This document shows positions 1 through 64,000 of a stretch of 64,000 nucleotides of DNA, piece by piece. Position 1 is the stretch's first letter. Each line of letters starts with the position of its first letter. The DNA comes from an uncultured Prochlorococcus sp. (GTDB taxonomy: Bacteria > Cyanobacteriota > Cyanobacteriia > PCC-6307 > Cyanobiaceae). The stretch spans positions 1 to 64,000 of the forward strand of contig CAJWWR010000002.1 in the NCBI GenBank assembly GCA_913048245.1, written 5' to 3'. Made by a program: the position numbers and the translations under genes. Under the pieces are notes generated by a model. It searched no databases and was not told where the DNA came from. It worked only from the letters and a program-made list of their open reading frames with translations.

Positions 1-170
1 TGGTTGAATATATTCAAGTCTTATGGTGGAAAACAATCAGAAGCGAAGAAATAATTAAAATCTTAGAAGAATTAAAATCAAATTTAAAAAATAATATTCA
101 GCCAAGAATATCTTGGGAGATAATTTTACTGAAAATTAGTATGTTAATTTATCCCGATATAATTAATTAG
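1..170 (+). CDS. holB: C-terminal fragment, probable DNA polymerase III delta' subunit (partial)
   Basis: An open frame enters from the left edge and closes with TAG at 168-170, giving about 55 C-terminal residues. The fragment is lysine- and leucine-rich and contains the stretch [16 protein letters not shown], which resembles the helical C-terminal collar end of bacterial clamp-loader delta' subunits. No catalytic or zinc-binding motif is present because the N-terminal region lies outside the window. It runs convergently into the rpaA stop with a 4-base overlap. Placing holB next to rpaA fits my recollection of picocyanobacterial gene order, so the name rests on a weak C-terminal match plus context. 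Another alpha-helical protein cannot be excluded. Confidence 0.5.
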
Positions 171-934
171 GTGTTTATCAATTTTGTATCTTCAGAATAC
201 TCAACATCTTCTTCTGCATCTTCAGCATTAGCTGGTAACTCAAGACAATAACCTGCACCATAAACAGTTTTTATATATTGAGGTTTTCTTGCATCTGGTT
301 CAAGTTTAGTTCTCAAGTGTCTGACATGAACTCTAATGGTCTCAATATCATCATCTGGCTCATAACCCCATACTTCTTTTAAAATTAAAGCAGGTGAAAC
401 TGTTTGCCCATGTCTCTGAAGAAGACAATGTAGTAATTCGAATTCTAAATGTGTAAGCCTTACAGGAGCCTCAAACCAAATAACTTCAAATCGCTCAGGA
501 ACTAGAGTAAGTGGACCATAGCTAAGTATTTCTTGCTGATTACTGGAATTAAATTGTGCACGATTAGTTCTTCTAAGCAGGGCTTTTACGCGAACATATA
601 ACTCATCTAAATCAAAAGGTTTTGTTATGTAATCATCTGCCCCAGAGTTAAATCCAGAAATTTTATCCTTCACACCTCCCAATGCAGTAATCATCAAAAT
701 AGGTATGTTTGATGTTCTCTCATCTCTTCTTAGTCTTTGGCACAATGTCAGACCATCTACATTAGGCAACATTAAGTCCAGGAGGATTAAATCAGGTGCA
801 TATTGAAGTGCTAACGCTTGACCTTTAATTCCATCTTCAGCTTTTAGCACGTCAAATCCAGAATGCTCTAAATGACCAGCAACTATTTCTCGCATGTCTT
901 TATCGTCCTCTATTAGGAGAATTGAAATTTTCAT
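167..934 (-). CDS. rpaA: OmpR-family response regulator RpaA (circadian output)
   Basis: A 255-residue two-component response regulator. Residues 1-120 form a receiver domain with the acidic pocket E9-D10-D11, phospho-acceptor D53 (in LLDLMLP) and the lysine of ITKPF near 105. Residues 135-235 form an OmpR/PhoB winged-helix DNA-binding domain. The wing text, with [20 protein letters not shown] and the [12 protein letters not shown]-type segment, is characteristic of cyanobacterial RpaA rather than RpaB. RpaA takes phosphate from the SasA kinase and carries KaiABC clock output to transcription. The ATG at 932-934 begins directly before the receiver domain. The C-terminal tail is acidic ([13 protein letters not shown]). 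A 344-base gap lies upstream, so the gene has its own promoter region. Confidence 0.93.
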
Positions 935-1278
935 ATTGACAAAATTACAAATTAATAAATTTTTAATATTCTCTCAATTATTTTTATTAAGTGCTGGATT
1001 AAACGAAATACTTAACGAATTGAAAAAACGCGTATATAGTAGCTATAGCAGTAAATCCAGAAAAACTATCGACGATTCAATCGCAAGAAATTTTATAAAT
1101 TCTTTTGTTTTATTTAAGAATTCCTTAATATTTATTCTGCTTTTTACTCTAAATGCATCCTCATTTTTATTAATGTAATTGAAGGTGATGAATTTCATAA
1201 TGATATCCAAATGACTCTGTTAACATGAAATTTGAGATTCAAATATGAAATTGCTATAAAAAAGAAAATATAATCTTT
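935..1278. other. Intergenic region upstream of rpaA; no supported gene
   Basis: This 344-base AT-rich gap separates divergently transcribed rpaA and the charged hypothetical gene. It must hold the rpaA promoter on the minus strand and any promoter for the rightward gene. An open frame covers much of it on the plus strand, but it starts inside rpaA antisense and its composition looks random. I see no tRNA, hairpin terminator or repeat. Confidence 0.5.
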
Positions 1279-1638
1279 ATGAAAAAAAAATCAATAAGCT
1301 ACAAACTACTTTCCAAAAAAGAACTTCAACATCTTAAAGAATATTATGTTGAGGAAAAAGTAAAAAGCATGAGTCAGGAGGAATTAAAAGAATTCGTCAA
1401 AGAAAACATTGATCATCAAATCAATCAAACAATAGGTGAAGAAGAAGAGAGAGAAGCGTGGAGAGAAATGGAGAACTTTTTTAGTGATTCTTTTGATAGA
1501 TTAATAGATGAAATCAAGAAAAAATATGCAGTTATCCAAGAAAATAATAATTCTGATAAAACTGAATACGAGGAACGTTTAGAAATTATTGATCAACTTA
1601 AAGCCGAAGATGAAAAAAAAGATATGTGGGAGGATTAA
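1279..1638 (+). CDS. Hypothetical highly charged protein
   Basis: A 119-residue protein of unknown function. By my count 55 residues are Glu, Asp, Lys or Arg (24 E, 9 D, 18 K, 4 R). There is no signal peptide, membrane segment or cysteine. Two stretches (about 13-50 and 70-112) have the charged, helical look of a short coiled coil, and a central EEEERE block is strongly acidic. A cytoplasmic helical protein is likely. It is followed within a few bases by a strong intrinsic terminator, which supports a real monocistronic transcript. Its position between rpaA and two exported small proteins suggests accessory content. I do not recognise the family. Confidence 0.6.
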   Translation: MKKKSISYKLLSKKELQHLKEYYVEEKVKSMSQEELKEFVKENIDHQINQTIGEEEEREAWREMENFFSDSFDRLIDEIKKKYAVIQENNNSDKTEYEERLEIIDQLKAEDEKKDMWED

Positions 1639-1670
1639 AAAAAAGACCCCAGGTGGGGTCTTTTTCTTTT
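1637..1670 (+). terminator. Rho-independent terminator of the charged hypothetical gene
   Basis: A perfect GC-rich stem GACCCC (1645-1650) / GGGGTC (1655-1660) closes a 4-base AGGT loop. It is preceded by an A tract and followed by TTTTTCTTTT. The flanking A and T runs extend the pairing. It starts at the stop codon of the preceding gene. This is the clearest intrinsic terminator in the window. Confidence 0.92.
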
Positions 1671-1673
1671 GAA

Positions 1674-1714
1674 TGATTAAATCAAGTGTTTCCTTGTTTC
1701 CACTGGATTAATCA
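1674..1714. repeat. Interrupted hairpin directly after the terminator
   Basis: Outer arms TGATTAA (1674-1680) and TTAATCA (1708-1714) are exact reverse complements. Inner arms AGTG (1685-1688) and CACT (1701-1704) pair as well, leaving a loop TTTCCTTGTTTC. No T run follows, so it is not a conventional terminator. It could be a short mobile or island repeat, an RNA element or a protein-binding dyad. Only a genome-wide copy count would tell. Confidence 0.45.
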
Positions 1715-1739
1715 CTCACTCCTACACACAATAAAAGTT

Positions 1740-1840
1740 TAGCTTAATTTTTCTAGTAACGTGAGTTATTTGTAGGCTGATTATAAAGTGTCACATGTGC
1801 CAGTTGCTTATATCAATAAACCAGCTAGAAAAATAAGCTA
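1740..1840. repeat. Long-spaced imperfect inverted repeat
   Basis: The left arm at 1740-1756 and the right arm at 1825-1840 are reverse complements over 16 positions with a single-base bulge (10 bp plus 6 bp of pairing). They are separated by 68 bases. The spacer holds TGGCACATGTG-like text but no open frame. Together with the neighbouring hairpin this makes the 310-base gap before the first exported gene unusually structured. An RNA element, an upstream regulatory region or the footprint of a lost element are all possible. Confidence 0.45.
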
Positions 1841-1921
1841 TGAATTTAAGTTCAATAATGATTCTTTAGCGCTTTTTGCCTTAGGTAAAAATCATTACCT
1901 CCTAATCTAATATAGTTGTAG

Positions 1922-1927
1922 TATAAT
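1922..1927 (+). promoter_or_regulatory. Candidate -10 box for the first exported small protein
   Basis: A perfect TATAAT (preceded by TAG) lies 21 bases before the ATG at 1949. No convincing -35 element is found at 17 bases, which is common in these AT-rich genomes. An AGGTAA/TTACCT dyad at 1883-1900 sits just upstream and could be an operator. Confidence 0.45.
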
Positions 1928-1948
1928 TCAAAAAAACAATTCATAACA

Positions 1949-2248
1949 ATGAAAATTATTAAACGTCTTTCTCACTTGTTACCTGTTTTAACGATGGGTG
2001 TCATAACAACAACTATTTATTCTCCACCAGCCAATGCCGAAGATTGGTTAGTGAATGAATGCGAAGCTGATAACGATAATGGAGGTAACCCAGTAATTGT
2101 CTGTAATGACGGTTTTAGCATTGCAGTTTTCTGGAATGATGGCAGTTACGTTAATGGATGGTGTAACAGCAGAAATGATTATGATGTAGATTACAGAGGT
2201 TTATCAAGAGAAAATGCACAATCCTGGGTAAGGTACATTTGCAACTAA
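1949..2248 (+). CDS. Small exported four-cysteine protein (copy 1)
   Basis: A 99-residue protein of unknown function. Residues 1-30 form a classical signal peptide: a KxxKR start, a hydrophobic core, and the ANA cleavage motif before Glu-Asp-Trp. The mature part of about 69 residues is acidic and rich in Asn, Asp, Tyr and Trp. It has four cysteines spaced C-x13-C-x19-C-x25-C, consistent with two disulfides in the periplasm or outside the cell. The block FWNDGSYVNGWC is the core conserved with the paralogue 271 bases downstream. Having its own -10-like box before it and a hairpin after it suggests a separate transcript. I recognise no named family. Confidence 0.75.
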   Translation: MKIIKRLSHLLPVLTMGVITTTIYSPPANAEDWLVNECEADNDNGGNPVIVCNDGFSIAVFWNDGSYVNGWCNSRNDYDVDYRGLSRENAQSWVRYICN

Positions 2249-2305
2249 TTATATTTTTCAAAGTAATAGCAAGTTAAATCTTTTTTATAAAATTTCAAAG
2301 CAATC

Positions 2306-2352
2306 TGTGTCATCTGAGATTAATAAAGATTCAGATGACACAATTTATTTTT
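2306..2352 (+). terminator. Hairpin terminator after exported protein copy 1
   Basis: A perfect 12-bp stem (TGTGTCATCTGA at 2306-2317, TCAGATGACACA at 2331-2342) with a 13-base loop is followed by ATTTATTTTT. It lies 58 bases after the stop codon. The long perfect stem and U-rich tail fit intrinsic termination, although GC content is modest. It could alternatively stabilise the 3' end of the mRNA. Confidence 0.65.
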
Positions 2353-2519
2353 AAAGTGATTAACTGATTATTCAAAAAGTATTTATTCATACAAAAAATA
2401 TTTAAAAAAATGTAAAAAATGAAAATTGTTAATTATTTGTAAAGTTAATGAGTCATTTTTTTCTCAATAAATCATTAATTAAATTACAATAATATTCATG
2501 ATTATTTGAATCTAAATTT

Positions 2520-2822
2520 ATGTTTTTAAAAAATTTGAAAAAGTCTATAAAAATTTCGATTGCCCTAACAATTGGATCATTTGGCACATTGATGCTTGCA
2601 CCCACAGCCAAGTCAGAATATTGGCAAGCTCATGAATGCTTTTACGATTATGATGCTAATTATAATCTGGTTGAAGTGTGCCTGGACGGTTATAACATTG
2701 GGATTTTTTGGGATGATGGAAGTTATGTTAATGGGTACTGCACTAGCAGAAGTGACTACAATGTAGATTATTACGGATTATCTAAAAGAGATGCTATTTC
2801 ATGGGTAGATTATTATTGCTAG
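2520..2822 (+). CDS. Small exported four-cysteine protein (copy 2)
   Basis: A 100-residue paralogue of the preceding exported gene. The signal peptide (residues 1-32) has a lysine-rich start, a hydrophobic core and the AKS cleavage motif. The mature region aligns with copy 1 without gaps, with about 39 of 68 positions identical. The four cysteines have exactly the same spacing (C-x13-C-x19-C-x25-C), and the cores FWDDGSYVNGYC and DYNVDYYGLS are shared. Codons differ throughout, so the duplication is not recent but both copies are under constraint. The charge is acidic. A TACAAT box at 2485-2490 may be its -10. Function unknown; secretion and disulfide bonding are inferred. Confidence 0.75.
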   Translation: MFLKNLKKSIKISIALTIGSFGTLMLAPTAKSEYWQAHECFYDYDANYNLVEVCLDGYNIGIFWDDGSYVNGYCTSRSDYNVDYYGLSKRDAISWVDYYC

Positions 2823-3038
2823 TTATCAAAATATTTACTAAGAAATATTGAGCGTAACTTAAATTTTTAAATTGATAATTATTAAACCATATATTGATCT
2901 GATTCTTTCATGACAAGAATCATTTAATAAAGATAGTAATTTCTAAAGAAAATAGTACTAAGAATAATTTTAAATAGATTAAACAACTCTAGATAAACCA
3001 ACTCCATGAAATTTACATGAAAATCAATTGGCAAGGGA

Positions 3039-4106
3039 TTAATTTCTAATTGAATTACTTCCTAAATCAACAGTGTCTAAGACTCTTCTAAGTTTCTTAA
3101 AATCATCTAAAACTTGACCACAGCCATTAACTACGCATAGTAGAGGATCATCAGCTATGTGAGTAAAGATGCCAGTTTCTCTGGTGACTAAATCACTTAT
3201 TCCTTTTATTAAGGCGCCACCGCCTGCAAGCATAATACCCTTATCTACAATATCTGCGGCTAATTCCGGCGGGGTTCTTTCTAAAGTTCTTTTCACTGAC
3301 TCAATAATCTTATCAAGAGGTTCAGACATTGCCTCTCTAACTTCTCCAGCTGTTAAGTGGATAGCTCTTGGCAAACCAGACAATAAATGTAATCCTCTCA
3401 CTTCCATAGTATTACTATCAAAAGTATCATCAGGGAACGCAGAACCTATAGTAATCTTAATTTTTTCTGCTGTTCTCTCTCCAACAACCATATTGTGATT
3501 TTTTTTCAGATAACTTGATATTGACTCATTTATCTCATCACCTGCGATTCGAAGAGATTCACTGACTACTGTGCCACCTAGACTTAAAACTGCAACCTCA
3601 GTTGTTCCTCCACCGATATCAACAATCATAGTTCCCATGGGTTCAGTGACAGGTAATGAAGCTCCAATTGCCGCGGCAACAGGTTCATCTATTAAATAGA
3701 CTTCTCTGGCACCAGCCAATCCTGCCTCTCTAACTGCCTTACGTTCAACACTTGTTACTCCACTTGGAATTCCAATGACAATTCTTGGAGCTAATATACC
3801 TCTACCTTCATTACATTTTTGAATAAAAGTTTTTAGCATTTCTTCAGCAGCATTAAAATCTGCGATAACACCATCTCTGAGAGGTCTCACAGCTTTTATA
3901 TTTCCAGGAGTTCTACCAAGCATTAATTTTGCTTCTTGGCCAACTGCTAAAGGAATGCCCTCTTCTAAATCCATAGCTACAACTGAAGGTTCATCTAAGA
4001 CTACCCCTTTACCAGATACATGTATGATTGTATTAGCAGTGCCTAAATCAATACCTATTTCTCGAGATAATTGCAGACGGCTCCAAAAATTATACTTAAA
4101 GTTCAT
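3039..4106 (-). CDS. mreB: MreB, bacterial actin homologue
   Basis: A 355-residue rod-shape-determining actin-like ATPase. Phosphate-1 loop IGIDLGTANT begins near residue 17, phosphate-2 is IVDIGGGTTEVAV near 165, and the adenosine motif IMLAGGGALIKG is near 295. The conserved LMLGRTPGNIKAVRPLRDGVIADF block is intact. An amphipathic N-terminus (NFKYNFWSRLQLS) precedes the fold and suits membrane attachment. I chose the ATG at 4104-4106; one codon upstream is only a TTG. MreB filaments guide lateral wall synthesis with MreC and MreD. Those partners are not adjacent here: the next genes downstream are exported small proteins on the opposite strand. It may therefore be a stand-alone or second copy. 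Confidence 0.92.
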   Translation of the reverse strand: MNFKYNFWSRLQLSREIGIDLGTANTIIHVSGKGVVLDEPSVVAMDLEEGIPLAVGQEAKLMLGRTPGNIKAVRPLRDGVIADFNAAEEMLKTFIQKCNEGRGILAPRIVIGIPSGVTSVERKAVREAGLAGAREVYLIDEPVAAAIGASLPVTEPMGTMIVDIGGGTTEVAVLSLGGTVVSESLRIAGDEINESISSYLKKNHNMVVGERTAEKIKITIGSAFPDDTFDSNTMEVRGLHLLSGLPRAIHLTAGEVREAMSEPLDKIIESVKRTLERTPPELAADIVDKGIMLAGGGALIKGISDLVTRETGIFTHIADDPLLCVVNGCGQVLDDFKKLRRVLDTVDLGSNSIRN

Positions 4107-4407
4107 CAAATAAAGAAATACTTATATACTAAGATTAACGTCCTTAATAAAAGTGTCTACAAGATAGTCAGTAATTAGAGTTATTACTGAAATAGAATAT
4201 TAAATTCAATTTTGTTGTAGTTCTTATAGGCTTTAAAATCATGAAATTCTGTTTTCTATTAAATACTTAAGAAATAGCAAATTCTTGAGCAAGAAGAATA
4301 AAAAATATATTAGAAAAAAAGAAAATAAGCAAACATTATGATTAAAAAAGATTCCAAGTATCATGACATCACATGAAGTTAATTGGAGTCTGTTGACGTT
4401 TATTGAA
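4107..4407. other. Intergenic region between mreB and tRNA-Asn; no gene seen
   Basis: About 300 AT-rich bases. On the minus strand the part next to mreB includes TATATAA-like text about 20 bases before the start and is its probable promoter. The longest frames here are under 25 codons with no initiation context. No terminator-like hairpin is obvious downstream of the tRNA. Confidence 0.5.
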
Positions 4408-4479
4408 CTCCCCGGGCGGGATTCGAACCTGCGACCAATCGGTTAACAGCCGATCGCTCTACCGCTGAGCTACCGAGGA
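4408..4479 (-). tRNA. tRNA-Asn (anticodon GTT)
   Basis: The reverse complement folds into a 72-nt cloverleaf. The acceptor is TCCTCGG/CCGGGGA with discriminator G, the D arm is GCTC/GAGC, the anticodon stem ATCGG/CCGAT carries loop CTGTTAA (anticodon GTT), and the T arm has TTCGAAT. One T-stem position (A/C) is mismatched. CCA is not encoded. It lies alone between mreB and an ABC ATPase gene on the same strand. Confidence 0.96.
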
Positions 4480-4503
4480 ATATATAAAAATTTACATCTT
4501 TCG

Positions 4504-4524
4504 AGTACCTTATGACAAGGTACT
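4504..4524. other. Perfect hairpin between the ABC ATPase gene and tRNA-Asn
   Basis: AGTACCTT (4504-4511) and AAGGTACT (4517-4524) form an 8-bp stem with a 5-base loop. It starts one base after the ATPase stop on the minus strand. No U tract follows on that strand, so it may be a weak terminator, a processing site upstream of the tRNA, or an mRNA 3'-end stabiliser. Confidence 0.45.
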
Positions 4525-4525
4525 T

Positions 4526-5176
4526 TTAATGATATTTGAAATTACTTGGTGAAACCCATTCTGATAAATAACCTTTTTCCATAATTCCAATCTTATGAGC
4601 ATAGTTTAATTCCTCCATTCGATGAGTAATCCATAGAACAGTTATTGGTCTTTTTGCACTCGTGGTTAAAGTTTGCACAAGTTTAATTATTTCCATTTGA
4701 CTTATTTCATCTAACAACGCTGTAGGTTCATCCATTAAAATAAAATTACTATTACTTATTAGTGCTGAAGCTATGGCCAGCCTCTGTTTTTGCCCACCAC
4801 TTAATGTTTGAACAGGCCTTAGAATAAATCCATTTAAACCTACAAGATTTAGTACATCATCAACTCTTTGTTGCATACGCTTTTTATCAAAAGTTTCCCT
4901 TATATTCAAAATCATTTCACTGCCGCAAGTGGGCATTAATATCTGATGATCAGGATTCTGAAAAACAGTAAAGACATCGTCAGGACCATCTATACTTCCA
5001 GAAGTGGGATTAATTATCCTTTGAATTAATTTAAAAAGCGTACTTTTACCGCAACCATTTCTACCTACGATCATAAATAAACCAGGTTCATTAATTTCGA
5101 AAGAACAATTCGTAATTGTCTTTTCCTCATTAGGCCAAGAAAAATCTACATTCTTTAAAATTAAATTTGTTTTCAT
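4526..5176 (-). CDS. ABC transporter ATPase, CbiO/EcfA type
   Basis: A 216-residue stand-alone ATP-binding cassette. Walker A is GRNGCGKST (about 38-46), the Q-loop is VFQNPDHQ (about 71-78), the signature is LSGGQKQR, Walker B is FILMDEP, and the H-loop is THR. The FQNPDHQ Q-loop is typical of cobalt/nickel and ECF-type vitamin importers, which power substrate-binding membrane S components through a T component. No CbiQ/EcfT or S-component gene is nearby, so the membrane partner must be elsewhere and the substrate cannot be assigned. It reads in the same direction as the UPF0367 gene 28 bases upstream. The protein is slightly short for the family, missing part of the usual C-terminal tail. 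Confidence 0.8.
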   Translation of the reverse strand: MKTNLILKNVDFSWPNEEKTITNCSFEINEPGLFMIVGRNGCGKSTLFKLIQRIINPTSGSIDGPDDVFTVFQNPDHQILMPTCGSEMILNIRETFDKKRMQQRVDDVLNLVGLNGFILRPVQTLSGGQKQRLAIASALISNSNFILMDEPTALLDEISQMEIIKLVQTLTTSAKRPITVLWITHRMEELNYAHKIGIMEKGYLSEWVSPSNFKYH

Positions 5177-5204
5177 CTGTAAACAAAATATTCGATATCA
5201 TTTT

Positions 5205-5471
5205 CTATGAATCAAGGCTAAAACCTGGTCTTTTTGAACCACCAGCAACGGCTGACTTCTCATATACCTGGATTGCAATTATTTCTTTAGCTAATACAGA
5301 AACTAATTTGCCCTTTATTTTTTCACATTCAAGATTAATCAATGAAGTATTCTCAGTTAAATGCATTGCATTTTTAATTTCATTAAAATCTTGCATTATA
5401 TGATCATATTCATTTTTCTGAATAGTGATTGGAAAAGGAGAATATCTCAAGGTTAGTTCTAAGGTGTACAT
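5205..5471 (-). CDS. Conserved cyanobacterial protein, UPF0367 family
   Basis: An 88-residue soluble protein without a signal peptide or membrane segment. The N-terminus MYTLELTLRYSPFPITIQ and the pattern LxCEKIKGKLVSVLAKEI followed by the KSxxAGxxxRPGF end match what I recall of the UPF0367 family, which is largely restricted to cyanobacteria and some plastids. Its biochemical role is unknown. The ATG is well placed and no upstream alternative keeps the motif. It sits upstream of the ABC ATPase on the same strand and is divergent from cysK across a 148-base gap. Confidence 0.7.
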   Translation of the reverse strand: MYTLELTLRYSPFPITIQKNEYDHIMQDFNEIKNAMHLTENTSLINLECEKIKGKLVSVLAKEIIAIQVYEKSAVAGGSKRPGFSLDS

Positions 5472-5619
5472 AAAAATTTGTTTTGTTAAATTTACTATAT
5501 AAAAAACTATCTAAAGAAGATATATTTTTTTCAATAATTAGATTTTTATATATAACAACAATCATTATAATTAAACTAAGTAATATCTTTTTGCTTGATA
5601 AAATACATAGCTTCTTTTC

Positions 5620-6588
5620 ATGGACATTGCGGATGACATTACGAATTTAGTAGGCAATACTCCATTAGTGAGATTAGAAAGAATAAGAAGATACTGTAAT
5701 TGCCAGAGTGAACTAATTGCTAAATTAGAAAGTTTCAATCCGTCATCATCAGTAAAAGACAGAATTGCTTGTTCAATGATTATTGCTGCTGAAGAAGAAG
5801 GATTAATACACCCAGGCAAAACAAAACTTATAGAAGCCACAAGTGGGAATACAGGAATAGCACTTGCAATGGTATGTGCAGCAAAAGGCTATCAACTCAT
5901 TCTTACAATGCCTGATACAATGAGTACCGAAAGAAGAGCAATGCTAAGAGCATATGGGGCAGAATTACAATTAACTCCTGGCAGAGAAGGGATGCGAGGA
6001 GCGATCGAGTTAGCTAATGAATTATCCAAAGAAATACCGAATAGTTTTCAATTTAACCAATTCGAGAATATAGCTAATCCCGAGATACACGAGAAGACAA
6101 CTGCTCGGGAAATTTGGGAACAAACAAACCATAATTTAGATGGATTAGTAACAGGCGTAGGGACAGGAGGGACTGTAACTGGCTGCGCTTCCTATCTGAA
6201 AAAAATGAATCCCGATTGCAATATATATGCAGTTGAGCCTTTAAAAAGTGCCGTAATCTCTGGCAATTCTCCTGGTTCTCATCAAATACAAGGAATCGGC
6301 GCAGGATTCGTTCCTAAAGTCTTAAAAAAAGAACTTATTGATGAAGTCATCAAAATTGATGATCATGAAGCATTTCATTACGGTAGGCTTCTAGCTAAAA
6401 TGGAAGGATTACTATCTGGTATAAGCAGTGGGGCTGCTCTTGCCGCAGCAATAAAAATTGGGCAAAGGAATAATATGAAAAATAAAAGACTAATAGTAAT
6501 ACTTCCAAGTTTTGGAGAAAGATATCTATCAACTGCAATGTTTGATTCAAATACCTCGGTAAAAGCAAGAAAAGATGGCTATTTGTAG
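5620..6588 (+). CDS. cysK: Cysteine synthase (O-acetylserine sulfhydrylase)
   Basis: A 322-residue fold-type II PLP enzyme that condenses O-acetyl-L-serine with sulfide to give L-cysteine. The PLP lysine lies in [10 protein letters not shown] near 45, the substrate loop is [12 protein letters not shown] near 75, the phosphate-binding glycine loop is [12 protein letters not shown] near 180, and SGISSGAA is near 270. Length and motifs are complete. The ATG lies in GNTPLV-type N-terminal context. The J-domain gene follows after 5 bases, so they probably share a transcript. The cysH gene at about 41.3 kb supplies the reduced-sulfur end of the same pathway. Cystathionine beta-synthase is unlikely because there is no CBS domain. 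Confidence 0.93.
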
Positions 6589-6593
6589 TTCAA

Positions 6594-7280
6594 ATGATAA
6601 AAAAATATAATTACTATGAAGAGCTAGGGGTAGACTTTAAAGCCTCAAAATCTGAAATAAAATCTGCCTATCGATCGCTAGCAAAAAAGTATCATCCAGA
6701 TAAAGGAGGTGATAAAGAAAAGTTTCTTATCATACAAAATGCATGGGAAACTTTAAATGATCCAGTAAAAAGGCAATCTTATGATTCGCAGTTTTATCCT
6801 ATCGATAAATCCCAAAATTCCGAAAATACTGAATGGAAAGAAAATCTAAAAAATAATACATATTCTTCTTCTAAAACAGATAAGGATATTGAAGAATGGA
6901 TAAAAAATATTTATATGCCAATCAATAAATCTTTAAACCAAATTATTAAACCATTGAACAATGAAATAAAAGAATTATCTGCAGATCCCTATGACGATTT
7001 ATTAATGGAACAATTTTGTAATTACATTAATAAAAGTAGAAAAAAGATAGATAAAGTCACTAGGCTCTACAAAACATATGATATTCCAAAATCATTATCC
7101 AATTTAGGCTTGGATTTATACCACTGTTTTTCTCAAGTTCAAGATGCTCTTGAAGAATTAGATAGATACACTCACGGATATGTAGATGATTACTTATTTG
7201 ATGGTAAAGAAATGATGAAAGAAGCTAAAAGAATTCAAACTAAAATGACAGCTCATAAAAAAACAATGTCTTTTTCCTGA
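6594..7280 (+). CDS. J-domain protein (DnaJ type III-like)
   Basis: A 228-residue protein with an N-terminal J domain (residues 5-65) including the HPD tripeptide in [14 protein letters not shown], which stimulates Hsp70 (DnaK) ATPase. It lacks the Gly/Phe-rich region, the CxxCxGxG zinc centre and the DnaJ C-terminal substrate domain, so it is not canonical DnaJ. Residues 100-228 are a charged, helix-rich region of unknown type that presumably selects the client. It follows cysK by 5 bases and its stop nearly touches the convergent ndhO stop. A cytoplasmic location is expected because no membrane segment is seen. Confidence 0.8.
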
Positions 7281-7282
7281 AT

Positions 7283-7525
7283 TTAATCATCTCTGTAAAA
7301 TTCTTTCAATTGGTCAATCTTTAACCAAGAATCAGGTACTGGTCTTCTCCAGCGAACCTGAGCATAATCTTCTTTGAGAGCAAGAATCTCACCAGGTCCT
7401 TCAAATACATAATCAGGTAGTTTATCATCACTAGCTAAAGATTCAGTACTAGAGGAAAATTTTTCATAATCTAAGACAACAAGACTTCCTTTCTTGAGTG
7501 GTTTTTTTTGAATAGATTCGCTCAT
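7283..7525 (-). CDS. ndhO: NDH-1 complex subunit O
   Basis: An 80-residue protein matching the small cyanobacterial/chloroplast NdhO subunit: LKKGSLVVLDYEKF, then the PDYVFEGPGEILALKEDYAQVRW core and DSWLKIDQLKEF. NdhO sits on the cytoplasmic (stromal) arm of photosynthetic NDH-1, which takes electrons from ferredoxin for cyclic flow and respiration. The N-terminus (about 10 residues) is slightly extended. It is convergent with the J-domain gene (2 bases apart) and divergent from the epimerase gene across 141 bases, so it is monocistronic. Confidence 0.88.
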   Translation of the reverse strand: MSESIQKKPLKKGSLVVLDYEKFSSSTESLASDDKLPDYVFEGPGEILALKEDYAQVRWRRPVPDSWLKIDQLKEFYRDD

Positions 7526-7666
7526 GAATTAAAAAGTATTAATAACCAATTTAATCATTTAATGCAAAATTCGCATTTAAAATAGTCTTTTTTTATTTTT
7601 GAATATTTTAAGTGACACTTTTGTAAAAAATTATATATGCTCAATAAAGGAATTTAAATTAATAAT

Positions 7667-8599
7667 ATGCGTATTCTCTTGTTAGGTTGCACTGGATTTA
7701 TTGGACAAGAATTAATACCCAAACTGTTGAAAGATGGGCATGAATTATGTATCGTAAGCAGAAGAAATATAGATAAACTCCATTGGAAAATTAAAAAAGA
7801 TAAAATCAGTTTTATAAAATCAGATTTATCTACCGAAAATGCATGGAAAGATATTCATATAATCAAACAATTAAAATCTTGTAAAGGTATTGTTAATCTT
7901 ACTGGAGAACCAATTGCAGATAAAAGATGGAATAAAAAGCAAAAATTAGAGATTAAAAAAAGCCGTATTAAAACTACTTCCTTGTTAATGAAAACCCTCA
8001 AAAATTTAAAAATTAATCCTAATGTTATTGTCAACGCATCTGCTATTGGCTTCTATGGAACAAGCCTAACAAAAGAATTCACTGAAAATAGCCCAAGCGG
8101 TAATGATTTTTTAGCGAACTTATGCAAATCATGGGAGTTAGAAGCAAAACAGAAACCACGCTTTACAAGGATCGTAATTTTAAGAATAGGAATAGTATTA
8201 AATTCTGAGGGTGGTGCTTTAGGAAAAATGATGCCTTTATTTAAATTAGGGTTAGGTGGACCCATTGGCAATGGAAATCAATGGATGAGTTGGATTCATA
8301 GAAAAGATCTTTGTGATTTAATTGCAAAAATTTTAATTAATAAAAGATTTTCAGGAACATACAATGCAGTTGCTCCAGAACCAGTAACTATGAAAGTTTT
8401 TTCAAAATTATTAGCAGACTGCTTAAGAAGACCAAATTTAGTTCCTGTTCCTGGAGTACCCTTAAAAATATTTTTAGGAGAAGGGGCTAAATTAGTTCTA
8501 GAAGGACAAAAAGTAATAAGTAAAAAACTGAGTTCAAATCTATTTAGTTTTCAATATCCTCTTTTGAAACAAGCACTTGACGCTGAAACCAAGAAATAA
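7667..8599 (+). CDS. NAD(P)-dependent epimerase, TIGR01777/SDR39U1 family
   Basis: A 310-residue extended-SDR-like protein. The Rossmann motif is LLGCTGFIGQEL at residues 5-16. The family-typical NLTGEPIADKRW block is near 78-89, VNASAIGFYG is near 125, and WMSWIHRKDL is near 205. The last is a hallmark of the TIGR01777 group (relatives include E. coli YfcH and a chloroplast division-linked homologue). The substrate is unknown. Its 3' end overlaps the convergent small membrane-protein gene by 56 bases. The ATG lies 5 bases after an AT-rich leader with no evident Shine-Dalgarno. Confidence 0.85.
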   Translation: MRILLLGCTGFIGQELIPKLLKDGHELCIVSRRNIDKLHWKIKKDKISFIKSDLSTENAWKDIHIIKQLKSCKGIVNLTGEPIADKRWNKKQKLEIKKSRIKTTSLLMKTLKNLKINPNVIVNASAIGFYGTSLTKEFTENSPSGNDFLANLCKSWELEAKQKPRFTRIVILRIGIVLNSEGGALGKMMPLFKLGLGGPIGNGNQWMSWIHRKDLCDLIAKILINKRFSGTYNAVAPEPVTMKVFSKLLADCLRRPNLVPVPGVPLKIFLGEGAKLVLEGQKVISKKLSSNLFSFQYPLLKQALDAETKK

Positions 8600-8819
8600 G
8601 TCCATTTAATAAAGAGCTAATTATTAGTACTGTGATTAGAGGAACTATTAGAGGATTCCAAATCTTTTGAAAAAACAACATAAACGAATAATTTCCATTA
8701 ATTTGCATAAATATTGCAAATATAAAATAAATGGAAAATAAAATAACTAGAAATAAATTAAATAATAAAAATTTATCCACAATCTCCTTAATATTATTTT
8801 CATTTTCTATCTTCTTCAT
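8544..8819 (-). CDS. Small two-helix membrane protein, unknown function
   Basis: A 91-residue protein with two strongly hydrophobic segments (about 17-40 and 55-75) separated by a short polar loop. The ends are charged, with Lys/Glu-rich N-terminus and SKEDIEN at the C-terminus. No family is recognised. The start ATG lies inside the 3' end of the LpxB-related gene upstream (20-base overlap), so it is probably translationally coupled to it. Its own tail overlaps the convergent epimerase gene by 56 bases. Membership in an operon with a glycosyltransferase-like gene suggests an envelope role, but that is only inference. Confidence 0.65.
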   Translation of the reverse strand: MKKIENENNIKEIVDKFLLFNLFLVILFSIYFIFAIFMQINGNYSFMLFFQKIWNPLIVPLITVLIISSLLNGLISWFQRQVLVSKEDIEN

Positions 8820-10011
8820 GAATTATATCTTGATGAATTTCATTAACTATCTTAGTACATGCGCCATCAGGTCCAATTCTTTGCAGTGCATTTTGATTGC
8901 AAGAAATTAAAAATTTTCTATCTAATTTAATAAAATACAATAGCTTAAAAATAAGACTTACTGTCTTTTCAATCTGATCATTTTTATCTTTGTATTTTGT
9001 GACGCAAAAAACAAAATTCCCGAGTAATCTTCTTTGTGCTTCAGCAAAAGATTTAGTAAATTGTGGTCCTTCGCCTTCTATCTGAATAACTGGTTTAGAA
9101 CATCCTATCGCTTGTTCAGCTGCAGTTCCCGCCATACTAATGACTAGATTACTACTACACAAAATATTTTCAAATGCATTCCATTTGAAATTGACCTTTA
9201 TTAATCCAAATTCAAAACATTTTAAAAAATCAGTGGATCTTCCATAAGATGTCCATTTTCTCAATTTAAGAATTCTTTCTAATGTTTCTTGTTTAAAGTG
9301 ATTAGTAAATCCAAAATTAAATTCAACATTCCGAAAATATCTATAAGATGAAATATTTTCTAAAACATCCAACATTACTAGAAAATTTTTTGTCAATTCC
9401 GGCATTCTACTGCCTGGAAACAAAGCAATATTGAAATTTGAAGTAGCAACTAGATAATTTTTGGATAATAATTTTTCCATGAAAGGATTCCCATAAAAGT
9501 AAACTTTTTTACCCAATTGATTAGTCAAATCATTTGCTGTATGAAGATCTCTTGAGAAAATCTTCAAAACCTTTTTAGAATTCAAAAAATGTTTACATGG
9601 CCAGGGCAGAATGAGTTTTCCTTCATAATGACTGGAATATGCGACTAAATAAACAAAGAAATTTTTCCTTACTATCCATGCAAAAAATAATGGAACAATA
9701 TCGCCAACAACAATTAAGTAGTCATAATTATCCTTTTTTTTAAGCACTAAAAATAATTTCCTAAGAAAGTAGATCAGCTGACCATTAATTAAATCATTAA
9801 ATCTTCCTTTTAAAGAGTTATATCCTAAACCGCCAGTCTCAAAATTCTTGGTTTTTCCAATTATTTGAATATTTTGTTTAGAGTAATTATCACCCTTACC
9901 AACTATAGGTAAACCATCTACCTTATATCCAATACCAACTAATCTTTTTGCTAAAAGACTTGCCGATAAATCTTCACCATGTCCATTACTTAGAAATAAG
10001 ATTTTTTTCAA
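8800..10011 (-). CDS. Lipid-A-disaccharide synthase-related glycosyltransferase-like protein
   Basis: A 403-residue protein. The N-terminal LFLSNGHGEDLSASLLAKRL and the later IALFPGSRMPEL and ISMAGTAAEQAIGCSKPVI segments match the cyanobacterial LpxB-related family (I recall it as TIGR03492), which has a GT-B fold like LpxB. True LpxB joins UDP-diacylglucosamine to lipid X; whether this relative does so is unknown. The start is a TTG at 10009-10011, supported by AAGGA five bases upstream and by the fold beginning immediately after. No internal Met is near. The TPR gene lies 7 bases upstream and the small membrane protein overlaps downstream, so they form a likely operon. A second LpxB-like gene is at 62.6 kb. 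Confidence 0.8.
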   Translation of the reverse strand: MKKILFLSNGHGEDLSASLLAKRLVGIGYKVDGLPIVGKGDNYSKQNIQIIGKTKNFETGGLGYNSLKGRFNDLINGQLIYFLRKLFLVLKKKDNYDYLIVVGDIVPLFFAWIVRKNFFVYLVAYSSHYEGKLILPWPCKHFLNSKKVLKIFSRDLHTANDLTNQLGKKVYFYGNPFMEKLLSKNYLVATSNFNIALFPGSRMPELTKNFLVMLDVLENISSYRYFRNVEFNFGFTNHFKQETLERILKLRKWTSYGRSTDFLKCFEFGLIKVNFKWNAFENILCSSNLVISMAGTAAEQAIGCSKPVIQIEGEGPQFTKSFAEAQRRLLGNFVFCVTKYKDKNDQIEKTVSLIFKLLYFIKLDRKFLISCNQNALQRIGPDGACTKIVNEIHQDIIHEEDRK

Positions 10012-10018
10012 TTGATCC

Positions 10019-10453
10019 TTAATCTAACCAAGTTTTTACTTTATTTAACTCAGGCCAATCAGGGTATCTTGCAAAACCATCTTCTATAGATTCATTTAAC
10101 TCTTCATTCAGTTCAGGCATGATAATTTTCATCCTCTTAATTATTTCAATATGTTCTCTTACACCTTTGTTTTTGGTTGCGAGTAATGCCAAGACAAGAT
10201 TCATCCTTGCTTGGGGATCTTGACCATTTAACTTAACCGCTTGACGCGCAAATTTCAAGGCTTCATCATTCTTACGCATTAGCAAATTAAGCCAAGCAAG
10301 GCATGTCCATGCAGCAAAATGGTTTGGGATTTGATTTATTATTTTTTGAAAATCAATAGCGACCTCATTAAGATCTACTCCTGTCTTGTATTTTGATAAC
10401 GCCCCATTAAAATCATTTTCAATTTGGTTTGATTCGCTATTCATATCATTCAT
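10019..10453 (-). CDS. TPR-like repeat protein
   Basis: A 144-residue soluble protein. Residues 50-115 contain at least two tetratricopeptide-like helix pairs (NHFAAWTCLAWLNLLMRKNDEALKFARQAVKLN, then DPQARMNLVLALL), with the small/aromatic spacing of TPRs. It probably acts as a protein-binding adaptor; no enzymatic motif is present. The C-terminus ARYPDWPELNKVKTWLD looks specific and conserved. It lies 7 bases from both the IscA-type gene upstream and the LpxB-related gene downstream, implying one transcript. Two ATGs (residues 1 and 4) are possible starts. Confidence 0.7.
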   Translation of the reverse strand: MNDMNSESNQIENDFNGALSKYKTGVDLNEVAIDFQKIINQIPNHFAAWTCLAWLNLLMRKNDEALKFARQAVKLNGQDPQARMNLVLALLATKNKGVREHIEIIKRMKIIMPELNEELNESIEDGFARYPDWPELNKVKTWLD

Positions 10454-10460
10454 TATTTAA

Positions 10461-10859
10461 TTAAACTGAAAAAGAGCTACCGCATCCACAAGTCTGGGAT
10501 GCATTAGGATTAGTAAAGTTAAATCCTCCACCTATAAGTTCCTTACTGAAATCTAATTGCATACCATAGATGTATAAAAGACTTTTAGGGTCGCATATGA
10601 CTTTGAACTTTTGTTTGCCTTCTATTGAGTATTCATAAACTTTATCATCAGAATTCACTTGATCTAAATTTACAAAATCCATTGTATAGCTCATACCACT
10701 GCAACCTCCAGAGCGGACACCAACCCTCAAAACTTTTTTTGACTCTAGAGACTGCAATAATATTGCAATCTGTGATAACGCTTGATTTGTAATTAAAATA
10801 CCTTTGCCATCATCAGAATTCTTAACTTTTTCTGCATTTTGGTTAATTGACATAATCAT
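10461..10859 (-). CDS. Fe-S cluster assembly scaffold/carrier, IscA/SufA family
   Basis: A 132-residue A-type carrier. The HesB domain (about 22-130) carries the three conserved cysteines: one in RSGGCSGMSY and two in the C-terminal TCGCGSSFSV. These bind iron or a [2Fe-2S]/[4Fe-4S] cluster and pass it to target apoproteins. The N-terminal 20 residues are a variable charged extension. Two in-frame ATGs exist (residues 1 and 3). It is the first gene of a minus-strand run with the TPR and LpxB-related genes, and divergent from crtQ. The main sufBCDS machinery is at 48.9-53.6 kb. SufA and IscA cannot be separated from sequence alone. Confidence 0.88.
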   Translation of the reverse strand: MIMSINQNAEKVKNSDDGKGILITNQALSQIAILLQSLESKKVLRVGVRSGGCSGMSYTMDFVNLDQVNSDDKVYEYSIEGKQKFKVICDPKSLLYIYGMQLDFSKELIGGGFNFTNPNASQTCGCGSSFSV

Positions 10860-10937
10860 CTTGAAGGCTTATTAATACCACTATAAAAAAATCATCAGGC
10901 TGATGCACTAAACAAGCAATTTCATTACTTCATTTGT

Positions 10938-10943
10938 TATAAT
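10938..10943 (+). promoter_or_regulatory. Candidate -10 box of crtQ
   Basis: A perfect TATAAT lies 16 bases before the GTG start of crtQ. The resulting 5' leader would be only about 10 bases, consistent with the lack of a Shine-Dalgarno. No clear -35 is visible. Confidence 0.45.
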
Positions 10944-10959
10944 TAAACAAAAAAAAGTA

Positions 10960-12417
10960 GTGAAAATTGCAATAGTTGGTTCTGGTTTAGCAGGTTTGAC
11001 TGCAGCTGTTGATTTAGTTGATTCAGGCCATGAGGTTGAAATCTTTGAAACTCGTTCTTTTTGGGGAGGCAAAGTTGGAAGTTGGGAAGACAAAGATGGG
11101 AATCATATTGAAATGGGGCTTCACGTTTTCTTCTACAACTATGCGAATCTCTTTAAATTAATGAAGAAAGTAGGTGCATTTGAAAATCTATTACCCAAAG
11201 ACCATACTCATTTATTTATTAACACTGGAGGTGAATTGAAGTCATTAGATTTTAGATTCCCTTTAGGTGCTCCATTTAATGGATTAAAAGCATTTTTCAC
11301 AACAGAGCAGCTTAATATTGTTGATAAATTTAGAAATGCATTGGCCCTAGGAACAAGTCCAATAGTAAGAGGACTAATTGACTACGAAGGTGCAATGGTA
11401 ATGATTAGAGAATTAGATAGGATTAGCTTTAAAGAGTGGTTTTTAAACCACGGAGGTAGCGAAAGAAGTCTCGAAAGAATGTGGGACCCAATTGCTTATG
11501 CACTTGGGTTTATTAATTGTAAAGACATATCCGCAAGATGTATGTTGACTATTTTTATGATGTTCGCATCAAAAACAGAAGCATCTAAGCTAAATCTTCT
11601 TAAAGGTTCTCCCCACAAATGGTTAACTCAACCAATAGTAGATTACATAACAAATAAAGGTGCCAAAATTAATTTAAATCATAAAGTTGATGAAATAATT
11701 TACGACAGTAATTCGTCTTCATATACTGTGAAGCATCTAAAAATGAATAGCCCAGAAGGACCAAAAACTGTCTCAGCTGATAAATTTCTTGCAGCATGCG
11801 ATGTGCCAGGCATAAAAAAGATCATACCTAAAGAATGGTATAAGCTAAAGGATTTTGAAGGTATACAAAAATTAAGAGCGGTTGCTGTAGCAACTATACA
11901 GTTGAGATATGATGGTTGGGTAACAGAACTAAATAAAGATAATAACGACACAAATAATCCCACTGGATTAGACAATCTTTTATATTCCGCAGATGCCTCA
12001 TTTAGTTGTTTTGCTGACTTAGCATTAGCCAGTCCTGAAGATTATCGTCGAAAAAACATGGGCTCTCTGCTTCAATGCGTTTTAACTCCGGGAGACCGTT
12101 GGATGGGGAGATCAAAGGAGAGAATTACAAAAGAAATTGATCAAGAAGTGAGACGTTTATTTCCCTCCTCAAAAAACTTAAACCTCTTATGGAGTAATGT
12201 GGTTCAAATTCCGCAATCCCTTTATAGAGAATCCCCAGGAATGGATCCTTATAGACCAAACCAAAAAACCTCAATATCAAATTTCTTTCTTGCAGGTAGT
12301 TACACAAAACAGGATTATATTGATTCAATGGAAGGGGCAACCATGAGTGGTCATTTAGCGGCATCAGCAATCCTAAATAAGAAAGTAAAATTAGCAAAGA
12401 ACCTTTCTGTCAGTTAA
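10960..12417 (+). CDS. crtQ: Zeta-carotene desaturase
   Basis: A 485-residue FAD-dependent plant-type carotenoid desaturase. The dinucleotide motif IVGSGLAGLTAAVDLVDSGHEVEIFE fills residues 4-29, followed by the RSFWGGKVGSW loop and HIEMGLHVFF. The C-terminal FAD motif LAGSYTKQDYIDSMEGATMSG is complete. It converts zeta-carotene to lycopene (as poly-cis isomers) on thylakoid or plasma membranes in carotenoid synthesis. Related phytoene desaturase differs in these loops, and the FYNYANLF and PEGPKT context favours ZDS. The start is GTG at 10960, directly preceding the Rossmann strand. The SRPBCC gene starts 2 bases after the stop. Confidence 0.93.
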   Translation: MKIAIVGSGLAGLTAAVDLVDSGHEVEIFETRSFWGGKVGSWEDKDGNHIEMGLHVFFYNYANLFKLMKKVGAFENLLPKDHTHLFINTGGELKSLDFRFPLGAPFNGLKAFFTTEQLNIVDKFRNALALGTSPIVRGLIDYEGAMVMIRELDRISFKEWFLNHGGSERSLERMWDPIAYALGFINCKDISARCMLTIFMMFASKTEASKLNLLKGSPHKWLTQPIVDYITNKGAKINLNHKVDEIIYDSNSSSYTVKHLKMNSPEGPKTVSADKFLAACDVPGIKKIIPKEWYKLKDFEGIQKLRAVAVATIQLRYDGWVTELNKDNNDTNNPTGLDNLLYSADASFSCFADLALASPEDYRRKNMGSLLQCVLTPGDRWMGRSKERITKEIDQEVRRLFPSSKNLNLLWSNVVQIPQSLYRESPGMDPYRPNQKTSISNFFLAGSYTKQDYIDSMEGATMSGHLAASAILNKKVKLAKNLSVS

Positions 12418-12419
12418 TC

Positions 12420-12887
12420 ATGGGTATTTGGCTTAAACATAATGTAAAAACGATTGTAAATGCCCCTTTGGAAAATGTATGGGATACATGGAGTGATCTA
12501 GATTCAATGCCTCTTTGGATGAGTTGGATTGAGTCTGTAAAAACAATTGATACAAAAACTTCAACACTTCCTGATCTGACAGAATGGACATTAGCAGCAA
12601 ATGGTTTTAGGTTTAAATGGAAAGCTCAAATTACTGAAAGAATAGATAAACAAAAATTAGAATGGGTATCTGTTGGAGGATTGCCCACAAAAGGCTCCGT
12701 AGTTTTCAATGAACAAAAATTAGCAACAACTTCAGTAAATTTATCAGTGACATACGAATTACCTAAAATGCTTGCAAGGATAATGGAAGAAAATATTCTT
12801 GGAAAACTGGTAACAAATGAATTACAGGCAAATATAAATAGATTTCAAGATTTAGTTGAAAAAAATTATGCTAACGAATCAACTTAA
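12420..12887 (+). CDS. SRPBCC (START/Bet v1-like) lipid-binding family protein
   Basis: A 155-residue single-domain protein of the polyketide cyclase/coenzyme Q-binding SRPBCC superfamily. An N-terminal beta strand and helices (VKTIVNAPLENVWDTWSDLDSMPLWMSW) precede curved-sheet strands and a long C-terminal helix (ELQANINRFQDLVEKN). The fold forms a hydrophobic cavity. Tight coupling to crtQ (2-base gap) suggests that it binds or delivers carotenoid intermediates or a quinone acceptor; this is inference. Its last bases overlap the convergent hemD. There is no signal peptide or membrane helix. Confidence 0.8.
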   Translation: MGIWLKHNVKTIVNAPLENVWDTWSDLDSMPLWMSWIESVKTIDTKTSTLPDLTEWTLAANGFRFKWKAQITERIDKQKLEWVSVGGLPTKGSVVFNEQKLATTSVNLSVTYELPKMLARIMEENILGKLVTNELQANINRFQDLVEKNYANEST

Positions 12888-13676
12888 ACTATTTATAGCA
12901 ATATCCAATAATCCCTCAAAAGTATAAGAAGATGCTTCTCTATCGACTCTTCCAAAAATTCCTCTACAAGTTAAAGAAGTCTGAGGACCAATTGAAAAGA
13001 ACTTAACATCTTCCAATAAAGCAAGACATTCATTACCAAAATATTTCTTTAATAGAAAAAAAGTATTCTCAACTGTTTTTCCACTTGAAAATACAATTCC
13101 ATCAATTATTCTTTGTTCAAGAGCAACTAAAGTTGTTTCAGGAATGTTTCGAGGGCATTTTGATTCATACGCTGGCACTTCAATCACTCTAGCTCCCGAA
13201 TTACGAAATTCTGTAGCAATTAAACTCCTTCCTCCTGTCTGTACCCTAGGCAAAAAAATTCTTAATCCATAACCTGAGACAGGAAAATTATCAATTAGAC
13301 TTTCAGCAATAAACTGAGGAGGAATATAGTCGGCCTCAATACCAATTTCATTAAGTGTATGAGAAGTTTTTTCTCCAACAACCGCAATTTTTACTTTCTT
13401 AGAGAACTGCTTTAGACAAGATCCTTTATCGCGTAATCTTTTATCGACAAATTTTATACCATTACTACTTGAAAAGATAATCCAATGAAAACTCTCTAGT
13501 TCTTGTAGAGCTTCATCTAAAGGACCTATATCGTTGGGATATTCCATATTCAACGCTGGCAGTTCATAGATTGATGCACCTTTTTCTGTAAACAAATTTC
13601 TAACCTCAGCAATTTTGTCTAAAGAAGTGGTAAGAATTATATTTTTATTATTTAGTGGTAAACTACTTTTGCTCAT
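12879..13676 (-). CDS. hemD: Uroporphyrinogen-III synthase
   Basis: A 265-residue cosynthase that cyclises hydroxymethylbilane with inversion of ring D to uroporphyrinogen III, the precursor of chlorophyll and haem. The family is divergent, but SSSNGIKFVDKRL, VAVVGEKTSHTL-type text, IFLPRVQTGGRSL and the late IVFSSGKTVENTF and FFSIGPQTS segments match it. The ATG at 13674-13676 is chosen because a GGAG lies 7 bases upstream; an in-frame ATG two codons earlier leaves too little spacing. The gene start overlaps the rbfA end by 14 bases, so translation is probably coupled. The 3' end overlaps the convergent SRPBCC gene. Confidence 0.87.
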   Translation of the reverse strand: MSKSSLPLNNKNIILTTSLDKIAEVRNLFTEKGASIYELPALNMEYPNDIGPLDEALQELESFHWIIFSSSNGIKFVDKRLRDKGSCLKQFSKKVKIAVVGEKTSHTLNEIGIEADYIPPQFIAESLIDNFPVSGYGLRIFLPRVQTGGRSLIATEFRNSGARVIEVPAYESKCPRNIPETTLVALEQRIIDGIVFSSGKTVENTFFLLKKYFGNECLALLEDVKFFSIGPQTSLTCRGIFGRVDREASSYTFEGLLDIAINSLS

Positions 13677-14061
13677 TTTCATTCTCCACAACAACAGATT
13701 TTTTTGAGTCGCTCTCTTCCTTGATTTGCTCTAATATTTTAAGAACATTTAAGCCTTTTTCGATAACCTTATCTTCTTTAAAATTAATTTCAGGAATTCT
13801 GCGCATATCTATTCTTTGACTTAATAAATTTCTAATAGTTTTTCTTGAAGTATTTAAATATTCAACAACTTCACATATTTTTTTATCACCTCCAGTTGTT
13901 ACGTAAATCCTACAATATTGCAAATCTCTAGATATTTCTAATTTTGTTAGGTCAATAAACCCATTAGAAATAATCTCACTCTGTAAATCATTCATAATAA
14001 TAAGAGTGATCTCTTTTTTTAATAACGAAGAGACTCTATCAACACGGCGACTTTTTGACAT
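13663..14061 (-). CDS. rbfA: 30S ribosome-binding factor A
   Basis: A 132-residue KH-like protein needed for late 16S rRNA maturation and cold adaptation. The N-terminus SRRVDRVSSLLKKEITLII is typical. The central CRIYVTTGGDKK and the RIPEINFKEDKVIEKGLNVLKIL segment near the C-terminus match the family; the final 20 residues are a charged tail. It lies 3 bases after the Ycf33-like gene and overlaps hemD, giving the order ycf33-like, rbfA, hemD on one transcript. Confidence 0.92.
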   Translation of the reverse strand: MSKSRRVDRVSSLLKKEITLIIMNDLQSEIISNGFIDLTKLEISRDLQYCRIYVTTGGDKKICEVVEYLNTSRKTIRNLLSQRIDMRRIPEINFKEDKVIEKGLNVLKILEQIKEESDSKKSVVVENENEQK

Positions 14062-14064
14062 GAT

Positions 14065-14268
14065 CTATAAGTGAGAGGTATTAGTCATTGCCTTTAATAT
14101 AAAAGCTATAGTTATGAAAGCACTTATTATGGAAGAAATTAAGAAAATAGAGGTTATAGGGTTAGAGACGTTTCTAAATAAAGGGCCCACCAACGCTACC
14201 AAACCTCCAAGAATAATTGATATCAGATATTTTGGATACCTTGCAACATTAGAAAAGAATTCGCCCAT
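14065..14268 (-). CDS. Ycf33/DUF751-type small membrane protein
   Basis: A 67-residue protein with two hydrophobic helices (about 15-35 and 42-62). The N-terminus GEFFSNVARYPKYLISIILGG matches the cyanobacterial and plastid DUF751 (Ycf33-like) family, whose role is unknown. The ATG at 14266-14268 has GGAG six bases upstream. A GTG three codons earlier is less likely because the Shine-Dalgarno would lie within the coding region. It is the promoter-proximal gene of the rbfA-hemD run. A thylakoid or plasma membrane location is inferred. Confidence 0.78.
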   Translation of the reverse strand: MGEFFSNVARYPKYLISIILGGLVALVGPLFRNVSNPITSIFLISSIISAFITIAFILKAMTNTSHL

Positions 14269-14322
14269 AATCTCCACAAAAAGAATACTTTTTTAGCTAA
14301 GTTTTTATAAACTTAAAATATT

Positions 14323-15048
14323 ATGCTCACATTATATCAATTCAGACATAGTGCCTTCTGTTTAAAGGTGAGGATGGCTTTACATTCTAAAAAAATATTA
14401 TATAAAGTTGAAGAAGTGACCCCTGGAATTGGTCAAATTCAAATATTTACAATGACAGGTCAAAAGAAATTACCTGTAATATTAGATGACAATAACCAAA
14501 TCATCTATGATTCAACTTCAATTTGTGAATATCTAGAAAATAAAACTGAAAATAATAAACTATTACCAGAAGATCCTTATTTTCTCTCTCAGGCAAAATT
14601 AATAGAGGACTGGGCAGATACTACTATGGCATCAGCATGTAAAAATTCCTTATTAAATTCAGCGCTGGAAGACAACGATCTACGTTCAGCACTACTACCT
14701 GATGAAATACCGGAATCTGTAAAAGGTATTGTAGATAATCTACCACTAAAAAACCTCAGTAAAGTTTCTAAAGCTGTAATCAATCCAAAATCTAATATTG
14801 AATTGCAAAAGATATTAGAATCAATGTCTAAAGCCTTGGTCAATAAACAATATTTAATAAATGATACTCTCTCTATAGCAGATATATCAGTTGCCGCTCA
14901 ATTATCTCTTTTAAAGTTCCCAAGATCTGCTGGGCCATTTTTAGAAGGCAAAGGATGTCCAGAATTCATTAACAATCCATACTTAGAAAATCTTTTTATT
15001 TGGAGAGATCATCTTGAAGAAAATTTATTTAGTGCGAGTCATCAATAA
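14323..15048 (+). CDS. Glutathione S-transferase family protein
   Basis: A 241-residue protein. Residues 1-80 form a thioredoxin-like GST N-terminal domain (LYQFRHSAFCLKVRMAL, then GQKKLPVILDD and IYDSTSICEYLE, where the SxSI pair binds the glutathione gamma-glutamyl group). Residues 95-240 form the all-helical C-terminal domain, including the family-typical ISVADISVAA-like segment near 185. The cysteine in HSAFCLK sits at the position of the catalytic Ser/Cys in beta/omega-like GSTs. The substrate is unknown. Its 3' end overlaps the convergent exported-protein gene by 20 bases. Confidence 0.85.
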   Translation: MLTLYQFRHSAFCLKVRMALHSKKILYKVEEVTPGIGQIQIFTMTGQKKLPVILDDNNQIIYDSTSICEYLENKTENNKLLPEDPYFLSQAKLIEDWADTTMASACKNSLLNSALEDNDLRSALLPDEIPESVKGIVDNLPLKNLSKVSKAVINPKSNIELQKILESMSKALVNKQYLINDTLSIADISVAAQLSLLKFPRSAGPFLEGKGCPEFINNPYLENLFIWRDHLEENLFSASHQ

Positions 15049-15742
15049 ATTCAAATGTTAAATAATATTTATTCGTAGTAACTGGTCTTAAGTTTATTTC
15101 TCCAACTTTGGATCCATAAGTTGCCAAATACTGAATTCCACAAATTTTTTCTTTCGAATCACTGGAGAGATTTGAGTATTCATTGCACTTATAGAATTTG
15201 CTCATAACCTCGACTTGGTTAATTCTAGAAATGCCTTCTTTATGAACAGTCTGAATTGCTAATTCATCAGAAAAGAAAAAATCTTGATCAAAAGTTTGAG
15301 TCCTATCAACTATCCTAGAGTCAATATATTCATCGTTTTTCAAATATACAATTTGTCGGTTAAATGAATTAGGATCACTAACAACTTTAATCAATCTATT
15401 ACCAAATAAAGCTTTACCTATTGACTGTGCATTTTCTGACCTGCTACCAATTAGATTATTAAATTGATCTCTATGGAAATTAACTTTATAATAAACAGGT
15501 TCTTCCTGACTATTATTTAAACTTTCTGACTTTACAAGCCAATTACCTTCAAACCAACTAGGGTAAATTAAATCTTTTTTGAGGTCTGAATATCTTGAAT
15601 GTACTTTTACCCATTGAGGCCATGATTTCTCTCTAGATTCTAAAAAATCTTTTGTATGAAAATCTTCTAAAGCAAATACATCCTTAATACCTCCTATTAA
15701 AATAGTATTTATAATTATCAAACAAAGAATTTTTTTTACCAT
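15029..15742 (-). CDS. Conserved exported protein (DUF6816-like)
   Basis: A 237-residue protein with an N-terminal signal peptide (MVKKILCLIIINTILIGG, cleavage probably around FAL-ED). The mature region has the motif IYPSWFEGNWLVKSES, then beta-rich text ending in a conserved LRPVTTNKYYLTFEF. This resembles a cyanobacterial family that I recall having plant thylakoid-lumen homologues (DUF6816); the assignment is by pattern only. Two cysteines (CNEYSN and KICGIQY) could form a disulfide. Its ATG overlaps the CRR7-like ATG on the other strand by two bases, so the promoter and leader of each gene lie inside the other. Confidence 0.65.
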   Translation of the reverse strand: MVKKILCLIIINTILIGGIKDVFALEDFHTKDFLESREKSWPQWVKVHSRYSDLKKDLIYPSWFEGNWLVKSESLNNSQEEPVYYKVNFHRDQFNNLIGSRSENAQSIGKALFGNRLIKVVSDPNSFNRQIVYLKNDEYIDSRIVDRTQTFDQDFFFSDELAIQTVHKEGISRINQVEVMSKFYKCNEYSNLSSDSKEKICGIQYLATYGSKVGEINLRPVTTNKYYLTFEFIDDSH

Positions 15743-15998
15743 GTCTAATCCATTAATAAAGTCTGTAGATCATTTTGTTTTACTTGAACCAAATAGAAAA
15801 GAAAGGATAGTCTCAAGGCAGGAAGCTGTTGAGTGGCTTAAACACTGGATCTCCAAAACAGATACTTCCACAATATATCAAAATGATGTTTTTTCAGATG
15901 AGAAAAAAATTTCTAATTTCCTTGAAGACACATGTGAATTAGAAATAGAACCAGGATATAAAATTAAGTGGTTTGCAGTAAGAATAGACTCCAATTAA
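15741..15998 (+). CDS. CRR7-like protein (chlororespiratory reduction 7 family)
   Basis: An 85-residue soluble protein. The sequence HFVLLEPNRKERIVSRQEAVEWLKHWI followed by FLEDTCELEIEPGYKIKWFAVRI matches my recollection of the cyanobacterial/plant CRR7 family. In Arabidopsis, CRR7 is needed to accumulate the chloroplast NDH complex. Together with ndhO at 7.3 kb this would be a second NDH-1-related gene in the window. The ATG shares the palindrome CATG with the divergent exported-protein gene. The stop overlaps the convergent aroK stop by 4 bases. Family identification is by motif only. Confidence 0.6.
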   Translation: MSNPLIKSVDHFVLLEPNRKERIVSRQEAVEWLKHWISKTDTSTIYQNDVFSDEKKISNFLEDTCELEIEPGYKIKWFAVRIDSN

Positions 15999-16549
15999 TT
16001 TATTGTCTTATTTAATTGGAATAATATTTTATCCACTACTTGCTCCGTAGACTCTTCGTTAATAGAAACTTTAATATCTGCCTGAGCATACAAATATTTT
16101 CTATCATTCAAGATATCTAAATATACCTTCTTATAATCTTTTACATTTAGTAAAGGTCTTTTTTTTGTTTGATCTTTAATTCTCTTTAACGCAATTTCAG
16201 CTCTCAAGTCAATCCAAACAACTATACCTTGTCTAAAAACTCCCCAATTTTCTTTTCTTGTTATTACCCCACCTCCAGTTGATACGATCATTGATGGTAT
16301 CTGAATAATTTCTTTCAAACATTTTGTCTCTAATTCCCTAAAATAATTTTCGCCATCCTCATCAAAAATTTTATCAATTGATTTTTTCGTTATATTCTCT
16401 ATTAATGTATCAAGATCGACAAACTTATAATTTAATTGTTTTGCCAGTTCTGGTCCAGTTTTAGATTTCCCACTACCCATCATTCCAATTAAAAAAATAC
16501 TTCTTCCTTGAATAGTATTAATAATGGTTTTTATGAAATTTGGTTCCAT
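15995..16549 (-). CDS. aroK: Shikimate kinase
   Basis: A 184-residue P-loop kinase that phosphorylates shikimate at O-3 in the chorismate pathway. Walker A is GMMGSGKSKTG (about 22-32), the shikimate-binding acid is in FVDLDTLIE (about 43-51), the LID-proximal FRELE is near 68, STGGGV is near 90, and the lid KKRPLL is near 128. It is complete in length. The start ATG lies 50 bases from the opposing double-PTPS gene start, so the two genes are divergent with a short shared promoter. It is convergent and overlapping with the CRR7-like gene. Confidence 0.92.
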   Translation of the reverse strand: MEPNFIKTIINTIQGRSIFLIGMMGSGKSKTGPELAKQLNYKFVDLDTLIENITKKSIDKIFDEDGENYFRELETKCLKEIIQIPSMIVSTGGGVITRKENWGVFRQGIVVWIDLRAEIALKRIKDQTKKRPLLNVKDYKKVYLDILNDRKYLYAQADIKVSINEESTEQVVDKILFQLNKTIN

Positions 16550-16599
16550 ACAGACAAAAGAGTCATCAAGACTCTAATATATTAATACTGCAAGTACTC

Positions 16600-17526
16600 A
16601 TGAATAACACATTTCCTAAAAGAATCCATGGCATGGGTCGCGAATGCGTTATCACTCGACGTGCCTGTTTTAGTTCTAGTCATAGATATTGGCTACCCGA
16701 AAAAAGCGATGAAGAAAATCTCTCCATTTTTGGAAAGTGTAGTATTGCTCCAGGTCATGGACATAACTATGAATTGATCGTTTCTATGGGAGGCAAACTT
16801 GATCAGGATGGCATGGTATTAAATCTTTCAAATGTTAAGCATGCCATAAAAGAAAAAGTTACAGGTCAACTAGATTTTCAATTCTTAAATAATACTTGGC
16901 CTGAATTTGACGTCACCAAACCCCAAGGAGTCTTACCAACAACCGAAGCTCTTATAAGAGTAATATGGGAACGTCTAAAAAGTGATTTACCTCTAATTGC
17001 GTTAAGATTGTACGAAAACCCTAATTTGTGGGTCGATTTTTATGGAAACAAAATGGAAGCTCTATTAACAGTTCAAACTCATTTTGCGGCTGCACATCGC
17101 TTAGCAAAAGAAGAAATTACTTTCAAAGAAAATACTGAAATATATGGCAAATGTGCCAGAGTAAATGGACACGGACACAACTACATACTTGATGTCACTG
17201 TAAGAGGTGAGATAGATCAAAGAACAGGCATGATATGTAACTTATCTGCTCTGAACAAAATTATTGAGGACCTTATCGTTGAAAAATTAGATCATACATT
17301 TCTAAATAAGGATATTGATTTCTTTAAAACTTGTGTTCCTACCGCTGAAAATATAGCTTTATATATTGCAGATATTTTACGTAACCCAATTAAGGATATC
17401 GGGGCCAATTTGCATAAAATAAAACTACAAGAAAGTCCAAATAATGCAGCGGAAATATATGCTGAACAAAGCATCTCAAATCTCTCTAATATTAAGAATG
17501 AAGAATCATTAGTAACACAAGCTTGA
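16600..17526 (+). CDS. Tandem two-domain 6-pyruvoyl-tetrahydropterin synthase/QueD-like protein
   Basis: A 308-residue protein with two PTPS-fold domains (about 10-160 and 165-290). Each has the catalytic/zinc signature: SSSHRYW and KCSIAPGHGHNYEL in domain 1, AAAHRLA and KCARVNGHGHNYIL in domain 2. The Cys-x4-GHGHNY pattern resembles PTPS/cyanobacterial 6-carboxytetrahydropterin synthases acting on dihydroneopterin triphosphate. The product could be a pterin or a queuosine precursor. I chose the ATG at 16600; an in-frame ATG at 16633, right before the first strand, is an equally plausible start. The next gene begins inside the stop codon. The two-domain fusion is unusual compared with single-domain bacterial QueD. 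Confidence 0.8.
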   Translation: MNNTFPKRIHGMGRECVITRRACFSSSHRYWLPEKSDEENLSIFGKCSIAPGHGHNYELIVSMGGKLDQDGMVLNLSNVKHAIKEKVTGQLDFQFLNNTWPEFDVTKPQGVLPTTEALIRVIWERLKSDLPLIALRLYENPNLWVDFYGNKMEALLTVQTHFAAAHRLAKEEITFKENTEIYGKCARVNGHGHNYILDVTVRGEIDQRTGMICNLSALNKIIEDLIVEKLDHTFLNKDIDFFKTCVPTAENIALYIADILRNPIKDIGANLHKIKLQESPNNAAEIYAEQSISNLSNIKNEESLVTQA

Positions 17527-18194
17527 TCAGACCGAGAATTATACTAGTTATAGCTTCAAGCATAGATGGAAGAATAGCTATTCCAAGTGGAGCCATATCG
17601 AATCTTGGAAGTCTGGAAGACAAGAAAATATTAAACGATTCACTATCCAAAGTAGATGCAACTATATTTGGTTCAGGAACCTTGAAAACGCATAAGAGTA
17701 ATTTCCTAGTTAAAAACTATACAAATACTAAAGATATAAGATTATCTAATAAACAACCAATTTCAATAGTAGCTGGTAATCCTAATTATTTTTCATATGA
17801 TTGGCAATTCTTTAAACAGCCAATAAGGAGATGGTTATTAAACTCTACAAAATATCCTTTAAAAGACAAAAGCAACTTTGAAAAAGAATTCTTTTTTAAA
17901 GAGGATATTTTTACTATCTTGAAATTACTTAAGAAAGAAGGAGTAAATTCTATTGCATTACTTGGAGGAGCAAAACTAATTTATTCTTTTGCTTTAGAAA
18001 ATCTTATTGATGAGATCAAAATAACAGTTGTTCCAAGAATTATAGGGGGAGAATACTCATGGATTCCTGCTGTGAAAAGCAATTGTATTTTTAAAACAAA
18101 TCAGGAATGGAAACTTGTTAGATCTGAAGAATTATCTTCTAATGAAATCTTTCTGCATTATTCCAAATTAAAAAGTCTAAATAATAATAAATGA
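17523..18194 (+). CDS. RibD C-terminal/dihydrofolate reductase-like reductase
   Basis: A 223-residue stand-alone reductase domain of the RibD_C family. The N-terminal PRIILVIASSIDGRIAIPSG has the typical S-x-DGR-I motif, and VNSIALLGGAKLIYSFALENLIDEI and VVPRIIGG form the NADPH-binding half. The family reduces the ribosyl-amino-pyrimidine riboflavin intermediate; homologues act on pterins or other substrates. There is no deaminase domain. The reading frame has no Met codon at all: initiation is probably the TTG overlapping the previous TGA (TTGA), indicating translational coupling to the PTPS-like gene. Its end overlaps the next gene by 4 bases (ATGA). Confidence 0.78.
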   Translation: MIRPRIILVIASSIDGRIAIPSGAISNLGSLEDKKILNDSLSKVDATIFGSGTLKTHKSNFLVKNYTNTKDIRLSNKQPISIVAGNPNYFSYDWQFFKQPIRRWLLNSTKYPLKDKSNFEKEFFFKEDIFTILKLLKKEGVNSIALLGGAKLIYSFALENLIDEIKITVVPRIIGGEYSWIPAVKSNCIFKTNQEWKLVRSEELSSNEIFLHYSKLKSLNNNK

Positions 18195-19348
18195 ATAAGC
18201 ATAACTATCAGATAAATATTTATTTTTCAATTAGGCAAATCAATCAAAAAGAATGGGAGAACTTATTAAGTGAAAATAACAACCCTTTTTATGACTGGGA
18301 ATGGTTAGTTAATCTTGAAACTTCGAAAAGTGTTTCAAGAGAAACTGGATGGCAACCACTTTATTTCTCTGTTAATCTTGAAAACAATATAATTGCTATA
18401 GCGCCTTTATTTTTAAAAAATCATAGTTATGGAGAGTTCATTTTTGATCAATCTTTCGCAAAACTTGCAGATGAATTAGATTTACAATATTACCCAAAAC
18501 TAATAGGCATGAGCCCATATAGCCCAGTAGAGGGATACAAGTTTTTATATAAGAATCAATCTAGTAAATCAGAAATAACAGAATTACTCTTAACTGCTAT
18601 TGAGGGGTTTGCAAGTAATAATAATATCCTAAGCTGTAACTTTCTGTATGTTGATATTGAATGGAGTAATTTATTACACAATCTTGGTTATCGCAAATGG
18701 ATCAATATTAGAAGTGAATGGCAATCTAAAGGAGAAAGATCATTTGATGAATTTTTAACGAGATTTAACTCTAATCAAAGAAAAAATATAAAAAAAGAGA
18801 GGAAATCAATTATTAATCAAAAAATCAATATTGAAATTATAAGAAACGACAAAGTCAACCTAGCAGTACTAAAAAAAATGCATAATTTTTATGCTCAGCA
18901 CTGCGCAAGGTGGGGGGTATGGGGTAGCAAATACCTGACTCCACAATTTTTTGATTCACTATTAAAACAAAAAGAAAAAGTTTTAATATTCGCGGCCCAT
19001 CAAAACAAGTCATCAGAGATTATTGCCATGTCAATGTGTATAAAAAACAAAGATTGCTTATGGGGAAGATATTGGGGGAGTAAAGAGGAATTCAAAAACT
19101 TACATTTTGAATTGTGTTACTACCAGCCTATCGAATGGGCAATATCCAACGGAATTCAATTCTTTGATCCAGGTGCTGGAGGTAAGCACAAAAGAAGAAG
19201 AGGATTTTTTGCCAGGGAAACAAATAGTTATCATAAGTGGTTTGACAATAACATGAGCAGAATTATTCACCAATGGCTAAACGATGTAAATAAGCAAACT
19301 TTATACGAAATAGATATCGAAAATCAATCAATACCCTTTATTAAATAA
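18191..19348 (+). CDS. FemAB-like/peptidogalycan biosynthesis GNAT protein (DUF482-type)
   Basis: A 385-residue protein of the GNAT/FemAB superfamily. Markers are the N-terminal NNNPFYDWEWLVNLE, GWQPLYFSV, the FLTRFNSNQRKNIKKERK motif near 200, and the C-terminal FDPGAGGKHKRRRGFFARETNSYHKW, a hallmark of the cyanobacterial/proteobacterial DUF482 family. Fem-type enzymes transfer amino acids from tRNA to peptidoglycan precursors, but the acceptor here is unknown. The start ATG overlaps the RibD-like stop (ATGA), so it is co-translated with the pterin-type enzymes, an unexpected pairing. No signal peptide or membrane segment is present. Confidence 0.8.
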   Translation: MNKHNYQINIYFSIRQINQKEWENLLSENNNPFYDWEWLVNLETSKSVSRETGWQPLYFSVNLENNIIAIAPLFLKNHSYGEFIFDQSFAKLADELDLQYYPKLIGMSPYSPVEGYKFLYKNQSSKSEITELLLTAIEGFASNNNILSCNFLYVDIEWSNLLHNLGYRKWINIRSEWQSKGERSFDEFLTRFNSNQRKNIKKERKSIINQKINIEIIRNDKVNLAVLKKMHNFYAQHCARWGVWGSKYLTPQFFDSLLKQKEKVLIFAAHQNKSSEIIAMSMCIKNKDCLWGRYWGSKEEFKNLHFELCYYQPIEWAISNGIQFFDPGAGGKHKRRRGFFARETNSYHKWFDNNMSRIIHQWLNDVNKQTLYEIDIENQSIPFIK

Positions 19349-19599
19349 TTTCTGATAGTCAATTATGGTTATAAAATCTTATTTTTAATAGATGAATTGG
19401 ATAAATTAAATATAAATATAAACTTAAAAAATATCTTTGTTAATCTTAATACATTTTAGAAAGGAATTATATTAGTAGAAATTTAATTATCTTCTCATTT
19501 ACAATTAAAAATAACTAACGGAATATTCTTTAAATATAATTACTTGTCAATTAACTTTTATAATTTTTCTTCTCTCAAACTGTTTAATTGGCAATAGCC

Positions 19600-19605
19600 T
19601 ATAAT
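19600..19605 (+). promoter_or_regulatory. Candidate -10 box upstream of the DUF4346 gene
   Basis: TATAAT lies 23 bases before the ATG at 19629, at the end of a 280-base AT-rich gap after the FemAB-like gene. The rest of that gap shows no gene or hairpin that I can support. Confidence 0.4.
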
Positions 19606-19628
19606 TTATAAAAAACAATATTTCTCTA

Positions 19629-20015
19629 ATGGAAGCAGAAAAAATCAAAACAAAAATAATAAAAAAAGATAAGTTATTATCTGATCGGTATATAAATTTA
19701 GATCCATCGGGATATTTTATTATCAAAGTAGACCATATAAAAAAAATAATTTTAGTAGAGCATTTTTTAAATAAAATTGATAATAAAGGATATGCAATAG
19801 ATCCCATAACTAATGAACCCATAGCATGTGATTCCATTATAAAAAGAAAGGAAAACGTTACATTCGAAGGTCATTCTGCAAAAGAATTGGGAATATTAAT
19901 TACAGAAAATAGAAATGACCTTATCTCTAAATTTGACCACGCTTTATATCTTGGAAGGGAATTGCAAAAAGCAGAACAATGTTTACTAGAAGAATCAATA
20001 TATATTCAAGATTAA
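19629..20015 (+). CDS. Conserved cyanobacterial protein, DUF4346-like
   Basis: A 128-residue soluble protein. The DPSGYFIIKVDHIKKIILVEHF motif, followed by GYAIDPITNEPIACDSI and GHSAKELGILITEN, resembles cyanobacterial DUF4346 proteins, which I recall also as a C-terminal extension of dihydropteroate synthase-like enzymes. Function unknown. There are no membrane segments; a lone cysteine lies in IACDS and another in AEQCLL. It is expressed from its own promoter region and followed by the petL-like microgene on the same strand. Confidence 0.65.
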   Translation: MEAEKIKTKIIKKDKLLSDRYINLDPSGYFIIKVDHIKKIILVEHFLNKIDNKGYAIDPITNEPIACDSIIKRKENVTFEGHSAKELGILITENRNDLISKFDHALYLGRELQKAEQCLLEESIYIQD

Positions 20016-20075
20016 GAAATCAAACTAAACTTTTTTAATTTTCATTGAAAGTGTTAAATTAAAAAAAAAAAAAAA

Positions 20076-20168
20076 ATGAACATTATTTTCTACTTGTCTT
20101 TTATAGCATTCGGTTTTGGATCAGCTTTTTTATTAGATAGGCTCTTAAGAGCTGTTAAGTTAATATAA
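20076..20168 (+). CDS. petL: 30-residue membrane protein, probable cytochrome b6f subunit PetL
   Basis: A short frame encodes MNIIFYLSFIAFGFGSAFLL followed by DRLLRAVKLI, a single transmembrane helix with a positively charged end. PetL (b6f subunit VI) has about 31 residues, one helix and a C-terminal LRxIKLI-like end, which this matches. It would sit at the periphery of the cytochrome b6f complex in the thylakoid and stabilise it. It is preceded by a poly-A run and lies 6 bases from the convergent rimO stop. The identification rests on size, topology and the terminal motif only; another microprotein is possible. Confidence 0.5.
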   Translation: MNIIFYLSFIAFGFGSAFLLDRLLRAVKLI

Positions 20169-20173
20169 TTGAA

Positions 20174-21529
20174 TCAAATAAATTTCTTAAACTCCCCATA
20201 TAAATCATATTCATCAGTAAAAGATATTCTTGCTTCTACAAATTTACCCACAAATTCTTCTTTATTAATTTGCTCATTAGAAATAGATAAAAAAACATTA
20301 CCATCAATTTCTGGTGAGAAATTATAAGATCTTCCTTTCAACTGATTATCATCTGAAACACCCTCAATTAAAACTTTTAGATCCTTACCTAGGAACCTCT
20401 GATTCCTGTTCTTTGATATCTCTTGTTGAATAGATATGATGTTATCTTTTCTGGCCTCTGCAATTTCTTTAGGCACTCTATGAGGTAAATCATATGCTTT
20501 GGTACCTTTTTCGGGTGAGAATGTGAAAACTCCAACATGATCAAATTTATGCCTTTTTAAGAAATCTACAAGATGTTCAAAGTGATCTAGCTTTTCACCA
20601 GGATAACCGACGATAACGCTTGTTCTTAATATTGCCTCAGGTATTTCAGTTTTAATTTTTTTAAGAATTGATTCATTCAGAGCAGATTGCCAGGGTCTAT
20701 TCATTTTCTTGAGAACTTCCGGATGACTATGCTGAAGAGGTAAATCAAAATAAGGCAGAATATTTTGTGATTCTTTGAATGTCTTTATAACTTGATCATT
20801 GAGTCCAGTTGGGTAAGCATAATGAACCCTTATCCAAGGGACTGGAAGCTTGGATAATTCATTTAATAATTTTGCTAAACAAGGTTGACCATAAATATCT
20901 TGACCATAATTGGTAGTTATTTGACTAATCAAAATAATTTCCTTTATACCTATAGAATACAAATATTCAGCCTCAGAAATAATAGATTCAATAGTTCTAC
21001 TTCTCTGCCTACCCCTCAAAGTCGGGATAATACAAAATGAGCAATTATAATCACAACCTTCTGCTATTCGTAAGTAAGCAACATATTTATCATCTTGTAA
21101 TTTCCTGGGGATTAATTGATCTGCAATATATTCTGGATTTTTTGATACTTCATTTACTACTTCTCCTTTTTTTACCTTATCAATTACATTGACAATTTTT
21201 TGATAATCACCTGTACCAACCAGTCCTTTAATCTCAGGCATTTCTTTTAATAATTCTTCCTGAAAATGCTGTGCTAAACATCCTGCAACAACAACTTTTT
21301 TTCCCTGGCTGGTAAATTCAAGAATTTTTCTTATGGATTCTTCTCTTGCCTTTTCAATAAAGCTACAAGTGTTTACAACAATAACATTTGCATCTTCAGT
21401 ATTGTTGCTTACTTGATAACCATCTTCATCTAATAGTCCTTGCATATGCTCGGTATCAACCAAGTTCTTTTCACAACCAATATGGCTAAAAGCTATCTTC
21501 TGCAATTTAGTTGTGTTTAAATCAGTCAA
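20174..21529 (-). CDS. rimO: Ribosomal protein S12 methylthiotransferase RimO
   Basis: A 451-residue radical-SAM methylthiotransferase. The N-terminal UPF0004 domain holds the auxiliary-cluster cysteines ([32 protein letters not shown]). The SAM-cluster motif CDYNCSFC is near 160, and a C-terminal TRAM domain spans about 385-451. GCEKN together with NTCSFIEKA separates RimO from MiaB. It adds a methylthio group to an aspartate of ribosomal protein S12 and needs two [4Fe-4S] clusters, connecting it to the suf system in this window. It is divergent from the VKOR gene. Confidence 0.93.
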
Positions 21530-21639
21530 TTTTTTCTCTTTTAAATCAATAACAATTATTTAAAGCGAATAAAGTTTTATTCAAGACTTTAGTTAGTATT
21601 AATATTAGAATAAAATGAAAACAAATAACAACAAATTAG

Positions 21640-22572
21640 ATGAGTTTGAATACTTTAAATAGAAGAAATATAAAAGAATTAAGACTACCAAAAGTCTTAA
21701 TATCTATATTAAGTACTATTGGAATTGTAGATACAGCAACAATAACATTAGATAAATTTGGATTATTTAATTCATCAAAATTTTGTTTAACAAGTAATGG
21801 TTGCGATATTGTTTTAAATAGCTCATGGGGGACCCTGCTATATCTTAACAAGACGGCTATTCCATTATCACTTGCAGGTTTAATAACATATTCATCATTA
21901 TTAATAATTTCTCTTTTATTAACGTTTAATTTCTTTTCAAAGAATAGTAAATTAAATAGATTTTTCTGGTGGCTAATTTTCCTAATATCTTGTGGTTCTT
22001 CTAGTTTTAGTTTAATTCTGGTATTTGACGTTATGATGTCTAAACTTAATACCTATTGCACTTTTTGTATAGTTTCTGCAATTATCTCTTTTTCAATTTT
22101 CATACTTTCTATTATTGGTGCAAAGTTCGAGAGCAGAGAAACAATCTTTTACAGAGGCTTTATAGTTTTTTTGACATTTCTTGTTGGAGGATTAATTTGG
22201 TCGAATAATTTAGACACTGCCAAAAAAGATTCTATCAATCAAGAATCTAATCTCGAAGTAATATCATCCGAAGCAAACGAAGCAAGAATAAATTTTGCTA
22301 AATTCCTAAGTAAAAATAATATAATTATGTATAGTTTATGGCATTGTGGTTGGTGTCAAAAACAAAAAGAATTTTTTGGTAAGGAAGCCTTAAAAGAACT
22401 AACTATTGTTGAGTGCGCAAAGCAAGATGAATATGGACTTAATGAATTTTGCTTAAGTAAAGGTATCACCTCAACTCCTACTTGGGAAATAGACGGCGAA
22501 CTCATTAGTGGTGCCATGTCTCTAAATGATTTAGCTAGGTTAACTGGCTATACTGGTAATACGAAGTTCTAA
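21640..22572 (+). CDS. VKOR-thioredoxin fusion, disulfide-forming membrane enzyme
   Basis: A 310-residue protein. Residues 15-190 are a VKOR domain with about five membrane helices: loop cysteines in KFCLTSNGCDIVL, the PLSLAGL motif, and the redox CTFC pair in helix 4. After a short linker, residues 220-310 are a periplasm/lumen-facing thioredoxin-like domain with active-site CGWC and a cis-proline segment STPTWEI. Such fusions oxidise exported cysteines and pass electrons to quinone; in cyanobacteria the homologue supports disulfide formation. It is divergent from rimO and 44 bases upstream of a free copy of its own thioredoxin domain. Confidence 0.9.
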   Translation: MSLNTLNRRNIKELRLPKVLISILSTIGIVDTATITLDKFGLFNSSKFCLTSNGCDIVLNSSWGTLLYLNKTAIPLSLAGLITYSSLLIISLLLTFNFFSKNSKLNRFFWWLIFLISCGSSSFSLILVFDVMMSKLNTYCTFCIVSAIISFSIFILSIIGAKFESRETIFYRGFIVFLTFLVGGLIWSNNLDTAKKDSINQESNLEVISSEANEARINFAKFLSKNNIIMYSLWHCGWCQKQKEFFGKEALKELTIVECAKQDEYGLNEFCLSKGITSTPTWEIDGELISGAMSLNDLARLTGYTGNTKF

Positions 22573-22616
22573 AAAACTTTCAGTTATTTTCTTATTGATT
22601 GGAGCAAGCTAAAAAA

Positions 22617-23051
22617 ATGTTTATCAGAATTTTTATCTTTATTTTTAGTATCCTATTAGCATGTTTTTTTGGCACTCATAATCTAAATACTGCAGAAGCA
22701 AATACTATCAGAGAAGGAACAACATCCAACAAAATAATATCTCCCAAAGAAAATCAGGCAAATGTAAATTTTGCAAAATTCTTAACTAACAATAATGTGG
22801 TTTTATACACTGCTTGGTACTGTTCGCACTGTCATAATCAAAAAGATTTATTTGGGAAAGAAGCACTAAAAGAACTAACTATTGTTGAGTGTGCAGAGCA
22901 AGATGAATATACTTTTAGTGAAGTCTGCAAAGCGAAAGATATAACAGGTACACCTTCTTGGGAAATAGATAATCATATTTTTTCTGGAACAAGAAGTCTG
23001 GCAGAATTAGCAGAATTAACTAATTATCCAGGAAGCTTTAAGTTTGAATAA
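22617..23051 (+). CDS. Exported thioredoxin-like protein, paralogue of the upstream VKOR Trx domain
   Basis: A 144-residue protein. Residues 1-29 are a signal peptide or membrane anchor (lysine-free MFIRIFIFIFSILLACFFG core). Residues 50-144 are a thioredoxin-like domain with CSHC in the active site and GTPSWEI as the cis-proline loop. It closely matches the C-terminal domain of the preceding gene, sharing GKEALKELTIVECA and QDEY, with a 25-base identical DNA block. LLAC could serve as a lipobox. The ATG at 22617 is preferred over a TTG at 22599. A disulfide isomerase or client-specific partner of VKOR is inferred. It overlaps the convergent nadB stop by 14 bases. Confidence 0.82.
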   Translation: MFIRIFIFIFSILLACFFGTHNLNTAEANTIREGTTSNKIISPKENQANVNFAKFLTNNNVVLYTAWYCSHCHNQKDLFGKEALKELTIVECAEQDEYTFSEVCKAKDITGTPSWEIDNHIFSGTRSLAELAELTNYPGSFKFE

Positions 23052-24708
23052 AACCTTTAGTTATTTTTTTATTTTTCTGTTGTATTGAGTGGCAGTTCCA
23101 GCTAATTTTTGTTTGTGGGAAATCAACCCTGTAGTGACCTCCTCTGCTTTCCTCCCTAAAGATACATGCAGTCAATAATAAATGAGTTGTAATTTGCCTA
23201 TTCTCTAAATCAAGTAGTAAGTTAAGAGCTCTTCTATATTGCTCATCTAATACTAGGATTTGAGTATCTTTAATATTTTGTGTTTGATCTAGAAGAAAAT
23301 TATTTTTTAATTCCATCATCTCAGCTTCAAGAAATTTACGTAAATTCATCATTTTCTCTAATGATCGGGAAACACCTAAAGAATCCCAACATAATTTTCT
23401 CAGATGCTCAATTTTATCTGAAACTTGATAAACTAATTCTTCTTTAAGATTAGGCATATTACTTTTTATCTCAAGCCTATCGAATCCTAGAGAAGAAGAA
23501 TTAGATCGATTTACACATAGAGAGGCCATTTTTCTTGCGAAAACCAAACATTCCATAAGAGAGTTGCTGGCTAATCTATTAGCACCATGAACACCAGTAG
23601 ATGCTATCTCACCAACAGCATATAGCCCCTCAAGGGTAGAAGCTGCTTTTAAATCTGTTAAGACTCCTCCCATCCAATAATGTGCGGCTGGAGCTACTGG
23701 GATTGGCTCATTTAAAGGATTAATCCCATACTCTTGACATCTGTTTAAAATTGTAGGGAATCTTTTGACGACTTCTTCAGGATTGATAAATCTCAAATCT
23801 AAGCCAACATGATCGATATTATTTTTAATCATATTACTAATAATTGCTCTACTTACTTGATCTCTTGTCGAAAGATCGCCATCCTTCAAATGACTTACTG
23901 GACTTTTACCCCTGTTATCAACTAAAACTGCCCCCTCTCCTCTCAAAGCCTCAGATATCAAAAAGCATGGGGCACCATAAAATTTAAGTGCTGTAGGATG
24001 AAATTGAATAAATTCTAAATCTTGAATAACTGCTCCTGCATTCCATGCAAGGGCAATTCCTTCACCAGATGACTGAGACGGGTTTGTTGTATTGGTGAAT
24101 AAATGTCCACCACCACCAGTAGCTAAAACAACAACTTTTGCTCTAATCCAATATAAACTTGATCCATCAAGCACTTGCACACCTTGACATATTTCATCCT
24201 CAACTAATAGTTTTGTGACTCTAACGCCACGGCAATGGAGAACATTTTTCTTACTTTCTACGTGATCTTCAAGTACTTCGACAAGAGCCCTTCCTGTTCT
24301 ATCTTGAACATGCAAAACACGTCTACATGAATGTGCAGCCTCTAAAGTTGCAGATAATTTATTGAAATCTCTATCAAATATCATTCCTAATTCTTGTAGT
24401 CTTTTTATACAATCTGGTGCTTCTTTGACAAGCATATCAACAGCTTTAGGATCACAAAGACCATCTCCTGCTTCTAAGGTATCGCGTGCATGCAATGCAA
24501 AAGAATCTTCAGGTCTTATTACAGAAGCGAGTCCTCCTTGTGCCCATCTACTTGATGAGATTTTGCTTGTATTACGATTTAAAAGTAGGACATTTAAATT
24601 TGAAGGCAATTCTAAACAAGTCATCAAACCTGCTGCTCCTGCACCTATAACAATTACATCCCATTTATTGAGATCTATCTTTTCTTGCGAGAAAGGCTGT
24701 CTTAACAT
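23038..24708 (-). CDS. nadB: L-aspartate oxidase
   Basis: A 556-residue FAD enzyme that converts L-aspartate to iminoaspartate in NAD synthesis. The dinucleotide motif VIVIGAGAAGLMTCLEL lies near 18-34, SRWAQGGLASV near 52, the active-site HPTAL and EALRGEGAVLV segments near 240-260, and the C-terminal VGEIASTGVHGANRLASNSLMECLVFA near 365. The C-terminal helical domain is present. The succinate dehydrogenase-like relatives lack the compact NadB spacing and Q-rich start. The ATG overlaps the DUF3120 stop (TAATG), so the two genes are coupled, DUF3120 first. Confidence 0.94.
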   Translation of the reverse strand: MLRQPFSQEKIDLNKWDVIVIGAGAAGLMTCLELPSNLNVLLLNRNTSKISSSRWAQGGLASVIRPEDSFALHARDTLEAGDGLCDPKAVDMLVKEAPDCIKRLQELGMIFDRDFNKLSATLEAAHSCRRVLHVQDRTGRALVEVLEDHVESKKNVLHCRGVRVTKLLVEDEICQGVQVLDGSSLYWIRAKVVVLATGGGGHLFTNTTNPSQSSGEGIALAWNAGAVIQDLEFIQFHPTALKFYGAPCFLISEALRGEGAVLVDNRGKSPVSHLKDGDLSTRDQVSRAIISNMIKNNIDHVGLDLRFINPEEVVKRFPTILNRCQEYGINPLNEPIPVAPAAHYWMGGVLTDLKAASTLEGLYAVGEIASTGVHGANRLASNSLMECLVFARKMASLCVNRSNSSSLGFDRLEIKSNMPNLKEELVYQVSDKIEHLRKLCWDSLGVSRSLEKMMNLRKFLEAEMMELKNNFLLDQTQNIKDTQILVLDEQYRRALNLLLDLENRQITTHLLLTACIFREESRGGHYRVDFPQTKISWNCHSIQQKNKKITKGFIQT

Positions 24709-25475
24709 TAAACCAGTCCACTCAAACTTGGTTGTGATATGGCTAATAAAAGAAAAATACCATCAACTATTAACGTTGTTTGCAATACATAACTTGTTAC
24801 AAGCAAAGATCTGCCATTCAAAGTGTTTAAAGAAGCGGAATTTGCAATGGTTTTAGAAATAAGCCAAAGGAATATACCAAAAATCAAGATAATTATTATT
24901 GGTTTGGCATGAAGTAAATTTTCAGAAGTTTTCTGTAGTATAAACGGTGCTTGTTCTGAATCTGCCTTTACTACTTCCGTCCATTGATCCATAATGCCAG
25001 TACAAAATATAGTTATATCTGTTATCGCTGTACCAAATAAAGAAGACAAATAAAAACTGGAACCTATTCTCCACTTGGTCCCTAATCCAACTAATGCAAG
25101 TGGCAAAGCGACTGCCTCAACAGGTATATGAAGAATAGGATGATAACTTAACCATCCCCAAAATAAACAACCTCCTAACCAACTGCCTGAAACCCCCAAG
25201 AGTAAGCTACCAACTATAAAAAATTGTTTAGTTAATTTATTAGTCAAATATAATGAAAGACTCAAAATAAAAAAAGTAAAAAAAAGGGCACTAGAGGGAT
25301 AAAATCTTACCCAAGGAGCTTGAAAAAAGATTGGAAGAATAACAAAAAAAGAAGACCAGAATCTTAATGAAATTGGTTTTGCCAAAAAAGTATTTTCGCT
25401 AATATGTTGATCTCCAACACATAATTCTTTGTTGTTAGTAGCTTTTATTGAATTTTTTAAAAGTACTTCTTCCAA
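24708..25475 (-). CDS. DUF3120-type integral membrane protein
   Basis: A 255-residue membrane protein with about seven hydrophobic segments from residue 40 on. The conserved text FFQAPWVRFYPSSALFFTF, GGCLFWGWLSYHPILHIPVEAVALPLAL and DITIFCTG matches the cyanobacteria-specific DUF3120 family of unknown function. The long polar N-terminus (about 35 residues) begins at a TTG with no strong Shine-Dalgarno, so the true start is uncertain and could be internal. It is coupled to nadB downstream by a 1-base overlap, which suggests a transport or regulatory link to NAD or quinolinate metabolism only by context. Confidence 0.72.
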   Translation of the reverse strand: MEEVLLKNSIKATNNKELCVGDQHISENTFLAKPISLRFWSSFFVILPIFFQAPWVRFYPSSALFFTFFILSLSLYLTNKLTKQFFIVGSLLLGVSGSWLGGCLFWGWLSYHPILHIPVEAVALPLALVGLGTKWRIGSSFYLSSLFGTAITDITIFCTGIMDQWTEVVKADSEQAPFILQKTSENLLHAKPIIIILIFGIFLWLISKTIANSASLNTLNGRSLLVTSYVLQTTLIVDGIFLLLAISQPSLSGLV

Positions 25476-25657
25476 GGAGCTGAAATTAAAAAGATTATTA
25501 AATGAATTTAAAAATTTGAATAAAAAGAGATTACTTATTTTATCAATTTTTTATTCACATTAGATAATCATACTAAAAAAATAATAAAAGTATTTAATGG
25601 TCTTTAAGTCCTATATCCTATTAGAATAATATTAACATCAAACTAAGTTGATTTATT

Positions 25658-27043
25658 GTGTGGCAGGAAGCTAATTCTATAGATGATTTGAATGATTTAT
25701 TAGTCCCAAACAATAATCAAACAATTCAACCTGCTCTAATAGCAAGTGTTGATAAAGATTCAATTGGAGAGGATGTAGGGTTTGAACAGGGAGATTCTAT
25801 TTTAACTATTAATGGTAAAAAACCTAGAGACTTAATTGATTATCAAATACTAATAAACGATGAATTGCTAGAACTAGAAGTATTAGATAACAAAGGTAAA
25901 AAACATGAACTACAAATTGAAAAAGAACAGGATGCAAATCTTGGAATAAACTTTAAGGATGCTTTATTTGATTCTTTAAAACAATGTAATAATAAATGTC
26001 CATTTTGTTTCATTGATCAACAACCTCCTGGAAAACGAAAAACTTTATACATAAAAGATGATGATTACAGATTGAGTTTTTTATATGGATCATATTTAAC
26101 TCTTACAAATTTAAAAGAAATTGATTGGAACAGAATCTCGATACAAAAACTATCGCCTCTTTATATTTCAATTCATGCAACAGACCCTGATGTACGGGAG
26201 AAATTATTAAAAAATAAAAAAGCTCGGGATATCATAGATCAAATTAATTGGTTTGAAAGAAATTCTATTCAAATTCATGCACAAATTGTTGTTTGTCCAG
26301 GAATAAATGATGGGGAAATTCTTGAAGATTCAATCAATACACTTGCGAAATTTCATAATAAATACAAAAAAACTGTTTTATCATTAGCGATAGTGCCAGT
26401 TGGATTAACAAAATTTCGCCCTAAAGATGATCAATTAATTCCGATACAAAAAAAATATGCTCAAAATTTAATTTTCCAAATAGAGCAAATACAAAAAGAC
26501 TTAAAAAATAAAATAGGCTCAAGATTTTGTTGGCTTGCAGATGAATGGTATTTAATCGCTGGCTATAAACTTCCTAAGTACATTACATATGAAAGCATGC
26601 CGCAAGAATCAAATGGGGTAGGTACGATAAGAGAATTTCTTAAACAACTAGAGGAACAAACAAAATCTTTACCAAAGAAAATAAAAAACAGAAGAATTAT
26701 AAGTTGGGTAGTTGGTAAATTAGTTCATGAGTCTCTTATTCCCTTCTGCAAAAAATTGAATAAAATTGAGGGCTTAACCGTCAATCTTTATGGTTTACCA
26801 AGCATTTACTGGGGACAAGAGCAAGTTGTTACAGGATTATTAACTGGCGAAGACCTTATTTATGGATTATCCGAAAAAGAATTAGGAGAAAGTATTTATT
26901 TGCCTTCTATCATGTTAAAAATGAATACAGATTTATTTTTGGATGATCAAACAATTAGCCAAGTAGAAAAAAAACTTAAAACCAAAATTCACGTTGTGGA
27001 GAACGCAAATGATATTATAAAAAGTCTTATAGGTCTTTCCTAA
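25658..27043 (+). CDS. Radical-SAM protein with N-terminal PDZ-like domain (TIGR03279 family)
   Basis: A 461-residue protein. Residues 20-95 are PDZ-like (ALIASVDKDSIGEDVGFEQGDSILTINGK). A cysteine motif CNNKCPFCFIDQQPPGKR near 110 is a CxxxCxxC SAM-cluster site, and the C-terminal DUF512-type region contains VTGLLTGEDL. These features define a family found in cyanobacteria and Firmicutes whose product is unknown. It needs a [4Fe-4S] cluster. The start GTG (GTG TGG CAG GAA) is the first plausible codon after a 182-base divergent region. The TolC-like gene follows after 19 bases. Confidence 0.85.
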   Translation: MWQEANSIDDLNDLLVPNNNQTIQPALIASVDKDSIGEDVGFEQGDSILTINGKKPRDLIDYQILINDELLELEVLDNKGKKHELQIEKEQDANLGINFKDALFDSLKQCNNKCPFCFIDQQPPGKRKTLYIKDDDYRLSFLYGSYLTLTNLKEIDWNRISIQKLSPLYISIHATDPDVREKLLKNKKARDIIDQINWFERNSIQIHAQIVVCPGINDGEILEDSINTLAKFHNKYKKTVLSLAIVPVGLTKFRPKDDQLIPIQKKYAQNLIFQIEQIQKDLKNKIGSRFCWLADEWYLIAGYKLPKYITYESMPQESNGVGTIREFLKQLEEQTKSLPKKIKNRRIISWVVGKLVHESLIPFCKKLNKIEGLTVNLYGLPSIYWGQEQVVTGLLTGEDLIYGLSEKELGESIYLPSIMLKMNTDLFLDDQTISQVEKKLKTKIHVVENANDIIKSLIGLS

Positions 27044-27062
27044 TTGAATAAGAATCTACACC

Positions 27063-28496
27063 ATGTTTAACAAGTTTATAAGGACTTTATTTATATTACC
27101 TTTGTTTTTAACAAGCGAGATACCTTTATTGTCATTAGAAATTACTGATAAAGATAGTATTTCAATAGAAAATATCTTAAACAAAGAGACATTGTCTTTT
27201 GAAAATATTACGGAATTAATTATTAAAAATAATACTGAACTAAAGTCTCTCGAAGCTTTAATTGAATCAGCTGCATTTAATCTTTCCAGCAAAATTTCCA
27301 CAAGATATCCATCAATTGACTTAAGTGCAAATGGACTACCACAGTATCTTTACGGAGAGAGTTTTAATAACAATTCATCTGACACTGTAAGCTCACAATA
27401 TTCAATTAATCCATCTTTAAGTTTAAGATGGGATCTAATTAATCCTTTAAGAGGAATTGAAATTGATTTAGCAAGAAATAATTTCGAAATTGCAAAGAAT
27501 AATTATGAAATCAAAAAAAGAGATTTAATTCTTGAGGCAAAGGTAAGGTATCACAAATATCAGAAATCATTTGAGGACTTGAATAATGCTCAAATTTCAT
27601 TGGATTTATCATTAATTAGTTTTAAAGAAGCCGAATCAAAATTAGAAGCAGGGACTGGGACTCAATTTGAAGTTCTTGAGGCAAAGGCTCAACTATCAAG
27701 AGACAAACAAAACCTTGAAGAAAAAAAAATAATACATGAAATCAACAAGATTTCTCTAAAGGAAATACTTAACATAAAGCTAGAACAAGAATTTGAAATT
27801 CATTCTGAACAGGCATTAATTGGATTTTGGAATCACTCTCTAATTAAAAATATTGAAAGCGGTATTGAAAATAGCTTTTCTCTTCAGAATATGAATCTTC
27901 AATTAGCAAATACAGAAAATCAAGCTGAAAGTTTTTTAAGTTTAAATAAACCTACTATTTACATAACTAATACTCTCTCAAGTACATTCTCATGGGGGAG
28001 CACACTTACCACAGAAATCGATCCTAATGCTTATGCATCTAGCTTTAACAATAAAATAAGCTTAAATTTTAATTGGCCAATTTTTGCTGGAGGTGAAAAT
28101 AAAAATTCATTTCTTGCAAAAGAATTAGAAGCCGAATCCCAAATATATGCCTATGAGAATCTATTAAACCTCATAACAAAAGACATAAGCGAAACCTATT
28201 TAAACTTAATAATGTATGAAAAAAACCTGATTGCATTAAAACAAGAAATTTTATCTACTGAAGAGTCTCTTAGATTAGCCAGGTTGAGATATGATGTCGG
28301 GATATCTACTCTCAAAGACGTTCTAGTAATACAACAAGAGTTGAGTACAGCAAGATCTAAAAAAATAAATGCTATTTATAACTACAACATAACTCTTAAT
28401 AAACTAGAAAGATTAACTTTTCTATCCAGTAACGAAAATTGCAAAGAAATTTCAGATGATGATGGTGAACAAATTGAGTCTATTTGCAACTATTGA
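27063..28496 (+). CDS. TolC-family outer-membrane efflux protein
   Basis: A 477-residue protein with a signal peptide (about 1-24). Two repeated outer-membrane-factor halves follow: long alpha-helical hairpins (for example NFEIAKNNYEIKKRDLILEAK and ETYLNLIMYEKNLIALKQEI) alternate with beta-strand segments such as SISPSLSLRWDL-like text. The RLARLRYDVGISTLKDVLVIQQEL segment is typical of TolC. It forms a trimeric channel through the outer membrane and periplasm for type I secretion or efflux pumps. No inner-membrane partner is adjacent, though a SbmA-like ABC exporter is at 57 kb. The C-terminus has CKEISDDDGEQIESIC, two cysteines that could pair. Confidence 0.88.
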   Translation: MFNKFIRTLFILPLFLTSEIPLLSLEITDKDSISIENILNKETLSFENITELIIKNNTELKSLEALIESAAFNLSSKISTRYPSIDLSANGLPQYLYGESFNNNSSDTVSSQYSINPSLSLRWDLINPLRGIEIDLARNNFEIAKNNYEIKKRDLILEAKVRYHKYQKSFEDLNNAQISLDLSLISFKEAESKLEAGTGTQFEVLEAKAQLSRDKQNLEEKKIIHEINKISLKEILNIKLEQEFEIHSEQALIGFWNHSLIKNIESGIENSFSLQNMNLQLANTENQAESFLSLNKPTIYITNTLSSTFSWGSTLTTEIDPNAYASSFNNKISLNFNWPIFAGGENKNSFLAKELEAESQIYAYENLLNLITKDISETYLNLIMYEKNLIALKQEILSTEESLRLARLRYDVGISTLKDVLVIQQELSTARSKKINAIYNYNITLNKLERLTFLSSNENCKEISDDDGEQIESICNY

Positions 28497-28510
28497 TGCA
28501 TAATAAGTAA

Positions 28511-29317
28511 ATGGAAAACAACAAAAATAAATTAAGTTCGGATCAAATCAATGCATTAGGTTATCTTTTTGAAGAGGTTAGCCAAAGGCAACTAGATGAC
28601 TTTGGTAATATATCAGCTAGTAGTAAATCTGACGGGTCCTTAATAACCAGTTGTGACTTATGGAGTGACAGAAAAATTGTTCAAGGACTTTCCAGAATAG
28701 TCCCTGGGGAAGGAGTTTTAAGTGAAGAAGGCGATAAGTCAATACCATCTAGTGAGGCGTATTGGATAGTTGATCCTCTAGACGGAACCACTAACTTTGC
28801 GGCAGGAATTCCGTATTGGTCCATATCAGTTGCACGTTTTGTGCATGGGATACCGGAAACATCTTTTCTTATAATCCCAACACTTAGAAAGAAATTTACG
28901 GCAATAAGGCAAAAAGGAGTATATCTGAATAATAAAAAAATCTTTAAAGACAATAACTTACAAAAAAGTGATTGTGTTTCATTATGCAGTAGATCAATTA
29001 AAATTCTGCAAATAAATCCTAGAGAAATTTTCCCAGGCAAAATTAGACTTCTAGGGGTCTCTAGTCTCAATCTAACAAGCGTTGCTATGGGACAAACATT
29101 TGGAGCTATTGAATCAACTCCAAAAATATGGGATATTGCAGCTGCATGGCTAATTCTAGATGAACTTAATTGCAAAATTAATTGGCTAAAAACAAATCCT
29201 GAAAATCTAAATTCAGGCGAAGATTTATCTCAAGTCAATTTCCCTCTAATTGCTGGCAGGACAAGCGAAAATCTAAGTCTTTTAAAGCCATGGGGTGATT
29301 TATTACTCAAAAAATAG
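28511..29317 (+). CDS. Inositol monophosphatase-family phosphatase
   Basis: A 268-residue Mg-dependent, lithium-sensitive-type phosphatase. The metal motifs are EGVLSEEGD (about 71-79), DPLDGTTNF (about 89-97, the diagnostic IMPase block) and a C-terminal PKIWDIAAAWLIL (about 203). The substrate may be inositol-1-phosphate, fructose-1,6-bisphosphate, PAP or histidinol phosphate; sequence alone does not decide. It follows TolC by 14 bases. The gap after it holds a candidate promoter for the next gene. Confidence 0.88.
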   Translation: MENNKNKLSSDQINALGYLFEEVSQRQLDDFGNISASSKSDGSLITSCDLWSDRKIVQGLSRIVPGEGVLSEEGDKSIPSSEAYWIVDPLDGTTNFAAGIPYWSISVARFVHGIPETSFLIIPTLRKKFTAIRQKGVYLNNKKIFKDNNLQKSDCVSLCSRSIKILQINPREIFPGKIRLLGVSSLNLTSVAMGQTFGAIESTPKIWDIAAAWLILDELNCKINWLKTNPENLNSGEDLSQVNFPLIAGRTSENLSLLKPWGDLLLKK

Positions 29318-29336
29318 TCAATAGATAAAAAAAGAC

Positions 29337-29363
29337 TTGAAAATTACTCGTTTTAGATAGAAT
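29337..29363 (+). promoter_or_regulatory. Candidate promoter for the YihY-like gene
   Basis: TTGAAA (29337-29342) and TAGAAT (29358-29363) are separated by 15 bases, a short but workable spacing. They lie 39 bases before the preferred ATG. This is the only -35/-10-like pair in the 84-base gap. Confidence 0.35.
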
Positions 29364-29401
29364 GAATAGGAATTTAGGGTAAATATTTGAAGAGAATAAA
29401 C

Positions 29402-30328
29402 ATGCGTCACAATTCGAGATGGATTATCAAAAGTTTGTGGGGAGCATGTAAAAGATGGAGTAAATCCGATTGCATAGATTTAAGCGCTGCTTTCGCTTAT
29501 TACGCCCTGCAATCATTTTTTCCTATACTTCTGATTTCTTTATCAATTGCATCGTGGTTCCTTGGAAAACAAGAAGGATTAGACCAAGAAATCATCTCAG
29601 TCGCTGAACAAGTACTGCCTCCATCAGTAGTTGAATTAGTTGAAACAACTTTTCTAAAATTAATTGATCAAGGTTTTGGGGCAGGTATTTTAGGCGCAAT
29701 GTTTCTTTTATTTACAGCTGGAAATGCTTATTTATCATTACAAAGAGGATCTGAAAGGTTGTGGGAAGATGCATTACCTTCCAAAAAAAGTTTTTCTCCA
29801 TGGCGAGAACAAGCATCACAATTTCTCAGAAATAGAATTGAAGCATTTTTAATAGTTTTTTTTATAGGGTTCTTAATGGTACTAGATCAAATTAGTGCCA
29901 ATCTAAGAATGATCCCAAATGCTGTCTTCGAGGAGATTACAAATGCTGATACTTGGCTATCCAATATTGTTTTACAATTACCTGTTCTACAAGTTGGACA
30001 ATTTGCAATACCTCTTATTGGATTTTCGCTAATGGCCTTGTTATTACAAGCTCTTTTACCTAGCAGAAAAGTACCACTACAACCATTAATTCCAGGTTCG
30101 ATATTAATAGGAATACTTTTAACTACTTTAAATCTTGCTGTAAGTAAAAGTATTCTCTCGCTTGGTGTTAGATTTCAGGCGTATGGATTTATTGGGGGTT
30201 TTCTGGTTTTAACTTTATGGGTTTGGCTGTTAGGTGTTATTTTGTATTTTGGACAATGTTGGAGTGTCGTTATAGCAAGTATGTCTATTATGGAAAAACA
30301 AAAAAGTATTTATAGGAGAAGAATTTAA
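29402..30328 (+). CDS. YihY/BrkB-family inner-membrane protein
   Basis: A 308-residue protein with about six membrane helices. The SAAFAYYALQSFFPILLISLSI segment near 30, GAGILGAMFLLFTAGNAYLSLQRGSERLW in the middle and the late YGFIGGFLVLTLWVWLLGVILYFGQCWS match the YihY/virulence factor BrkB (UPF0761) family. Despite an early ribonuclease BN name, the family is regarded as a membrane protein of unknown function. The ATG at 29402 is chosen over a TTG five codons upstream. The zinc-ribbon gene begins one base after the stop, so they are coupled. Confidence 0.87.
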   Translation: MRHNSRWIIKSLWGACKRWSKSDCIDLSAAFAYYALQSFFPILLISLSIASWFLGKQEGLDQEIISVAEQVLPPSVVELVETTFLKLIDQGFGAGILGAMFLLFTAGNAYLSLQRGSERLWEDALPSKKSFSPWREQASQFLRNRIEAFLIVFFIGFLMVLDQISANLRMIPNAVFEEITNADTWLSNIVLQLPVLQVGQFAIPLIGFSLMALLLQALLPSRKVPLQPLIPGSILIGILLTTLNLAVSKSILSLGVRFQAYGFIGGFLVLTLWVWLLGVILYFGQCWSVVIASMSIMEKQKSIYRRRI

Positions 30329-30329
30329 T

Positions 30330-30671
30330 ATGAATGAATTTTTTAAAATGAATCAAAAATTAATAATATATTCATCAATAATTTTCTTTATATTGCCATT
30401 ATTCGGTGTTAAATCTTTACTTAGCTTATTTGGCAATATTCTTATACTGCTTTTTTTAATACCTATATTAATATTCATAATTCTTTTTTTGGGTCTAAAT
30501 TCCGTCAAAACGAAAATCACACAATGTCAAAATTGTGGTAATGGAGTTATAGGATTCCAAGAAGAATGTCCTTTTTGTGGATCTAAATTAAATTTAAATA
30601 CTCAAAATCAAACCTATTCAACAAATGCAAGTGAAGAGACTATTGAGATAGAAGCCGAAGAAGTAAAGTGA
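30330..30671 (+). CDS. Membrane-anchored zinc-ribbon protein, unknown
   Basis: A 113-residue protein. Two adjacent hydrophobic helices (about 10-30 and 33-54) are followed by a rubredoxin-like knuckle pair, CQNCGNG-x7-CPFCGSK (about 66-84), that should bind one zinc. The remainder is an acidic tail (EETIEIEAEEVK). Topology suggests the ribbon faces the cytoplasm. AGGAGA lies 12 bases before the ATG. It follows the YihY gene by one base, suggesting a joint membrane role. No enzymatic motif is seen and the family is not recognised. Confidence 0.7.
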   Translation: MNEFFKMNQKLIIYSSIIFFILPLFGVKSLLSLFGNILILLFLIPILIFIILFLGLNSVKTKITQCQNCGNGVIGFQEECPFCGSKLNLNTQNQTYSTNASEETIEIEAEEVK

Positions 30672-30681
30672 ATTATTTTTA

Positions 30682-30828
30682 TTAACCAATACCAATCTGT
30701 CTTAATATACTTTGTCCAGTAATTAATTCAGTACTTAGTCCTATTAGTATTCCCATCATTGCTAAACGACCGTTCCAAGTTTCAGCAAAATTGACAAATC
30801 CAAATCTTGGTTGATTCTCATCATTCAT
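30682..30828 (-). CDS. High-light-inducible protein (Hli/Scp)
   Basis: A 48-residue protein with the Hli signature: FGFVNFAETWNGRLAMMGIL, in which ExxNGRxAM is the chlorophyll-binding LHC motif, and one helix. Hli proteins bind chlorophyll and carotenoid and protect photosystem II and chlorophyll synthesis under excess light. High-light Prochlorococcus carry many copies. The gene is convergent with the zinc-ribbon gene (10 bases). The two ATGs in ATGAATGATG leave only the first in frame. It has its own AT-rich upstream region of 68 bases. Confidence 0.92.
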   Translation of the reverse strand: MNDENQPRFGFVNFAETWNGRLAMMGILIGLSTELITGQSILRQIGIG

Positions 30829-30896
30829 AATAGATTATTTACCTAAGATTATTTTAGCGTTTATTTATGAAATATATGAAAAAATTTTTTTCATTT

Positions 30897-31280
30897 TTAC
30901 TTTATATGTCTAAAACCATCTACAGGCCGGTATTCATCACCTGTCAATTCCTCATAAATAATTGCGGGCAATCCAGTTTCAAACATTGTTTGTAGTGCCT
31001 CTTTTAAAAAAGGATTCCATCCACCAGTACTTACTTTTCCATGTCTAACTGTCCAATCCCAAGTACCTTGAAGATCTCTTGGCATTCTGCCTTCCCTATC
31101 TCTTCTGGCGACTAAATCTAAAGATTCAACTAAACCTACAACAACAGGACTTTTTCCATATGAAGGGGTCAAACTTAACTCTAATCGTACAGGATCTTCT
31201 TTAAGTAACCTCAAACGAAATCTAGGCGGTAATTTTAAAGACTTCAATACTGAAGTTACTATTTTTGTTTTTTGTTCCAA
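30897..31280 (-). CDS. Conserved picocyanobacterial hypothetical protein
   Basis: A 127-residue basic protein of unknown function with conserved-looking text RFRLRLLKEDPVRLELSLTP, LVARRDREGRMPRDLQGTWD and GGWNPFLKEALQTMFETGLP. No signal peptide, membrane helix or cysteine is present. The start is a TTG supported by AGGAGA about six bases upstream; no earlier start is available and the first internal Met is at MPRD (residue 66). It lies 36 bases after the DUF2973-type gene on the same strand. I cannot name the family. Confidence 0.72.
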   Translation of the reverse strand: MEQKTKIVTSVLKSLKLPPRFRLRLLKEDPVRLELSLTPSYGKSPVVVGLVESLDLVARRDREGRMPRDLQGTWDWTVRHGKVSTGGWNPFLKEALQTMFETGLPAIIYEELTGDEYRPVDGFRHIK

Positions 31281-31316
31281 AATTTCTCCTAAAATAATCG
31301 ATAATCTAACATTTAT

Positions 31317-31577
31317 CTAATCAGAACTAGTACCCTTTTCAATCGTTGTATCAGTATCATTAGAGAATCTTACAGTTAGTAATTCTTCATCAGTAATATT
31401 GCCAGATTTATCAAGGAGTTCAGGATGGATAGTGTATTTTTTAGTGTTGTTTGAATCATTGTAAGGCCTTTGCTGATTTTTATCTACCAAACCCCAACCA
31501 TTTGACATAACTTTAAAGGCCTTCCATATTAAGAAAATAATAGTTGTTGCATAAACAAGAGGAAATAATAAAGACAT
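31317..31577 (-). CDS. Small membrane-anchored protein, DUF2973-like
   Basis: An 86-residue protein with one N-terminal hydrophobic helix (about 3-24) that probably anchors it. A hydrophilic region then holds QQRPYNDSNN and KYTIHPELLDKSGNITDEELLTVRFSND. That last block matches my recollection of cyanobacterial DUF2973 (a VHPELLDxxGxI.dEeLLtVRF pattern). Function unknown. It is divergent from the HtrA-like protease gene across 152 bases and precedes the hypothetical gene on the same strand. Confidence 0.65.
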   Translation of the reverse strand: MSLLFPLVYATTIIFLIWKAFKVMSNGWGLVDKNQQRPYNDSNNTKKYTIHPELLDKSGNITDEELLTVRFSNDTDTTIEKGTSSD

Positions 31578-31729
31578 ATAATTGTATTTTGAAGTCGCTT
31601 TTTAACTATACTAACCATAACTATATAAATCTGAAACAAATAATGAATAAATTTTTTTAATAAATATTTTTAGTTATTATTAAAAGAGATTATCAAACGT
31701 CAAAATATCCTTCACCCCATCAATGATAA

Positions 31730-32881
31730 ATGTATTCTGTGATCCTACATAAACTGAAGAAATTAAAAAAACCAAAGATTTTTTCAACAAGATCATTTTT
31801 TACATTAACTTTATTAATTAATTTAACTTCAAGTTCAACAATACTTCCTTTTTCAATTAATGAAAAAGTCACACAAGCAAATAAGCTTATTGCTAATAAT
31901 TCATTTATCACCACTGCTATAGAAATAGCAGGTCCATCAGTTGTAACAATAGATACTGTCAGGTATGTGGAAACTAATCAATCTAATGAAAATCCCTCAT
32001 CTCTTCTAGATCCTTATTTTGAAAAATTATTTGGCAAAGAGTTTCCCTATGAAGACGAACCAAGAATTGAAGAAGGCCAAGGAAGTGGATTTATTTTTGA
32101 AGATGGTCTTGTAATGACAAATGCTCATGTAGTAAGTGATTCTGATAGGTTAATTATTGGTCTTGCAGATGGAAGAAAGGTTGAAGGCAAAGTTATTGGA
32201 CTTGACTTATTGACAGATTTGGCTGTGATTGAATTAGAAGGAGATGGACCCTGGCCAAAAGCAATTCTTGGCAACTCAGATAATATTAAGGTAGGTGACT
32301 GGGCAATTGCAGTTGGTAATCCATTCGGTTTAGAAAATACCGTAACTCTCGGGATTATTAGTAACATAAAGCGAGACGTTTCAGAATTAGGGCTATATGA
32401 CCTAAAAGTACATTTAATACAGACAGATGCTGCTATCAATCCTGGCAATTCTGGAGGTCCGCTAATTAACGCCTCTGGAGAAGTTATTGGAATAAATACT
32501 CTTATCAGAGAAGGACCTGGGGCTGGATTAGGTTTTGCAATACCTATCAATGAAGCAAAAGAAATTGCATATGAATTAATAAATAATGGGATGGTAATAC
32601 ATCCAATGATAGGAATCAGTCTATTAGAAGAGCCTTCTGAAGATATGACGAGAACAGAAGTAAAGGTTGGGTATGTAGTCCCGGATAGCCCTGCAGATAG
32701 AAGTGGTATCAAAATAAACGACGTTATAGTAAAAATCAACGAGCAAGTAATTAACAATGCCTCGGATGTAATAGACGCTATTTCTGAAAATGGAATTTAT
32801 AGTGAAGCTCGTATAATTATTAAAAGAAACGATAAACTGCTTAATTTCCAAGTCAAGCCAATCGATATTCGCGATTTATAA
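31730..32881 (+). CDS. HtrA/Deg-family periplasmic serine protease
   Basis: A 383-residue protease. An N-terminal basic region plus hydrophobic helix (about 22-40) acts as signal or anchor. The trypsin-like domain has the triad His in TNAHVV (about 126), Asp in LTDLAVIEL (about 156) and Ser in GNSGGPL (about 235). One C-terminal PDZ domain spans about 285-375. Deg proteases degrade or refold damaged exported and photosystem proteins. HhoA, HhoB and HtrA cannot be separated by inspection, so no symbol is given. It is divergent from the DUF2973-type gene. Confidence 0.93.
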   Translation: MYSVILHKLKKLKKPKIFSTRSFFTLTLLINLTSSSTILPFSINEKVTQANKLIANNSFITTAIEIAGPSVVTIDTVRYVETNQSNENPSSLLDPYFEKLFGKEFPYEDEPRIEEGQGSGFIFEDGLVMTNAHVVSDSDRLIIGLADGRKVEGKVIGLDLLTDLAVIELEGDGPWPKAILGNSDNIKVGDWAIAVGNPFGLENTVTLGIISNIKRDVSELGLYDLKVHLIQTDAAINPGNSGGPLINASGEVIGINTLIREGPGAGLGFAIPINEAKEIAYELINNGMVIHPMIGISLLEEPSEDMTRTEVKVGYVVPDSPADRSGIKINDVIVKINEQVINNASDVIDAISENGIYSEARIIIKRNDKLLNFQVKPIDIRDL

Positions 32882-32891
32882 ACTATATAAT

Positions 32892-33074
32892 TTAGTTATC
32901 ACATTCTCTTAATATCTCCACACATTTACTTATACATTTACCATCAGAAATATCGCAAAATGATATACATTCAAAATAATTTTCTATAGGATCATTATTG
33001 AGAGAATTGTTTGTTGAGAATTCATCTTTAGTTCTAAACATTTTTTTAATTAATGTAGTTATTAGATTAATCAT
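32892..33074 (-). CDS. 60-residue cysteine-patterned protein
   Basis: A short protein with an N-terminal amphipathic/basic segment (MINLITTLIKKMFRTK) and a C-terminal cysteine array ECISFCDISDGKCISKCVEIL followed by REC: C-x3-C-x6-C-x3-C-x6-C. The two CxxxC helices separated by a turn could bind a metal or form a small disulfide hairpin. No signal peptide is obvious. It is convergent with the HtrA-like gene (10 bases). The regular pattern argues for a real gene, but the family is unknown. Confidence 0.55.
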   Translation of the reverse strand: MINLITTLIKKMFRTKDEFSTNNSLNNDPIENYFECISFCDISDGKCISKCVEILRECDN

Positions 33075-33176
33075 TCATAATTGAATCTGTAAAGATAAAT
33101 AAGTGATCTTGCCTATACAAATGTAAAGTTATTTAAAAAATATTAATAAGCTTTAAGGATTGTTACCTACCAAATA

Positions 33177-34796
33177 TCAAGCTCTATTTCTTTTATGCAA
33201 ATAATATTCATAATCTCCATTAAAAGGATAAAATTGACAATCCTGAATCTCAACAATGCGATTCGCAATTTTTGAAATAAAATATCTATCATGTGAAATC
33301 AAAAAAACAGTTCCTTTATATTTCTTTAGCGCCAATTCTAAATTTTCTTTAGAGTTCATATCCAAATGATTCGTAGGTTCATCTAATAACAGAAAATTAC
33401 TAGGCTTTATAACAATTAAAGCTAGTGCCAAACGAGCTTTTTCTCCTCCACTTAAGTTTTTAACCCTTTTAAAAACAGAATCATCTTTAAATCCAAATCC
33501 CCCCAGGAGAGTTCTAACACGCTTTTGAGTCCAATTAGGGACATTTTCAAAGATCAAGTCTAAAACTGTTTCCTCAGCCGGAAGGGCGTCAGCTTGATTT
33601 TGTTCGTAATAATTCATTATTAGATTATGTTGGCTCAAAGTAATTTGGCCCAATTCAGGTACTAATTTTTTCATGATAAATTTAAAAAGTGTTGATTTAC
33701 CTGCCCCATTTGGACCTAAAAACGCAATTTTATCGCCCGATTTTACTGATAAATTAGCTTCAAAAAAAATTAGATTATCGCCATAGCTATGACATAAATT
33801 TTGAATTTCTACAATTTTTTTGCCTGATCTTGTTGATTCAGCAAAATTAAAAGAAGGGGCTTTTATTTTTCTTAGGCTAGTACTGATTTTCTGGACTTTA
33901 TCTAGCTGTTTCTCTCTACTCTTAGCTTGACTACTTCTTGTGGCGCTAGCCCTAAATCTCTCTATATATTTTTTTTGAGATTCAATTTCTTTTTGTTGTA
34001 AATTAAAAGCCTTATTTTTAGCCTGTTCTTGTAAGTTCCTAGTCTGTATAAAAGAAGAATAATTTCCAATATAAGTATGAGATATCCCATCCTCAGTAAG
34101 AATAATTTTCTTACATAATTTATCTAAAAAATATCTATCATGGCTGATTAATATAATTGCTGTCTTAAGAGATATTAAATATTCTTCAAGCCAGGATATC
34201 GTTTGAAGGTCCAAATGATTGGTTGGCTCATCTAACAATAATAAATCTGGCTTTTGTAGCATGATCTTACCTAAAGCTATTTTCATTTGCCATCCTCCAG
34301 ACAAATTTTCTACCAATTGATCAGCATCATTAATCGAAAATCCCAAAATTGGTAAGATCTTGTCTATTTCCGAATTCATTTGATAACCGCCTGATTGTTC
34401 ATATTTCCTCTGATAAATCCCTAATTGATTTACTAAACGATCTAACTCTTTTTTGTTGCCGCTAACTTCTAATAATTTCAATTTTTTTTCAATTTCTAAT
34501 AATTCGTTAGCTAGAAATTGTATTTCTGAAAAAGAGTTTTCTAATTCTTTTCTGACAGTATTCTTAGAATTTAGTTCAAATTCCTGTCTTAAGTAGGCAA
34601 TTTTGGGATTACCTTCTTTGCGAATGCAACCAGTTGTTTGCTCTTCATCACCAATTAAAATTTTCAATTGAGTTGTTTTGCCTGATCCATTGGATCCGAC
34701 TAAACCTATTTTCTCCCCTTTTTTTACTTCCCAATTAATATCTTTTAAAACTTCCTCAGTAGAGTATATTTTACTTATTTTTTCTAATCTGATCAC
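33177..34796 (-). CDS. ABC-F family ATPase (translation factor-like)
   Basis: A 539-residue protein with two ABC cassettes and no membrane helices. Walker A 1 is GLVGSNGSGKTT (about 33), Walker A 2 is FLGPNGAGKST (near 350), both signatures are LSGG (NLSGGWQMK and NLSGGEKAR), and both Walker B regions read LLLLDEPTNHLD/FLLLDEPTNHLD, the ABC-F hallmark. The linker between them (about 245-325) is charged and helical. ABC-F proteins such as EttA and Uup act on the ribosomal E site. The start GTG gives IRLEKISKIY. The next rightward gene is divergent. Paralogue identity is not resolved. Confidence 0.9.
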   Translation of the reverse strand: MIRLEKISKIYSTEEVLKDINWEVKKGEKIGLVGSNGSGKTTQLKILIGDEEQTTGCIRKEGNPKIAYLRQEFELNSKNTVRKELENSFSEIQFLANELLEIEKKLKLLEVSGNKKELDRLVNQLGIYQRKYEQSGGYQMNSEIDKILPILGFSINDADQLVENLSGGWQMKIALGKIMLQKPDLLLLDEPTNHLDLQTISWLEEYLISLKTAIILISHDRYFLDKLCKKIILTEDGISHTYIGNYSSFIQTRNLQEQAKNKAFNLQQKEIESQKKYIERFRASATRSSQAKSREKQLDKVQKISTSLRKIKAPSFNFAESTRSGKKIVEIQNLCHSYGDNLIFFEANLSVKSGDKIAFLGPNGAGKSTLFKFIMKKLVPELGQITLSQHNLIMNYYEQNQADALPAEETVLDLIFENVPNWTQKRVRTLLGGFGFKDDSVFKRVKNLSGGEKARLALALIVIKPSNFLLLDEPTNHLDMNSKENLELALKKYKGTVFLISHDRYFISKIANRIVEIQDCQFYPFNGDYEYYLHKRNRA

Positions 34797-34867
34797 TTGA
34801 ATAAATTAGTATGTTCGAATTAATTGGTCTTTTTACTTATTAAGACTTTTTAGAATAAACTTAACTT

Positions 34868-35035
34868 ATGAAACGCATAGAACAAATAGTAATTATTTTT
34901 ATTGCTGCCGGGTTAGCTATTCCAAGCTATTGGTTTTTTTGGACTTTAGCAGGTGGTGGTGGTTATGAAAGAAGAATTAAAAATATTGAACCCCAGACAA
35001 TTGAATCTTTACAACCCTCCTCTAACCTTGATTAA
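34868..35035 (+). CDS. Small single-helix membrane protein
   Basis: A 55-residue frame: a Lys/Arg start, a hydrophobic segment (about 7-28, IVIIFIAAGLAIPSYWFFW), a glycine run GGGG, then a polar tail to LD. It resembles the small one-helix proteins common in cyanobacterial thylakoids, but I recognise no family. Its tail overlaps the convergent Nif11-like gene by 27 bases. It is divergent from the ABC-F gene. Confidence 0.55.
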   Translation: MKRIEQIVIIFIAAGLAIPSYWFFWTLAGGGGYERRIKNIEPQTIESLQPSSNLD

Positions 35036-35239
35036 CCATAATTTCGTTGGTAGATCATCTAAAGTACTTAGATATTCAATTACTTCGTCTTTAGAGACTT
35101 TTAAATTATTTTCTTCACCTATTTCGCATATTTTATCCAATGCTGATTTTGGATTAGTTAGAGCTATTTGAAACAATTTATTTTTCTTATCTGTATCTTC
35201 AGAGATTAAAGAATAAAGTTTTTCTGCATTTGAAGGCAT
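35009..35239 (-). CDS. Nif11-like small protein ending in a GG motif
   Basis: A 76-residue protein. The segment ALTNPKSALDKICEIGEENN-LKVSKDEVIEYL follows the Nif11 leader-domain pattern (helix, then an a-x-x-x-Gf-x-is-x-xel motif). Nif11 leaders direct RiPP maturation in some picocyanobacteria, but they also occur as stand-alone proteins in nitrogen-fixing and other cyanobacteria. The C-terminus IKVRGGL ends in a double-glycine plus one residue, so there is no core peptide. No lanthionine synthetase or peptidase/transporter is adjacent. The ORF is sound, with a unique ATG. Family call is by pattern. Confidence 0.6.
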   Translation of the reverse strand: MPSNAEKLYSLISEDTDKKNKLFQIALTNPKSALDKICEIGEENNLKVSKDEVIEYLSTLDDLPTKLWLIKVRGGL

Positions 35240-35275
35240 TGAAGTAATTAAAAATACATATACAAGAATATTCCC

Positions 35276-35602
35276 TCACGCGACATTATGCTCATTTTCG
35301 TAAGAATCTTTTTCGGGTTCTGTCATTTCCTTAGCAGAAGCATCCTCCATGCTTCTCGCATCTACACAAAGAACTTTTCTTAATTTTGCAAAGTTTGCGG
35401 CATGTGATAATCGGCCATCTTTTTTTGCCTTAAATTCTGATTTTTGTAATATTTGATGTAAATGAGTCAATAAGTATGGGCTTATTACTGCAGACACCAG
35501 TACATCACTACTTTGTGTAGAACCTGCACGAGATTTTAAAATTGAATTAGTTTGATTGATTAAAATATCTTTTTTAGAAATTAGCTTTGAAGTGTTTTTC
35601 AT
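35276..35602 (-). CDS. Hypothetical protein
   Basis: A 108-residue hydrophilic protein of unknown function. No signal peptide or membrane segment is present. The N-terminal third is Ser/Lys-rich, the middle SSDVLVSAVISPYLLTHLHQILQKSEF is the most regular helical part, and the tail EMTEPEKDSYENEHNVA is acidic. One cysteine lies in KVLCVDARSM. It follows the Nif11-like gene on the same strand after 36 bases and is divergent from the RHH regulator. I do not recognise a family. Confidence 0.6.
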   Translation of the reverse strand: MKNTSKLISKKDILINQTNSILKSRAGSTQSSDVLVSAVISPYLLTHLHQILQKSEFKAKKDGRLSHAANFAKLRKVLCVDARSMEDASAKEMTEPEKDSYENEHNVA

Positions 35603-35650
35603 GATCTGATGAATAAAATGAAATCAGGCTATTGATCCTTAATTAATAAT

Positions 35651-35688
35651 ATACACAAAGATAGTATCCTTGACTAACTGTGTATAAT
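35651..35688 (+). promoter_or_regulatory. Dyad operator overlapping a TATAAT box upstream of the RHH gene
   Basis: ATACACA (35651-35657) and TGTGTAT (35679-35685) are exact reverse complements 21 bases apart. The right arm overlaps TATAAT at 35683-35688, which lies 28 bases before the ATG. A TTGACT (35670-35675) in the spacer is too close to act as its -35. The layout fits autorepression by the DNA-binding protein that follows, but that is inference. Confidence 0.45.
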
Positions 35689-35716
35689 ATTGAGTAACAG
35701 TTAAGTTCTGATATTC

Positions 35717-36022
35717 ATGGCAATTCGCCAAAACTCAACTAATGGCAAACCCAAGTCTCCACGGATTCAAGTTGTCCTTCCAGAATCTCTATGTGAGCAA
35801 TTAACTGCTTTAGCAGAAGAAGAATCTAGAACTGTAAGCAATATGGCCAAAGTGTTAATTCAAAGAGGTATTAAAGATCATTTTAACAATGTCCCAAGTT
35901 CCTCTAATCAAGTAAATACAACAGACACAAATACATTTAGAAATAACTTAGAGAACCAAAGCATAAAAAGGTTAAAAGGCATGCCAAAACGTATTAAATA
36001 TCTAAAACAAAACGATAATTAA
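35717..36022 (+). CDS. Ribbon-helix-helix (CopG/Arc-like) DNA-binding protein
   Basis: A 101-residue protein. Residues 17-52 match the ribbon-helix-helix fold: the beta strand PRIQVVLPESL, then helix LCEQLTALAEEESRT and helix VSNMAKVLIQRGIKDHF. The basic tail (RLKGMPKRIKYLKQN) and N-terminus (RQNSTNGKPKSPR) could add DNA contact. RHH dimers act as repressors or antitoxins. No toxin-like gene is adjacent on the same strand, so a transcriptional regulator is favoured. It is convergent with ktrA (3 bases). Confidence 0.75.
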   Translation: MAIRQNSTNGKPKSPRIQVVLPESLCEQLTALAEEESRTVSNMAKVLIQRGIKDHFNNVPSSSNQVNTTDTNTFRNNLENQSIKRLKGMPKRIKYLKQNDN

Positions 36023-36025
36023 AAA

Positions 36026-36730
36026 TCAAATTTGAGGCAATTTTTGCAAATCTTCCATTAAACCCATTACAACTAATACATGTCCTCTCTCTAAAATATA
36101 TTTAGCTGGTGGATTAACTGATAATTTTTCAGCGGGTCCTGCAGCTAAAACATTTACTAAATAATTTTTTCTAAGGTTTAAATCACGTAGAGATCTACCA
36201 ATGAACTCCTCAGGAACTTTAATTTCATCAATGCCAGTTTGATTATCCAACTCTAATCTTTCGATAAGATTTGGTCGCACAAGTTCTAGTCCCAGCCTTT
36301 CGCCCTGCATCCTGGAAGGAAAAACTACTTTATCTGCTCCTACTCTTTTTAACATCTTTTCGTGAAGGTCACTCGTTGCCCTTGCTATAACCCTTTTTAC
36401 TTTAGTGCCTTGAGTATCTTTAGCTATGAGAGTGGTTGTAATACTTGCTTCAATTGGCTCACTTATACCAACAACCAATGTATTCATTTCCAATAAGCCG
36501 GACTCTCGCATTGACTCTTCATCAGTGCAGTCAACAACTCTAGCCTCTATGGTAGGTTCTAACTGCCTCAAATCGTCAATTGCTTTTTCAGAATAATCTG
36601 CAGCAAGAACATCTGCTCCGTTATTAATTAACTCCCTGCAAACTGCAGTTCCGAATCTTCCTACACCTACTACTGCAAATGATAAAGATTCCTTTTCTTT
36701 CTTAGGAGACCATTGCCACCAGTCAGCCAT
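36026..36730 (-). CDS. ktrA: KtrA/TrkA-type potassium-transport regulator
   Basis: A 234-residue cytoplasmic RCK protein. Residues 18-140 are RCK_N with the nucleotide-binding GVGRFGTAVCRELINNGADVLAAD motif. A TrkA_C domain follows (about 155-234) with EFIGRSLRDLNLRKNYLV. It forms a ring under the membrane channel and gates it with ATP/ADP or NAD(H). The ktrB gene lies 18 bases upstream on the same strand. In cyanobacteria KtrA works with KtrB in Na-dependent K uptake. The start ATG is in MADWWQWSP context. Confidence 0.9.
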   Translation of the reverse strand: MADWWQWSPKKEKESLSFAVVGVGRFGTAVCRELINNGADVLAADYSEKAIDDLRQLEPTIEARVVDCTDEESMRESGLLEMNTLVVGISEPIEASITTTLIAKDTQGTKVKRVIARATSDLHEKMLKRVGADKVVFPSRMQGERLGLELVRPNLIERLELDNQTGIDEIKVPEEFIGRSLRDLNLRKNYLVNVLAAGPAEKLSVNPPAKYILERGHVLVVMGLMEDLQKLPQI

Positions 36731-36748
36731 AATGAAAATTAATGATTA

Positions 36749-38152
36749 CTAAACATAAAGATCAGCTTTGGGATAACCAATTCTCTTTTGTTTGTTTATT
36801 CTACTCTTATAGAGAGCATCCCAAACAGCACTTAAAAGCAAAAGGATACCTAGCCTACCTACGAACATACCAAGAATTAGAATAAATTGACCAAAATGAT
36901 TTAGTTTATTTGTTAGTCCGATATCAAATCCTACAGTTGCAAAAGCAGAAATACATGTAAAAAGCATCTCTAAAAATGTAAATGATTCATTATTTACAAA
37001 AGTATTTGTAGTACTTAAAAGCATAGCCATTAACAAAACAAATAAAAGAGACCCAACGGTTATGCCAACTGCTTTTAAAATTACTTTATCTGAAATTAAT
37101 CTATTGCTAATTATGACATCTTTTTGACCTTTCAAAGTAGATCTCGTTGCGGCCATCAAAGCAATAAAAGTGGTGGTTTTTATACCTCCACCAGTACCAC
37201 CTGGACTTGCCCCGATAAACATTAAAGTCATTAGAAATAAAAGACCAGTGTCTGAAATAGTATCCAGAGCAATTGGATAATTTGTAAATCCTGCTGTACG
37301 CGCACTAACAGTTTCAAATATGGAAGAAATTAATCTTTCGAAGAAATTTAAACTTTCAAAGAATTCACTATTTAATAAAGATTCCGTCAGAAAGAATCCA
37401 AAAGAACCTAGAATGACAAGAAAAAAAGTTGTTCTGATTACTAATCTGCTATGCAAACTTAATTTCCTATAGCGTAAGTTTCTTCTATTATTCCAAACAT
37501 CATCAATCACTCTCCACCCTACTCCCCCCAAAATAATAAGAAAAATAAATACTATGTTTACTAAAAGATTTCCTCTATATTGGTATAAGCTTGAAGACCA
37601 AAGTGAGAAACCTGCATTGTTATAAGCGGAAATACTATGAAAAATTGCCGCCCATACTCTTTCTCCATTATCTTTTATATCAATAAATCCAAAAAAATAG
37701 AGAATAATGGATCCTAAGGAAATAATTATTGCTGCAGTTATAGCAATACTCTGAAATGTCCTCCCAATGCCTCCTACACCAAATTCGTCCAATGTTTTTC
37801 CCTTGTCTAATCTAGTTCTTAATTTGGTACCCTTTACAACAAATCCTTGAAGAAAGGTTGTTATTGCCATGAGACCTAAGCCACCAGAGAGTAACATAAG
37901 AGCCAAGCAAATCTGACCAAAGATAGTCAAGTCGTTCCCAATATCAATAATTGTTAATCCAGTAACTGTTATAGCAGAAGTGGCAGTAAAGAATGCTTCC
38001 CAAATACCTACCTTATCAGTTGAAGATAAGGGAGAACTTAATATGAGAGTCCCGAAAAAAATAATTATTAACCCTGTAACAATAGTAAATTGGGGTACAG
38101 TAAGCTTTCTGTAAAAATCTCTTATCTTAAAAATAGTTTGATTAGACTGCAC
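36749..38152 (-). CDS. ktrB: KtrB/TrkH-family cation transporter
   Basis: A 467-residue membrane protein with about ten helices organised as four M-P-M repeats. Each has a pore loop with a selectivity-filter glycine: SAITVTGLT, SAYNNAGFSL, SARTAGFTNY and SAFATVGFDIG. The loops are family-typical and the first has Gly, favouring K transport. The ATG-less start is GTG (GTG CAG TCT). It is followed by ktrA (18 bases) and preceded by the SLC13 permease (9 bases), so all three likely share a transcript. Confidence 0.9.
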   Translation of the reverse strand: MQSNQTIFKIRDFYRKLTVPQFTIVTGLIIIFFGTLILSSPLSSTDKVGIWEAFFTATSAITVTGLTIIDIGNDLTIFGQICLALMLLSGGLGLMAITTFLQGFVVKGTKLRTRLDKGKTLDEFGVGGIGRTFQSIAITAAIIISLGSIILYFFGFIDIKDNGERVWAAIFHSISAYNNAGFSLWSSSLYQYRGNLLVNIVFIFLIILGGVGWRVIDDVWNNRRNLRYRKLSLHSRLVIRTTFFLVILGSFGFFLTESLLNSEFFESLNFFERLISSIFETVSARTAGFTNYPIALDTISDTGLLFLMTLMFIGASPGGTGGGIKTTTFIALMAATRSTLKGQKDVIISNRLISDKVILKAVGITVGSLLFVLLMAMLLSTTNTFVNNESFTFLEMLFTCISAFATVGFDIGLTNKLNHFGQFILILGMFVGRLGILLLLSAVWDALYKSRINKQKRIGYPKADLYV

Positions 38153-38161
38153 TTAAAAAAC

Positions 38162-39985
38162 TCAGAAATTCAAAATTATTAGAGCTGGAATTATCAGAGC
38201 CATAATTATAGTTAATCCTATTCCATACTTTGCTACATCAAAAAATCTATATCTTCCAGGACCATAAACCATTAAGTTAGTTTGATATCCCATGGGGGTT
38301 AGAAAGGATTGACTAGCGCCGAAAAGTACTATCATAATCAAGCCTTGTGGAGAGATCTCTAATGTAGTCGACAATCCTATTACAACAGGCAATATCAAAG
38401 CAACTGAAGCAGCATTACTTATGAATTGAGTCAAAAAAACAGTACTCAGAAAAATAACTAATAAAGCCAAATACAAAGGGAGACCATTTAATAAAAAATT
38501 TAAATTCAAGGCAATAAAATCTGCAATTCCTGTTGACTGCATTGCGACACTAAAACTAGATAAAGAGCCCAGCAATAAAATCACATCCAGTCTGATAGAT
38601 CTCTGAATTTCTGCAGGTCGTAAACAACCACAACATACCATAGCAATTACAGATAATAGTACTGAACCAACTAAAGGGATATTAGAAACAGATGGCAGAA
38701 TTATCATCAATATTGCAATTGCTATCGCAATCGGTTTTTTATTTAATACAGGCAGATCATCATCAACTTGATCTAGAATCAGTAAATCATTACTTGATTG
38801 AAGGCCTCTAATAGAGTCTAATGGAGCTTGAATTAATAACACATCTCCTGCCCTTAATAGCGCTTGACCCAATCTTTCTTGAACAGTTTGCTGGCCCCTC
38901 CTTAATGCTAAAACAGTTGCGTTATGTCTTTGTCTAAATCTAAGCTCTCTTAAACTTGCGCCTGCTAAAGTAGATCCTGCAGGCAATAATGCCTCAAATG
39001 TCTTTGTACCCTCTTCGGAAGATGGTAATTTTTCACTCTTAAAGGAGCTTGGTTTCTCTGCAAGCAAAATAGTGTGTTCTTGTTCAAGTCTCAACAAATC
39101 AGATCGAGTTACTCTAATTAATAATCTATCCTCAGGTTGAATCCTCCTGTCAGCAAGAGGGGGTAAAATAGCTTTTCCATTTCGCTGTAGTTCAAGGACA
39201 TCAACATCAAAACGTCTTTGAAGTCTACTATTTCTCAAAGATTGTCCAACTAGTTCTGAAGTAGCAGGAATAGTTACTTCTGTAAAATAAATATTCATAT
39301 TTGCATTATTGTTAAAGTCTTTACCTTTTCCTCGATCTGGAAGAAGAGCATCAGAAACCAAAATCATATATGTAGTTCCGACAAGCCAAACTGGTATGCC
39401 AATAGAAGTTAAACTAAATAATTCAAGAGGGCCATAATTAATACCTTCAGAATTAACAAGTTGCTGACTAATATCACTAACTAGAAGATTCACGGAACTT
39501 CCTAAAAGGGTAATAGTCCCTCCAAGTAAAGTTGCAAAAGATAAAGGCAAGAGAACTTTAGAAGGTGAGATATTTCTTCTATCACACCAGCTTTCTATAA
39601 GAGGAAGCAATGATGCTACTACAGGGGTATTAGGAACTATTCCAGATATTGGTGCAATTACAAATCCTAATAAAGCTATCAATCTTCTAGGCGTTCTAAT
39701 ACTATCAGAAGCAATCAATTCTCTAACTCTATCAAGCGCTCCACTTTTAAATAAAGCTGAAGAGACAGCGAATAAACCCATAAGAGTAATTAGGGCTGGA
39801 CTGCCAAAACCTGATAATGCCTTTTGGGGAGTTAGTACACCAGTTGCAATAAATATGGCTACACATAATAAACCTGTTAATTCAGGAGCTATTGTATTTT
39901 TGATAAATAAAAAGATTGATAAAATTAAAACAAGTACTGTAATTGAAGCATCAAAATTATTAATTAACAAAGAAACAAAACTCAT
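38162..39985 (-). CDS. SLC13-family permease with two internal TrkA_C domains
   Basis: A 607-residue DASS/SLC13 anion permease. Helices at 1-210 include NTPVVASLLP, and a second half (about 410-607) contains SNAASVALILPV and TPMGYQTNLMVYGPG. Two TrkA_C/RCK_C-like domains (about 230-310 and 325-400) interrupt them, seen as SELVGQSLRNSRLQRRFDVDVLEL and STLAGASLRELRFRQRHNATVLAL. This architecture is typical of cyanobacterial/algal transporters for sulfate or other divalent anions. Sulfate is suggested by nearby cysH but not shown. It lies in a minus-strand run with ktrBA. Confidence 0.86.
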   Translation of the reverse strand: MSFVSLLINNFDASITVLVLILSIFLFIKNTIAPELTGLLCVAIFIATGVLTPQKALSGFGSPALITLMGLFAVSSALFKSGALDRVRELIASDSIRTPRRLIALLGFVIAPISGIVPNTPVVASLLPLIESWCDRRNISPSKVLLPLSFATLLGGTITLLGSSVNLLVSDISQQLVNSEGINYGPLELFSLTSIGIPVWLVGTTYMILVSDALLPDRGKGKDFNNNANMNIYFTEVTIPATSELVGQSLRNSRLQRRFDVDVLELQRNGKAILPPLADRRIQPEDRLLIRVTRSDLLRLEQEHTILLAEKPSSFKSEKLPSSEEGTKTFEALLPAGSTLAGASLRELRFRQRHNATVLALRRGQQTVQERLGQALLRAGDVLLIQAPLDSIRGLQSSNDLLILDQVDDDLPVLNKKPIAIAIAILMIILPSVSNIPLVGSVLLSVIAMVCCGCLRPAEIQRSIRLDVILLLGSLSSFSVAMQSTGIADFIALNLNFLLNGLPLYLALLVIFLSTVFLTQFISNAASVALILPVVIGLSTTLEISPQGLIMIVLFGASQSFLTPMGYQTNLMVYGPGRYRFFDVAKYGIGLTIIMALIIPALIILNF

Positions 39986-40052
39986 ACAAATTATTCTTTA
40001 ATTTCAATATACATCTAAAAAAAACTTTCAAAAAGTTAAATTATTGATGAAA

Positions 40053-41225
40053 TTAATTTTCACGAAAAATATTGTTCTTGTTTATTAGCCAAGATGCTAC
40101 TGATTTCAAACTATTTTGAACAATAGGCATTTTGGAGGCATAAACCAGACGTCGGATTTCAAAAGCAAGACTTCCAGAAAGCGTTAAACCCAAACCTGAA
40201 ATAGATGCTTTACCTTTACCTAGACTAATCATTTCTCCATTATCACGAAATTGATAGTCGATTAAATCCTTGCCTTTTAGTAATAAATCTAAATTAATCC
40301 CAACGTGTACGCCTTGTTGCATTGCATTCTGCGCAGTTGAAGGCAAATTTTCCATATCTCTTATGGAAGAAATATCTCCAATGACAAAAACATTCTCATA
40401 AGATTCAATTTGTAATTTTTGATTAGTAACTATTTTTTGATTATTTGTTTCTATCTCTTGTTCAAAAGTAGGTAGGTTAGGTTTGATCCCCGCAGTCCAA
40501 ATAACTAAATCATGTTTGAATTCATTCTTTTTGTGCTGTGAATCTTTTAATAAGATGTGATTTTCATGTATTTCATCAACAATTGTGTTGAGTAATAGTG
40601 AAATATTGCGATCTTTTATTGCCTTTTCTGCTTCTTCTCTGTTAAAAAATTTGCATTTATTCAAAACTTGCTTAGAGCTTTCAATTAAAGTGATATTTAA
40701 TTTTTTAGAGTACAAATCATATAACTTACAGGCTAGTTCTACTCCAGATGGGCCAGCACCAACTATTGATAAATCTTGTACATTTCCTGAATCTAAAGAT
40801 TCTTGAAGGGCTATTTGCAAATTATTCAAGTCATTTAGAGTATTAAAAAAATAACAATATTTATCAACACCAGGAATTAAATAATTATTATTTATAGAAC
40901 CAGTACTCAGAACTAAGTACTGGTAATTTAAAGTTAAATTGTTTTCTAATTCTAAAGATTCTTTTTCTAAATTTATAGATCGTAATTTATTCCTTAAAAA
41001 AGTTATACCTGAATTTGCAAAAATCTCTTTAAATTCGGCTGCTACTTCCCACTCTTTAATTTCTCTACTTAATACTTCATATAAAAGTGGTTTAAAAATA
41101 AATTTAGATTGCGAATCAATCACTAATATTGGAATAGTTGGATTTAATTTTTTTAATGTAAAAGCAGAATTAATACCAGCAAAGCCAGATCCAACTATTA
41201 CTATTGGTTTTTTTCTTGAATTCAT
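40053..41225 (-). CDS. Type II NADH dehydrogenase-like FAD oxidoreductase
   Basis: A 390-residue two-dinucleotide-binding oxidoreductase. FAD motif IVIVGSGFAGINSAFTLKKL lies at 8-27, the NADH motif SIVGAGPSGVELACKLYDL near 150-168, and the late FAD motif VFVIGDISS near 285-293. The NDH-2 pattern ENLPSTAQNAMQQGVHVGINL is present. NDH-2 transfers electrons from NAD(P)H to quinone without proton pumping; the cyanobacterial paralogues (NdbA/B/C) may also have sensing or demethylphylloquinone-reductase roles. Sequence inspection does not choose among them. It is divergent from cysH. Confidence 0.85.
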   Translation of the reverse strand: MNSRKKPIVIVGSGFAGINSAFTLKKLNPTIPILVIDSQSKFIFKPLLYEVLSREIKEWEVAAEFKEIFANSGITFLRNKLRSINLEKESLELENNLTLNYQYLVLSTGSINNNYLIPGVDKYCYFFNTLNDLNNLQIALQESLDSGNVQDLSIVGAGPSGVELACKLYDLYSKKLNITLIESSKQVLNKCKFFNREEAEKAIKDRNISLLLNTIVDEIHENHILLKDSQHKKNEFKHDLVIWTAGIKPNLPTFEQEIETNNQKIVTNQKLQIESYENVFVIGDISSIRDMENLPSTAQNAMQQGVHVGINLDLLLKGKDLIDYQFRDNGEMISLGKGKASISGLGLTLSGSLAFEIRRLVYASKMPIVQNSLKSVASWLINKNNIFREN

Positions 41226-41321
41226 AAGGACTATAAAAATAGACCTGGAGCTATTATTAAACTAAACCAATATTATAAAAATCGAGCCCAATAGTTATTA
41301 ATCCAAAAATTAAATACAAAA

Positions 41322-42041
41322 ATGCAAGCTATCAAAAAACCAGTCAATCTAGATTTAAATATTTGCAATCAAGAATTACTACCTTTGGATGCTAAAGAAA
41401 GAATCGAATGGGCTTATGAGATTTTTAAGGAAAATTTTGCCTTTACAACTAGCTTTGGTCTACAGTCATCTGTTTTACTACACTTAATTCAAAATTCAAA
41501 ATTAAAAAGTAAAGCAAGAATCTTTTGGATAGATACTGGTTATTTACCTCCTGAAACTTATATTTATGCTAATCAACTTATTGAACAGTTATCATTGAAA
41601 ATTGAGGTTTTACAAAGCGATATATCTCCAGCAAGAATGGAGGCATTGTATGGAAAGCTTTGGGAAAATAATGAAGAAGGGGACATTGAAAAATATCATA
41701 AGATAAGAAAGATTGAACCTCTGGAAAAAGGTTTCAGTAAATATGAAATTAATTGTTGGGTTAGCGGTGTGAGAGCAGAACAAACTGGCAATAGAAGTAA
41801 AATGAGAGTTATTGATCAAATACGTAATAGATATGCTTTAAGACCACTTCTTGGATGGACTAATAAAGATATTTATTATTATATGAAAGACAATAAATTA
41901 CCACAACACCCACTATTCTTTAAAGGATTTTCAACAGTAGGGGATTGGCATTCAAGTACTCCTGAAACTGAAGGGAAAAAGGGGAGAAGTACTAGATTTG
42001 GAGGCATTAAAGAAGAATGTGGACTACATACTGAAGATTGA
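41322..42041 (+). CDS. cysH: Phosphoadenylyl/adenylyl-sulfate reductase
   Basis: A 239-residue PAPS/APS reductase. The PP-loop-like TTSFGLQSSVLLHLI lies near 42-55, the arginine-rich WVSGVRAEQTGNRSKM near 145, RPLLGWTNKDIYYYM near 175, and the C-terminal catalytic KEECGLHTED. The CC...CxxC [4Fe-4S] motif of plant-type/APS enzymes is absent, which favours PAPS specificity. It reduces activated sulfate to sulfite with thioredoxin. It starts 96 bases from the divergent NDH-2 gene. The coaX gene follows after 20 bases with an SD of GGAGAG. Confidence 0.92.
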   Translation: MQAIKKPVNLDLNICNQELLPLDAKERIEWAYEIFKENFAFTTSFGLQSSVLLHLIQNSKLKSKARIFWIDTGYLPPETYIYANQLIEQLSLKIEVLQSDISPARMEALYGKLWENNEEGDIEKYHKIRKIEPLEKGFSKYEINCWVSGVRAEQTGNRSKMRVIDQIRNRYALRPLLGWTNKDIYYYMKDNKLPQHPLFFKGFSTVGDWHSSTPETEGKKGRSTRFGGIKEECGLHTED

Positions 42042-42061
42042 ATGTATATTTCGGAGAGTAA

Positions 42062-42757
42062 ATGAATAGAGATTTTATATATTTATTAATAGGCAATTCA
42101 AGATTACATTGGGCTGAATCTTCAAAAGATAAATATAAATTTACGCATACTTCCTTAAGTCATTGGTATGAAAAAGATTTGAAGAATAAAAACCTAGTAT
42201 GGGCCTCAGTCGGTACTCACCCAAATATTAAACTTAATCAAAAGAGAGAAATTAGAACCAAAGATATCAAGTGTATTAAAATCCCAACACATTTCGGTGT
42301 TGATAGAACTTTGAGTTGTTTTTGTGCTTTGAAAACCATTACAAATCCTAATCAGAAAAATTTTCTGATTGCTGATTTTGGAACAACTTTATCAATAACA
42401 AAAATGGATTATAAAGGATTGGTATTAGGTGGCGAGTTGATTCCTGGTTTTACAACACAACTAAAGTCAATGGTTCAAAATACAAAGTTGCTAAATTATC
42501 CAGCAACAATAAGAATTCCAAATAATAACTTCTTAAAAGATACCAAACAAGCAATGATAAAGGGGGTTTATAATAGTCTTAGTGGAGTAGTCAATTTATT
42601 ATTTAATCCCATAGATGATATCTTGATTTTGTGCGGAGGAGATTCAGAGTTCATTGGTAAATTAATGAAAGAAAAAGAAAATTCAATCATTATTAAGCCC
42701 AATCTAGCTATTGAGGGTTTAATTTTATTTTCTAAAAATCATTTAAACATCCATTGA
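42062..42757 (+). CDS. coaX: Type III pantothenate kinase
   Basis: A 231-residue ASKHA-fold kinase for the first step of coenzyme A synthesis. The N-terminal LLIGNSRLHWAESS matches the phosphate-1 motif (D replaced by G in this divergent copy). HFGVDRTLSCFCAL carries the GVDR motif, IADFGTTLSITKMDYKG is the phosphate-2 motif, and GGELIPGF the conserved GG loop. LILCGGDSE is the adenosine-binding motif. CoaX is feedback-insensitive and uses K or ammonium. It follows cysH by 20 bases and ends 2 bases from the convergent bcp. Confidence 0.85.
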   Translation: MNRDFIYLLIGNSRLHWAESSKDKYKFTHTSLSHWYEKDLKNKNLVWASVGTHPNIKLNQKREIRTKDIKCIKIPTHFGVDRTLSCFCALKTITNPNQKNFLIADFGTTLSITKMDYKGLVLGGELIPGFTTQLKSMVQNTKLLNYPATIRIPNNNFLKDTKQAMIKGVYNSLSGVVNLLFNPIDDILILCGGDSEFIGKLMKEKENSIIIKPNLAIEGLILFSKNHLNIH

Positions 42758-42759
42758 TC

Positions 42760-43230
42760 TTAAGCACTAAGCTGTAAATCTGATACTATATGGTCTGCCA
42801 TTATTGCTGCTTTTATCTTAGTGTAAATTTTCTGAATTTTCCCATCAGTATCAATTACAAAAGTATTTCTAATCATACCCATATATTCTTTACCCATAAA
42901 TTTCTTCAAACCATAACTATCAAAACTTGATGCTACGTGACAAGGAGTTGGATCTGTTAATAAGATAAAAGGCAAGTCAAATTTTTCAACAAATTTTTGG
43001 TGAGAAGTTGAGTTATCTTTACTAATACCAAGTACAACAAAATTATTTTTTTTTAAAATCTCCCAGTTCTCTTTGAAATTGCATGCCTCTTTTGTACAGC
43101 CTGGAGTGTTATCTTTTGGATAAAAATATATTATTATTCTTTTACCTAGAAAATCATTTAGAGATACTTTTTTATTAAAAGAGTCTTCTAGAGTAAAGCC
43201 AGGTGCTTGATCACCAATTTTTAATACCAT
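42760..43230 (-). CDS. bcp: Peroxiredoxin, Bcp/PrxQ type
   Basis: A 156-residue thiol peroxidase. The peroxidatic cysteine is in DNTPGCTKEACNF with the resolving cysteine four residues later, the PrxQ arrangement. Supporting features are PGFTLEDSFNKKVSL near the N-terminus and RNTFVIDTDGKIQKIY near 120. It reduces hydrogen and organic peroxides with thioredoxin. The ATG at 43228-43230 overlaps the TTG of the divergent PPTase gene by one base, giving no intergenic space. It is convergent with coaX. Confidence 0.92.
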   Translation of the reverse strand: MVLKIGDQAPGFTLEDSFNKKVSLNDFLGKRIIIYFYPKDNTPGCTKEACNFKENWEILKKNNFVVLGISKDNSTSHQKFVEKFDLPFILLTDPTPCHVASSFDSYGLKKFMGKEYMGMIRNTFVIDTDGKIQKIYTKIKAAIMADHIVSDLQLSA

Positions 43231-43889
43231 TGAAAATATTTAAGAGCTATTCAAATAGATTACCAAAAATTTGGTTTTATCCGATGAAAGGTTTCAAAGA
43301 ATTAGTAACTGAAAAGGAAATCAGATTAGCTAATATGCTATCCCAATCAAGATCGAGTGTTTTTCTTGAAAGTAGAGGTTATATAAGAAAATCCTTAGCA
43401 CATTTATTTAACTTAGACCCACTAGACATACCACTTGAGGCACATCCAAGCCAACCGCCAAAACTACCCAAAGAAATGGGATATATAAGCATTAGCCACT
43501 GTCTGGATGCTTTAATTATTATTTGGAATCAAGAAAAAGTAGGTATTGATATTGAAAGATCAGATAGAGAATTTAAATATGGAAAAATCGCAAAAAAATA
43601 TTTTCATAACAATCAATCATTGCATGAATCTACATATAGTAGAAAAAAGATCTTAAATCAATGGTGTGGTATAGAAGCAGCAATTAAATTAGATAAAGGA
43701 TCACTTGCTAAAGATTTAAAACAATGGAAATACATAAGTGATACAAAAACACTATTTCATAAAGGGAATAATTTAAGAGTATTTTTGAGTCAAATAAGAT
43801 TTTATGAATGGACTATTTCAATTGCGTATGAAAACGAAAAATACATAAAACATCCTCAAATAATATGTAACAACCTCAATATTTTTTAG
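43230..43889 (+). CDS. 4'-phosphopantetheinyl transferase (Sfp/HetI-like)
   Basis: A 219-residue transferase that attaches the CoA-derived phosphopantetheine arm to acyl-carrier proteins. The core VGIDIERSD metal/CoA motif is near 115-123, and ISHCLDAL near 90. WCGIEAAIKLDKGS (a WxxKEAxxK-like motif) is near 150 and supplies the E/K pair. The TTG at 43230-43232 is a plausible start because KIFKSYSNRLPKIWFYPM keeps the N-terminal strand; an in-frame GTG 27 bases upstream overlaps bcp more deeply. The next ATG (MKGFKE) would cut off that strand. It is convergent with rarA (4-base overlap). Confidence 0.8.
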   Translation: MKIFKSYSNRLPKIWFYPMKGFKELVTEKEIRLANMLSQSRSSVFLESRGYIRKSLAHLFNLDPLDIPLEAHPSQPPKLPKEMGYISISHCLDALIIIWNQEKVGIDIERSDREFKYGKIAKKYFHNNQSLHESTYSRKKILNQWCGIEAAIKLDKGSLAKDLKQWKYISDTKTLFHKGNNLRVFLSQIRFYEWTISIAYENEKYIKHPQIICNNLNIF

Positions 43890-45175
43890 TTTTTATCTAA
43901 TCTACTGAAATCATCTAATCTTAATTTTTCCCATCCTTTTCTACAATTCTCCCATATCTTGAGATGTCTAAGTTTTTCCGGCAAGTAATTTTGATCAATA
44001 TCGTTATGCATAAAATTATGTGGATTCTTATAAGTTGATGAATTATTTTTAAGATGATCTGGAATTTCAAAGTAATTATAAGATTTAACAATATCAATAG
44101 CCTTAAAAATTGATTTGTTACTATTACTTTTTGGTGAAAGCGCTAAATATAGAGATGCATGAGCAAGATGATAAGAACCCTCTGGAAAGCCTAGTTGTTG
44201 GAAAGCAGAATTGCATGAATTTACTACAACTATTGCATTGGGATCAGCCAAGCCAATATCTTCAACAGCAGATATTAGTAATCTTCTAAAAATATATCTG
44301 GGATCCTCCCCAGCCTCAATCATATTTGCCAGCCAAAATAAAGTTGCATCTGGATCTGATCCTCTTATAGATTTTATGAAAGCACTAATTACATCAAAAT
44401 GCTTCTGACCATTTTTATCATATGAAATATTTTTGTTTTGAATTGAATCTTCTGCCATTAAAAGATTAATCTTTAATATTTTTTGAGATGGCCTTATATT
44501 TGTATTAATAATAATTTCTAAAGCATTAATTAAATTTCTAGCATCCCCATTTGAAAATTGTATTAAGTGATTCATAGCATCAACCTCAATGAATATCTTG
44601 TGAGAATCCTCTGAACTTTGGTAAAAATGAACTACCCTTTCTATAATTTTTTTTAGATCTTCATTTTCAAGCGGACTTAATCTAACAATTCTAGATCTGC
44701 TGACCAAAGCTTTATTGATTGCAAAAAAGGGATTTTCTGTTGTGGCACCTAACAAAGTAATTGTTCCATCTTCAACAGAAGGTAAAAGTGTATCTTGTTG
44801 CATTGCATTTAAACGATGTACTTCATCGACGAAAAGTATTGTTTTTCTGCCAGATTTTGAAAATCTCTCTTCTGCATTTACAATTTCTGTTCTCAGCTCT
44901 TTAATCCCTGATAAAACTGCATTTAATTTTTGTAATTTAGCTCTTGTATTTAAAGCAATAATCTCGACTAAAGTTGTTTTACCTACTCCAGGGGGACCTG
45001 TAATAATAGTATTTCCAATTTTATCGTTAAGAATTGCGTTGCGAAGAAGAGAGTTTTTCCCTAAGATTTTTCTTTGACCAAAAAAATCATCCAAACTTTT
45101 AGGTCTCAAAACATCTGCTAAAGGTCCTTTCTTTTTTCGATTTATATCACTGGAAAACAAATTATCAAAGCCCAT
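43886..45175 (-). CDS. rarA: Replication-associated recombination ATPase RarA (MgsA)
   Basis: A 429-residue AAA+ ATPase related to clamp loaders and RuvB. Walker A is ITGPPGVGKTT (about 58-68), Walker B is ILFVDEVHRL near 117, sensor 1 is LLGATTENPFF, the arginine-finger region is SRSRIVRL, and sensor 2 is GDARNLINAL. The C-terminal tetramerisation domain includes IRGSDPDATLFWLANMIEAGEDPRYIFRRL. It acts at stalled replication forks. Starting at ATG (MGFDNLFSS). It is convergent with the PPTase gene and 28 bases after pgm on the same strand. Confidence 0.92.
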   Translation of the reverse strand: MGFDNLFSSDINRKKKGPLADVLRPKSLDDFFGQRKILGKNSLLRNAILNDKIGNTIITGPPGVGKTTLVEIIALNTRAKLQKLNAVLSGIKELRTEIVNAEERFSKSGRKTILFVDEVHRLNAMQQDTLLPSVEDGTITLLGATTENPFFAINKALVSRSRIVRLSPLENEDLKKIIERVVHFYQSSEDSHKIFIEVDAMNHLIQFSNGDARNLINALEIIINTNIRPSQKILKINLLMAEDSIQNKNISYDKNGQKHFDVISAFIKSIRGSDPDATLFWLANMIEAGEDPRYIFRRLLISAVEDIGLADPNAIVVVNSCNSAFQQLGFPEGSYHLAHASLYLALSPKSNSNKSIFKAIDIVKSYNYFEIPDHLKNNSSTYKNPHNFMHNDIDQNYLPEKLRHLKIWENCRKGWEKLRLDDFSRLDKN

Positions 45176-45203
45176 TTTTAAAGAAACTATATCTTAGAAT
45201 TCA

Positions 45204-46841
45204 TTAAGTTATTACAGTAGGAACATCCATTTTAGTTCGATTCTTAATGTTTAATAGTTTATCTATTCCAAAGATTAAATCACCTAACGCTACTTGAGGG
45301 TCCAAAAATAAATCATTTTGCGATTTAACATATTTCTCAAAATATAACCTAAGTGTAGATCCTTTAGTTCCTGTTCCCGAGAGTCGAAGGATAACCCTCG
45401 AACCATTATCTAAAATCATTCGAAGTCCCTGATTATCACTAATGGATCTATCTATTGGATCTGTATAAGAATAATTATCAGCTTTGATTATTACACCTGA
45501 GGCAAAATGAGAACCTATAAGTTCATTTAATCTACTTTTTAAATCTTCGTATATTTGGTAAGCAACTTCACTGGATATTGCTTCATAATCATGCCTAGTA
45601 TAGTAATTTCTTCCAAATTGCATCCAATGATTTCTAATTAAATCAATTACCGAACATTTTTTTTGTGCAAGTATCTGTAACCAAAACAATACAGCCCATA
45701 AGCCATCTTTCTCCCTGACATGATTACTACCTGTCCCAAAGCTTTCTTCACCACAAATGGTGATTTTGCCAGAATCCAAAAGGTTTCCAAAGAACTTCCA
45801 GCCCGTAGGAGTTTCATAACATGGAATATCTAGTTCTTTGGCGACTACATCTACGGCCATGCTAGTTGGCATTGATCGTGCTACACCAGAAATACCATTT
45901 TTGTATCCAGGAACTAATGAAGTATTAGCTGTTATTACAGCTAAGCTATCACTTGGATTAATAAAGCATCCCTTTCCTAAAATCATATTTCTATCACCAT
46001 CCCCATCACAAGCTGCTCCAAAAGAATATTTTTTTTGATCTAATAATAAATCAGCCAATTCCTTAGCATAAGTCAAATTTGGATCAGGATGTAGATGACC
46101 AAAATCAGGCAAAGGATTACTGTTTAATAAGGATGTATCACTTAGACCAAGCCTATTCACAAATATTTCTTTGGCATAGGGTCCAGTCACAGCATTCATT
46201 GCATCAAAAATAATTGAAAAATCATTTTTTACATACTCACCAATCTGGTCAAAATCAAAAATATCTTCCATCAAAGAAACATATCTTTTAACACCGTCAA
46301 TAACTTTAAGTTTAGTTCGGTAGATGTCAAAAGATCCTTCAGAATCAAGACTGGGTATATCGACATCTAGAAACTGATAACTAGTTAATGCTTGAGTACA
46401 TTTATAAATTTTTTCTGTAACAGTTTCAGGAGCAGGTCCTCCATTGGAAACATTTAATTTAACTCCGAAATCTCCATCTCTACCACCAGGATTATGACTT
46501 GCTGAAAGAATAATTCCACCAATGGCTGAATATGTTCTTATCAAATCAGATGCTGCCGGAGTTGATAAAAGGCCTTTTTGAGGGACTATAATCGTCCCTA
46601 CTTTGTGCGCGCAACATATCTTGATAATTTTTTTTATTGCACTGTCGTTACCATATCTCCCATCTCCTCCAACAATTAGGGTCGAACCCTCTACATTATT
46701 TAAAGAAATCAAGATTGCTTCAATAAATGTTTCTAGATAATGATCTCCTAAAAATTGCTTTGTACTTTTCCTAAGACCAGAAGTACCTGGTTTCTGATCT
46801 GTAAATGGATGATCTATATGAACATTTTTGATTGATGCCAT
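45204..46841 (-). CDS. pgm: Phosphoglucomutase (alpha-D-glucose phosphate-specific)
   Basis: A 545-residue hexose phosphomutase that interconverts glucose-1- and glucose-6-phosphate. The phosphoserine lies in GIILSASHNPGGRDGDFGVK near 130. The metal loop is CDGDGDRNMI near 300, the sugar-binding loop is CGEESFGTGSNHVREKDG near 375, and the C-terminal phosphate loop is RLSGTGTKGSTLRLY near 505. It is full length for the eukaryote-like PGM1-type enzyme. Central to glycogen and sucrose metabolism. It is upstream of rarA on the same strand. Confidence 0.93.
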   Translation of the reverse strand: MASIKNVHIDHPFTDQKPGTSGLRKSTKQFLGDHYLETFIEAILISLNNVEGSTLIVGGDGRYGNDSAIKKIIKICCAHKVGTIIVPQKGLLSTPAASDLIRTYSAIGGIILSASHNPGGRDGDFGVKLNVSNGGPAPETVTEKIYKCTQALTSYQFLDVDIPSLDSEGSFDIYRTKLKVIDGVKRYVSLMEDIFDFDQIGEYVKNDFSIIFDAMNAVTGPYAKEIFVNRLGLSDTSLLNSNPLPDFGHLHPDPNLTYAKELADLLLDQKKYSFGAACDGDGDRNMILGKGCFINPSDSLAVITANTSLVPGYKNGISGVARSMPTSMAVDVVAKELDIPCYETPTGWKFFGNLLDSGKITICGEESFGTGSNHVREKDGLWAVLFWLQILAQKKCSVIDLIRNHWMQFGRNYYTRHDYEAISSEVAYQIYEDLKSRLNELIGSHFASGVIIKADNYSYTDPIDRSISDNQGLRMILDNGSRVILRLSGTGTKGSTLRLYFEKYVKSQNDLFLDPQVALGDLIFGIDKLLNIKNRTKMDVPTVIT

Positions 46842-46874
46842 AATTTATTAAGGAATTAAAAGAATCTAACTAAT

Positions 46875-47045
46875 TTAGTGAGGCATTTCAGAAGTTCTTA
46901 ACATAGAGATAAACCACAATGATGAAATAATCAAAGCTGCTAATATCCCATAATTAATTCCAAATTTTGAGATAGTAATAGGAACCACTAAAGGAAATGT
47001 GATCGCTCCAAGCATTGGTGTTATTGCAACAAATGTTTTAAGCAT
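46875..47045 (-). CDS. Small two-helix membrane protein
   Basis: A 56-residue frame starting at ATG (RC of 47043-47045). It encodes two hydrophobic helices (about 3-22 and 30-49) with a short polar link, and ends SEMPH. No signal or cysteine is present. It lies 8 bases after the DUF4912 gene and 33 bases before pgm on the same strand, filling the gap exactly, which supports a real gene. It resembles the many small conserved membrane proteins of Prochlorococcus, but I recognise no family. Confidence 0.6.
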   Translation of the reverse strand: MLKTFVAITPMLGAITFPLVVPITISKFGINYGILAALIISSLWFISMLRTSEMPH

Positions 47046-47053
47046 GAAGTTAA

Positions 47054-48166
47054 TTATTCAAACCACTCTTGTTCGACATTATTTTTGCCATTTGTATTAT
47101 CAATCGGAGTATTTCTTTCAAAATTCATAGTTATATTCCTTTCTTGATCACCATTAGTATCAATTGCCTTGATCTCATATTTTTGGGATCCATCCCTAAA
47201 GGGTACTTGTAATCTAAAAGTACCATCTGAAGCTAAGGGAACTTTTTCCCCTCCGATAGTTAAAGTTGCAGAGGGATCAGTGGCTCCATAAACTATCAAT
47301 TCAGCATCGGCTACTAACCAAAATGACTTATTTTGTGTTAAACCTGAACCAGATTCATTGGCTCCCGAGGCCCACAAACCTGCCCCTGAGTCACTAAGAT
47401 CGCCTTTAATATTCTCTTTGTTAAATCCCTCCATGAATTCTTCTGAACCAACTCTCCTGCTCTTTGTGTAAGAAGTAGCTGCATGATATAACCTTTCATG
47501 TAAACCACTTTCTTCACTTTGGTTAGTTTGAGCAATTACATTATTCATTTCTGTTGATGAATCCAAATTAAAAGGAACAAATTTATCCACGATCTGCTCA
47601 GAAGGATGCGAACTTGGTACATGGCTTGACGAAGAAAAAGCTAAAGACATCCATTTAAAACCGTATCTATAGCCCAACTCAACTTTGTAGTCTCTATTTG
47701 GAACTGGAATAGGCAAATACCACTCGGTACTGTAACTATCAACAGCGATCTCTCTCATCGTACTTTGATTGACATCGCCAGTTGCCGATCCTGTTACATC
47801 ATATAATCTTAAACATAATTTACTTGCTCCCAAGGATTGAGCCCTTTCTCTATCAATATCTGAAATTTGCCAAAAAACATAAGCCCATTCTGGATCTCTA
47901 GGCAAAAAAACGAGGTTAGTAACAATCTCGTTCTTATTATCAATATTCTGAATCTCCTTCTCCTTAGCGACTGGAAATTCTTTTTTAGCTTTTACTGAAG
48001 TTTCAGTAGTGGCAAATTCCTTTTCTTGATATGAAATGATTAAATCAACTAAAACAGCCTTCGTTTTACGGCTGTATAGAGGTACTGATAATTTACTTGC
48101 GTGTTGACGTAATTGTCTGAGGGTAAGACGAAGCAATTCATCTTTGTTAATCATCCCATCAGCCAC
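47054..48166 (-). CDS. DUF4912 protein with N-terminal Rho/SAP-like motif
   Basis: A 370-residue protein. A short SAP/Rho_N-like region (DELLRLTLRQLRQHASKLSVPLYSRKTKAVLVDLI, about 8-42) is followed by a DUF4912 domain (about 75-175) with FLPRDPEWAYVFWQISD, LRLYDVTG and EWYLPIPVPNRDYKVELGY. A Ser/Asn-rich linker precedes a second beta-rich part (about 285-345: DAELIVYGATDPSATLTIGG). The role is unknown; sugar- or nucleic-acid binding has been suggested by fold only. The GTG at 48166 has GGAG eight bases upstream; a TTG at 48217 and an ATG at 48154 are alternatives. Confidence 0.78.
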   Translation of the reverse strand: MADGMINKDELLRLTLRQLRQHASKLSVPLYSRKTKAVLVDLIISYQEKEFATTETSVKAKKEFPVAKEKEIQNIDNKNEIVTNLVFLPRDPEWAYVFWQISDIDRERAQSLGASKLCLRLYDVTGSATGDVNQSTMREIAVDSYSTEWYLPIPVPNRDYKVELGYRYGFKWMSLAFSSSSHVPSSHPSEQIVDKFVPFNLDSSTEMNNVIAQTNQSEESGLHERLYHAATSYTKSRRVGSEEFMEGFNKENIKGDLSDSGAGLWASGANESGSGLTQNKSFWLVADAELIVYGATDPSATLTIGGEKVPLASDGTFRLQVPFRDGSQKYEIKAIDTNGDQERNITMNFERNTPIDNTNGKNNVEQEWFE

Positions 48167-48398
48167 TTTAAAATCTCCGTTTTTGTTTGGGATCAGTATG
48201 TTCTTTTTTTGGGTCAACTGCGCGTTATTCTTGGCTGGCGTCAGGATCTACTGACTAATTTCCATTTTACAAAATAAGGAGAATCATCAAAAACGATTGC
48301 AATAACTGAAGTATGCTAAAAAATCGCTTAATTGAAAAATATAGTTAATTTTTTGCTTCTTTAATTTTTATTACCTAAAAATTTGACTTATTGTAAAA

Positions 48399-48788
48399 CT
48401 ACATTTTTTCTTTGGGATCATCTAATTCTTCCTCATGATTTTGATTGATAATGGACACTAGATCATCAAGCACAAGATTTTGTAAATCCTTATCGTTTTT
48501 TAAGGAAAATTCTTCTAACTTACTTCTCGCAATACACATTTGTCTGAACAAAGAATCTGAAAAAACTTTATCGTCAAATCTTGCAGATTGCTTATCAGTC
48601 CATAATTTCAAATCATTAGAACTTAGTATTTTAGCGTCTTTTTCTGCCAATATTTCTCTGAAAACATGCAAACAATGACATAACAATCGCACATGATGTT
48701 TCTGATAAACTGAAAGATTCATGTCCTCAATTTGTTTGAGCAAGTCTTCATTTATGTAACTTGAAGGGTTATTTGATTGATTAGACAT
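48399..48788 (-). CDS. Conserved hypothetical protein upstream of the suf operon
   Basis: A 129-residue soluble helical protein. Repeated patterns YQKHHVRLLCHCLHVFREILAE and LFRQMCIARSKLEEFSLK suggest amphipathic helices, and the tail NHEEELDDPKEKM is acidic. Three cysteines lie in LLCHCLH and MCIAR. I prefer the ATG giving MSNQSNNPS over one 6 codons upstream. It is divergent from sufB across about 100 bases, the position held by the SufR repressor in other cyanobacteria, yet it shows no winged-helix or CxxC-type Fe-S motif of SufR. Function unknown. Confidence 0.65.
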   Translation of the reverse strand: MSNQSNNPSSYINEDLLKQIEDMNLSVYQKHHVRLLCHCLHVFREILAEKDAKILSSNDLKLWTDKQSARFDDKVFSDSLFRQMCIARSKLEEFSLKNDKDLQNLVLDDLVSIINQNHEEELDDPKEKM

Positions 48789-48859
48789 TGAATGTTTTAA
48801 TAGCAATATGGTAAAAAAAAATCAATATTGGGATATCTTTCGTTAAAGTAATAGAAGAC

Positions 48860-48879
48860 AAATTGAAATAAATCAATTT
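48860..48879. promoter_or_regulatory. Dyad in the sufB leader
   Basis: AAATTGA (48860-48866) and TCAATTT (48873-48879) form a perfect 7-bp inverted repeat with a 6-base spacer. It ends 7 bases before the sufB ATG. A protein operator or an mRNA hairpin covering the start site are both possible. The N6 spacing resembles known cyanobacterial suf operators, but the half-sites differ. Confidence 0.4.
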
Positions 48880-48886
48880 CACAATC

Positions 48887-50329
48887 ATGATAAATGAAAA
48901 TCTTGTCAGTAATGTAGTAACAGAGCCATATAAATATGGTTTTGTAACGGATATTGAAACTGAAAAAATATCAAAAGGTTTAAATGAAGAAATAATCCGT
49001 TTAATTTCCAGAAAAAAAGATGAACCAGAATATTTACTTAATTTTCGATTAAAGGCCTTTAAAAAATGGCAAAAAATGGAAGAGCCCAATTGGGCAGATC
49101 TGGGGTACAAAAAAATTGACTATCAAGACATAATTTATTATTCTGCACCTAAACAAAAAGAGAAGAAATCAAGCTTAGATGAAGTCGATCCAAAACTTTT
49201 AGAAACATTTGATAAGCTTGGAATACCCTTAACAGAACAAAAACGTCTTACTAATGTTGCTGTTGATGCTGTTTTCGATAGCGTATCAATAGCCACAACA
49301 TATAAAGAGCAATTAGCTGAGCATGGTGTGATTTTTTGTTCAATAAGCGAAGCCGTAAAAGAGCATTCTGCACTAATAGAAAAATATTTAGGTTCTGTGG
49401 TTCCCGCATCTGACAATTACTTTGCAGCTCTAAACTCAGCGGTATTTAGCGATGGTTCCTTTGTCTACATACCTAAGGGAGTAGAATGTCCAATGGATCT
49501 CTCGTCATATTTCAGAATAAACAGTGGAGATTCAGGACAATTTGAAAGGACACTTATAATCGCAGAAGAATCAAGCACAGTAAGCTATTTAGAGGGTTGC
49601 ACTGCTCCTATGTTTGATACAAATACATTACATGCAGCAGTAGTCGAATTAATAGCACTTGATAATGCTTCAATTAAATATTCTACTGTACAAAATTGGT
49701 ATGCTGGAAACGAAAATGGAGTAGGTGGGATTTTTAATTTTGTCACTAAGCGTGGCAAATGCTTAGGGAAAAAAAGTAAGATAAGTTGGTCACAAGTAGA
49801 GACTGGTTCGGCAATAACCTGGAAATACCCGAGCTGTATTCTACTTGGAGAAGAATCAATAGGTGAGTTTTATTCTGTCGCTCTCACTAATAATCTTCAA
49901 CAGGCAGATACCGGTACTAAAATGATTCACATTGGAGCCAAAACAAAATCGACTATAGTTAGTAAGGGTATTAGTGCAGGCAAGTCAAGCAACAGTTATA
50001 GGGGCCTTGTTAAGATGGGCTCAAAAGCGACTGGATCAAGAAATTACAGTCAATGTGATTCAATGTTAATTGGGGACCAAGCCTCAGCCAATACTTTTCC
50101 ATACATACAATCTCAGCAACCCAATTCTGAAGTGGAACATGAAGCAAGTACTTGTCGTATTTCTGAAGATCAGCTTTTTTATCTCCAAAGTAGGGGTATA
50201 GAATTTGAGGAGGCAGTTTCTATGATGGTAAGCGGTTTTTGCCGAGATGTTTTTAATCAACTCCCAATGGAATTTGCCGCTGAAGCAGACAAACTATTAG
50301 CCTTAAAGCTTGAAGGCTCGGTAGGTTAA
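48887..50329 (+). CDS. sufB: Fe-S cluster assembly scaffold SufB
   Basis: A 480-residue core scaffold of the SUF machinery. Conserved blocks include [18 protein letters not shown] (about 65-82), [21 protein letters not shown] near 200, and [26 protein letters not shown] near 245. The C-terminal [23 protein letters not shown] carries the catalytic cysteine and motif shared with SufD. It assembles [4Fe-4S] clusters with SufC and SufD. It is the first gene of sufBCDS; sufC follows after 25 bases. Confidence 0.95.
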
Positions 50330-50354
50330 TTTTATATAATTTAAGTTAATTGTG

Positions 50355-51140
50355 ATGCAAGAAAAAATGACAGGAAAAGAACCATTACTCGAAATAAAAA
50401 ATATTTTTGCATCAACCGAAGATCTCACAATCCTAAAAGGAGTCGATATCACTATTCAACCAGGTGAGATTCATGCAATAATGGGGAGAAATGGTTGTGG
50501 AAAAAGTACACTTTCGAAAATTATTGCAGGACATCCTGCATATAAAATTAACCAAGGTTCTATAACTTTTAAGGGTAAAAATATAAAATCATTAGAACCT
50601 GAAGAAAGAGCGAAATCTGGTATCTTTTTGGGTTTTCAATATCCTATAGAAATACCAGGTGTAAGCAATTTAGAATTTCTCAGAGTTGCAACAAATGCTA
50701 GAAGAAAATTTTTAAAGCAACAAGAATTAGATACTTTTGAATTTGAAGATTTAGTTAAAGAAAAGTTAGAACTTGTCAAAATGGATTATGCATTTCTTAA
50801 CAGAAGTATTAATCAAGGTTTTTCAGGAGGTGAAAAGAAAAGAAACGAAATACTTCAAATGGCTCTTTTAAATCCAGAAATAGCAATATTAGATGAAACT
50901 GATTCAGGTCTTGATATAGATGCATTAAGAATAGTTGCTTCAGGGATTAAGAAAATTGCGAATAAAGAAAACGGTATAATTTTAATAACGCACTATCAAA
51001 GATTACTAGATGAAATTAAGCCTGATTTTGTTCACGTAATGGCGAATGGACAAATAATTAAAACAGGAGATTGTAAATTAGCTCTAGAGCTTGAAAAAAA
51101 TGGATATGAATGGACTGATCAACTTAGTCAAGACTCTTAG
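50355..51140 (+). CDS. sufC: Fe-S assembly ATPase SufC
   Basis: A 261-residue ABC-type ATPase without membrane domain. Walker A is [12 protein letters not shown] (about 46), the Q-loop [13 protein letters not shown] is SufC-type, the signature [10 protein letters not shown] is diagnostic, and Walker B reads [12 protein letters not shown]. It binds SufB and SufD, and ATP hydrolysis reshapes the SufBCD scaffold. I start at the second of two adjacent Met-like codons, the ATG at 50355; the first is a GTG. It is followed by sufD after 5 bases. Confidence 0.95.
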
Positions 51141-51145
51141 TTTTC

Positions 51146-52363
51146 ATGAAAATTATAGATTACATAACTGAAGAGAAAATTAACTTATCGACAAATCTGT
51201 CAAAAATACAGAATTTTTGTGCATCAAAATTACGAGAAACTCCTCTACCAAAAAGTCAAAGTGAAACTTGGAGGATATCTAATAAACAAAAGTTATCATC
51301 ACTTCTTGAATATCAATATGATTTAAATTCTTATCAACCCAATATTCCCTCTTACCTAACTTCAAAAAAAGCAATTAAAATAAATGTTGGAAATGCAAAC
51401 CAATTTAATTTGAAGGAGAATGACTGGCAAATAAAAGAATTAAATACTAAAGAGATTAATTTTTTAATTGAAGAAAAAATAATTAATAATAATTCAGAAC
51501 CTACTTGGACTAATTTACTTAATCATAGTTTGGTATCTGAAGAAAACTTACTAGGTATAAAAATCAGTGGGGAAAACATCCCGCCCTTGCAAATTTTTTG
51601 TAATTCAAAAATTAATCATTTCAATGCAAAAACATTAATCTTATTGATCGATGAAAAAACTACAGTAGATCTTTTACAGGTAAATCTAGGCGATAAAAAC
51701 TCATCTTTATCTCTTACAACCTACGTTTGGTTAGAAAAAGAAGCGTCACTCAATCATGGTGTCATTTCTTTAGGCAATGGAACATCAAACCTCTTAAACT
51801 CTTTAGATGTTGTCCAAAAAATAGGGTCAAATTACAAACTCAGTACTATTCAAATGCAATATGATTTTGCAAGATTTGAAGTTAATATTAATCAATCTGA
51901 AGGTGGAGGTCATACAACAATTAGAGGGATGCAAGTTTCTAATGATAATGAACAAATAGGAACATATACAAAAGTTGTATTCAATGGTCCTAAAGGATAT
52001 CTAGATCAATTGAACAAATCATTAGCAAATGACAAATCACATTCCATATTTGACGGTTCGATTATAGTACCAAAAAATGCTCAAAAAACTGATGCGGCAC
52101 AATTAAGTAGAAACTTATTATTGTCAAATACTGCAAAAATAGATACTAAACCACAGCTAGAAATTATTGCTGACGATGTCAAATGTAAACACGGAGCAAC
52201 TATTACACAATTAAACGAAGACGAATTGTTTTATATGAGATCTAGAGGATTAACATTCGCAGAGGCAAGTAAATTACAATTAAAATCCTATTATAAAGAA
52301 ATTATTGATTCTATACCTGTACTAGAAGAAGGCTTAGAATTACTAAATCATCTAATAAATTAA
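51146..52363 (+). CDS. sufD: Fe-S assembly protein SufD
   Basis: A 405-residue paralogue of SufB that completes the SufBC2D scaffold. The N-terminus has RETPLPKSQSETWRISN. The SufBD beta-helix region includes GGGHTTIRGMQVSNDNEQIGTYTKVVFNGP. The C-terminal ADDVKCKHGATITQLNEDELFYMRSRGLTFAEA carries the conserved KHGATxG-like motif with its cysteine. It is part of the operon between sufC (5 bases) and sufS (6 bases). Confidence 0.94.
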   Translation: MKIIDYITEEKINLSTNLSKIQNFCASKLRETPLPKSQSETWRISNKQKLSSLLEYQYDLNSYQPNIPSYLTSKKAIKINVGNANQFNLKENDWQIKELNTKEINFLIEEKIINNNSEPTWTNLLNHSLVSEENLLGIKISGENIPPLQIFCNSKINHFNAKTLILLIDEKTTVDLLQVNLGDKNSSLSLTTYVWLEKEASLNHGVISLGNGTSNLLNSLDVVQKIGSNYKLSTIQMQYDFARFEVNINQSEGGGHTTIRGMQVSNDNEQIGTYTKVVFNGPKGYLDQLNKSLANDKSHSIFDGSIIVPKNAQKTDAAQLSRNLLLSNTAKIDTKPQLEIIADDVKCKHGATITQLNEDELFYMRSRGLTFAEASKLQLKSYYKEIIDSIPVLEEGLELLNHLIN

Positions 52364-52369
52364 AATGTA

Positions 52370-53620
52370 ATGGAAGTCAAACAAGAAATAATAAAATTTG
52401 ATAGAAAAGATTTTCCTATTTTAAATTCAGATTTTAAAAACAATAATCTCATCTATCTAGATCACGCAGCAACAACTCAAAAACCTAATCAAGTATTAAA
52501 AAAACTTGATGAATACTACAAAAATTTTAATGCTAATGTTCACAGAGGAGCTCACCAACTAAGTGCGCGAGCTACGGAAGAATTTGAGAATGCCAGGTCT
52601 TTAATTAGCTACTTTATAAACGCATCCTCTCATAAAGAAATTGTCTTCACAAGAAATGCTACAGAAGCAATAAATCTTGTATCCAGATCATGGGGTGAAA
52701 ATACACTCGAAGAAGGAGATGAAATTCTTATTTCTATTATGGAGCATCATAGCAATATAGTTCCATGGCAGATGGTTGCTACCAAAAAAAAGTGTAAAAT
52801 AAAATTTATTACTATTAGTGATGATGGCAAATTAGATCTTGATGACTTTAAGTCTAAATTAAATAAAAAAACTAAACTAGTAAGCATTGTCCACATAAGT
52901 AATACTTTGGGTTGTTGTAACCCTATTCAAGAGATTTCCAAACTAGCCAAACAGAATGGTTCATTAGTTCTCTTAGATGCCTGCCAAAGCCTGGCTCATA
53001 CAGAAGTTAATGTTCAAGACCTGGGGATTGACTTCTTGGCTGGATCAGGACACAAGTTATGTGGACCTACAGGCATAGGTTTCTTATGGGCCAAAGAAGA
53101 AATTCTCGATAACATACCTCCTTTTTTTGGGGGAGGTGAAATGATAGAAAATGTTTTTGAAGAAAATAGTACTTGGGCAGAACTTCCTCATAAGTTCGAA
53201 GCAGGCACACCTGCTATTGCTGAAGCGATTGCATTAGCTGAAGCGATAAAATACATAACGAATATAGGAATTAGAAAAATCGAAAATTATGAAAAAGAAA
53301 TAACAAAAAATTTATTTCTTCAGTTATCAGAAATAGACGAAATACATATTATTGGTCCTAATCCAAAGAACGATCCCCAAAGAGCATCTTTGGCCGCTTT
53401 TTACCTAGATAACTTACACTCTAACGACATTGCTGAAATACTTGATTCAAAAAGAATTTGCATCAGGAGCGGTCATCATTGTTGTCAACCTCTACATAGG
53501 CACCTAGGTATCAAAAGTACTGCAAGAGTTAGCATGAATTTCACCACCACTGAGGAAGAAATAAAAATCTTCATCAAAGCACTTAAAGAAACAATTCATT
53601 TTCTCAATAAATTCTCCTAA
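52370..53620 (+). CDS. sufS: Cysteine desulfurase SufS
   Basis: A 416-residue group II PLP cysteine desulfurase. The PLP lysine lies in FLAGSGHKLCGPTGIGFLW near 225. N-terminal IYLDHAATTQKPNQVLKKLDEYY is present, and the C-terminal RSGHHCCQPLHRHLGI holds the active-site cysteine, matching SufS rather than NifS/IscS. It removes sulfur from cysteine to give persulfide for cluster assembly, usually stimulated by SufE. The last gene of sufBCDS; it is convergent with the S9 peptidase (4-base overlap). Confidence 0.95.
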   Translation: MEVKQEIIKFDRKDFPILNSDFKNNNLIYLDHAATTQKPNQVLKKLDEYYKNFNANVHRGAHQLSARATEEFENARSLISYFINASSHKEIVFTRNATEAINLVSRSWGENTLEEGDEILISIMEHHSNIVPWQMVATKKKCKIKFITISDDGKLDLDDFKSKLNKKTKLVSIVHISNTLGCCNPIQEISKLAKQNGSLVLLDACQSLAHTEVNVQDLGIDFLAGSGHKLCGPTGIGFLWAKEEILDNIPPFFGGGEMIENVFEENSTWAELPHKFEAGTPAIAEAIALAEAIKYITNIGIRKIENYEKEITKNLFLQLSEIDEIHIIGPNPKNDPQRASLAAFYLDNLHSNDIAEILDSKRICIRSGHHCCQPLHRHLGIKSTARVSMNFTTTEEEIKIFIKALKETIHFLNKFS

Positions 53621-55548
53621 ACTCCAAATATCTTCTTAATAAATGAATTAGTTACATCTAAGACATTAATTTTAGTTTTTATAGATTTAAATCCATGGCC
53701 TTCATCGTCAAAAATTTTGATTTCTGAATAGACTCCAATATCTAATAATTTGTTATGCATCTTTAGACTCTGATGGTAGGAAATCACAGAGTCTTTCTTA
53801 CCATGAAAAATTAAAATTGGCTTTTTTATTTTTTCAATATTATTTATAGGAGATCTGAGGGAAAATTTCTCCAAATTCTGTTGATATTTGCCAATTAAGG
53901 AATTCAGATAATACCTTTCAAATCTATGGGTATTAGCGTGCATTTCATTCAAATCTAAAACGGGATATTTACAAATAGCCGCTTTGAAAATATCGCCATT
54001 ACATAGGGAATTTATTGCTGTAAAACCTCCTGCACTATTTCCACAAATTACTAATTTTGAAGGATCAACCAAATGACGATTGATCAAATCTTTTGCGAGA
54101 TTAATGCAATCCTGCGAGTCACATACGCCCCAAGCTCCATCAAGACGCTGTCTATAATTCGTACCAAAGCCACTCGAACCGCCATAATTAACTTCTGCGA
54201 CAACCCATCCTCTCGAAGTCCAAAATTGAACTTCTTTATTTAAAAATCCATTAAAGCGACTAGTTGGGCCACTATGAGCTTTTAACAATAAAGGAGGCTT
54301 CTCAAAAAAATTAATTCTTGGCATATAAATCCAAGAATGAGTTTTTCTGTTTTTATATCCTTTAAACCAGAATGATTGCGGTTGAGAAATGAAATTATCG
54401 GCAATTTCATAGTTAACATAATTTTTTATTTCTTCTTTATTTTCTTTTCCTGTATCTAATTCAACTAATACTTCCTCTTGTACAAAATTAGCGCCTGTAA
54501 AGATCAACTTATCATCTTCTGCACTTAAAGATTCTAAATATGTATAAGGTACTTTGATATGTCTAAAAAAAGTCAAATGTTTATATTGTTCTAGTTTCCA
54601 TATGTTTGAATTTAAAGTTAGACAGAAAAAGTTTTCTTTTGTACCTGAAAACAAAGAAATACCAGAGATCCATTGAGGTACTCCATAATCATATTGATCC
54701 TTAATAAATCGTTTTTTCAAATGAATTTCCAGAAAACCGTTTATTTCTAGGAATAACAAATTCCAATATCCTGTACTATCTTCTGAGCAAACTAAATTAT
54801 TCTCGTCTAACCAATAAGGCTGAAAGAAAGATATATTTTTTTTAGAATTTAAAAGATTTTTTTCAAATTTTTTTTGCTCTTCAATTTGACCAATTTTATT
54901 AAAACTAATTAAAACAAGCTCATTATTTTCCCAGGGCATATCAGAACTATTCCACTCAATAAAAGAAATAACACTATTTCCTGCATAAGTTGACAAATTA
55001 CCAGCAAAATTTTCAAATTTTTTTAAAATTGAAATCTTCTGGTTAGTTTCAGTTATATCAACCGAAAATAAATAATCCGTTTCATTATTTTCCAATATGC
55101 CAACTAAATATCTTTTAGAAATTAAAGCAAAAGAATTATCCACATTACCGTCAATTACATTGGTCAATTTTGTAGGGGAATTTATTTTTTCCAAATATTT
55201 AGCCTCTTCATAACAAGGGGATTTAAACTCTTTAAGCATCTGCATCCATAGAGATTTTGTCACTTGATCAAACCAGATCAACAAAATTTTTCCATCACTC
55301 TCAATGCATTGAAAAGAATTTCCTCCATATCCATGGAAAAAACTGTTAAAAGAGAAACCACTTCCAATTAAATTTTGTGGGGGCAAACTATGTGCATTAA
55401 AAGGTCGCACAAATATAGAATTACCATAGAAATCTCTACTTTTAACCTTTTCCAACCAAAATACAAAACCCTTCAATAGAATAGATTCTTTTTTTAAATT
55501 CTTATTACGGTAAACTTCGCTTACTTCAATATTGGAATTCTTATTCAT
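53617..55548 (-). CDS. S9-family prolyl oligopeptidase/acylaminoacyl-peptidase
   Basis: A 643-residue serine peptidase of the S9C type. An N-terminal beta-propeller (about 30-390) precedes an alpha/beta hydrolase domain. The catalytic Ser is in ICGNSAGGFTAIN near 510, the Asp in FHGKKDSVI near 575, and the His in DDEGHGFKS near 610. Such enzymes remove dipeptides or acylated residues. It is cytoplasmic, with no signal peptide. It is convergent with sufS and divergent from def across 77 bases. Confidence 0.88.
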   Translation of the reverse strand: MNKNSNIEVSEVYRNKNLKKESILLKGFVFWLEKVKSRDFYGNSIFVRPFNAHSLPPQNLIGSGFSFNSFFHGYGGNSFQCIESDGKILLIWFDQVTKSLWMQMLKEFKSPCYEEAKYLEKINSPTKLTNVIDGNVDNSFALISKRYLVGILENNETDYLFSVDITETNQKISILKKFENFAGNLSTYAGNSVISFIEWNSSDMPWENNELVLISFNKIGQIEEQKKFEKNLLNSKKNISFFQPYWLDENNLVCSEDSTGYWNLLFLEINGFLEIHLKKRFIKDQYDYGVPQWISGISLFSGTKENFFCLTLNSNIWKLEQYKHLTFFRHIKVPYTYLESLSAEDDKLIFTGANFVQEEVLVELDTGKENKEEIKNYVNYEIADNFISQPQSFWFKGYKNRKTHSWIYMPRINFFEKPPLLLKAHSGPTSRFNGFLNKEVQFWTSRGWVVAEVNYGGSSGFGTNYRQRLDGAWGVCDSQDCINLAKDLINRHLVDPSKLVICGNSAGGFTAINSLCNGDIFKAAICKYPVLDLNEMHANTHRFERYYLNSLIGKYQQNLEKFSLRSPINNIEKIKKPILIFHGKKDSVISYHQSLKMHNKLLDIGVYSEIKIFDDEGHGFKSIKTKINVLDVTNSFIKKIFGV

Positions 55549-55625
55549 AACTAATATCTATAGAAAATTAGAAAAGTGCTAGAATTTGATAAAATTGTTT
55601 TCATAAAAACATTTTCAATATAAAC

Positions 55626-56228
55626 GTGGCTAACCATTTTTCACAACTAGCAAAAAAGTCACGTGGTGTTATTCCAGACTTAAAGGTGGATAAAAACTCG
55701 AAAAATAGTAATCTAGAAATATTTAAGTTAGGAGATGAAGTACTAAGAAAAAATTCACAAAGAATCAGCAAAGTCGATAATTCTATAAGAAATCTTGCTA
55801 AAGATATGTTGCAAAGTATGTATGCCGCAAAAGGTATTGGACTAGCAGCGCCGCAAATTGGAATACATAAAGAACTCTTAGTAATAGATATAAATTTTGA
55901 AGATTCAGCCGCAGAACCTTTAATCCTAATCAATCCAGAAATAACAGCTTATGGATCTACTTTAAATTCATATGAAGAGGGATGTTTAAGTATTCCAGGC
56001 GTTTATCTTAATGTAATACGTCCCTCAACAATCAAATTAAAATTCAGAGACGAAATGGGTAGGCCAAGAAAAATGAAAGCCGACGGACTTCTTGCACGAT
56101 GCATTCAACATGAGATGGATCATCTTAATGGAGTATTATTTGTGGATAGGGTATCTTCAGTAGAAGATTTAAAAACAGAACTTGCAAAAGAGGGATTCAA
56201 TCAAAAGGATGTAAATCCAATCAATTAA
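55626..56228 (+). CDS. def: Peptide deformylase
   Basis: A 200-residue metallopeptidase that removes formyl from nascent Met. The three motifs are complete: GIGLAAPQIG near 75, EGCLSIPGV near 120 (metal Cys), and IQHEMDHLNG near 160 (metal His pair). The N-terminus is about 20 residues longer than E. coli Def and starts at a GTG. It is divergent from the S9 peptidase and followed after 15 bases by the HIT-family gene. Confidence 0.95.
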   Translation: MANHFSQLAKKSRGVIPDLKVDKNSKNSNLEIFKLGDEVLRKNSQRISKVDNSIRNLAKDMLQSMYAAKGIGLAAPQIGIHKELLVIDINFEDSAAEPLILINPEITAYGSTLNSYEEGCLSIPGVYLNVIRPSTIKLKFRDEMGRPRKMKADGLLARCIQHEMDHLNGVLFVDRVSSVEDLKTELAKEGFNQKDVNPIN

Positions 56229-56243
56229 AAAATACTATTCAAA

Positions 56244-56582
56244 ATGAGTTCAACTATTTTCAGTAAAATAATCAGTGGTGAAATACCATGTGAGAAACTA
56301 TATGAAGATGATTTATGTCTGGCTTTTAACGATATAGCTCCACAAGCTCCTGTACATTATTTAGTAATTCCCAAAAAACCCATAATTAACCTTTTAGATA
56401 TATCTCCTACAGACAAAGATTTACTAAGTCATCTAATCTTAGTTGGCAAAAAAATTGCTGTTAAAAAAAATCTTAGCTATTGGCGCACTGTGATAAATAC
56501 TGGAGAAGAATCTGGGCAAACTGTGTTCCATTTACATATTCATTTCTTATCAGGAAGAGCAATGAAATGGCCACCTGGCTAA
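56244..56582 (+). CDS. HIT-family (Hint-like) nucleotide hydrolase
   Basis: A 112-residue histidine-triad protein. The signature VFHLHIHFLSGRAMKWPPG holds the HxHxH active site, and the N-terminal IFSKIISGEIPCEKLYEDDLCLAFNDIAPQAPVHYLVIPKKPI is typical of PKCI/Hint branch proteins. These hydrolyse adenosine monophosphoramidates or acyl-AMPs. A tandem with def is common in cyanobacteria only by my recollection. It is cytoplasmic. The next gene lies 52 bases downstream. Confidence 0.92.
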   Translation: MSSTIFSKIISGEIPCEKLYEDDLCLAFNDIAPQAPVHYLVIPKKPIINLLDISPTDKDLLSHLILVGKKIAVKKNLSYWRTVINTGEESGQTVFHLHIHFLSGRAMKWPPG

Positions 56583-56634
56583 TCTCTCGATTATCAAAAT
56601 AATAAGCTATAAATGTAGTGAAACAATTAATTAA

Positions 56635-56913
56635 ATGGAAACACCTAAATCGATCAGTCTTAAAAAGAATACATTCTTAAACACAATATTAAATAATTGG
56701 GATAATTTAGATAACAAAACAAAATCAATTTTAGAAAAAATCTGGAAGGTAATAACTTTTAAATGGCAATTACAAATTTTACTCAATACTCCATTTTTAA
56801 TTTATTGGCTTTTAGATAAACAGGTTGATTCTATCCATCAATTTAATCTCGAAATAATATCAAAACTAAATATTCCTGAATGGTTAACCTCTATGATTGG
56901 TTTCAGTAATTAA
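56635..56913 (+). CDS. Small conserved hypothetical protein preceding an ABC exporter
   Basis: A 92-residue protein. Residues 42-65 hold a hydrophobic stretch (KWQLQILLNTPFLIYWLLDK) that may be one membrane helix, and the second half (DSIHQFNLEIISKLNIPEWLTSMIG) is amphipathic. No known motif. It sits 92 bases upstream of the SbmA-like ABC gene on the same strand, so a functional link to it is possible. I do not recognise the family beyond a general impression of cyanobacterial conservation. Confidence 0.6.
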   Translation: METPKSISLKKNTFLNTILNNWDNLDNKTKSILEKIWKVITFKWQLQILLNTPFLIYWLLDKQVDSIHQFNLEIISKLNIPEWLTSMIGFSN

Positions 56914-57011
56914 AATCACAAGTAAACACAATATTTCCTTTTGAACTTATTTTGTATAGAATTCATAAAATACAATTGATTACTATTTGCAATTTTTAAT
57001 TAATATTGATC

Positions 57012-59000
57012 ATGCCCCAAGCAATACCAGTAAGAAAAAATGGAATCTTAGAGCAATTGAACAAGTTGAGGAAATTAACACAGCCTTATTTCCTCCCTTA
57101 TACATCTAATAATGGATGGCTTTTTTTATTACTATTAGGATCATTATTTTTTTGTGTAGCAGGAATAGTATTATGTCTTCTCAGCTTGTTAATGAACTTA
57201 TCAGGAGCATGGCTACCTGAAACTACAGAACAATATTTAGGAGGGATAAAAAGATACTTATTTGTTATATGGAATGGTAAATGGGGTATTGTAATTATGT
57301 CTTTATTTATATTTGGAACAACTAACTTTATAACTTTTAGAAATCAATTAAGACATAAAAGATGGGTCCCTTGGCTCTTCCTTGGAGTGATAATAGTAAT
57401 GCTGCTTTCGGTGAATGGAATTAATGCAGGCATTTCTTTTTTGGTTCGAGATATTACAGATGCTTTAATAAACACTGATAGAAATGAAACCTATAGAAAT
57501 TTATTAATTCTTGGAGCTTGTTTCATCGTAGCGCTACCTATAAGAAGCTTGCAATTTTATCTTTCCGCAAAACTTCAATTAATGTGGCGAGAATGGTTGT
57601 CTAATAACCTAATACAGAATTACCTAAGTGATAGAACTTATTATATTTTGAACCCTAATGACGAATCAGAAACAGATGTTGATAATCCAGATCAAAGAAT
57701 TACTGAAGATGCAAGAGACTTTACATCTCAAACACTTGATTTATCATTGAATATTTTTGATTCTATTCTGACTTTTTCTATCAATATCGGAATTCTAATT
57801 TCTATTAGTAGAAGTTTAACTTTGGCATTAATTATTTATGCCAGCATAATATCAACGCTTCTAATACTAGCTAGCAAAAAACTTTTCAAATTAAACTTTG
57901 CTCAGTTAAAATATGAAGCTAACTTTAGATATGGTCTCGTTCATATCAGAAATAATGCAGAATCAATAGCTTTTTATTCAGGAGAAAAACAAGAATCTCA
58001 AGAAGTAAATAATAGATTAGATAGTGTAGTAAAAAATTTTAATTTGTTAATTACCTGGGAAGCTTTGCTAAGAGTTTTGCAAAGATCAGGAATATATGGA
58101 AGCGTATTTATACCTTTTATTATATTAGCTGGGCCAATACTTTCTGGGGATATGAGTTATGGTAGTTTTTCTCAGGCTAATTTAAATTACAATCTACTAG
58201 AAGGTTCTTTATTTTTTATAATTTATAAAATTGAGGCACTTGCAAGATTTTCAGCATCAATTGGAAGACTAGAAGGTTTCCAAAGTAGCATTAATGAAGT
58301 AAAAACCTCTAAATTTAATCAATTCAGAAATAATGTAAAATCCAAAGACTCAATTCTTCTGAAAAACATTAACGTAAAAACACCAGATAACAGTAAATTA
58401 TTAGTTGAAAATCTCAATTTAAGCGTAGACAATGGAGAAAGCGTATTAGTTGTTGGTCCTTCAGGATGCGGCAAAACATCCTTACTCAGAGTTATTAGTG
58501 GTTTGTGGAATTCTGATAGTGGTGAAGTATTTTCACCCTATCGAGGCGAATTATTATTTATTCCTCAAAAACCCTATATGAATTTAGGTTCTCTAAAAGA
58601 ACAATTATGCTATCCATTAGATACAAATAGATTTAGTGATGAACATCTTCAGGCAGTGCTCAGTAAGGTAGAGTTAAAAAATTTAGTGGAAAGATATCCA
58701 GATTTGGATGTCAAACAAGATTGGCAAAGGATTTTATCTCAAGGCGAACAACAAAGACTAGCTTTCGCAAGACTTCTATTAAATTCTCCAAAATTTGTAA
58801 TTCTTGATGAAGCTACAAGTGCTTTAGATATAAAGACAGAGCATTATCTATATAATTTACTAAAGGAGAGAGAAATTGCTCTTGTAAGTGTTGGACATAG
58901 ACCAACCCTAAAAGAATTTCATGATTCTGTTCTGGAATTAAAAGGAGAAGGAAAATGGTCATTAATACCTTCAGACAAATTCACTTTTACTTCTTACTAA
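57012..59000 (+). CDS. SbmA/ABCD-like fused ABC transporter
   Basis: A 662-residue half-transporter. Six helices (about 35-405) contain the ABCD/SbmA-type segments NPDQRITEDARDFTSQTLDLSLNIFDSILTF and RYGLVHIRNNAESIAFYSGEKQE. The ATPase domain (about 430-650) has Walker A VGPSGCGKTSL, signature LSQGEQQRLAFARLL, and Walker B FVILDEATSALD. Related proteins move long-chain acyl-CoA, B12, peptides or antibiotics; the cyanobacterial substrate is unknown. The ATG at 57012 is preferred to a TTG two codons earlier. The Hli-like gene follows after 14 bases. Confidence 0.86.
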   Translation: MPQAIPVRKNGILEQLNKLRKLTQPYFLPYTSNNGWLFLLLLGSLFFCVAGIVLCLLSLLMNLSGAWLPETTEQYLGGIKRYLFVIWNGKWGIVIMSLFIFGTTNFITFRNQLRHKRWVPWLFLGVIIVMLLSVNGINAGISFLVRDITDALINTDRNETYRNLLILGACFIVALPIRSLQFYLSAKLQLMWREWLSNNLIQNYLSDRTYYILNPNDESETDVDNPDQRITEDARDFTSQTLDLSLNIFDSILTFSINIGILISISRSLTLALIIYASIISTLLILASKKLFKLNFAQLKYEANFRYGLVHIRNNAESIAFYSGEKQESQEVNNRLDSVVKNFNLLITWEALLRVLQRSGIYGSVFIPFIILAGPILSGDMSYGSFSQANLNYNLLEGSLFFIIYKIEALARFSASIGRLEGFQSSINEVKTSKFNQFRNNVKSKDSILLKNINVKTPDNSKLLVENLNLSVDNGESVLVVGPSGCGKTSLLRVISGLWNSDSGEVFSPYRGELLFIPQKPYMNLGSLKEQLCYPLDTNRFSDEHLQAVLSKVELKNLVERYPDLDVKQDWQRILSQGEQQRLAFARLLLNSPKFVILDEATSALDIKTEHYLYNLLKEREIALVSVGHRPTLKEFHDSVLELKGEGKWSLIPSDKFTFTSY

Positions 59001-59014
59001 GACTAAATTAAACA

Positions 59015-59290
59015 ATGAATAAAAAAGACATAAGTGCATCAGATAATCAAGTTTCATCTGAAGAAATTAATCCCGAAGAGATAATTTCTTTAGAAAACTC
59101 ACAAAATTCATCTCCTGAAGATAAATCTACAGATACTGATTCTTCACAAAACGATGAATACTCTTTTGGGTGGAATGATTATGCTGAAAAAACTAATGGA
59201 AGGTATGCAATGATTGGTTTCTTTGCAATACTAATTATTGAACTAGTAAGCAATAAATCTTTCTTAAGTTGGTGTGGAATATTGAATTAA
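59015..59290 (+). CDS. Hli/ELIP-like chlorophyll-binding protein with acidic N-terminal extension
   Basis: A 91-residue protein. The last 40 residues hold the Hli core FGWNDYAEKTNGRYAMIGFFAILIIEL, with the ExTNGRxAM chlorophyll-binding motif and one helix. The first 50 residues are an unusual Ser/Glu/Asp-rich, probably disordered, stretch with an acidic charge. It likely protects photosystems or chlorophyll synthesis like other Hli proteins. Its operon-like position after the SbmA-type exporter (14 bases) is a notable pairing. It is convergent with ycf66 (4-base overlap). Confidence 0.85.
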   Translation: MNKKDISASDNQVSSEEINPEEIISLENSQNSSPEDKSTDTDSSQNDEYSFGWNDYAEKTNGRYAMIGFFAILIIELVSNKSFLSWCGILN

Positions 59291-60219
59291 TCATCAAATC
59301 TAGAGCTATTATCCCTAGGTTTTGGTCGTTTAGAACCAACGCTATATCTTCCACTGCTATTGTCTGAATTTCTTTTTGTGGTATTCATGGATCTACGAGT
59401 CGTTCTAGTTCTCTTTAGATCATCACTTTTCTGTACAAAAGAAGCATCCTCTACTTTATTTTTAGCAGTTTGAGTTCTAACAGTTGTCCTACTCTTGGGA
59501 GCTTCGCTATTTTTAATAGAAGGTTCATTAACCAATGTATCTTCATTCTTTCTTGATGTTTTTTGGTTTGGCAGTGGTCTAGAACCCCTTTTACTTGAGT
59601 TCCTGGCAGTTCTTCTTTCTCCAAAACTACTTCTGGAAGGACCATCTTCTCTATTGAGTTGAGAACGTCCAATTCTGGATGAATCACCCCTACCAAATTC
59701 CCTAGATTCTCTAGCTGATCCCCTTCTTCTGCTTACCGCGGACTCAGGAATTGCTCTAGAAAATCTTGTAGATGAGAAATCATCCTCTTCATAATCATCT
59801 TCAGGGTTCATATCTCTCGACTTAAATCTTCTTGATACACTCTCAGGCCTGTCAAATTGATCATAATCATCATTCCATCTACTTCTTCCAGCATCTCTTG
59901 GAATATTCGGCATTTGATCATCATCAAAATATGAAGACCTTCTAGCTTGATTTGTAGCAACACCTCTTAATCTGACACTTTCATATCCGAAGAAAATTGA
60001 TCCACCTGCTAGAAGAAAAATTCCAAATTGAAGTATAGGATCTAAACGCCAACCCTGAAAAAAGAATATCCCCCCACATAAAAGTCCAATTGCAGCAAAA
60101 AATATATCATAATCCCTGGCCAATTCTGGTTTGAAGGACCTTACAAAGTAAAGACCTCCGCCACAAATAAAAAGGACTATTCCAACGATACTGCCAAAAT
60201 TTAAGCTTGCATTTACCAC
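59287..60219 (-). CDS. ycf66: Ycf66-family membrane protein with long basic tail
   Basis: A 310-residue protein. The N-terminal domain (about 1-85) has helices with GIVLFICGGGLYFVRSFKPELARDYDIFFAAIGLLCGGIFFFQGWRLDPILQFG, the Ycf66 signature. The remaining ~220 residues are a Ser/Arg/Asp/Asn-rich low-complexity tail, likely disordered and partly basic. The GTG at 60219 begins V-N-A-S-L-N-F-G, where homologues start; an upstream TTG is in a hairpin. Role in photosynthesis-related membranes is unknown. It lies downstream of psbX on the same strand. Confidence 0.85.
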   Translation of the reverse strand: MVNASLNFGSIVGIVLFICGGGLYFVRSFKPELARDYDIFFAAIGLLCGGIFFFQGWRLDPILQFGIFLLAGGSIFFGYESVRLRGVATNQARRSSYFDDDQMPNIPRDAGRSRWNDDYDQFDRPESVSRRFKSRDMNPEDDYEEDDFSSTRFSRAIPESAVSRRRGSARESREFGRGDSSRIGRSQLNREDGPSRSSFGERRTARNSSKRGSRPLPNQKTSRKNEDTLVNEPSIKNSEAPKSRTTVRTQTAKNKVEDASFVQKSDDLKRTRTTRRSMNTTKRNSDNSSGRYSVGSKRPKPRDNSSRFDD

Positions 60220-60240
60220 GATTTTACATAAATGGAAGAA

Positions 60241-60268
60241 AAAGAGATAGAGATGAAGCAATCTCTTT
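60241..60268 (-). terminator. Hairpin between psbX and ycf66
   Basis: On the minus strand AAAGAGAT and ATCTCTTT form a perfect 8-bp stem with a 12-base loop, followed by TTCTTCC. It sits downstream of psbX and just before the ycf66 GTG. It could be a weak psbX terminator with read-through into ycf66 or an mRNA stabiliser. Confidence 0.4.
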
Positions 60269-60330
60269 CTTTAGTTTACATAAAACTTCCGTAAAAACTA
60301 GCGTCTGACTGAAGCTCTTTAACTCTTAAG

Positions 60331-60498
60331 TTAATTCCTAATAGAATCTTTCTGACTTACAAATATAAGAAAAGCTGATGCTGGCACAACTATCAATAGA
60401 GCTGCCGCAATGAAACTTCCAATCATTCCAACCGCAGAATTGCTAGCCACCTCTGGAGATACATTTGCAGATAGAAGTAAATTAGATAACTGAAGCAC
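60331..60498 (-). CDS. psbX: Photosystem II reaction-centre protein X
   Basis: A 55-residue one-helix protein. [20 protein letters not shown] followed by [20 protein letters not shown] and [10 protein letters not shown] matches cyanobacterial PsbX ([18 protein letters not shown] and the SQKD end are typical). PsbX binds near cytochrome b559 in photosystem II and influences QB function. It starts at a GTG (RC of 60496-60498); no ATG lies upstream in frame. It is divergent from the YggT gene across 81 bases, and ycf66 follows downstream on the same strand. Confidence 0.88.
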
Positions 60499-60579
60499 TG
60501 TTTTTGTAGTAAATTCTCAATTTATAATAAGAATTAAATCCATACTTATGGGATATTTATTAAGATGAATTAAAGAATT

Positions 60580-60894
60580 GTGATTTCATTGCTTGTAGAT
60601 TACTTACCAACTTTCGGATTTATATTAGGATTACTATTGTCATATTTGACATTAACATTTCTAATCAGACTCATACTAAGCTGGTATCCAAAAATTGATA
60701 TCAATAAAAGGGTATGGTTACCAGTTACTTTACCTACTAGTAGTATCTTACATATAACAAGAAAAGTTATACCTCCAATCGGTGGAGTGGACGTTTCACC
60801 AGTAATTTGGATAGGAATCGTAAGTTTCTTAAGAGAAATCCTGGTTGGTCAACAAGGATTAATTAATATAGCAATTCAACAAAATTTAAACTAA
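60580..60894 (+). CDS. YggT/Ycf19-family membrane protein
   Basis: A 104-residue protein with two membrane-associated hydrophobic regions. RLILSWYPKIDINKRVW and RKVIPPIGGVDVSPVIWI are the YggT-family signature (the R-x-LxSWF/Yp and RxxIPPxGGxDxSP motifs). In cyanobacteria and plastids Ycf19 relatives are linked to thylakoid and nucleoid organisation. The start is GTG at 60580. It is convergent with accC, ending 4 bases from its stop. Confidence 0.88.
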   Translation: MISLLVDYLPTFGFILGLLLSYLTLTFLIRLILSWYPKIDINKRVWLPVTLPTSSILHITRKVIPPIGGVDVSPVIWIGIVSFLREILVGQQGLINIAIQQNLN

Positions 60895-60898
60895 TTGC

Positions 60899-62248
60899 TT
60901 AAAAATTAGGCAATAGTTCTTCCTCAACATATTTTGTGTGGATTTTACCTTCCTTAAATTTATCTTTATCCAGAAGAGTTAAGTGAAAATTAATAGTTGT
61001 TGGAATACCAGTAACTGCACATTCATTTAGTGCCCTATTCATTCTTCTTATTGCTGTATTTCTATCTTTACCCCAAACAATTAATTTACCTATAAGAGAA
61101 TCATAAAAAGGAGGTATTTCATAACCTGTGTAAACATGGCTATCAACCCTGACGCCTGGTCCTCCTGGAGGAAGCCATCCTGTTATTCTTCCAGGTGAAG
61201 GGCGAAAATTATGCATTGGATCTTCGGCATTAATCCTGCATTCAATAGCATGTCCGTTTAGTTTTATATCTTCTTGAGTAAAATCCAATTGATTACCTGA
61301 AGCTATTTTAATTTGCTCAGCGATAAGATCTACTCCTGTTACCATTTCGGTAACCGGATGTTCTACCTGTATTCTTGTATTCATTTCCATAAAATAAAAA
61401 TTATCATTATCATCAACTAAAAACTCAACAGTACCTGCTCCCTCATATTTGATACTTTTTGCGGCGGCTTTAGCTGCATTGCCCATTTTTTCTCTTGTCT
61501 TAGCTGTAATAGTAGGACTAGGTGACTCCTCTAATAATTTTTGATGTCTTCTTTGCACGGAACAATCTCTCTCCCCTAGATGTATGACATTACCAGATTT
61601 ATCTGCAAGAATTTGAATCTCGACATGCCTTGGTTTTTTAATAAATTTTTCCATATATAAACCATCATTACCAAACGCAGCTTCTGCCTCGCCTTGAGCG
61701 GCCTTAAACATTTTTTCTAAAGTTTCCGGACTCTCAACAAGTCTCATACCGCGTCCACCGCCACCTGCAGTAGCCTTAATAATGACAGGATAACCTATTT
61801 TTTCAGCTAATAATGAAGCATCTTTAATTCCTGAAAGCAGTCCTTTACTACCTGGAACAGTTGGTACACCAACACCCTCCATGGTCTCTTTCGCAGTAGA
61901 TTTATCGCCCATTAATCTAATTGAATTAGGAGATGGACCTATAAAAATAATTCCATGATCATTACACATCTCAGCAAATTTATCATTTTCTGCCAAGAAG
62001 CCATAACCAGGATGTATTGCATCTACGCCTCTAGAAGTTGCAGCAGCAAGAATATTTGGAATATTTAAATAACTTTTATTACTTAATGAGTCTCCAACGC
62101 AAACTGCTTCATCAGCCAACTGTACATGTAATGCATTTTTATCAACAGTGCTGTAGACAGCAACAGTGGCAATTCCCAACTCTCGGCAACTTCTGATTAT
62201 ACGTAAAGCTATCTCTCCACGATTTGCGATTAAAACTTTCTCAACCAT
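60899..62248 (-). CDS. accC: Biotin carboxylase subunit of acetyl-CoA carboxylase
   Basis: A 449-residue ATP-grasp biotin carboxylase that carboxylates the biotin carrier for malonyl-CoA and fatty-acid synthesis. [19 protein letters not shown] is at the N-terminus, the glycine-rich ATP loop [12 protein letters not shown] is near 160, HVEIQILAD lies near 209, [20 protein letters not shown] near 230, and [22 protein letters not shown] near 285. The C-terminal domain is complete. AccB (BCCP) is not adjacent. It starts at ATG, 340 bases from the tRNA-Leu/LpxB-like gene pair on the other strand. Confidence 0.95.
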
Positions 62249-62394
62249 TTCGAAAAAAATATAAAGATAAATACTTTGACTAAAGTACTTGAATAAGTTT
62301 TTTAAATTTTAAATAGTTCTTAGATTAACAATACAACCTTACAGGTTGATATGGTGAATTATTCTTTTAATGCAATAGTTATATATTCATAAAA

Positions 62395-62414
62395 TTCAAG
62401 GGGATAACCTTGAA
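62395..62414. other. Small hairpin upstream of tRNA-Leu
   Basis: TTCAAGG (62395-62401) and CCTTGAA (62408-62414) form a perfect 7-bp stem with loop GGATAA. A related AGGGATAA occurs at 62420-62427 just downstream. No T run follows. It could be an operator or an RNA element, given that tRNA-Leu starts 67 bases later. Confidence 0.35.
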
Positions 62415-62481
62415 AATTTAGGGATAATTTCCTGATAGAATGCAGTAAGCTTTAATAATGAATAAATTTAAGGCTTTAAAA

Positions 62482-62563
62482 GCGGACGTGGCGGAACTGG
62501 TAGACGCGCACGTCTAAGGAGCGTGTGGCTTTGGCCTTGCGAGTTCAAGTCTCGCCGTCCGCA
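62482..62563 (+). tRNA. tRNA-Leu, anticodon reads AAG
   Basis: An 82-nt class II tRNA. Acceptor GCGGACG/CGTCCGC with discriminator A, D arm GCG/CGC with GGTAGA loop (Leu-type), T arm GCGAG-TTCAAGT-CTCGC and a long variable arm (13 nt) are all present. With a 5-bp anticodon stem CACGT/GCGTG (the last pair T-G) the loop is CTAAGGA, so positions 34-36 read AAG. Class and D-loop support Leu. An A at position 34 is rare in bacteria outside tRNA-Arg(ACG) and would need deamination to inosine to read CUU/CUC/CUA. CCA is not encoded. Confidence 0.9.
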
Positions 62564-62589
62564 TTCATTAATTTACTTGTTTAGCTGCA

Positions 62590-63855
62590 ATGAAAAAAAA
62601 ATCAGTTGCAGTCATTTTTGTTTCAAACGGTCCAGGTGAACTAACAACCTGGGTAAAACCAGTTCTTTACGCATGCAAAGAAATCATACAAAAGTTACCA
62701 GCTTCCCATGAAATTGAATATCTTATGAGACTAGTTCTGGTACCGTGCCCGAATGCTACAGGCAAAGAATCAGTATTAGCGAAAAGTTGGGAACAATTCG
62801 AATTTATTTCATCAGCAAAACATTTTTGGAAATTATTAATAAATCCAGCTAAATTTGCAAGCTGGCCAAAACAAGGCCTAGTGGTATTTCTTGGGGGCGA
62901 TCAATTCTGGAGTATACTACTAGCAAAAAGACTTGGATATAAAAATATCACGTATGCAGAGTGGACCGCACGATGGCCGGCCTTGAATAAAGAAATTGCA
63001 GTCATGAATAAAGCAGTACAGGATAAATTACACAAGAAATTCCATAAAAAATGTCACATAATTGGTGATCTCATGGCAGATGTTCAAGACAATAATATTC
63101 TACCTAACAAGATAAAAAAGAAACGATGGATTGCACTTTTACCAGGTTCGAAAAAAGCCAAATTATCGGTAGGTATTCCTTTTTTGCTAGAGGTGGCAGA
63201 TTTAATAAATGATTCTAATAAAGATATTCATTTCATTATTCCAATGGCTCCTACAACAAGTATTCAAGAGTATTTATTTTTCCAGAGTGATCAAAATTCT
63301 ATTGCTAAAAATTATCGATCAAGGATTATAGACATTCAAAAATTAAATGATGATTGCTTTGATTATGAAGTCGAAACAAATAACCAAACAAAAATAAACA
63401 TTACCTTAAAACATCCAAGTTATGAAATCCTTACTGAATGCGATCTTGCAATAACAACAGTGGGGGCTAATACTGCAGAATTAGCCGCGATTAATTTGCC
63501 CATGATAGTTATACTTCCAACTCAGCATTTGAAAGTAATGAATGCTTGGGATGGCATAGTAGGAATAATAAGTAGAATACCTTTAATTAAGGCTATTCAA
63601 AATTTGGTAATTAAATATTGGTATTTAAGATCAAAGAAATTTTTTGCATGGCCAAATATTAAAGCACAATCACTGATTGTTCCAGAAAGAATTGGAGAAA
63701 TATTTCCTACTGATATTGCACAAGAGGTTTTATACATGATTGATAATAAAGATTATCTTTTAGAGCAAAAAAGAAATTTATCACTACAAAGAGGCGAAAA
63801 AGGTGCCTCTAATAAACTGGCTAAGTTAATATTCAAATCTCTTGAAAAATTTTAA
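62590..63855 (+). CDS. Second LpxB-like glycosyltransferase-family protein
   Basis: A 421-residue GT-B-like protein. N-terminal VFVSNGPGELTTWVKPVL, VPCPNATGKE, VVFLGGDQFWSILLAKRLGY and ALLPGSKKAKLSVGIPFLLEVA match the LpxB-like cyanobacterial family, and the late ITTVGANTAELAAINLPMIVILPTQHL corresponds to the nucleotide-sugar pocket. It is longer than and divergent from the LpxB-related protein at 8.8 kb but shares the SNGxGE opening. No lpxA, C or D is adjacent. It begins 27 bases after tRNA-Leu, and convergent with a partial gene at the edge. The product is unknown. Confidence 0.7.
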   Translation: MKKKSVAVIFVSNGPGELTTWVKPVLYACKEIIQKLPASHEIEYLMRLVLVPCPNATGKESVLAKSWEQFEFISSAKHFWKLLINPAKFASWPKQGLVVFLGGDQFWSILLAKRLGYKNITYAEWTARWPALNKEIAVMNKAVQDKLHKKFHKKCHIIGDLMADVQDNNILPNKIKKKRWIALLPGSKKAKLSVGIPFLLEVADLINDSNKDIHFIIPMAPTTSIQEYLFFQSDQNSIAKNYRSRIIDIQKLNDDCFDYEVETNNQTKINITLKHPSYEILTECDLAITTVGANTAELAAINLPMIVILPTQHLKVMNAWDGIVGIISRIPLIKAIQNLVIKYWYLRSKKFFAWPNIKAQSLIVPERIGEIFPTDIAQEVLYMIDNKDYLLEQKRNLSLQRGEKGASNKLAKLIFKSLEKF

Positions 63856-63858
63856 TAA

Positions 63859-64000
63859 TTACCATGGGTCATCTATTTCAATTGACTCTTTAGTCTGTAA
63901 ATCTTTTTTAAGCACTTCTTCCGAGATAGGTTCTACATCTAGTGCTTCTTTTGTTCTTTCAACTGGTCTTTTGGATGCACGATTTGTTGGAGTTCTTAGC
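63859..64000 (-). CDS. C-terminal fragment of an unidentified protein (partial)
   Basis: An open minus-strand frame continues beyond the right edge and ends with TAA at 63859-63861. The visible 46 residues are hydrophilic: RASKRPVERTKEAL, then EPISEEVLKKDLQTKE and a terminal SIEIDDPW. The acidic EIDDPW end is distinctive, but I do not recognise the family. Its stop lies 4 bases from the convergent LpxB-like gene. Confidence 0.6.
   Translation of the reverse strand, partial: LRTPTNRASKRPVERTKEALDVEPISEEVLKKDLQTKESIEIDDPW

Follow-up and report, generated by a model that had tools for sequence, protein, structure and literature searches.

A gene trio and its neighbourhood

The window, a 64,000-nucleotide stretch of DNA from an uncultured Prochlorococcus sp., carries three consecutive genes on its forward strand. 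The first (16600-17526, +) encodes a tandem PTPS with two PTPS domains (PF01242, E 8e-62, Pfam), the second (17523-18194, +) a stand-alone reductase of the RibD_C/DHFR fold (PF01872, E 7.5e-25), hereafter RibDL, and the third (18191-19348, +) a FemAB-like, tandem-GNAT protein (FemAB_like, PF04339, E 4e-127). An earlier note had claimed that the three genes overlap at their stops, and the open reading frames and coordinates bear this out: the PTPS stop TGA (17524-17526) overlaps the TTG start of RibDL at 17523 (TTGA), and the RibDL stop (18192-18194) overlaps the ATG start of the FemAB gene at 18191 (ATGA). From the sequence, we infer that the three proteins are co-translated in the window. The 4-nt overlaps are a trait of the window's genus, while short spacers occur in other genera. 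The divergent neighbour, a gene for shikimate kinase (aroK; 15995-16549, -), is kept upstream of the operon in picocyanobacteria and probably plays no part in the trio's function. On the other side lies a non-overlapping gene for a DUF4346 protein (19629-20015, +; Pfam), which many cyanobacteria keep as the following gene (after FemAB in 30 of the 58 named cyanobacterial loci with room for it) and probably belongs to the trio's neighbourhood. The Pfam name of this family is PterinBD-DUF4346, and it is related to the end of archaeal dihydropteroate-synthase-like proteins. Further along the window, 21640-22572 (+) encodes a protein with a VKOR domain and a thioredoxin-like C-terminal part; the gene after it (22599-23051, +) specifies a shorter protein similar to this C-terminal part, and the pair (21640-23051) is an apparent tandem partial duplication.

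The arrangement is not unique to this strain. Among the 121 genomes of the window's family, 75 were good (at least 90% complete and at most 5% contaminated); PTPS and RibDL are present in all 75 of them and FemAB in 74. Conservation of the order across picocyanobacteria, which the earlier note had put forward as a check, holds for the 56 picocyanobacterial genomes with compiled coordinates, where the three genes lie on one strand in constant order, with 11-110 nt between PTPS and RibDL and, in 54 of the 56, no more than 640 nt between RibDL and FemAB. The third gene is linked in general, but in the four genomes of genus g9 it is placed on a different contig. We also considered a hidden gene in the RibDL-FemAB gap of Synechococcus-like genomes and rejected it, since three loci read closely gave no convincing candidate. 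Outside picocyanobacteria, RibDL directly precedes FemAB in 59 of the 73 named loci with enough sequence, and PTPS falls inside the fetched RibDL locus in only one of 80; in G148, a genome of another family, PTPS, RibDL, FemAB and DUF4346 follow one another on a single strand. Since RibDL-FemAB adjacency is common and PTPS is rarely nearby, we conclude that the RibDL-FemAB pair is old and that PTPS was added to it in picocyanobacteria and in G148. In 68 of 80 named loci from filamentous cyanobacteria (loci L051-L110), the gene upstream of RibDL encodes a histidine kinase and is transcribed divergently. No folate gene was seen beside RibDL in the loci examined.

The tandem PTPS and the FemAB-like protein

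By its features, the tandem PTPS is the already known cyanobacterial bPTPS-II, a protein of ~300 aa with two PTPS domains, which Kong et al. in 2006 reportedly described as the bimodular 6-pyruvoyl-tetrahydropterin synthase of cyanobacteria. Like bPTPS-II, the window protein combines two domains in ~300 aa and is near-universal and single copy (187 of 192 good cyanobacterial genomes), and its nearest solved structures are animal-type PTPS (3i2b, 1b66); it differs in heading the picocyanobacterial operon. A cyanobacterial orthologue forms 6-pyruvoyl-tetrahydropterin in vitro and tetrahydrobiopterin (BH4) in vivo. Pfam detects two PTPS stretches in the window protein, one of them at residues 156-287, and two domains are also found in its relatives. 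With the catalytic roles taken from rat PTPS, the C-terminal domain retains the Cys, the Asp-His pair, the zinc-binding His and the Glu, a set that is complete in 24 of 24 relatives. The N-terminal domain keeps the Cys, the zinc-binding His and the Glu; where the catalytic His of its Asp-His pair would be expected, the window protein has Phe, and of 24 relatives 23 show Phe there and one Tyr. This loss of the N-terminal catalytic His in bPTPS-II is noted in the present analysis, and the N-terminal domain (within 16600-17526) appears partly disabled. A role of the tandem PTPS as QueD was rejected: the picocyanobacteria scanned possess QueC and a separate single-domain, QueD-like PTPS of ~157-180 aa, which makes the tandem protein dispensable for queuosine. 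Cyanobacteria make BH4 glycosides via bPTPS-II, according to Kong 2006 as cited in PMC3546692.

The FemAB-like protein is present in 194 of 195 genomes. Its structural model is a tandem GNAT fold that matches FemX best (E 1e-12), and it also lies near other aminoacyl-tRNA-dependent transferases. It shares this predicted fold with the FemX/FemABX enzymes but differs from them in a TM score of only 0.5-0.6, 11-12% identity and a Pfam family of its own (PF04339). On the model, this older neighbour of RibDL may be a FemX-like transferase, and some functional link between the two proteins may be proposed. The earlier note had suggested that the third enzyme possibly aminoacylates or acylates a tetrahydropterin; we found nothing that points to pterin acylation, and the predicted fold is FemX-like.

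RibDL, RibD and FolA across cyanobacteria

RibDL is a stand-alone RibD_C protein of ~223 aa with no deaminase domain, and its Pfam RibD_C score of 88.3 bits lies well over the gathering score of 24.1. A profile search matched it in 176 of 192 good genomes of the class, and 96 of 100 fetched matches were true RibDL, the other four being a different type confined to one family. RibDL is ancient in cyanobacteria and distinct from the riboflavin enzyme RibD that these genomes also encode. A separate bifunctional RibD occurs in 50 of 50 genomes scanned, which makes RibDL dispensable for riboflavin, and in the tree the RibD sequences fall into a single clade (100/100), set apart from the RibDL groups; thus, contrary to what the earlier note had allowed for, the reductase does not group with RibG/RibD. 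Three signatures of RibD, namely the Lys in xLKxAM (first strand), the DNPxLT loop and the Glu before the GG motif, are present in all six cyanobacterial RibD proteins compared and are replaced in every RibDL compared, which argues for a different substrate. RibDL has an SxDG motif with an invariant Asp. Moreover, RibDL scores far under the NCBIfam cut-offs. We therefore rejected the identification of RibDL as an ordinary RibD: it shares the Pfam family and the fold with the RibD/RibG C-terminal domain and with Rib7/ArfC, but differs in its lack of a deaminase domain, its replaced signatures, its separate clade and the RibD encoded elsewhere in the genome.

The AlphaFold model of RibDL has a mean pLDDT of 74.5, with the active-site loop (residues 13-27) poorly modelled. 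In a fold search with this model, archaeal Rib7 (E 6e-14) and RibD were closest, followed by Rv2671 and the Thermotoga DHFR. The predicted structure superimposes with a TM score of ~0.70 on M. tuberculosis Rv2671 bound to dihydro- and tetrahydropteridine (4xt4, 4xt6), and only ~16% of the residues aligned by fold are identical. This mycobacterial protein (Rv2671, 'RibD') is a weak alternative DHFR that, when overexpressed, can replace DfrA (PMC10812664). Like RibDL, it is a stand-alone RibD_C/DHFR-fold protein, but its organism also possesses a true DHFR and its activity is low, whereas RibDL is near-universal and sits where FolA is absent. With FolA itself (DHFR_1, PF00186), RibDL has in common the overall fold class and the proposed reaction, and the distributions of the two are largely mutually exclusive; RibDL is, however, unmatched by PF00186 and longer.

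A strong FolA match (PF00186) was found in 22 of 195 genomes, and no PF00186 match in the genomes of the picocyanobacterial family. Presence of RibDL is complementary to that of FolA across the genomes compared, with the exceptions of family f22, of G124, G143, G205 and G122, and of three genomes with both. The RibDL orthologue is absent from 19 of the 22 FolA genomes versus 23 of the 173 without FolA (Fisher p 4e-12, with genomes treated as independent and kinship ignored). When families f22 and f13 are left out, it is absent from 14 of 17 FolA genomes versus 3 of 153 others (p 4e-15, kinship likewise ignored). A loose count, in which any RibD_C protein of 210-300 aa was taken as RibDL, gave absence in 14 of 22 versus 4 of 173 (p 1e-12, again ignoring kinship). 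That definition proved too generous, since the tree and group profiles show that the f22 proteins are of another type and the f13 protein is a divergent paralogue; in the stricter orthologue table made once f22 and f13 had been recognised, the exclusion still held. In family f15, the five genomes with FolA are exactly the five without RibDL. The species tree was approximated by a FemAB tree of 48 genomes selected by FolA state; on it, the state with FolA and without RibDL needs eight changes, at least five of which are forced by well-supported branches. Among independent pairs, RibDL never moves with FolA (0 same, 3-5 opposite, 1-3 ties), a number of pairs with which a sign test cannot attain 0.05.

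RibDL losses are specific and have arisen several times. The tandem PTPS and FemAB are present in all 22 FolA genomes, and in several of these the neighbours (the kinase gene, FemAB and often DUF4346) stand in order with RibDL missing. In G204, which has FolA, a frameshifted and truncated relic of the first half of RibDL lies directly upstream of FemAB (L071, 3265-3624), and sister lineages of G204 retain RibDL, some of them alongside FolA; apart from G204, no RibDL relic above noise was found in the FolA genomes. PF00303 (ThyA) matches 22 genomes, mostly as partial matches in ~500-aa proteins, and overlaps little with FolA, so FolA does not simply go with ThyA, and the notion that FolA genomes are ThyA users was rejected. 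In ~20 cyanobacteria, the partial PF00303 match in a ~500-aa protein falls at profile positions ~88-226 (e.g., G236:C99:37024-37434).

The exceptions to the exclusion are of several kinds. Family f22 (Synechocystis-like; ~20 genomes, of which seven were checked by sequence and the rest assigned via congeners) has neither FolA nor a RibDL orthologue and carries another kind of stand-alone RibD_C protein (type II), which in the tree is sister to RibD (the group of L085, L086, L069 and L279-L289) and has no folate gene among its neighbours. G124 (family f5, L084), a single contig that is 99% complete, is without FolA, RibDL or any other stand-alone RibD_C protein; it also has no tandem PTPS and no strong QueC match. 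G143 and G205 have short DHFR-like proteins only, G122 is a very fragmented assembly, and family f13 combines FolA with its RibDL paralogue. Either these genomes need other reductases or they weaken the identification of RibDL as a DHFR.

A candidate dihydrofolate reductase and its rivals

The final step of folate synthesis is the reduction of dihydrofolate, and every cyanobacterium needs tetrahydrofolate. The DHFR gene has been listed as missing in cyanobacteria since 2003-2007, Prochlorococcus being among those with no recognisable DHFR (PMC1971073), and the matter was still unclear in 2026, when a genome paper found FolA-like proteins in only 15% of cyanobacteria and left the route in the rest unclear (PMC12903740). 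Insensitivity of cyanobacteria to trimethoprim has also been reported (PMC4531292). Alternative DHFRs of the RibD_C family are a known kind of enzyme; in the literature searched, which left most subscription journals outside its reach, we found no RibD-type DHFR in cyanobacteria, nor a phylum-wide one that would supply the missing step.

We postulate, with a probability of roughly 0.6, that RibDL is the missing dihydrofolate/dihydropterin reductase, used by cyanobacteria in place of FolA. What the sequences establish is the fold family of RibDL, its distinctness from RibD, its distribution, its mutual exclusion with FolA, its loss in place and its gene order; the proposed DHFR function would follow from the exclusion, the loss in place and elimination. 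The exclusion together with the loss in place is most simply accounted for if RibDL and FolA do one job, and FolA is the best predictor of RibDL absence, which points to a role as folate/dihydropterin reductase. By elimination, too, RibDL is the candidate in the four picocyanobacterial genomes searched with PF01872, since these have RibD and RibDL as their only RibD_C proteins and no PF00186 match. In the proposed mechanism, RibDL (17523-18194) would carry out the NAD(P)H-dependent reduction of 7,8-dihydrofolate to the tetrahydro form, with cofactor and substrate both predicted, and perhaps also reduce other 7,8-dihydropterins. In picocyanobacteria, it would be made from one message with the tandem PTPS, which would supply 6-pyruvoyl-tetrahydropterin for the tetrahydrobiopterin/pterin-glycoside branch, and hence two makers of tetrahydropterins would be expressed together. 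Once FolA had been acquired, RibDL would be free to be lost. Against this reading stand the exceptional genomes described above, the absence of folate genes beside RibDL, the moderate confidence of the structural model, and the fact that the best-scoring structures are those of riboflavin reductases. The wider proposition, that RibDL is the general cyanobacterial DHFR, repeatedly replaced by FolA in non-orthologous gene displacement, and that the relatives in f22 do likewise, we consider slightly better supported than its opposite. If RibDL is indeed this enzyme, it fills a core one-carbon step in the most abundant phototrophs, closes the phylum's 'life without FolA' gap, is a specific candidate cause of the trimethoprim insensitivity and offers a clear instance of an enzyme displaced repeatedly, with a relic still to be seen (G204).

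The main rival, which is close to the idea of the earlier note and fits the picocyanobacterial operon, places RibDL in the tetrahydrobiopterin branch after PTPS, either standing in for sepiapterin reductase on 6-pyruvoyl-tetrahydropterin or recycling dihydrobiopterin. The tight PTPS-RibDL linkage in 56 of 56 compiled picocyanobacterial genomes speaks for it, as do the gene order in G148 and the BH4 glycosides made via bPTPS-II, and FolA could take over the reduction of dihydropterins, which would likewise yield exclusion. The two genes nonetheless part company in both directions: RibDL is kept without a tandem PTPS in G212 and G216, and in G262 with only a weak PTPS match, whereas the 14 FolA genomes that have no RibDL-like protein all keep the tandem PTPS. 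Given also the scarcity of PTPS near RibDL outside picocyanobacteria (1 of 80 loci), and that the picocyanobacterial DHFR would be left with no DHFR-fold candidate, we regard this reading as unlikely. The same separations speak against the earlier note's view of the trio as one pathway to an acylated tetrahydropterin; of its pairing of a pterin-type enzyme with a RibD_C reductase, the co-transcription (judged by position), the conserved order and the separation from RibD stand, and the single pathway of three is not supported.

A place of RibDL in riboflavin synthesis, as a RibD C-domain or an archaeal ArfC/Rib7-type reductase, is suggested by the Pfam family and by Rib7 and RibD as best fold matches; it is very improbable in view of the separate RibD in all 50 scanned genomes, the separate clade, the absence of the RibD Lys, DNPxLT and Glu, and the low NCBIfam scores. 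Somewhat less remote, yet still doubtful, is a role in some reaction tied to the FemAB-like protein (e.g., amino-acid modification of a cell-wall or lipid molecule), with the mutual exclusion between RibDL and FolA being indirect. The frequent RibDL-FemAB adjacency (59 of 73 loci) agrees with such a role, as do the near-universal presence of FemAB and its FemX-like model. FemAB, however, stays intact where RibDL is lost, and the losses of RibDL coincide with FolA, a specific dihydrofolate reductase.
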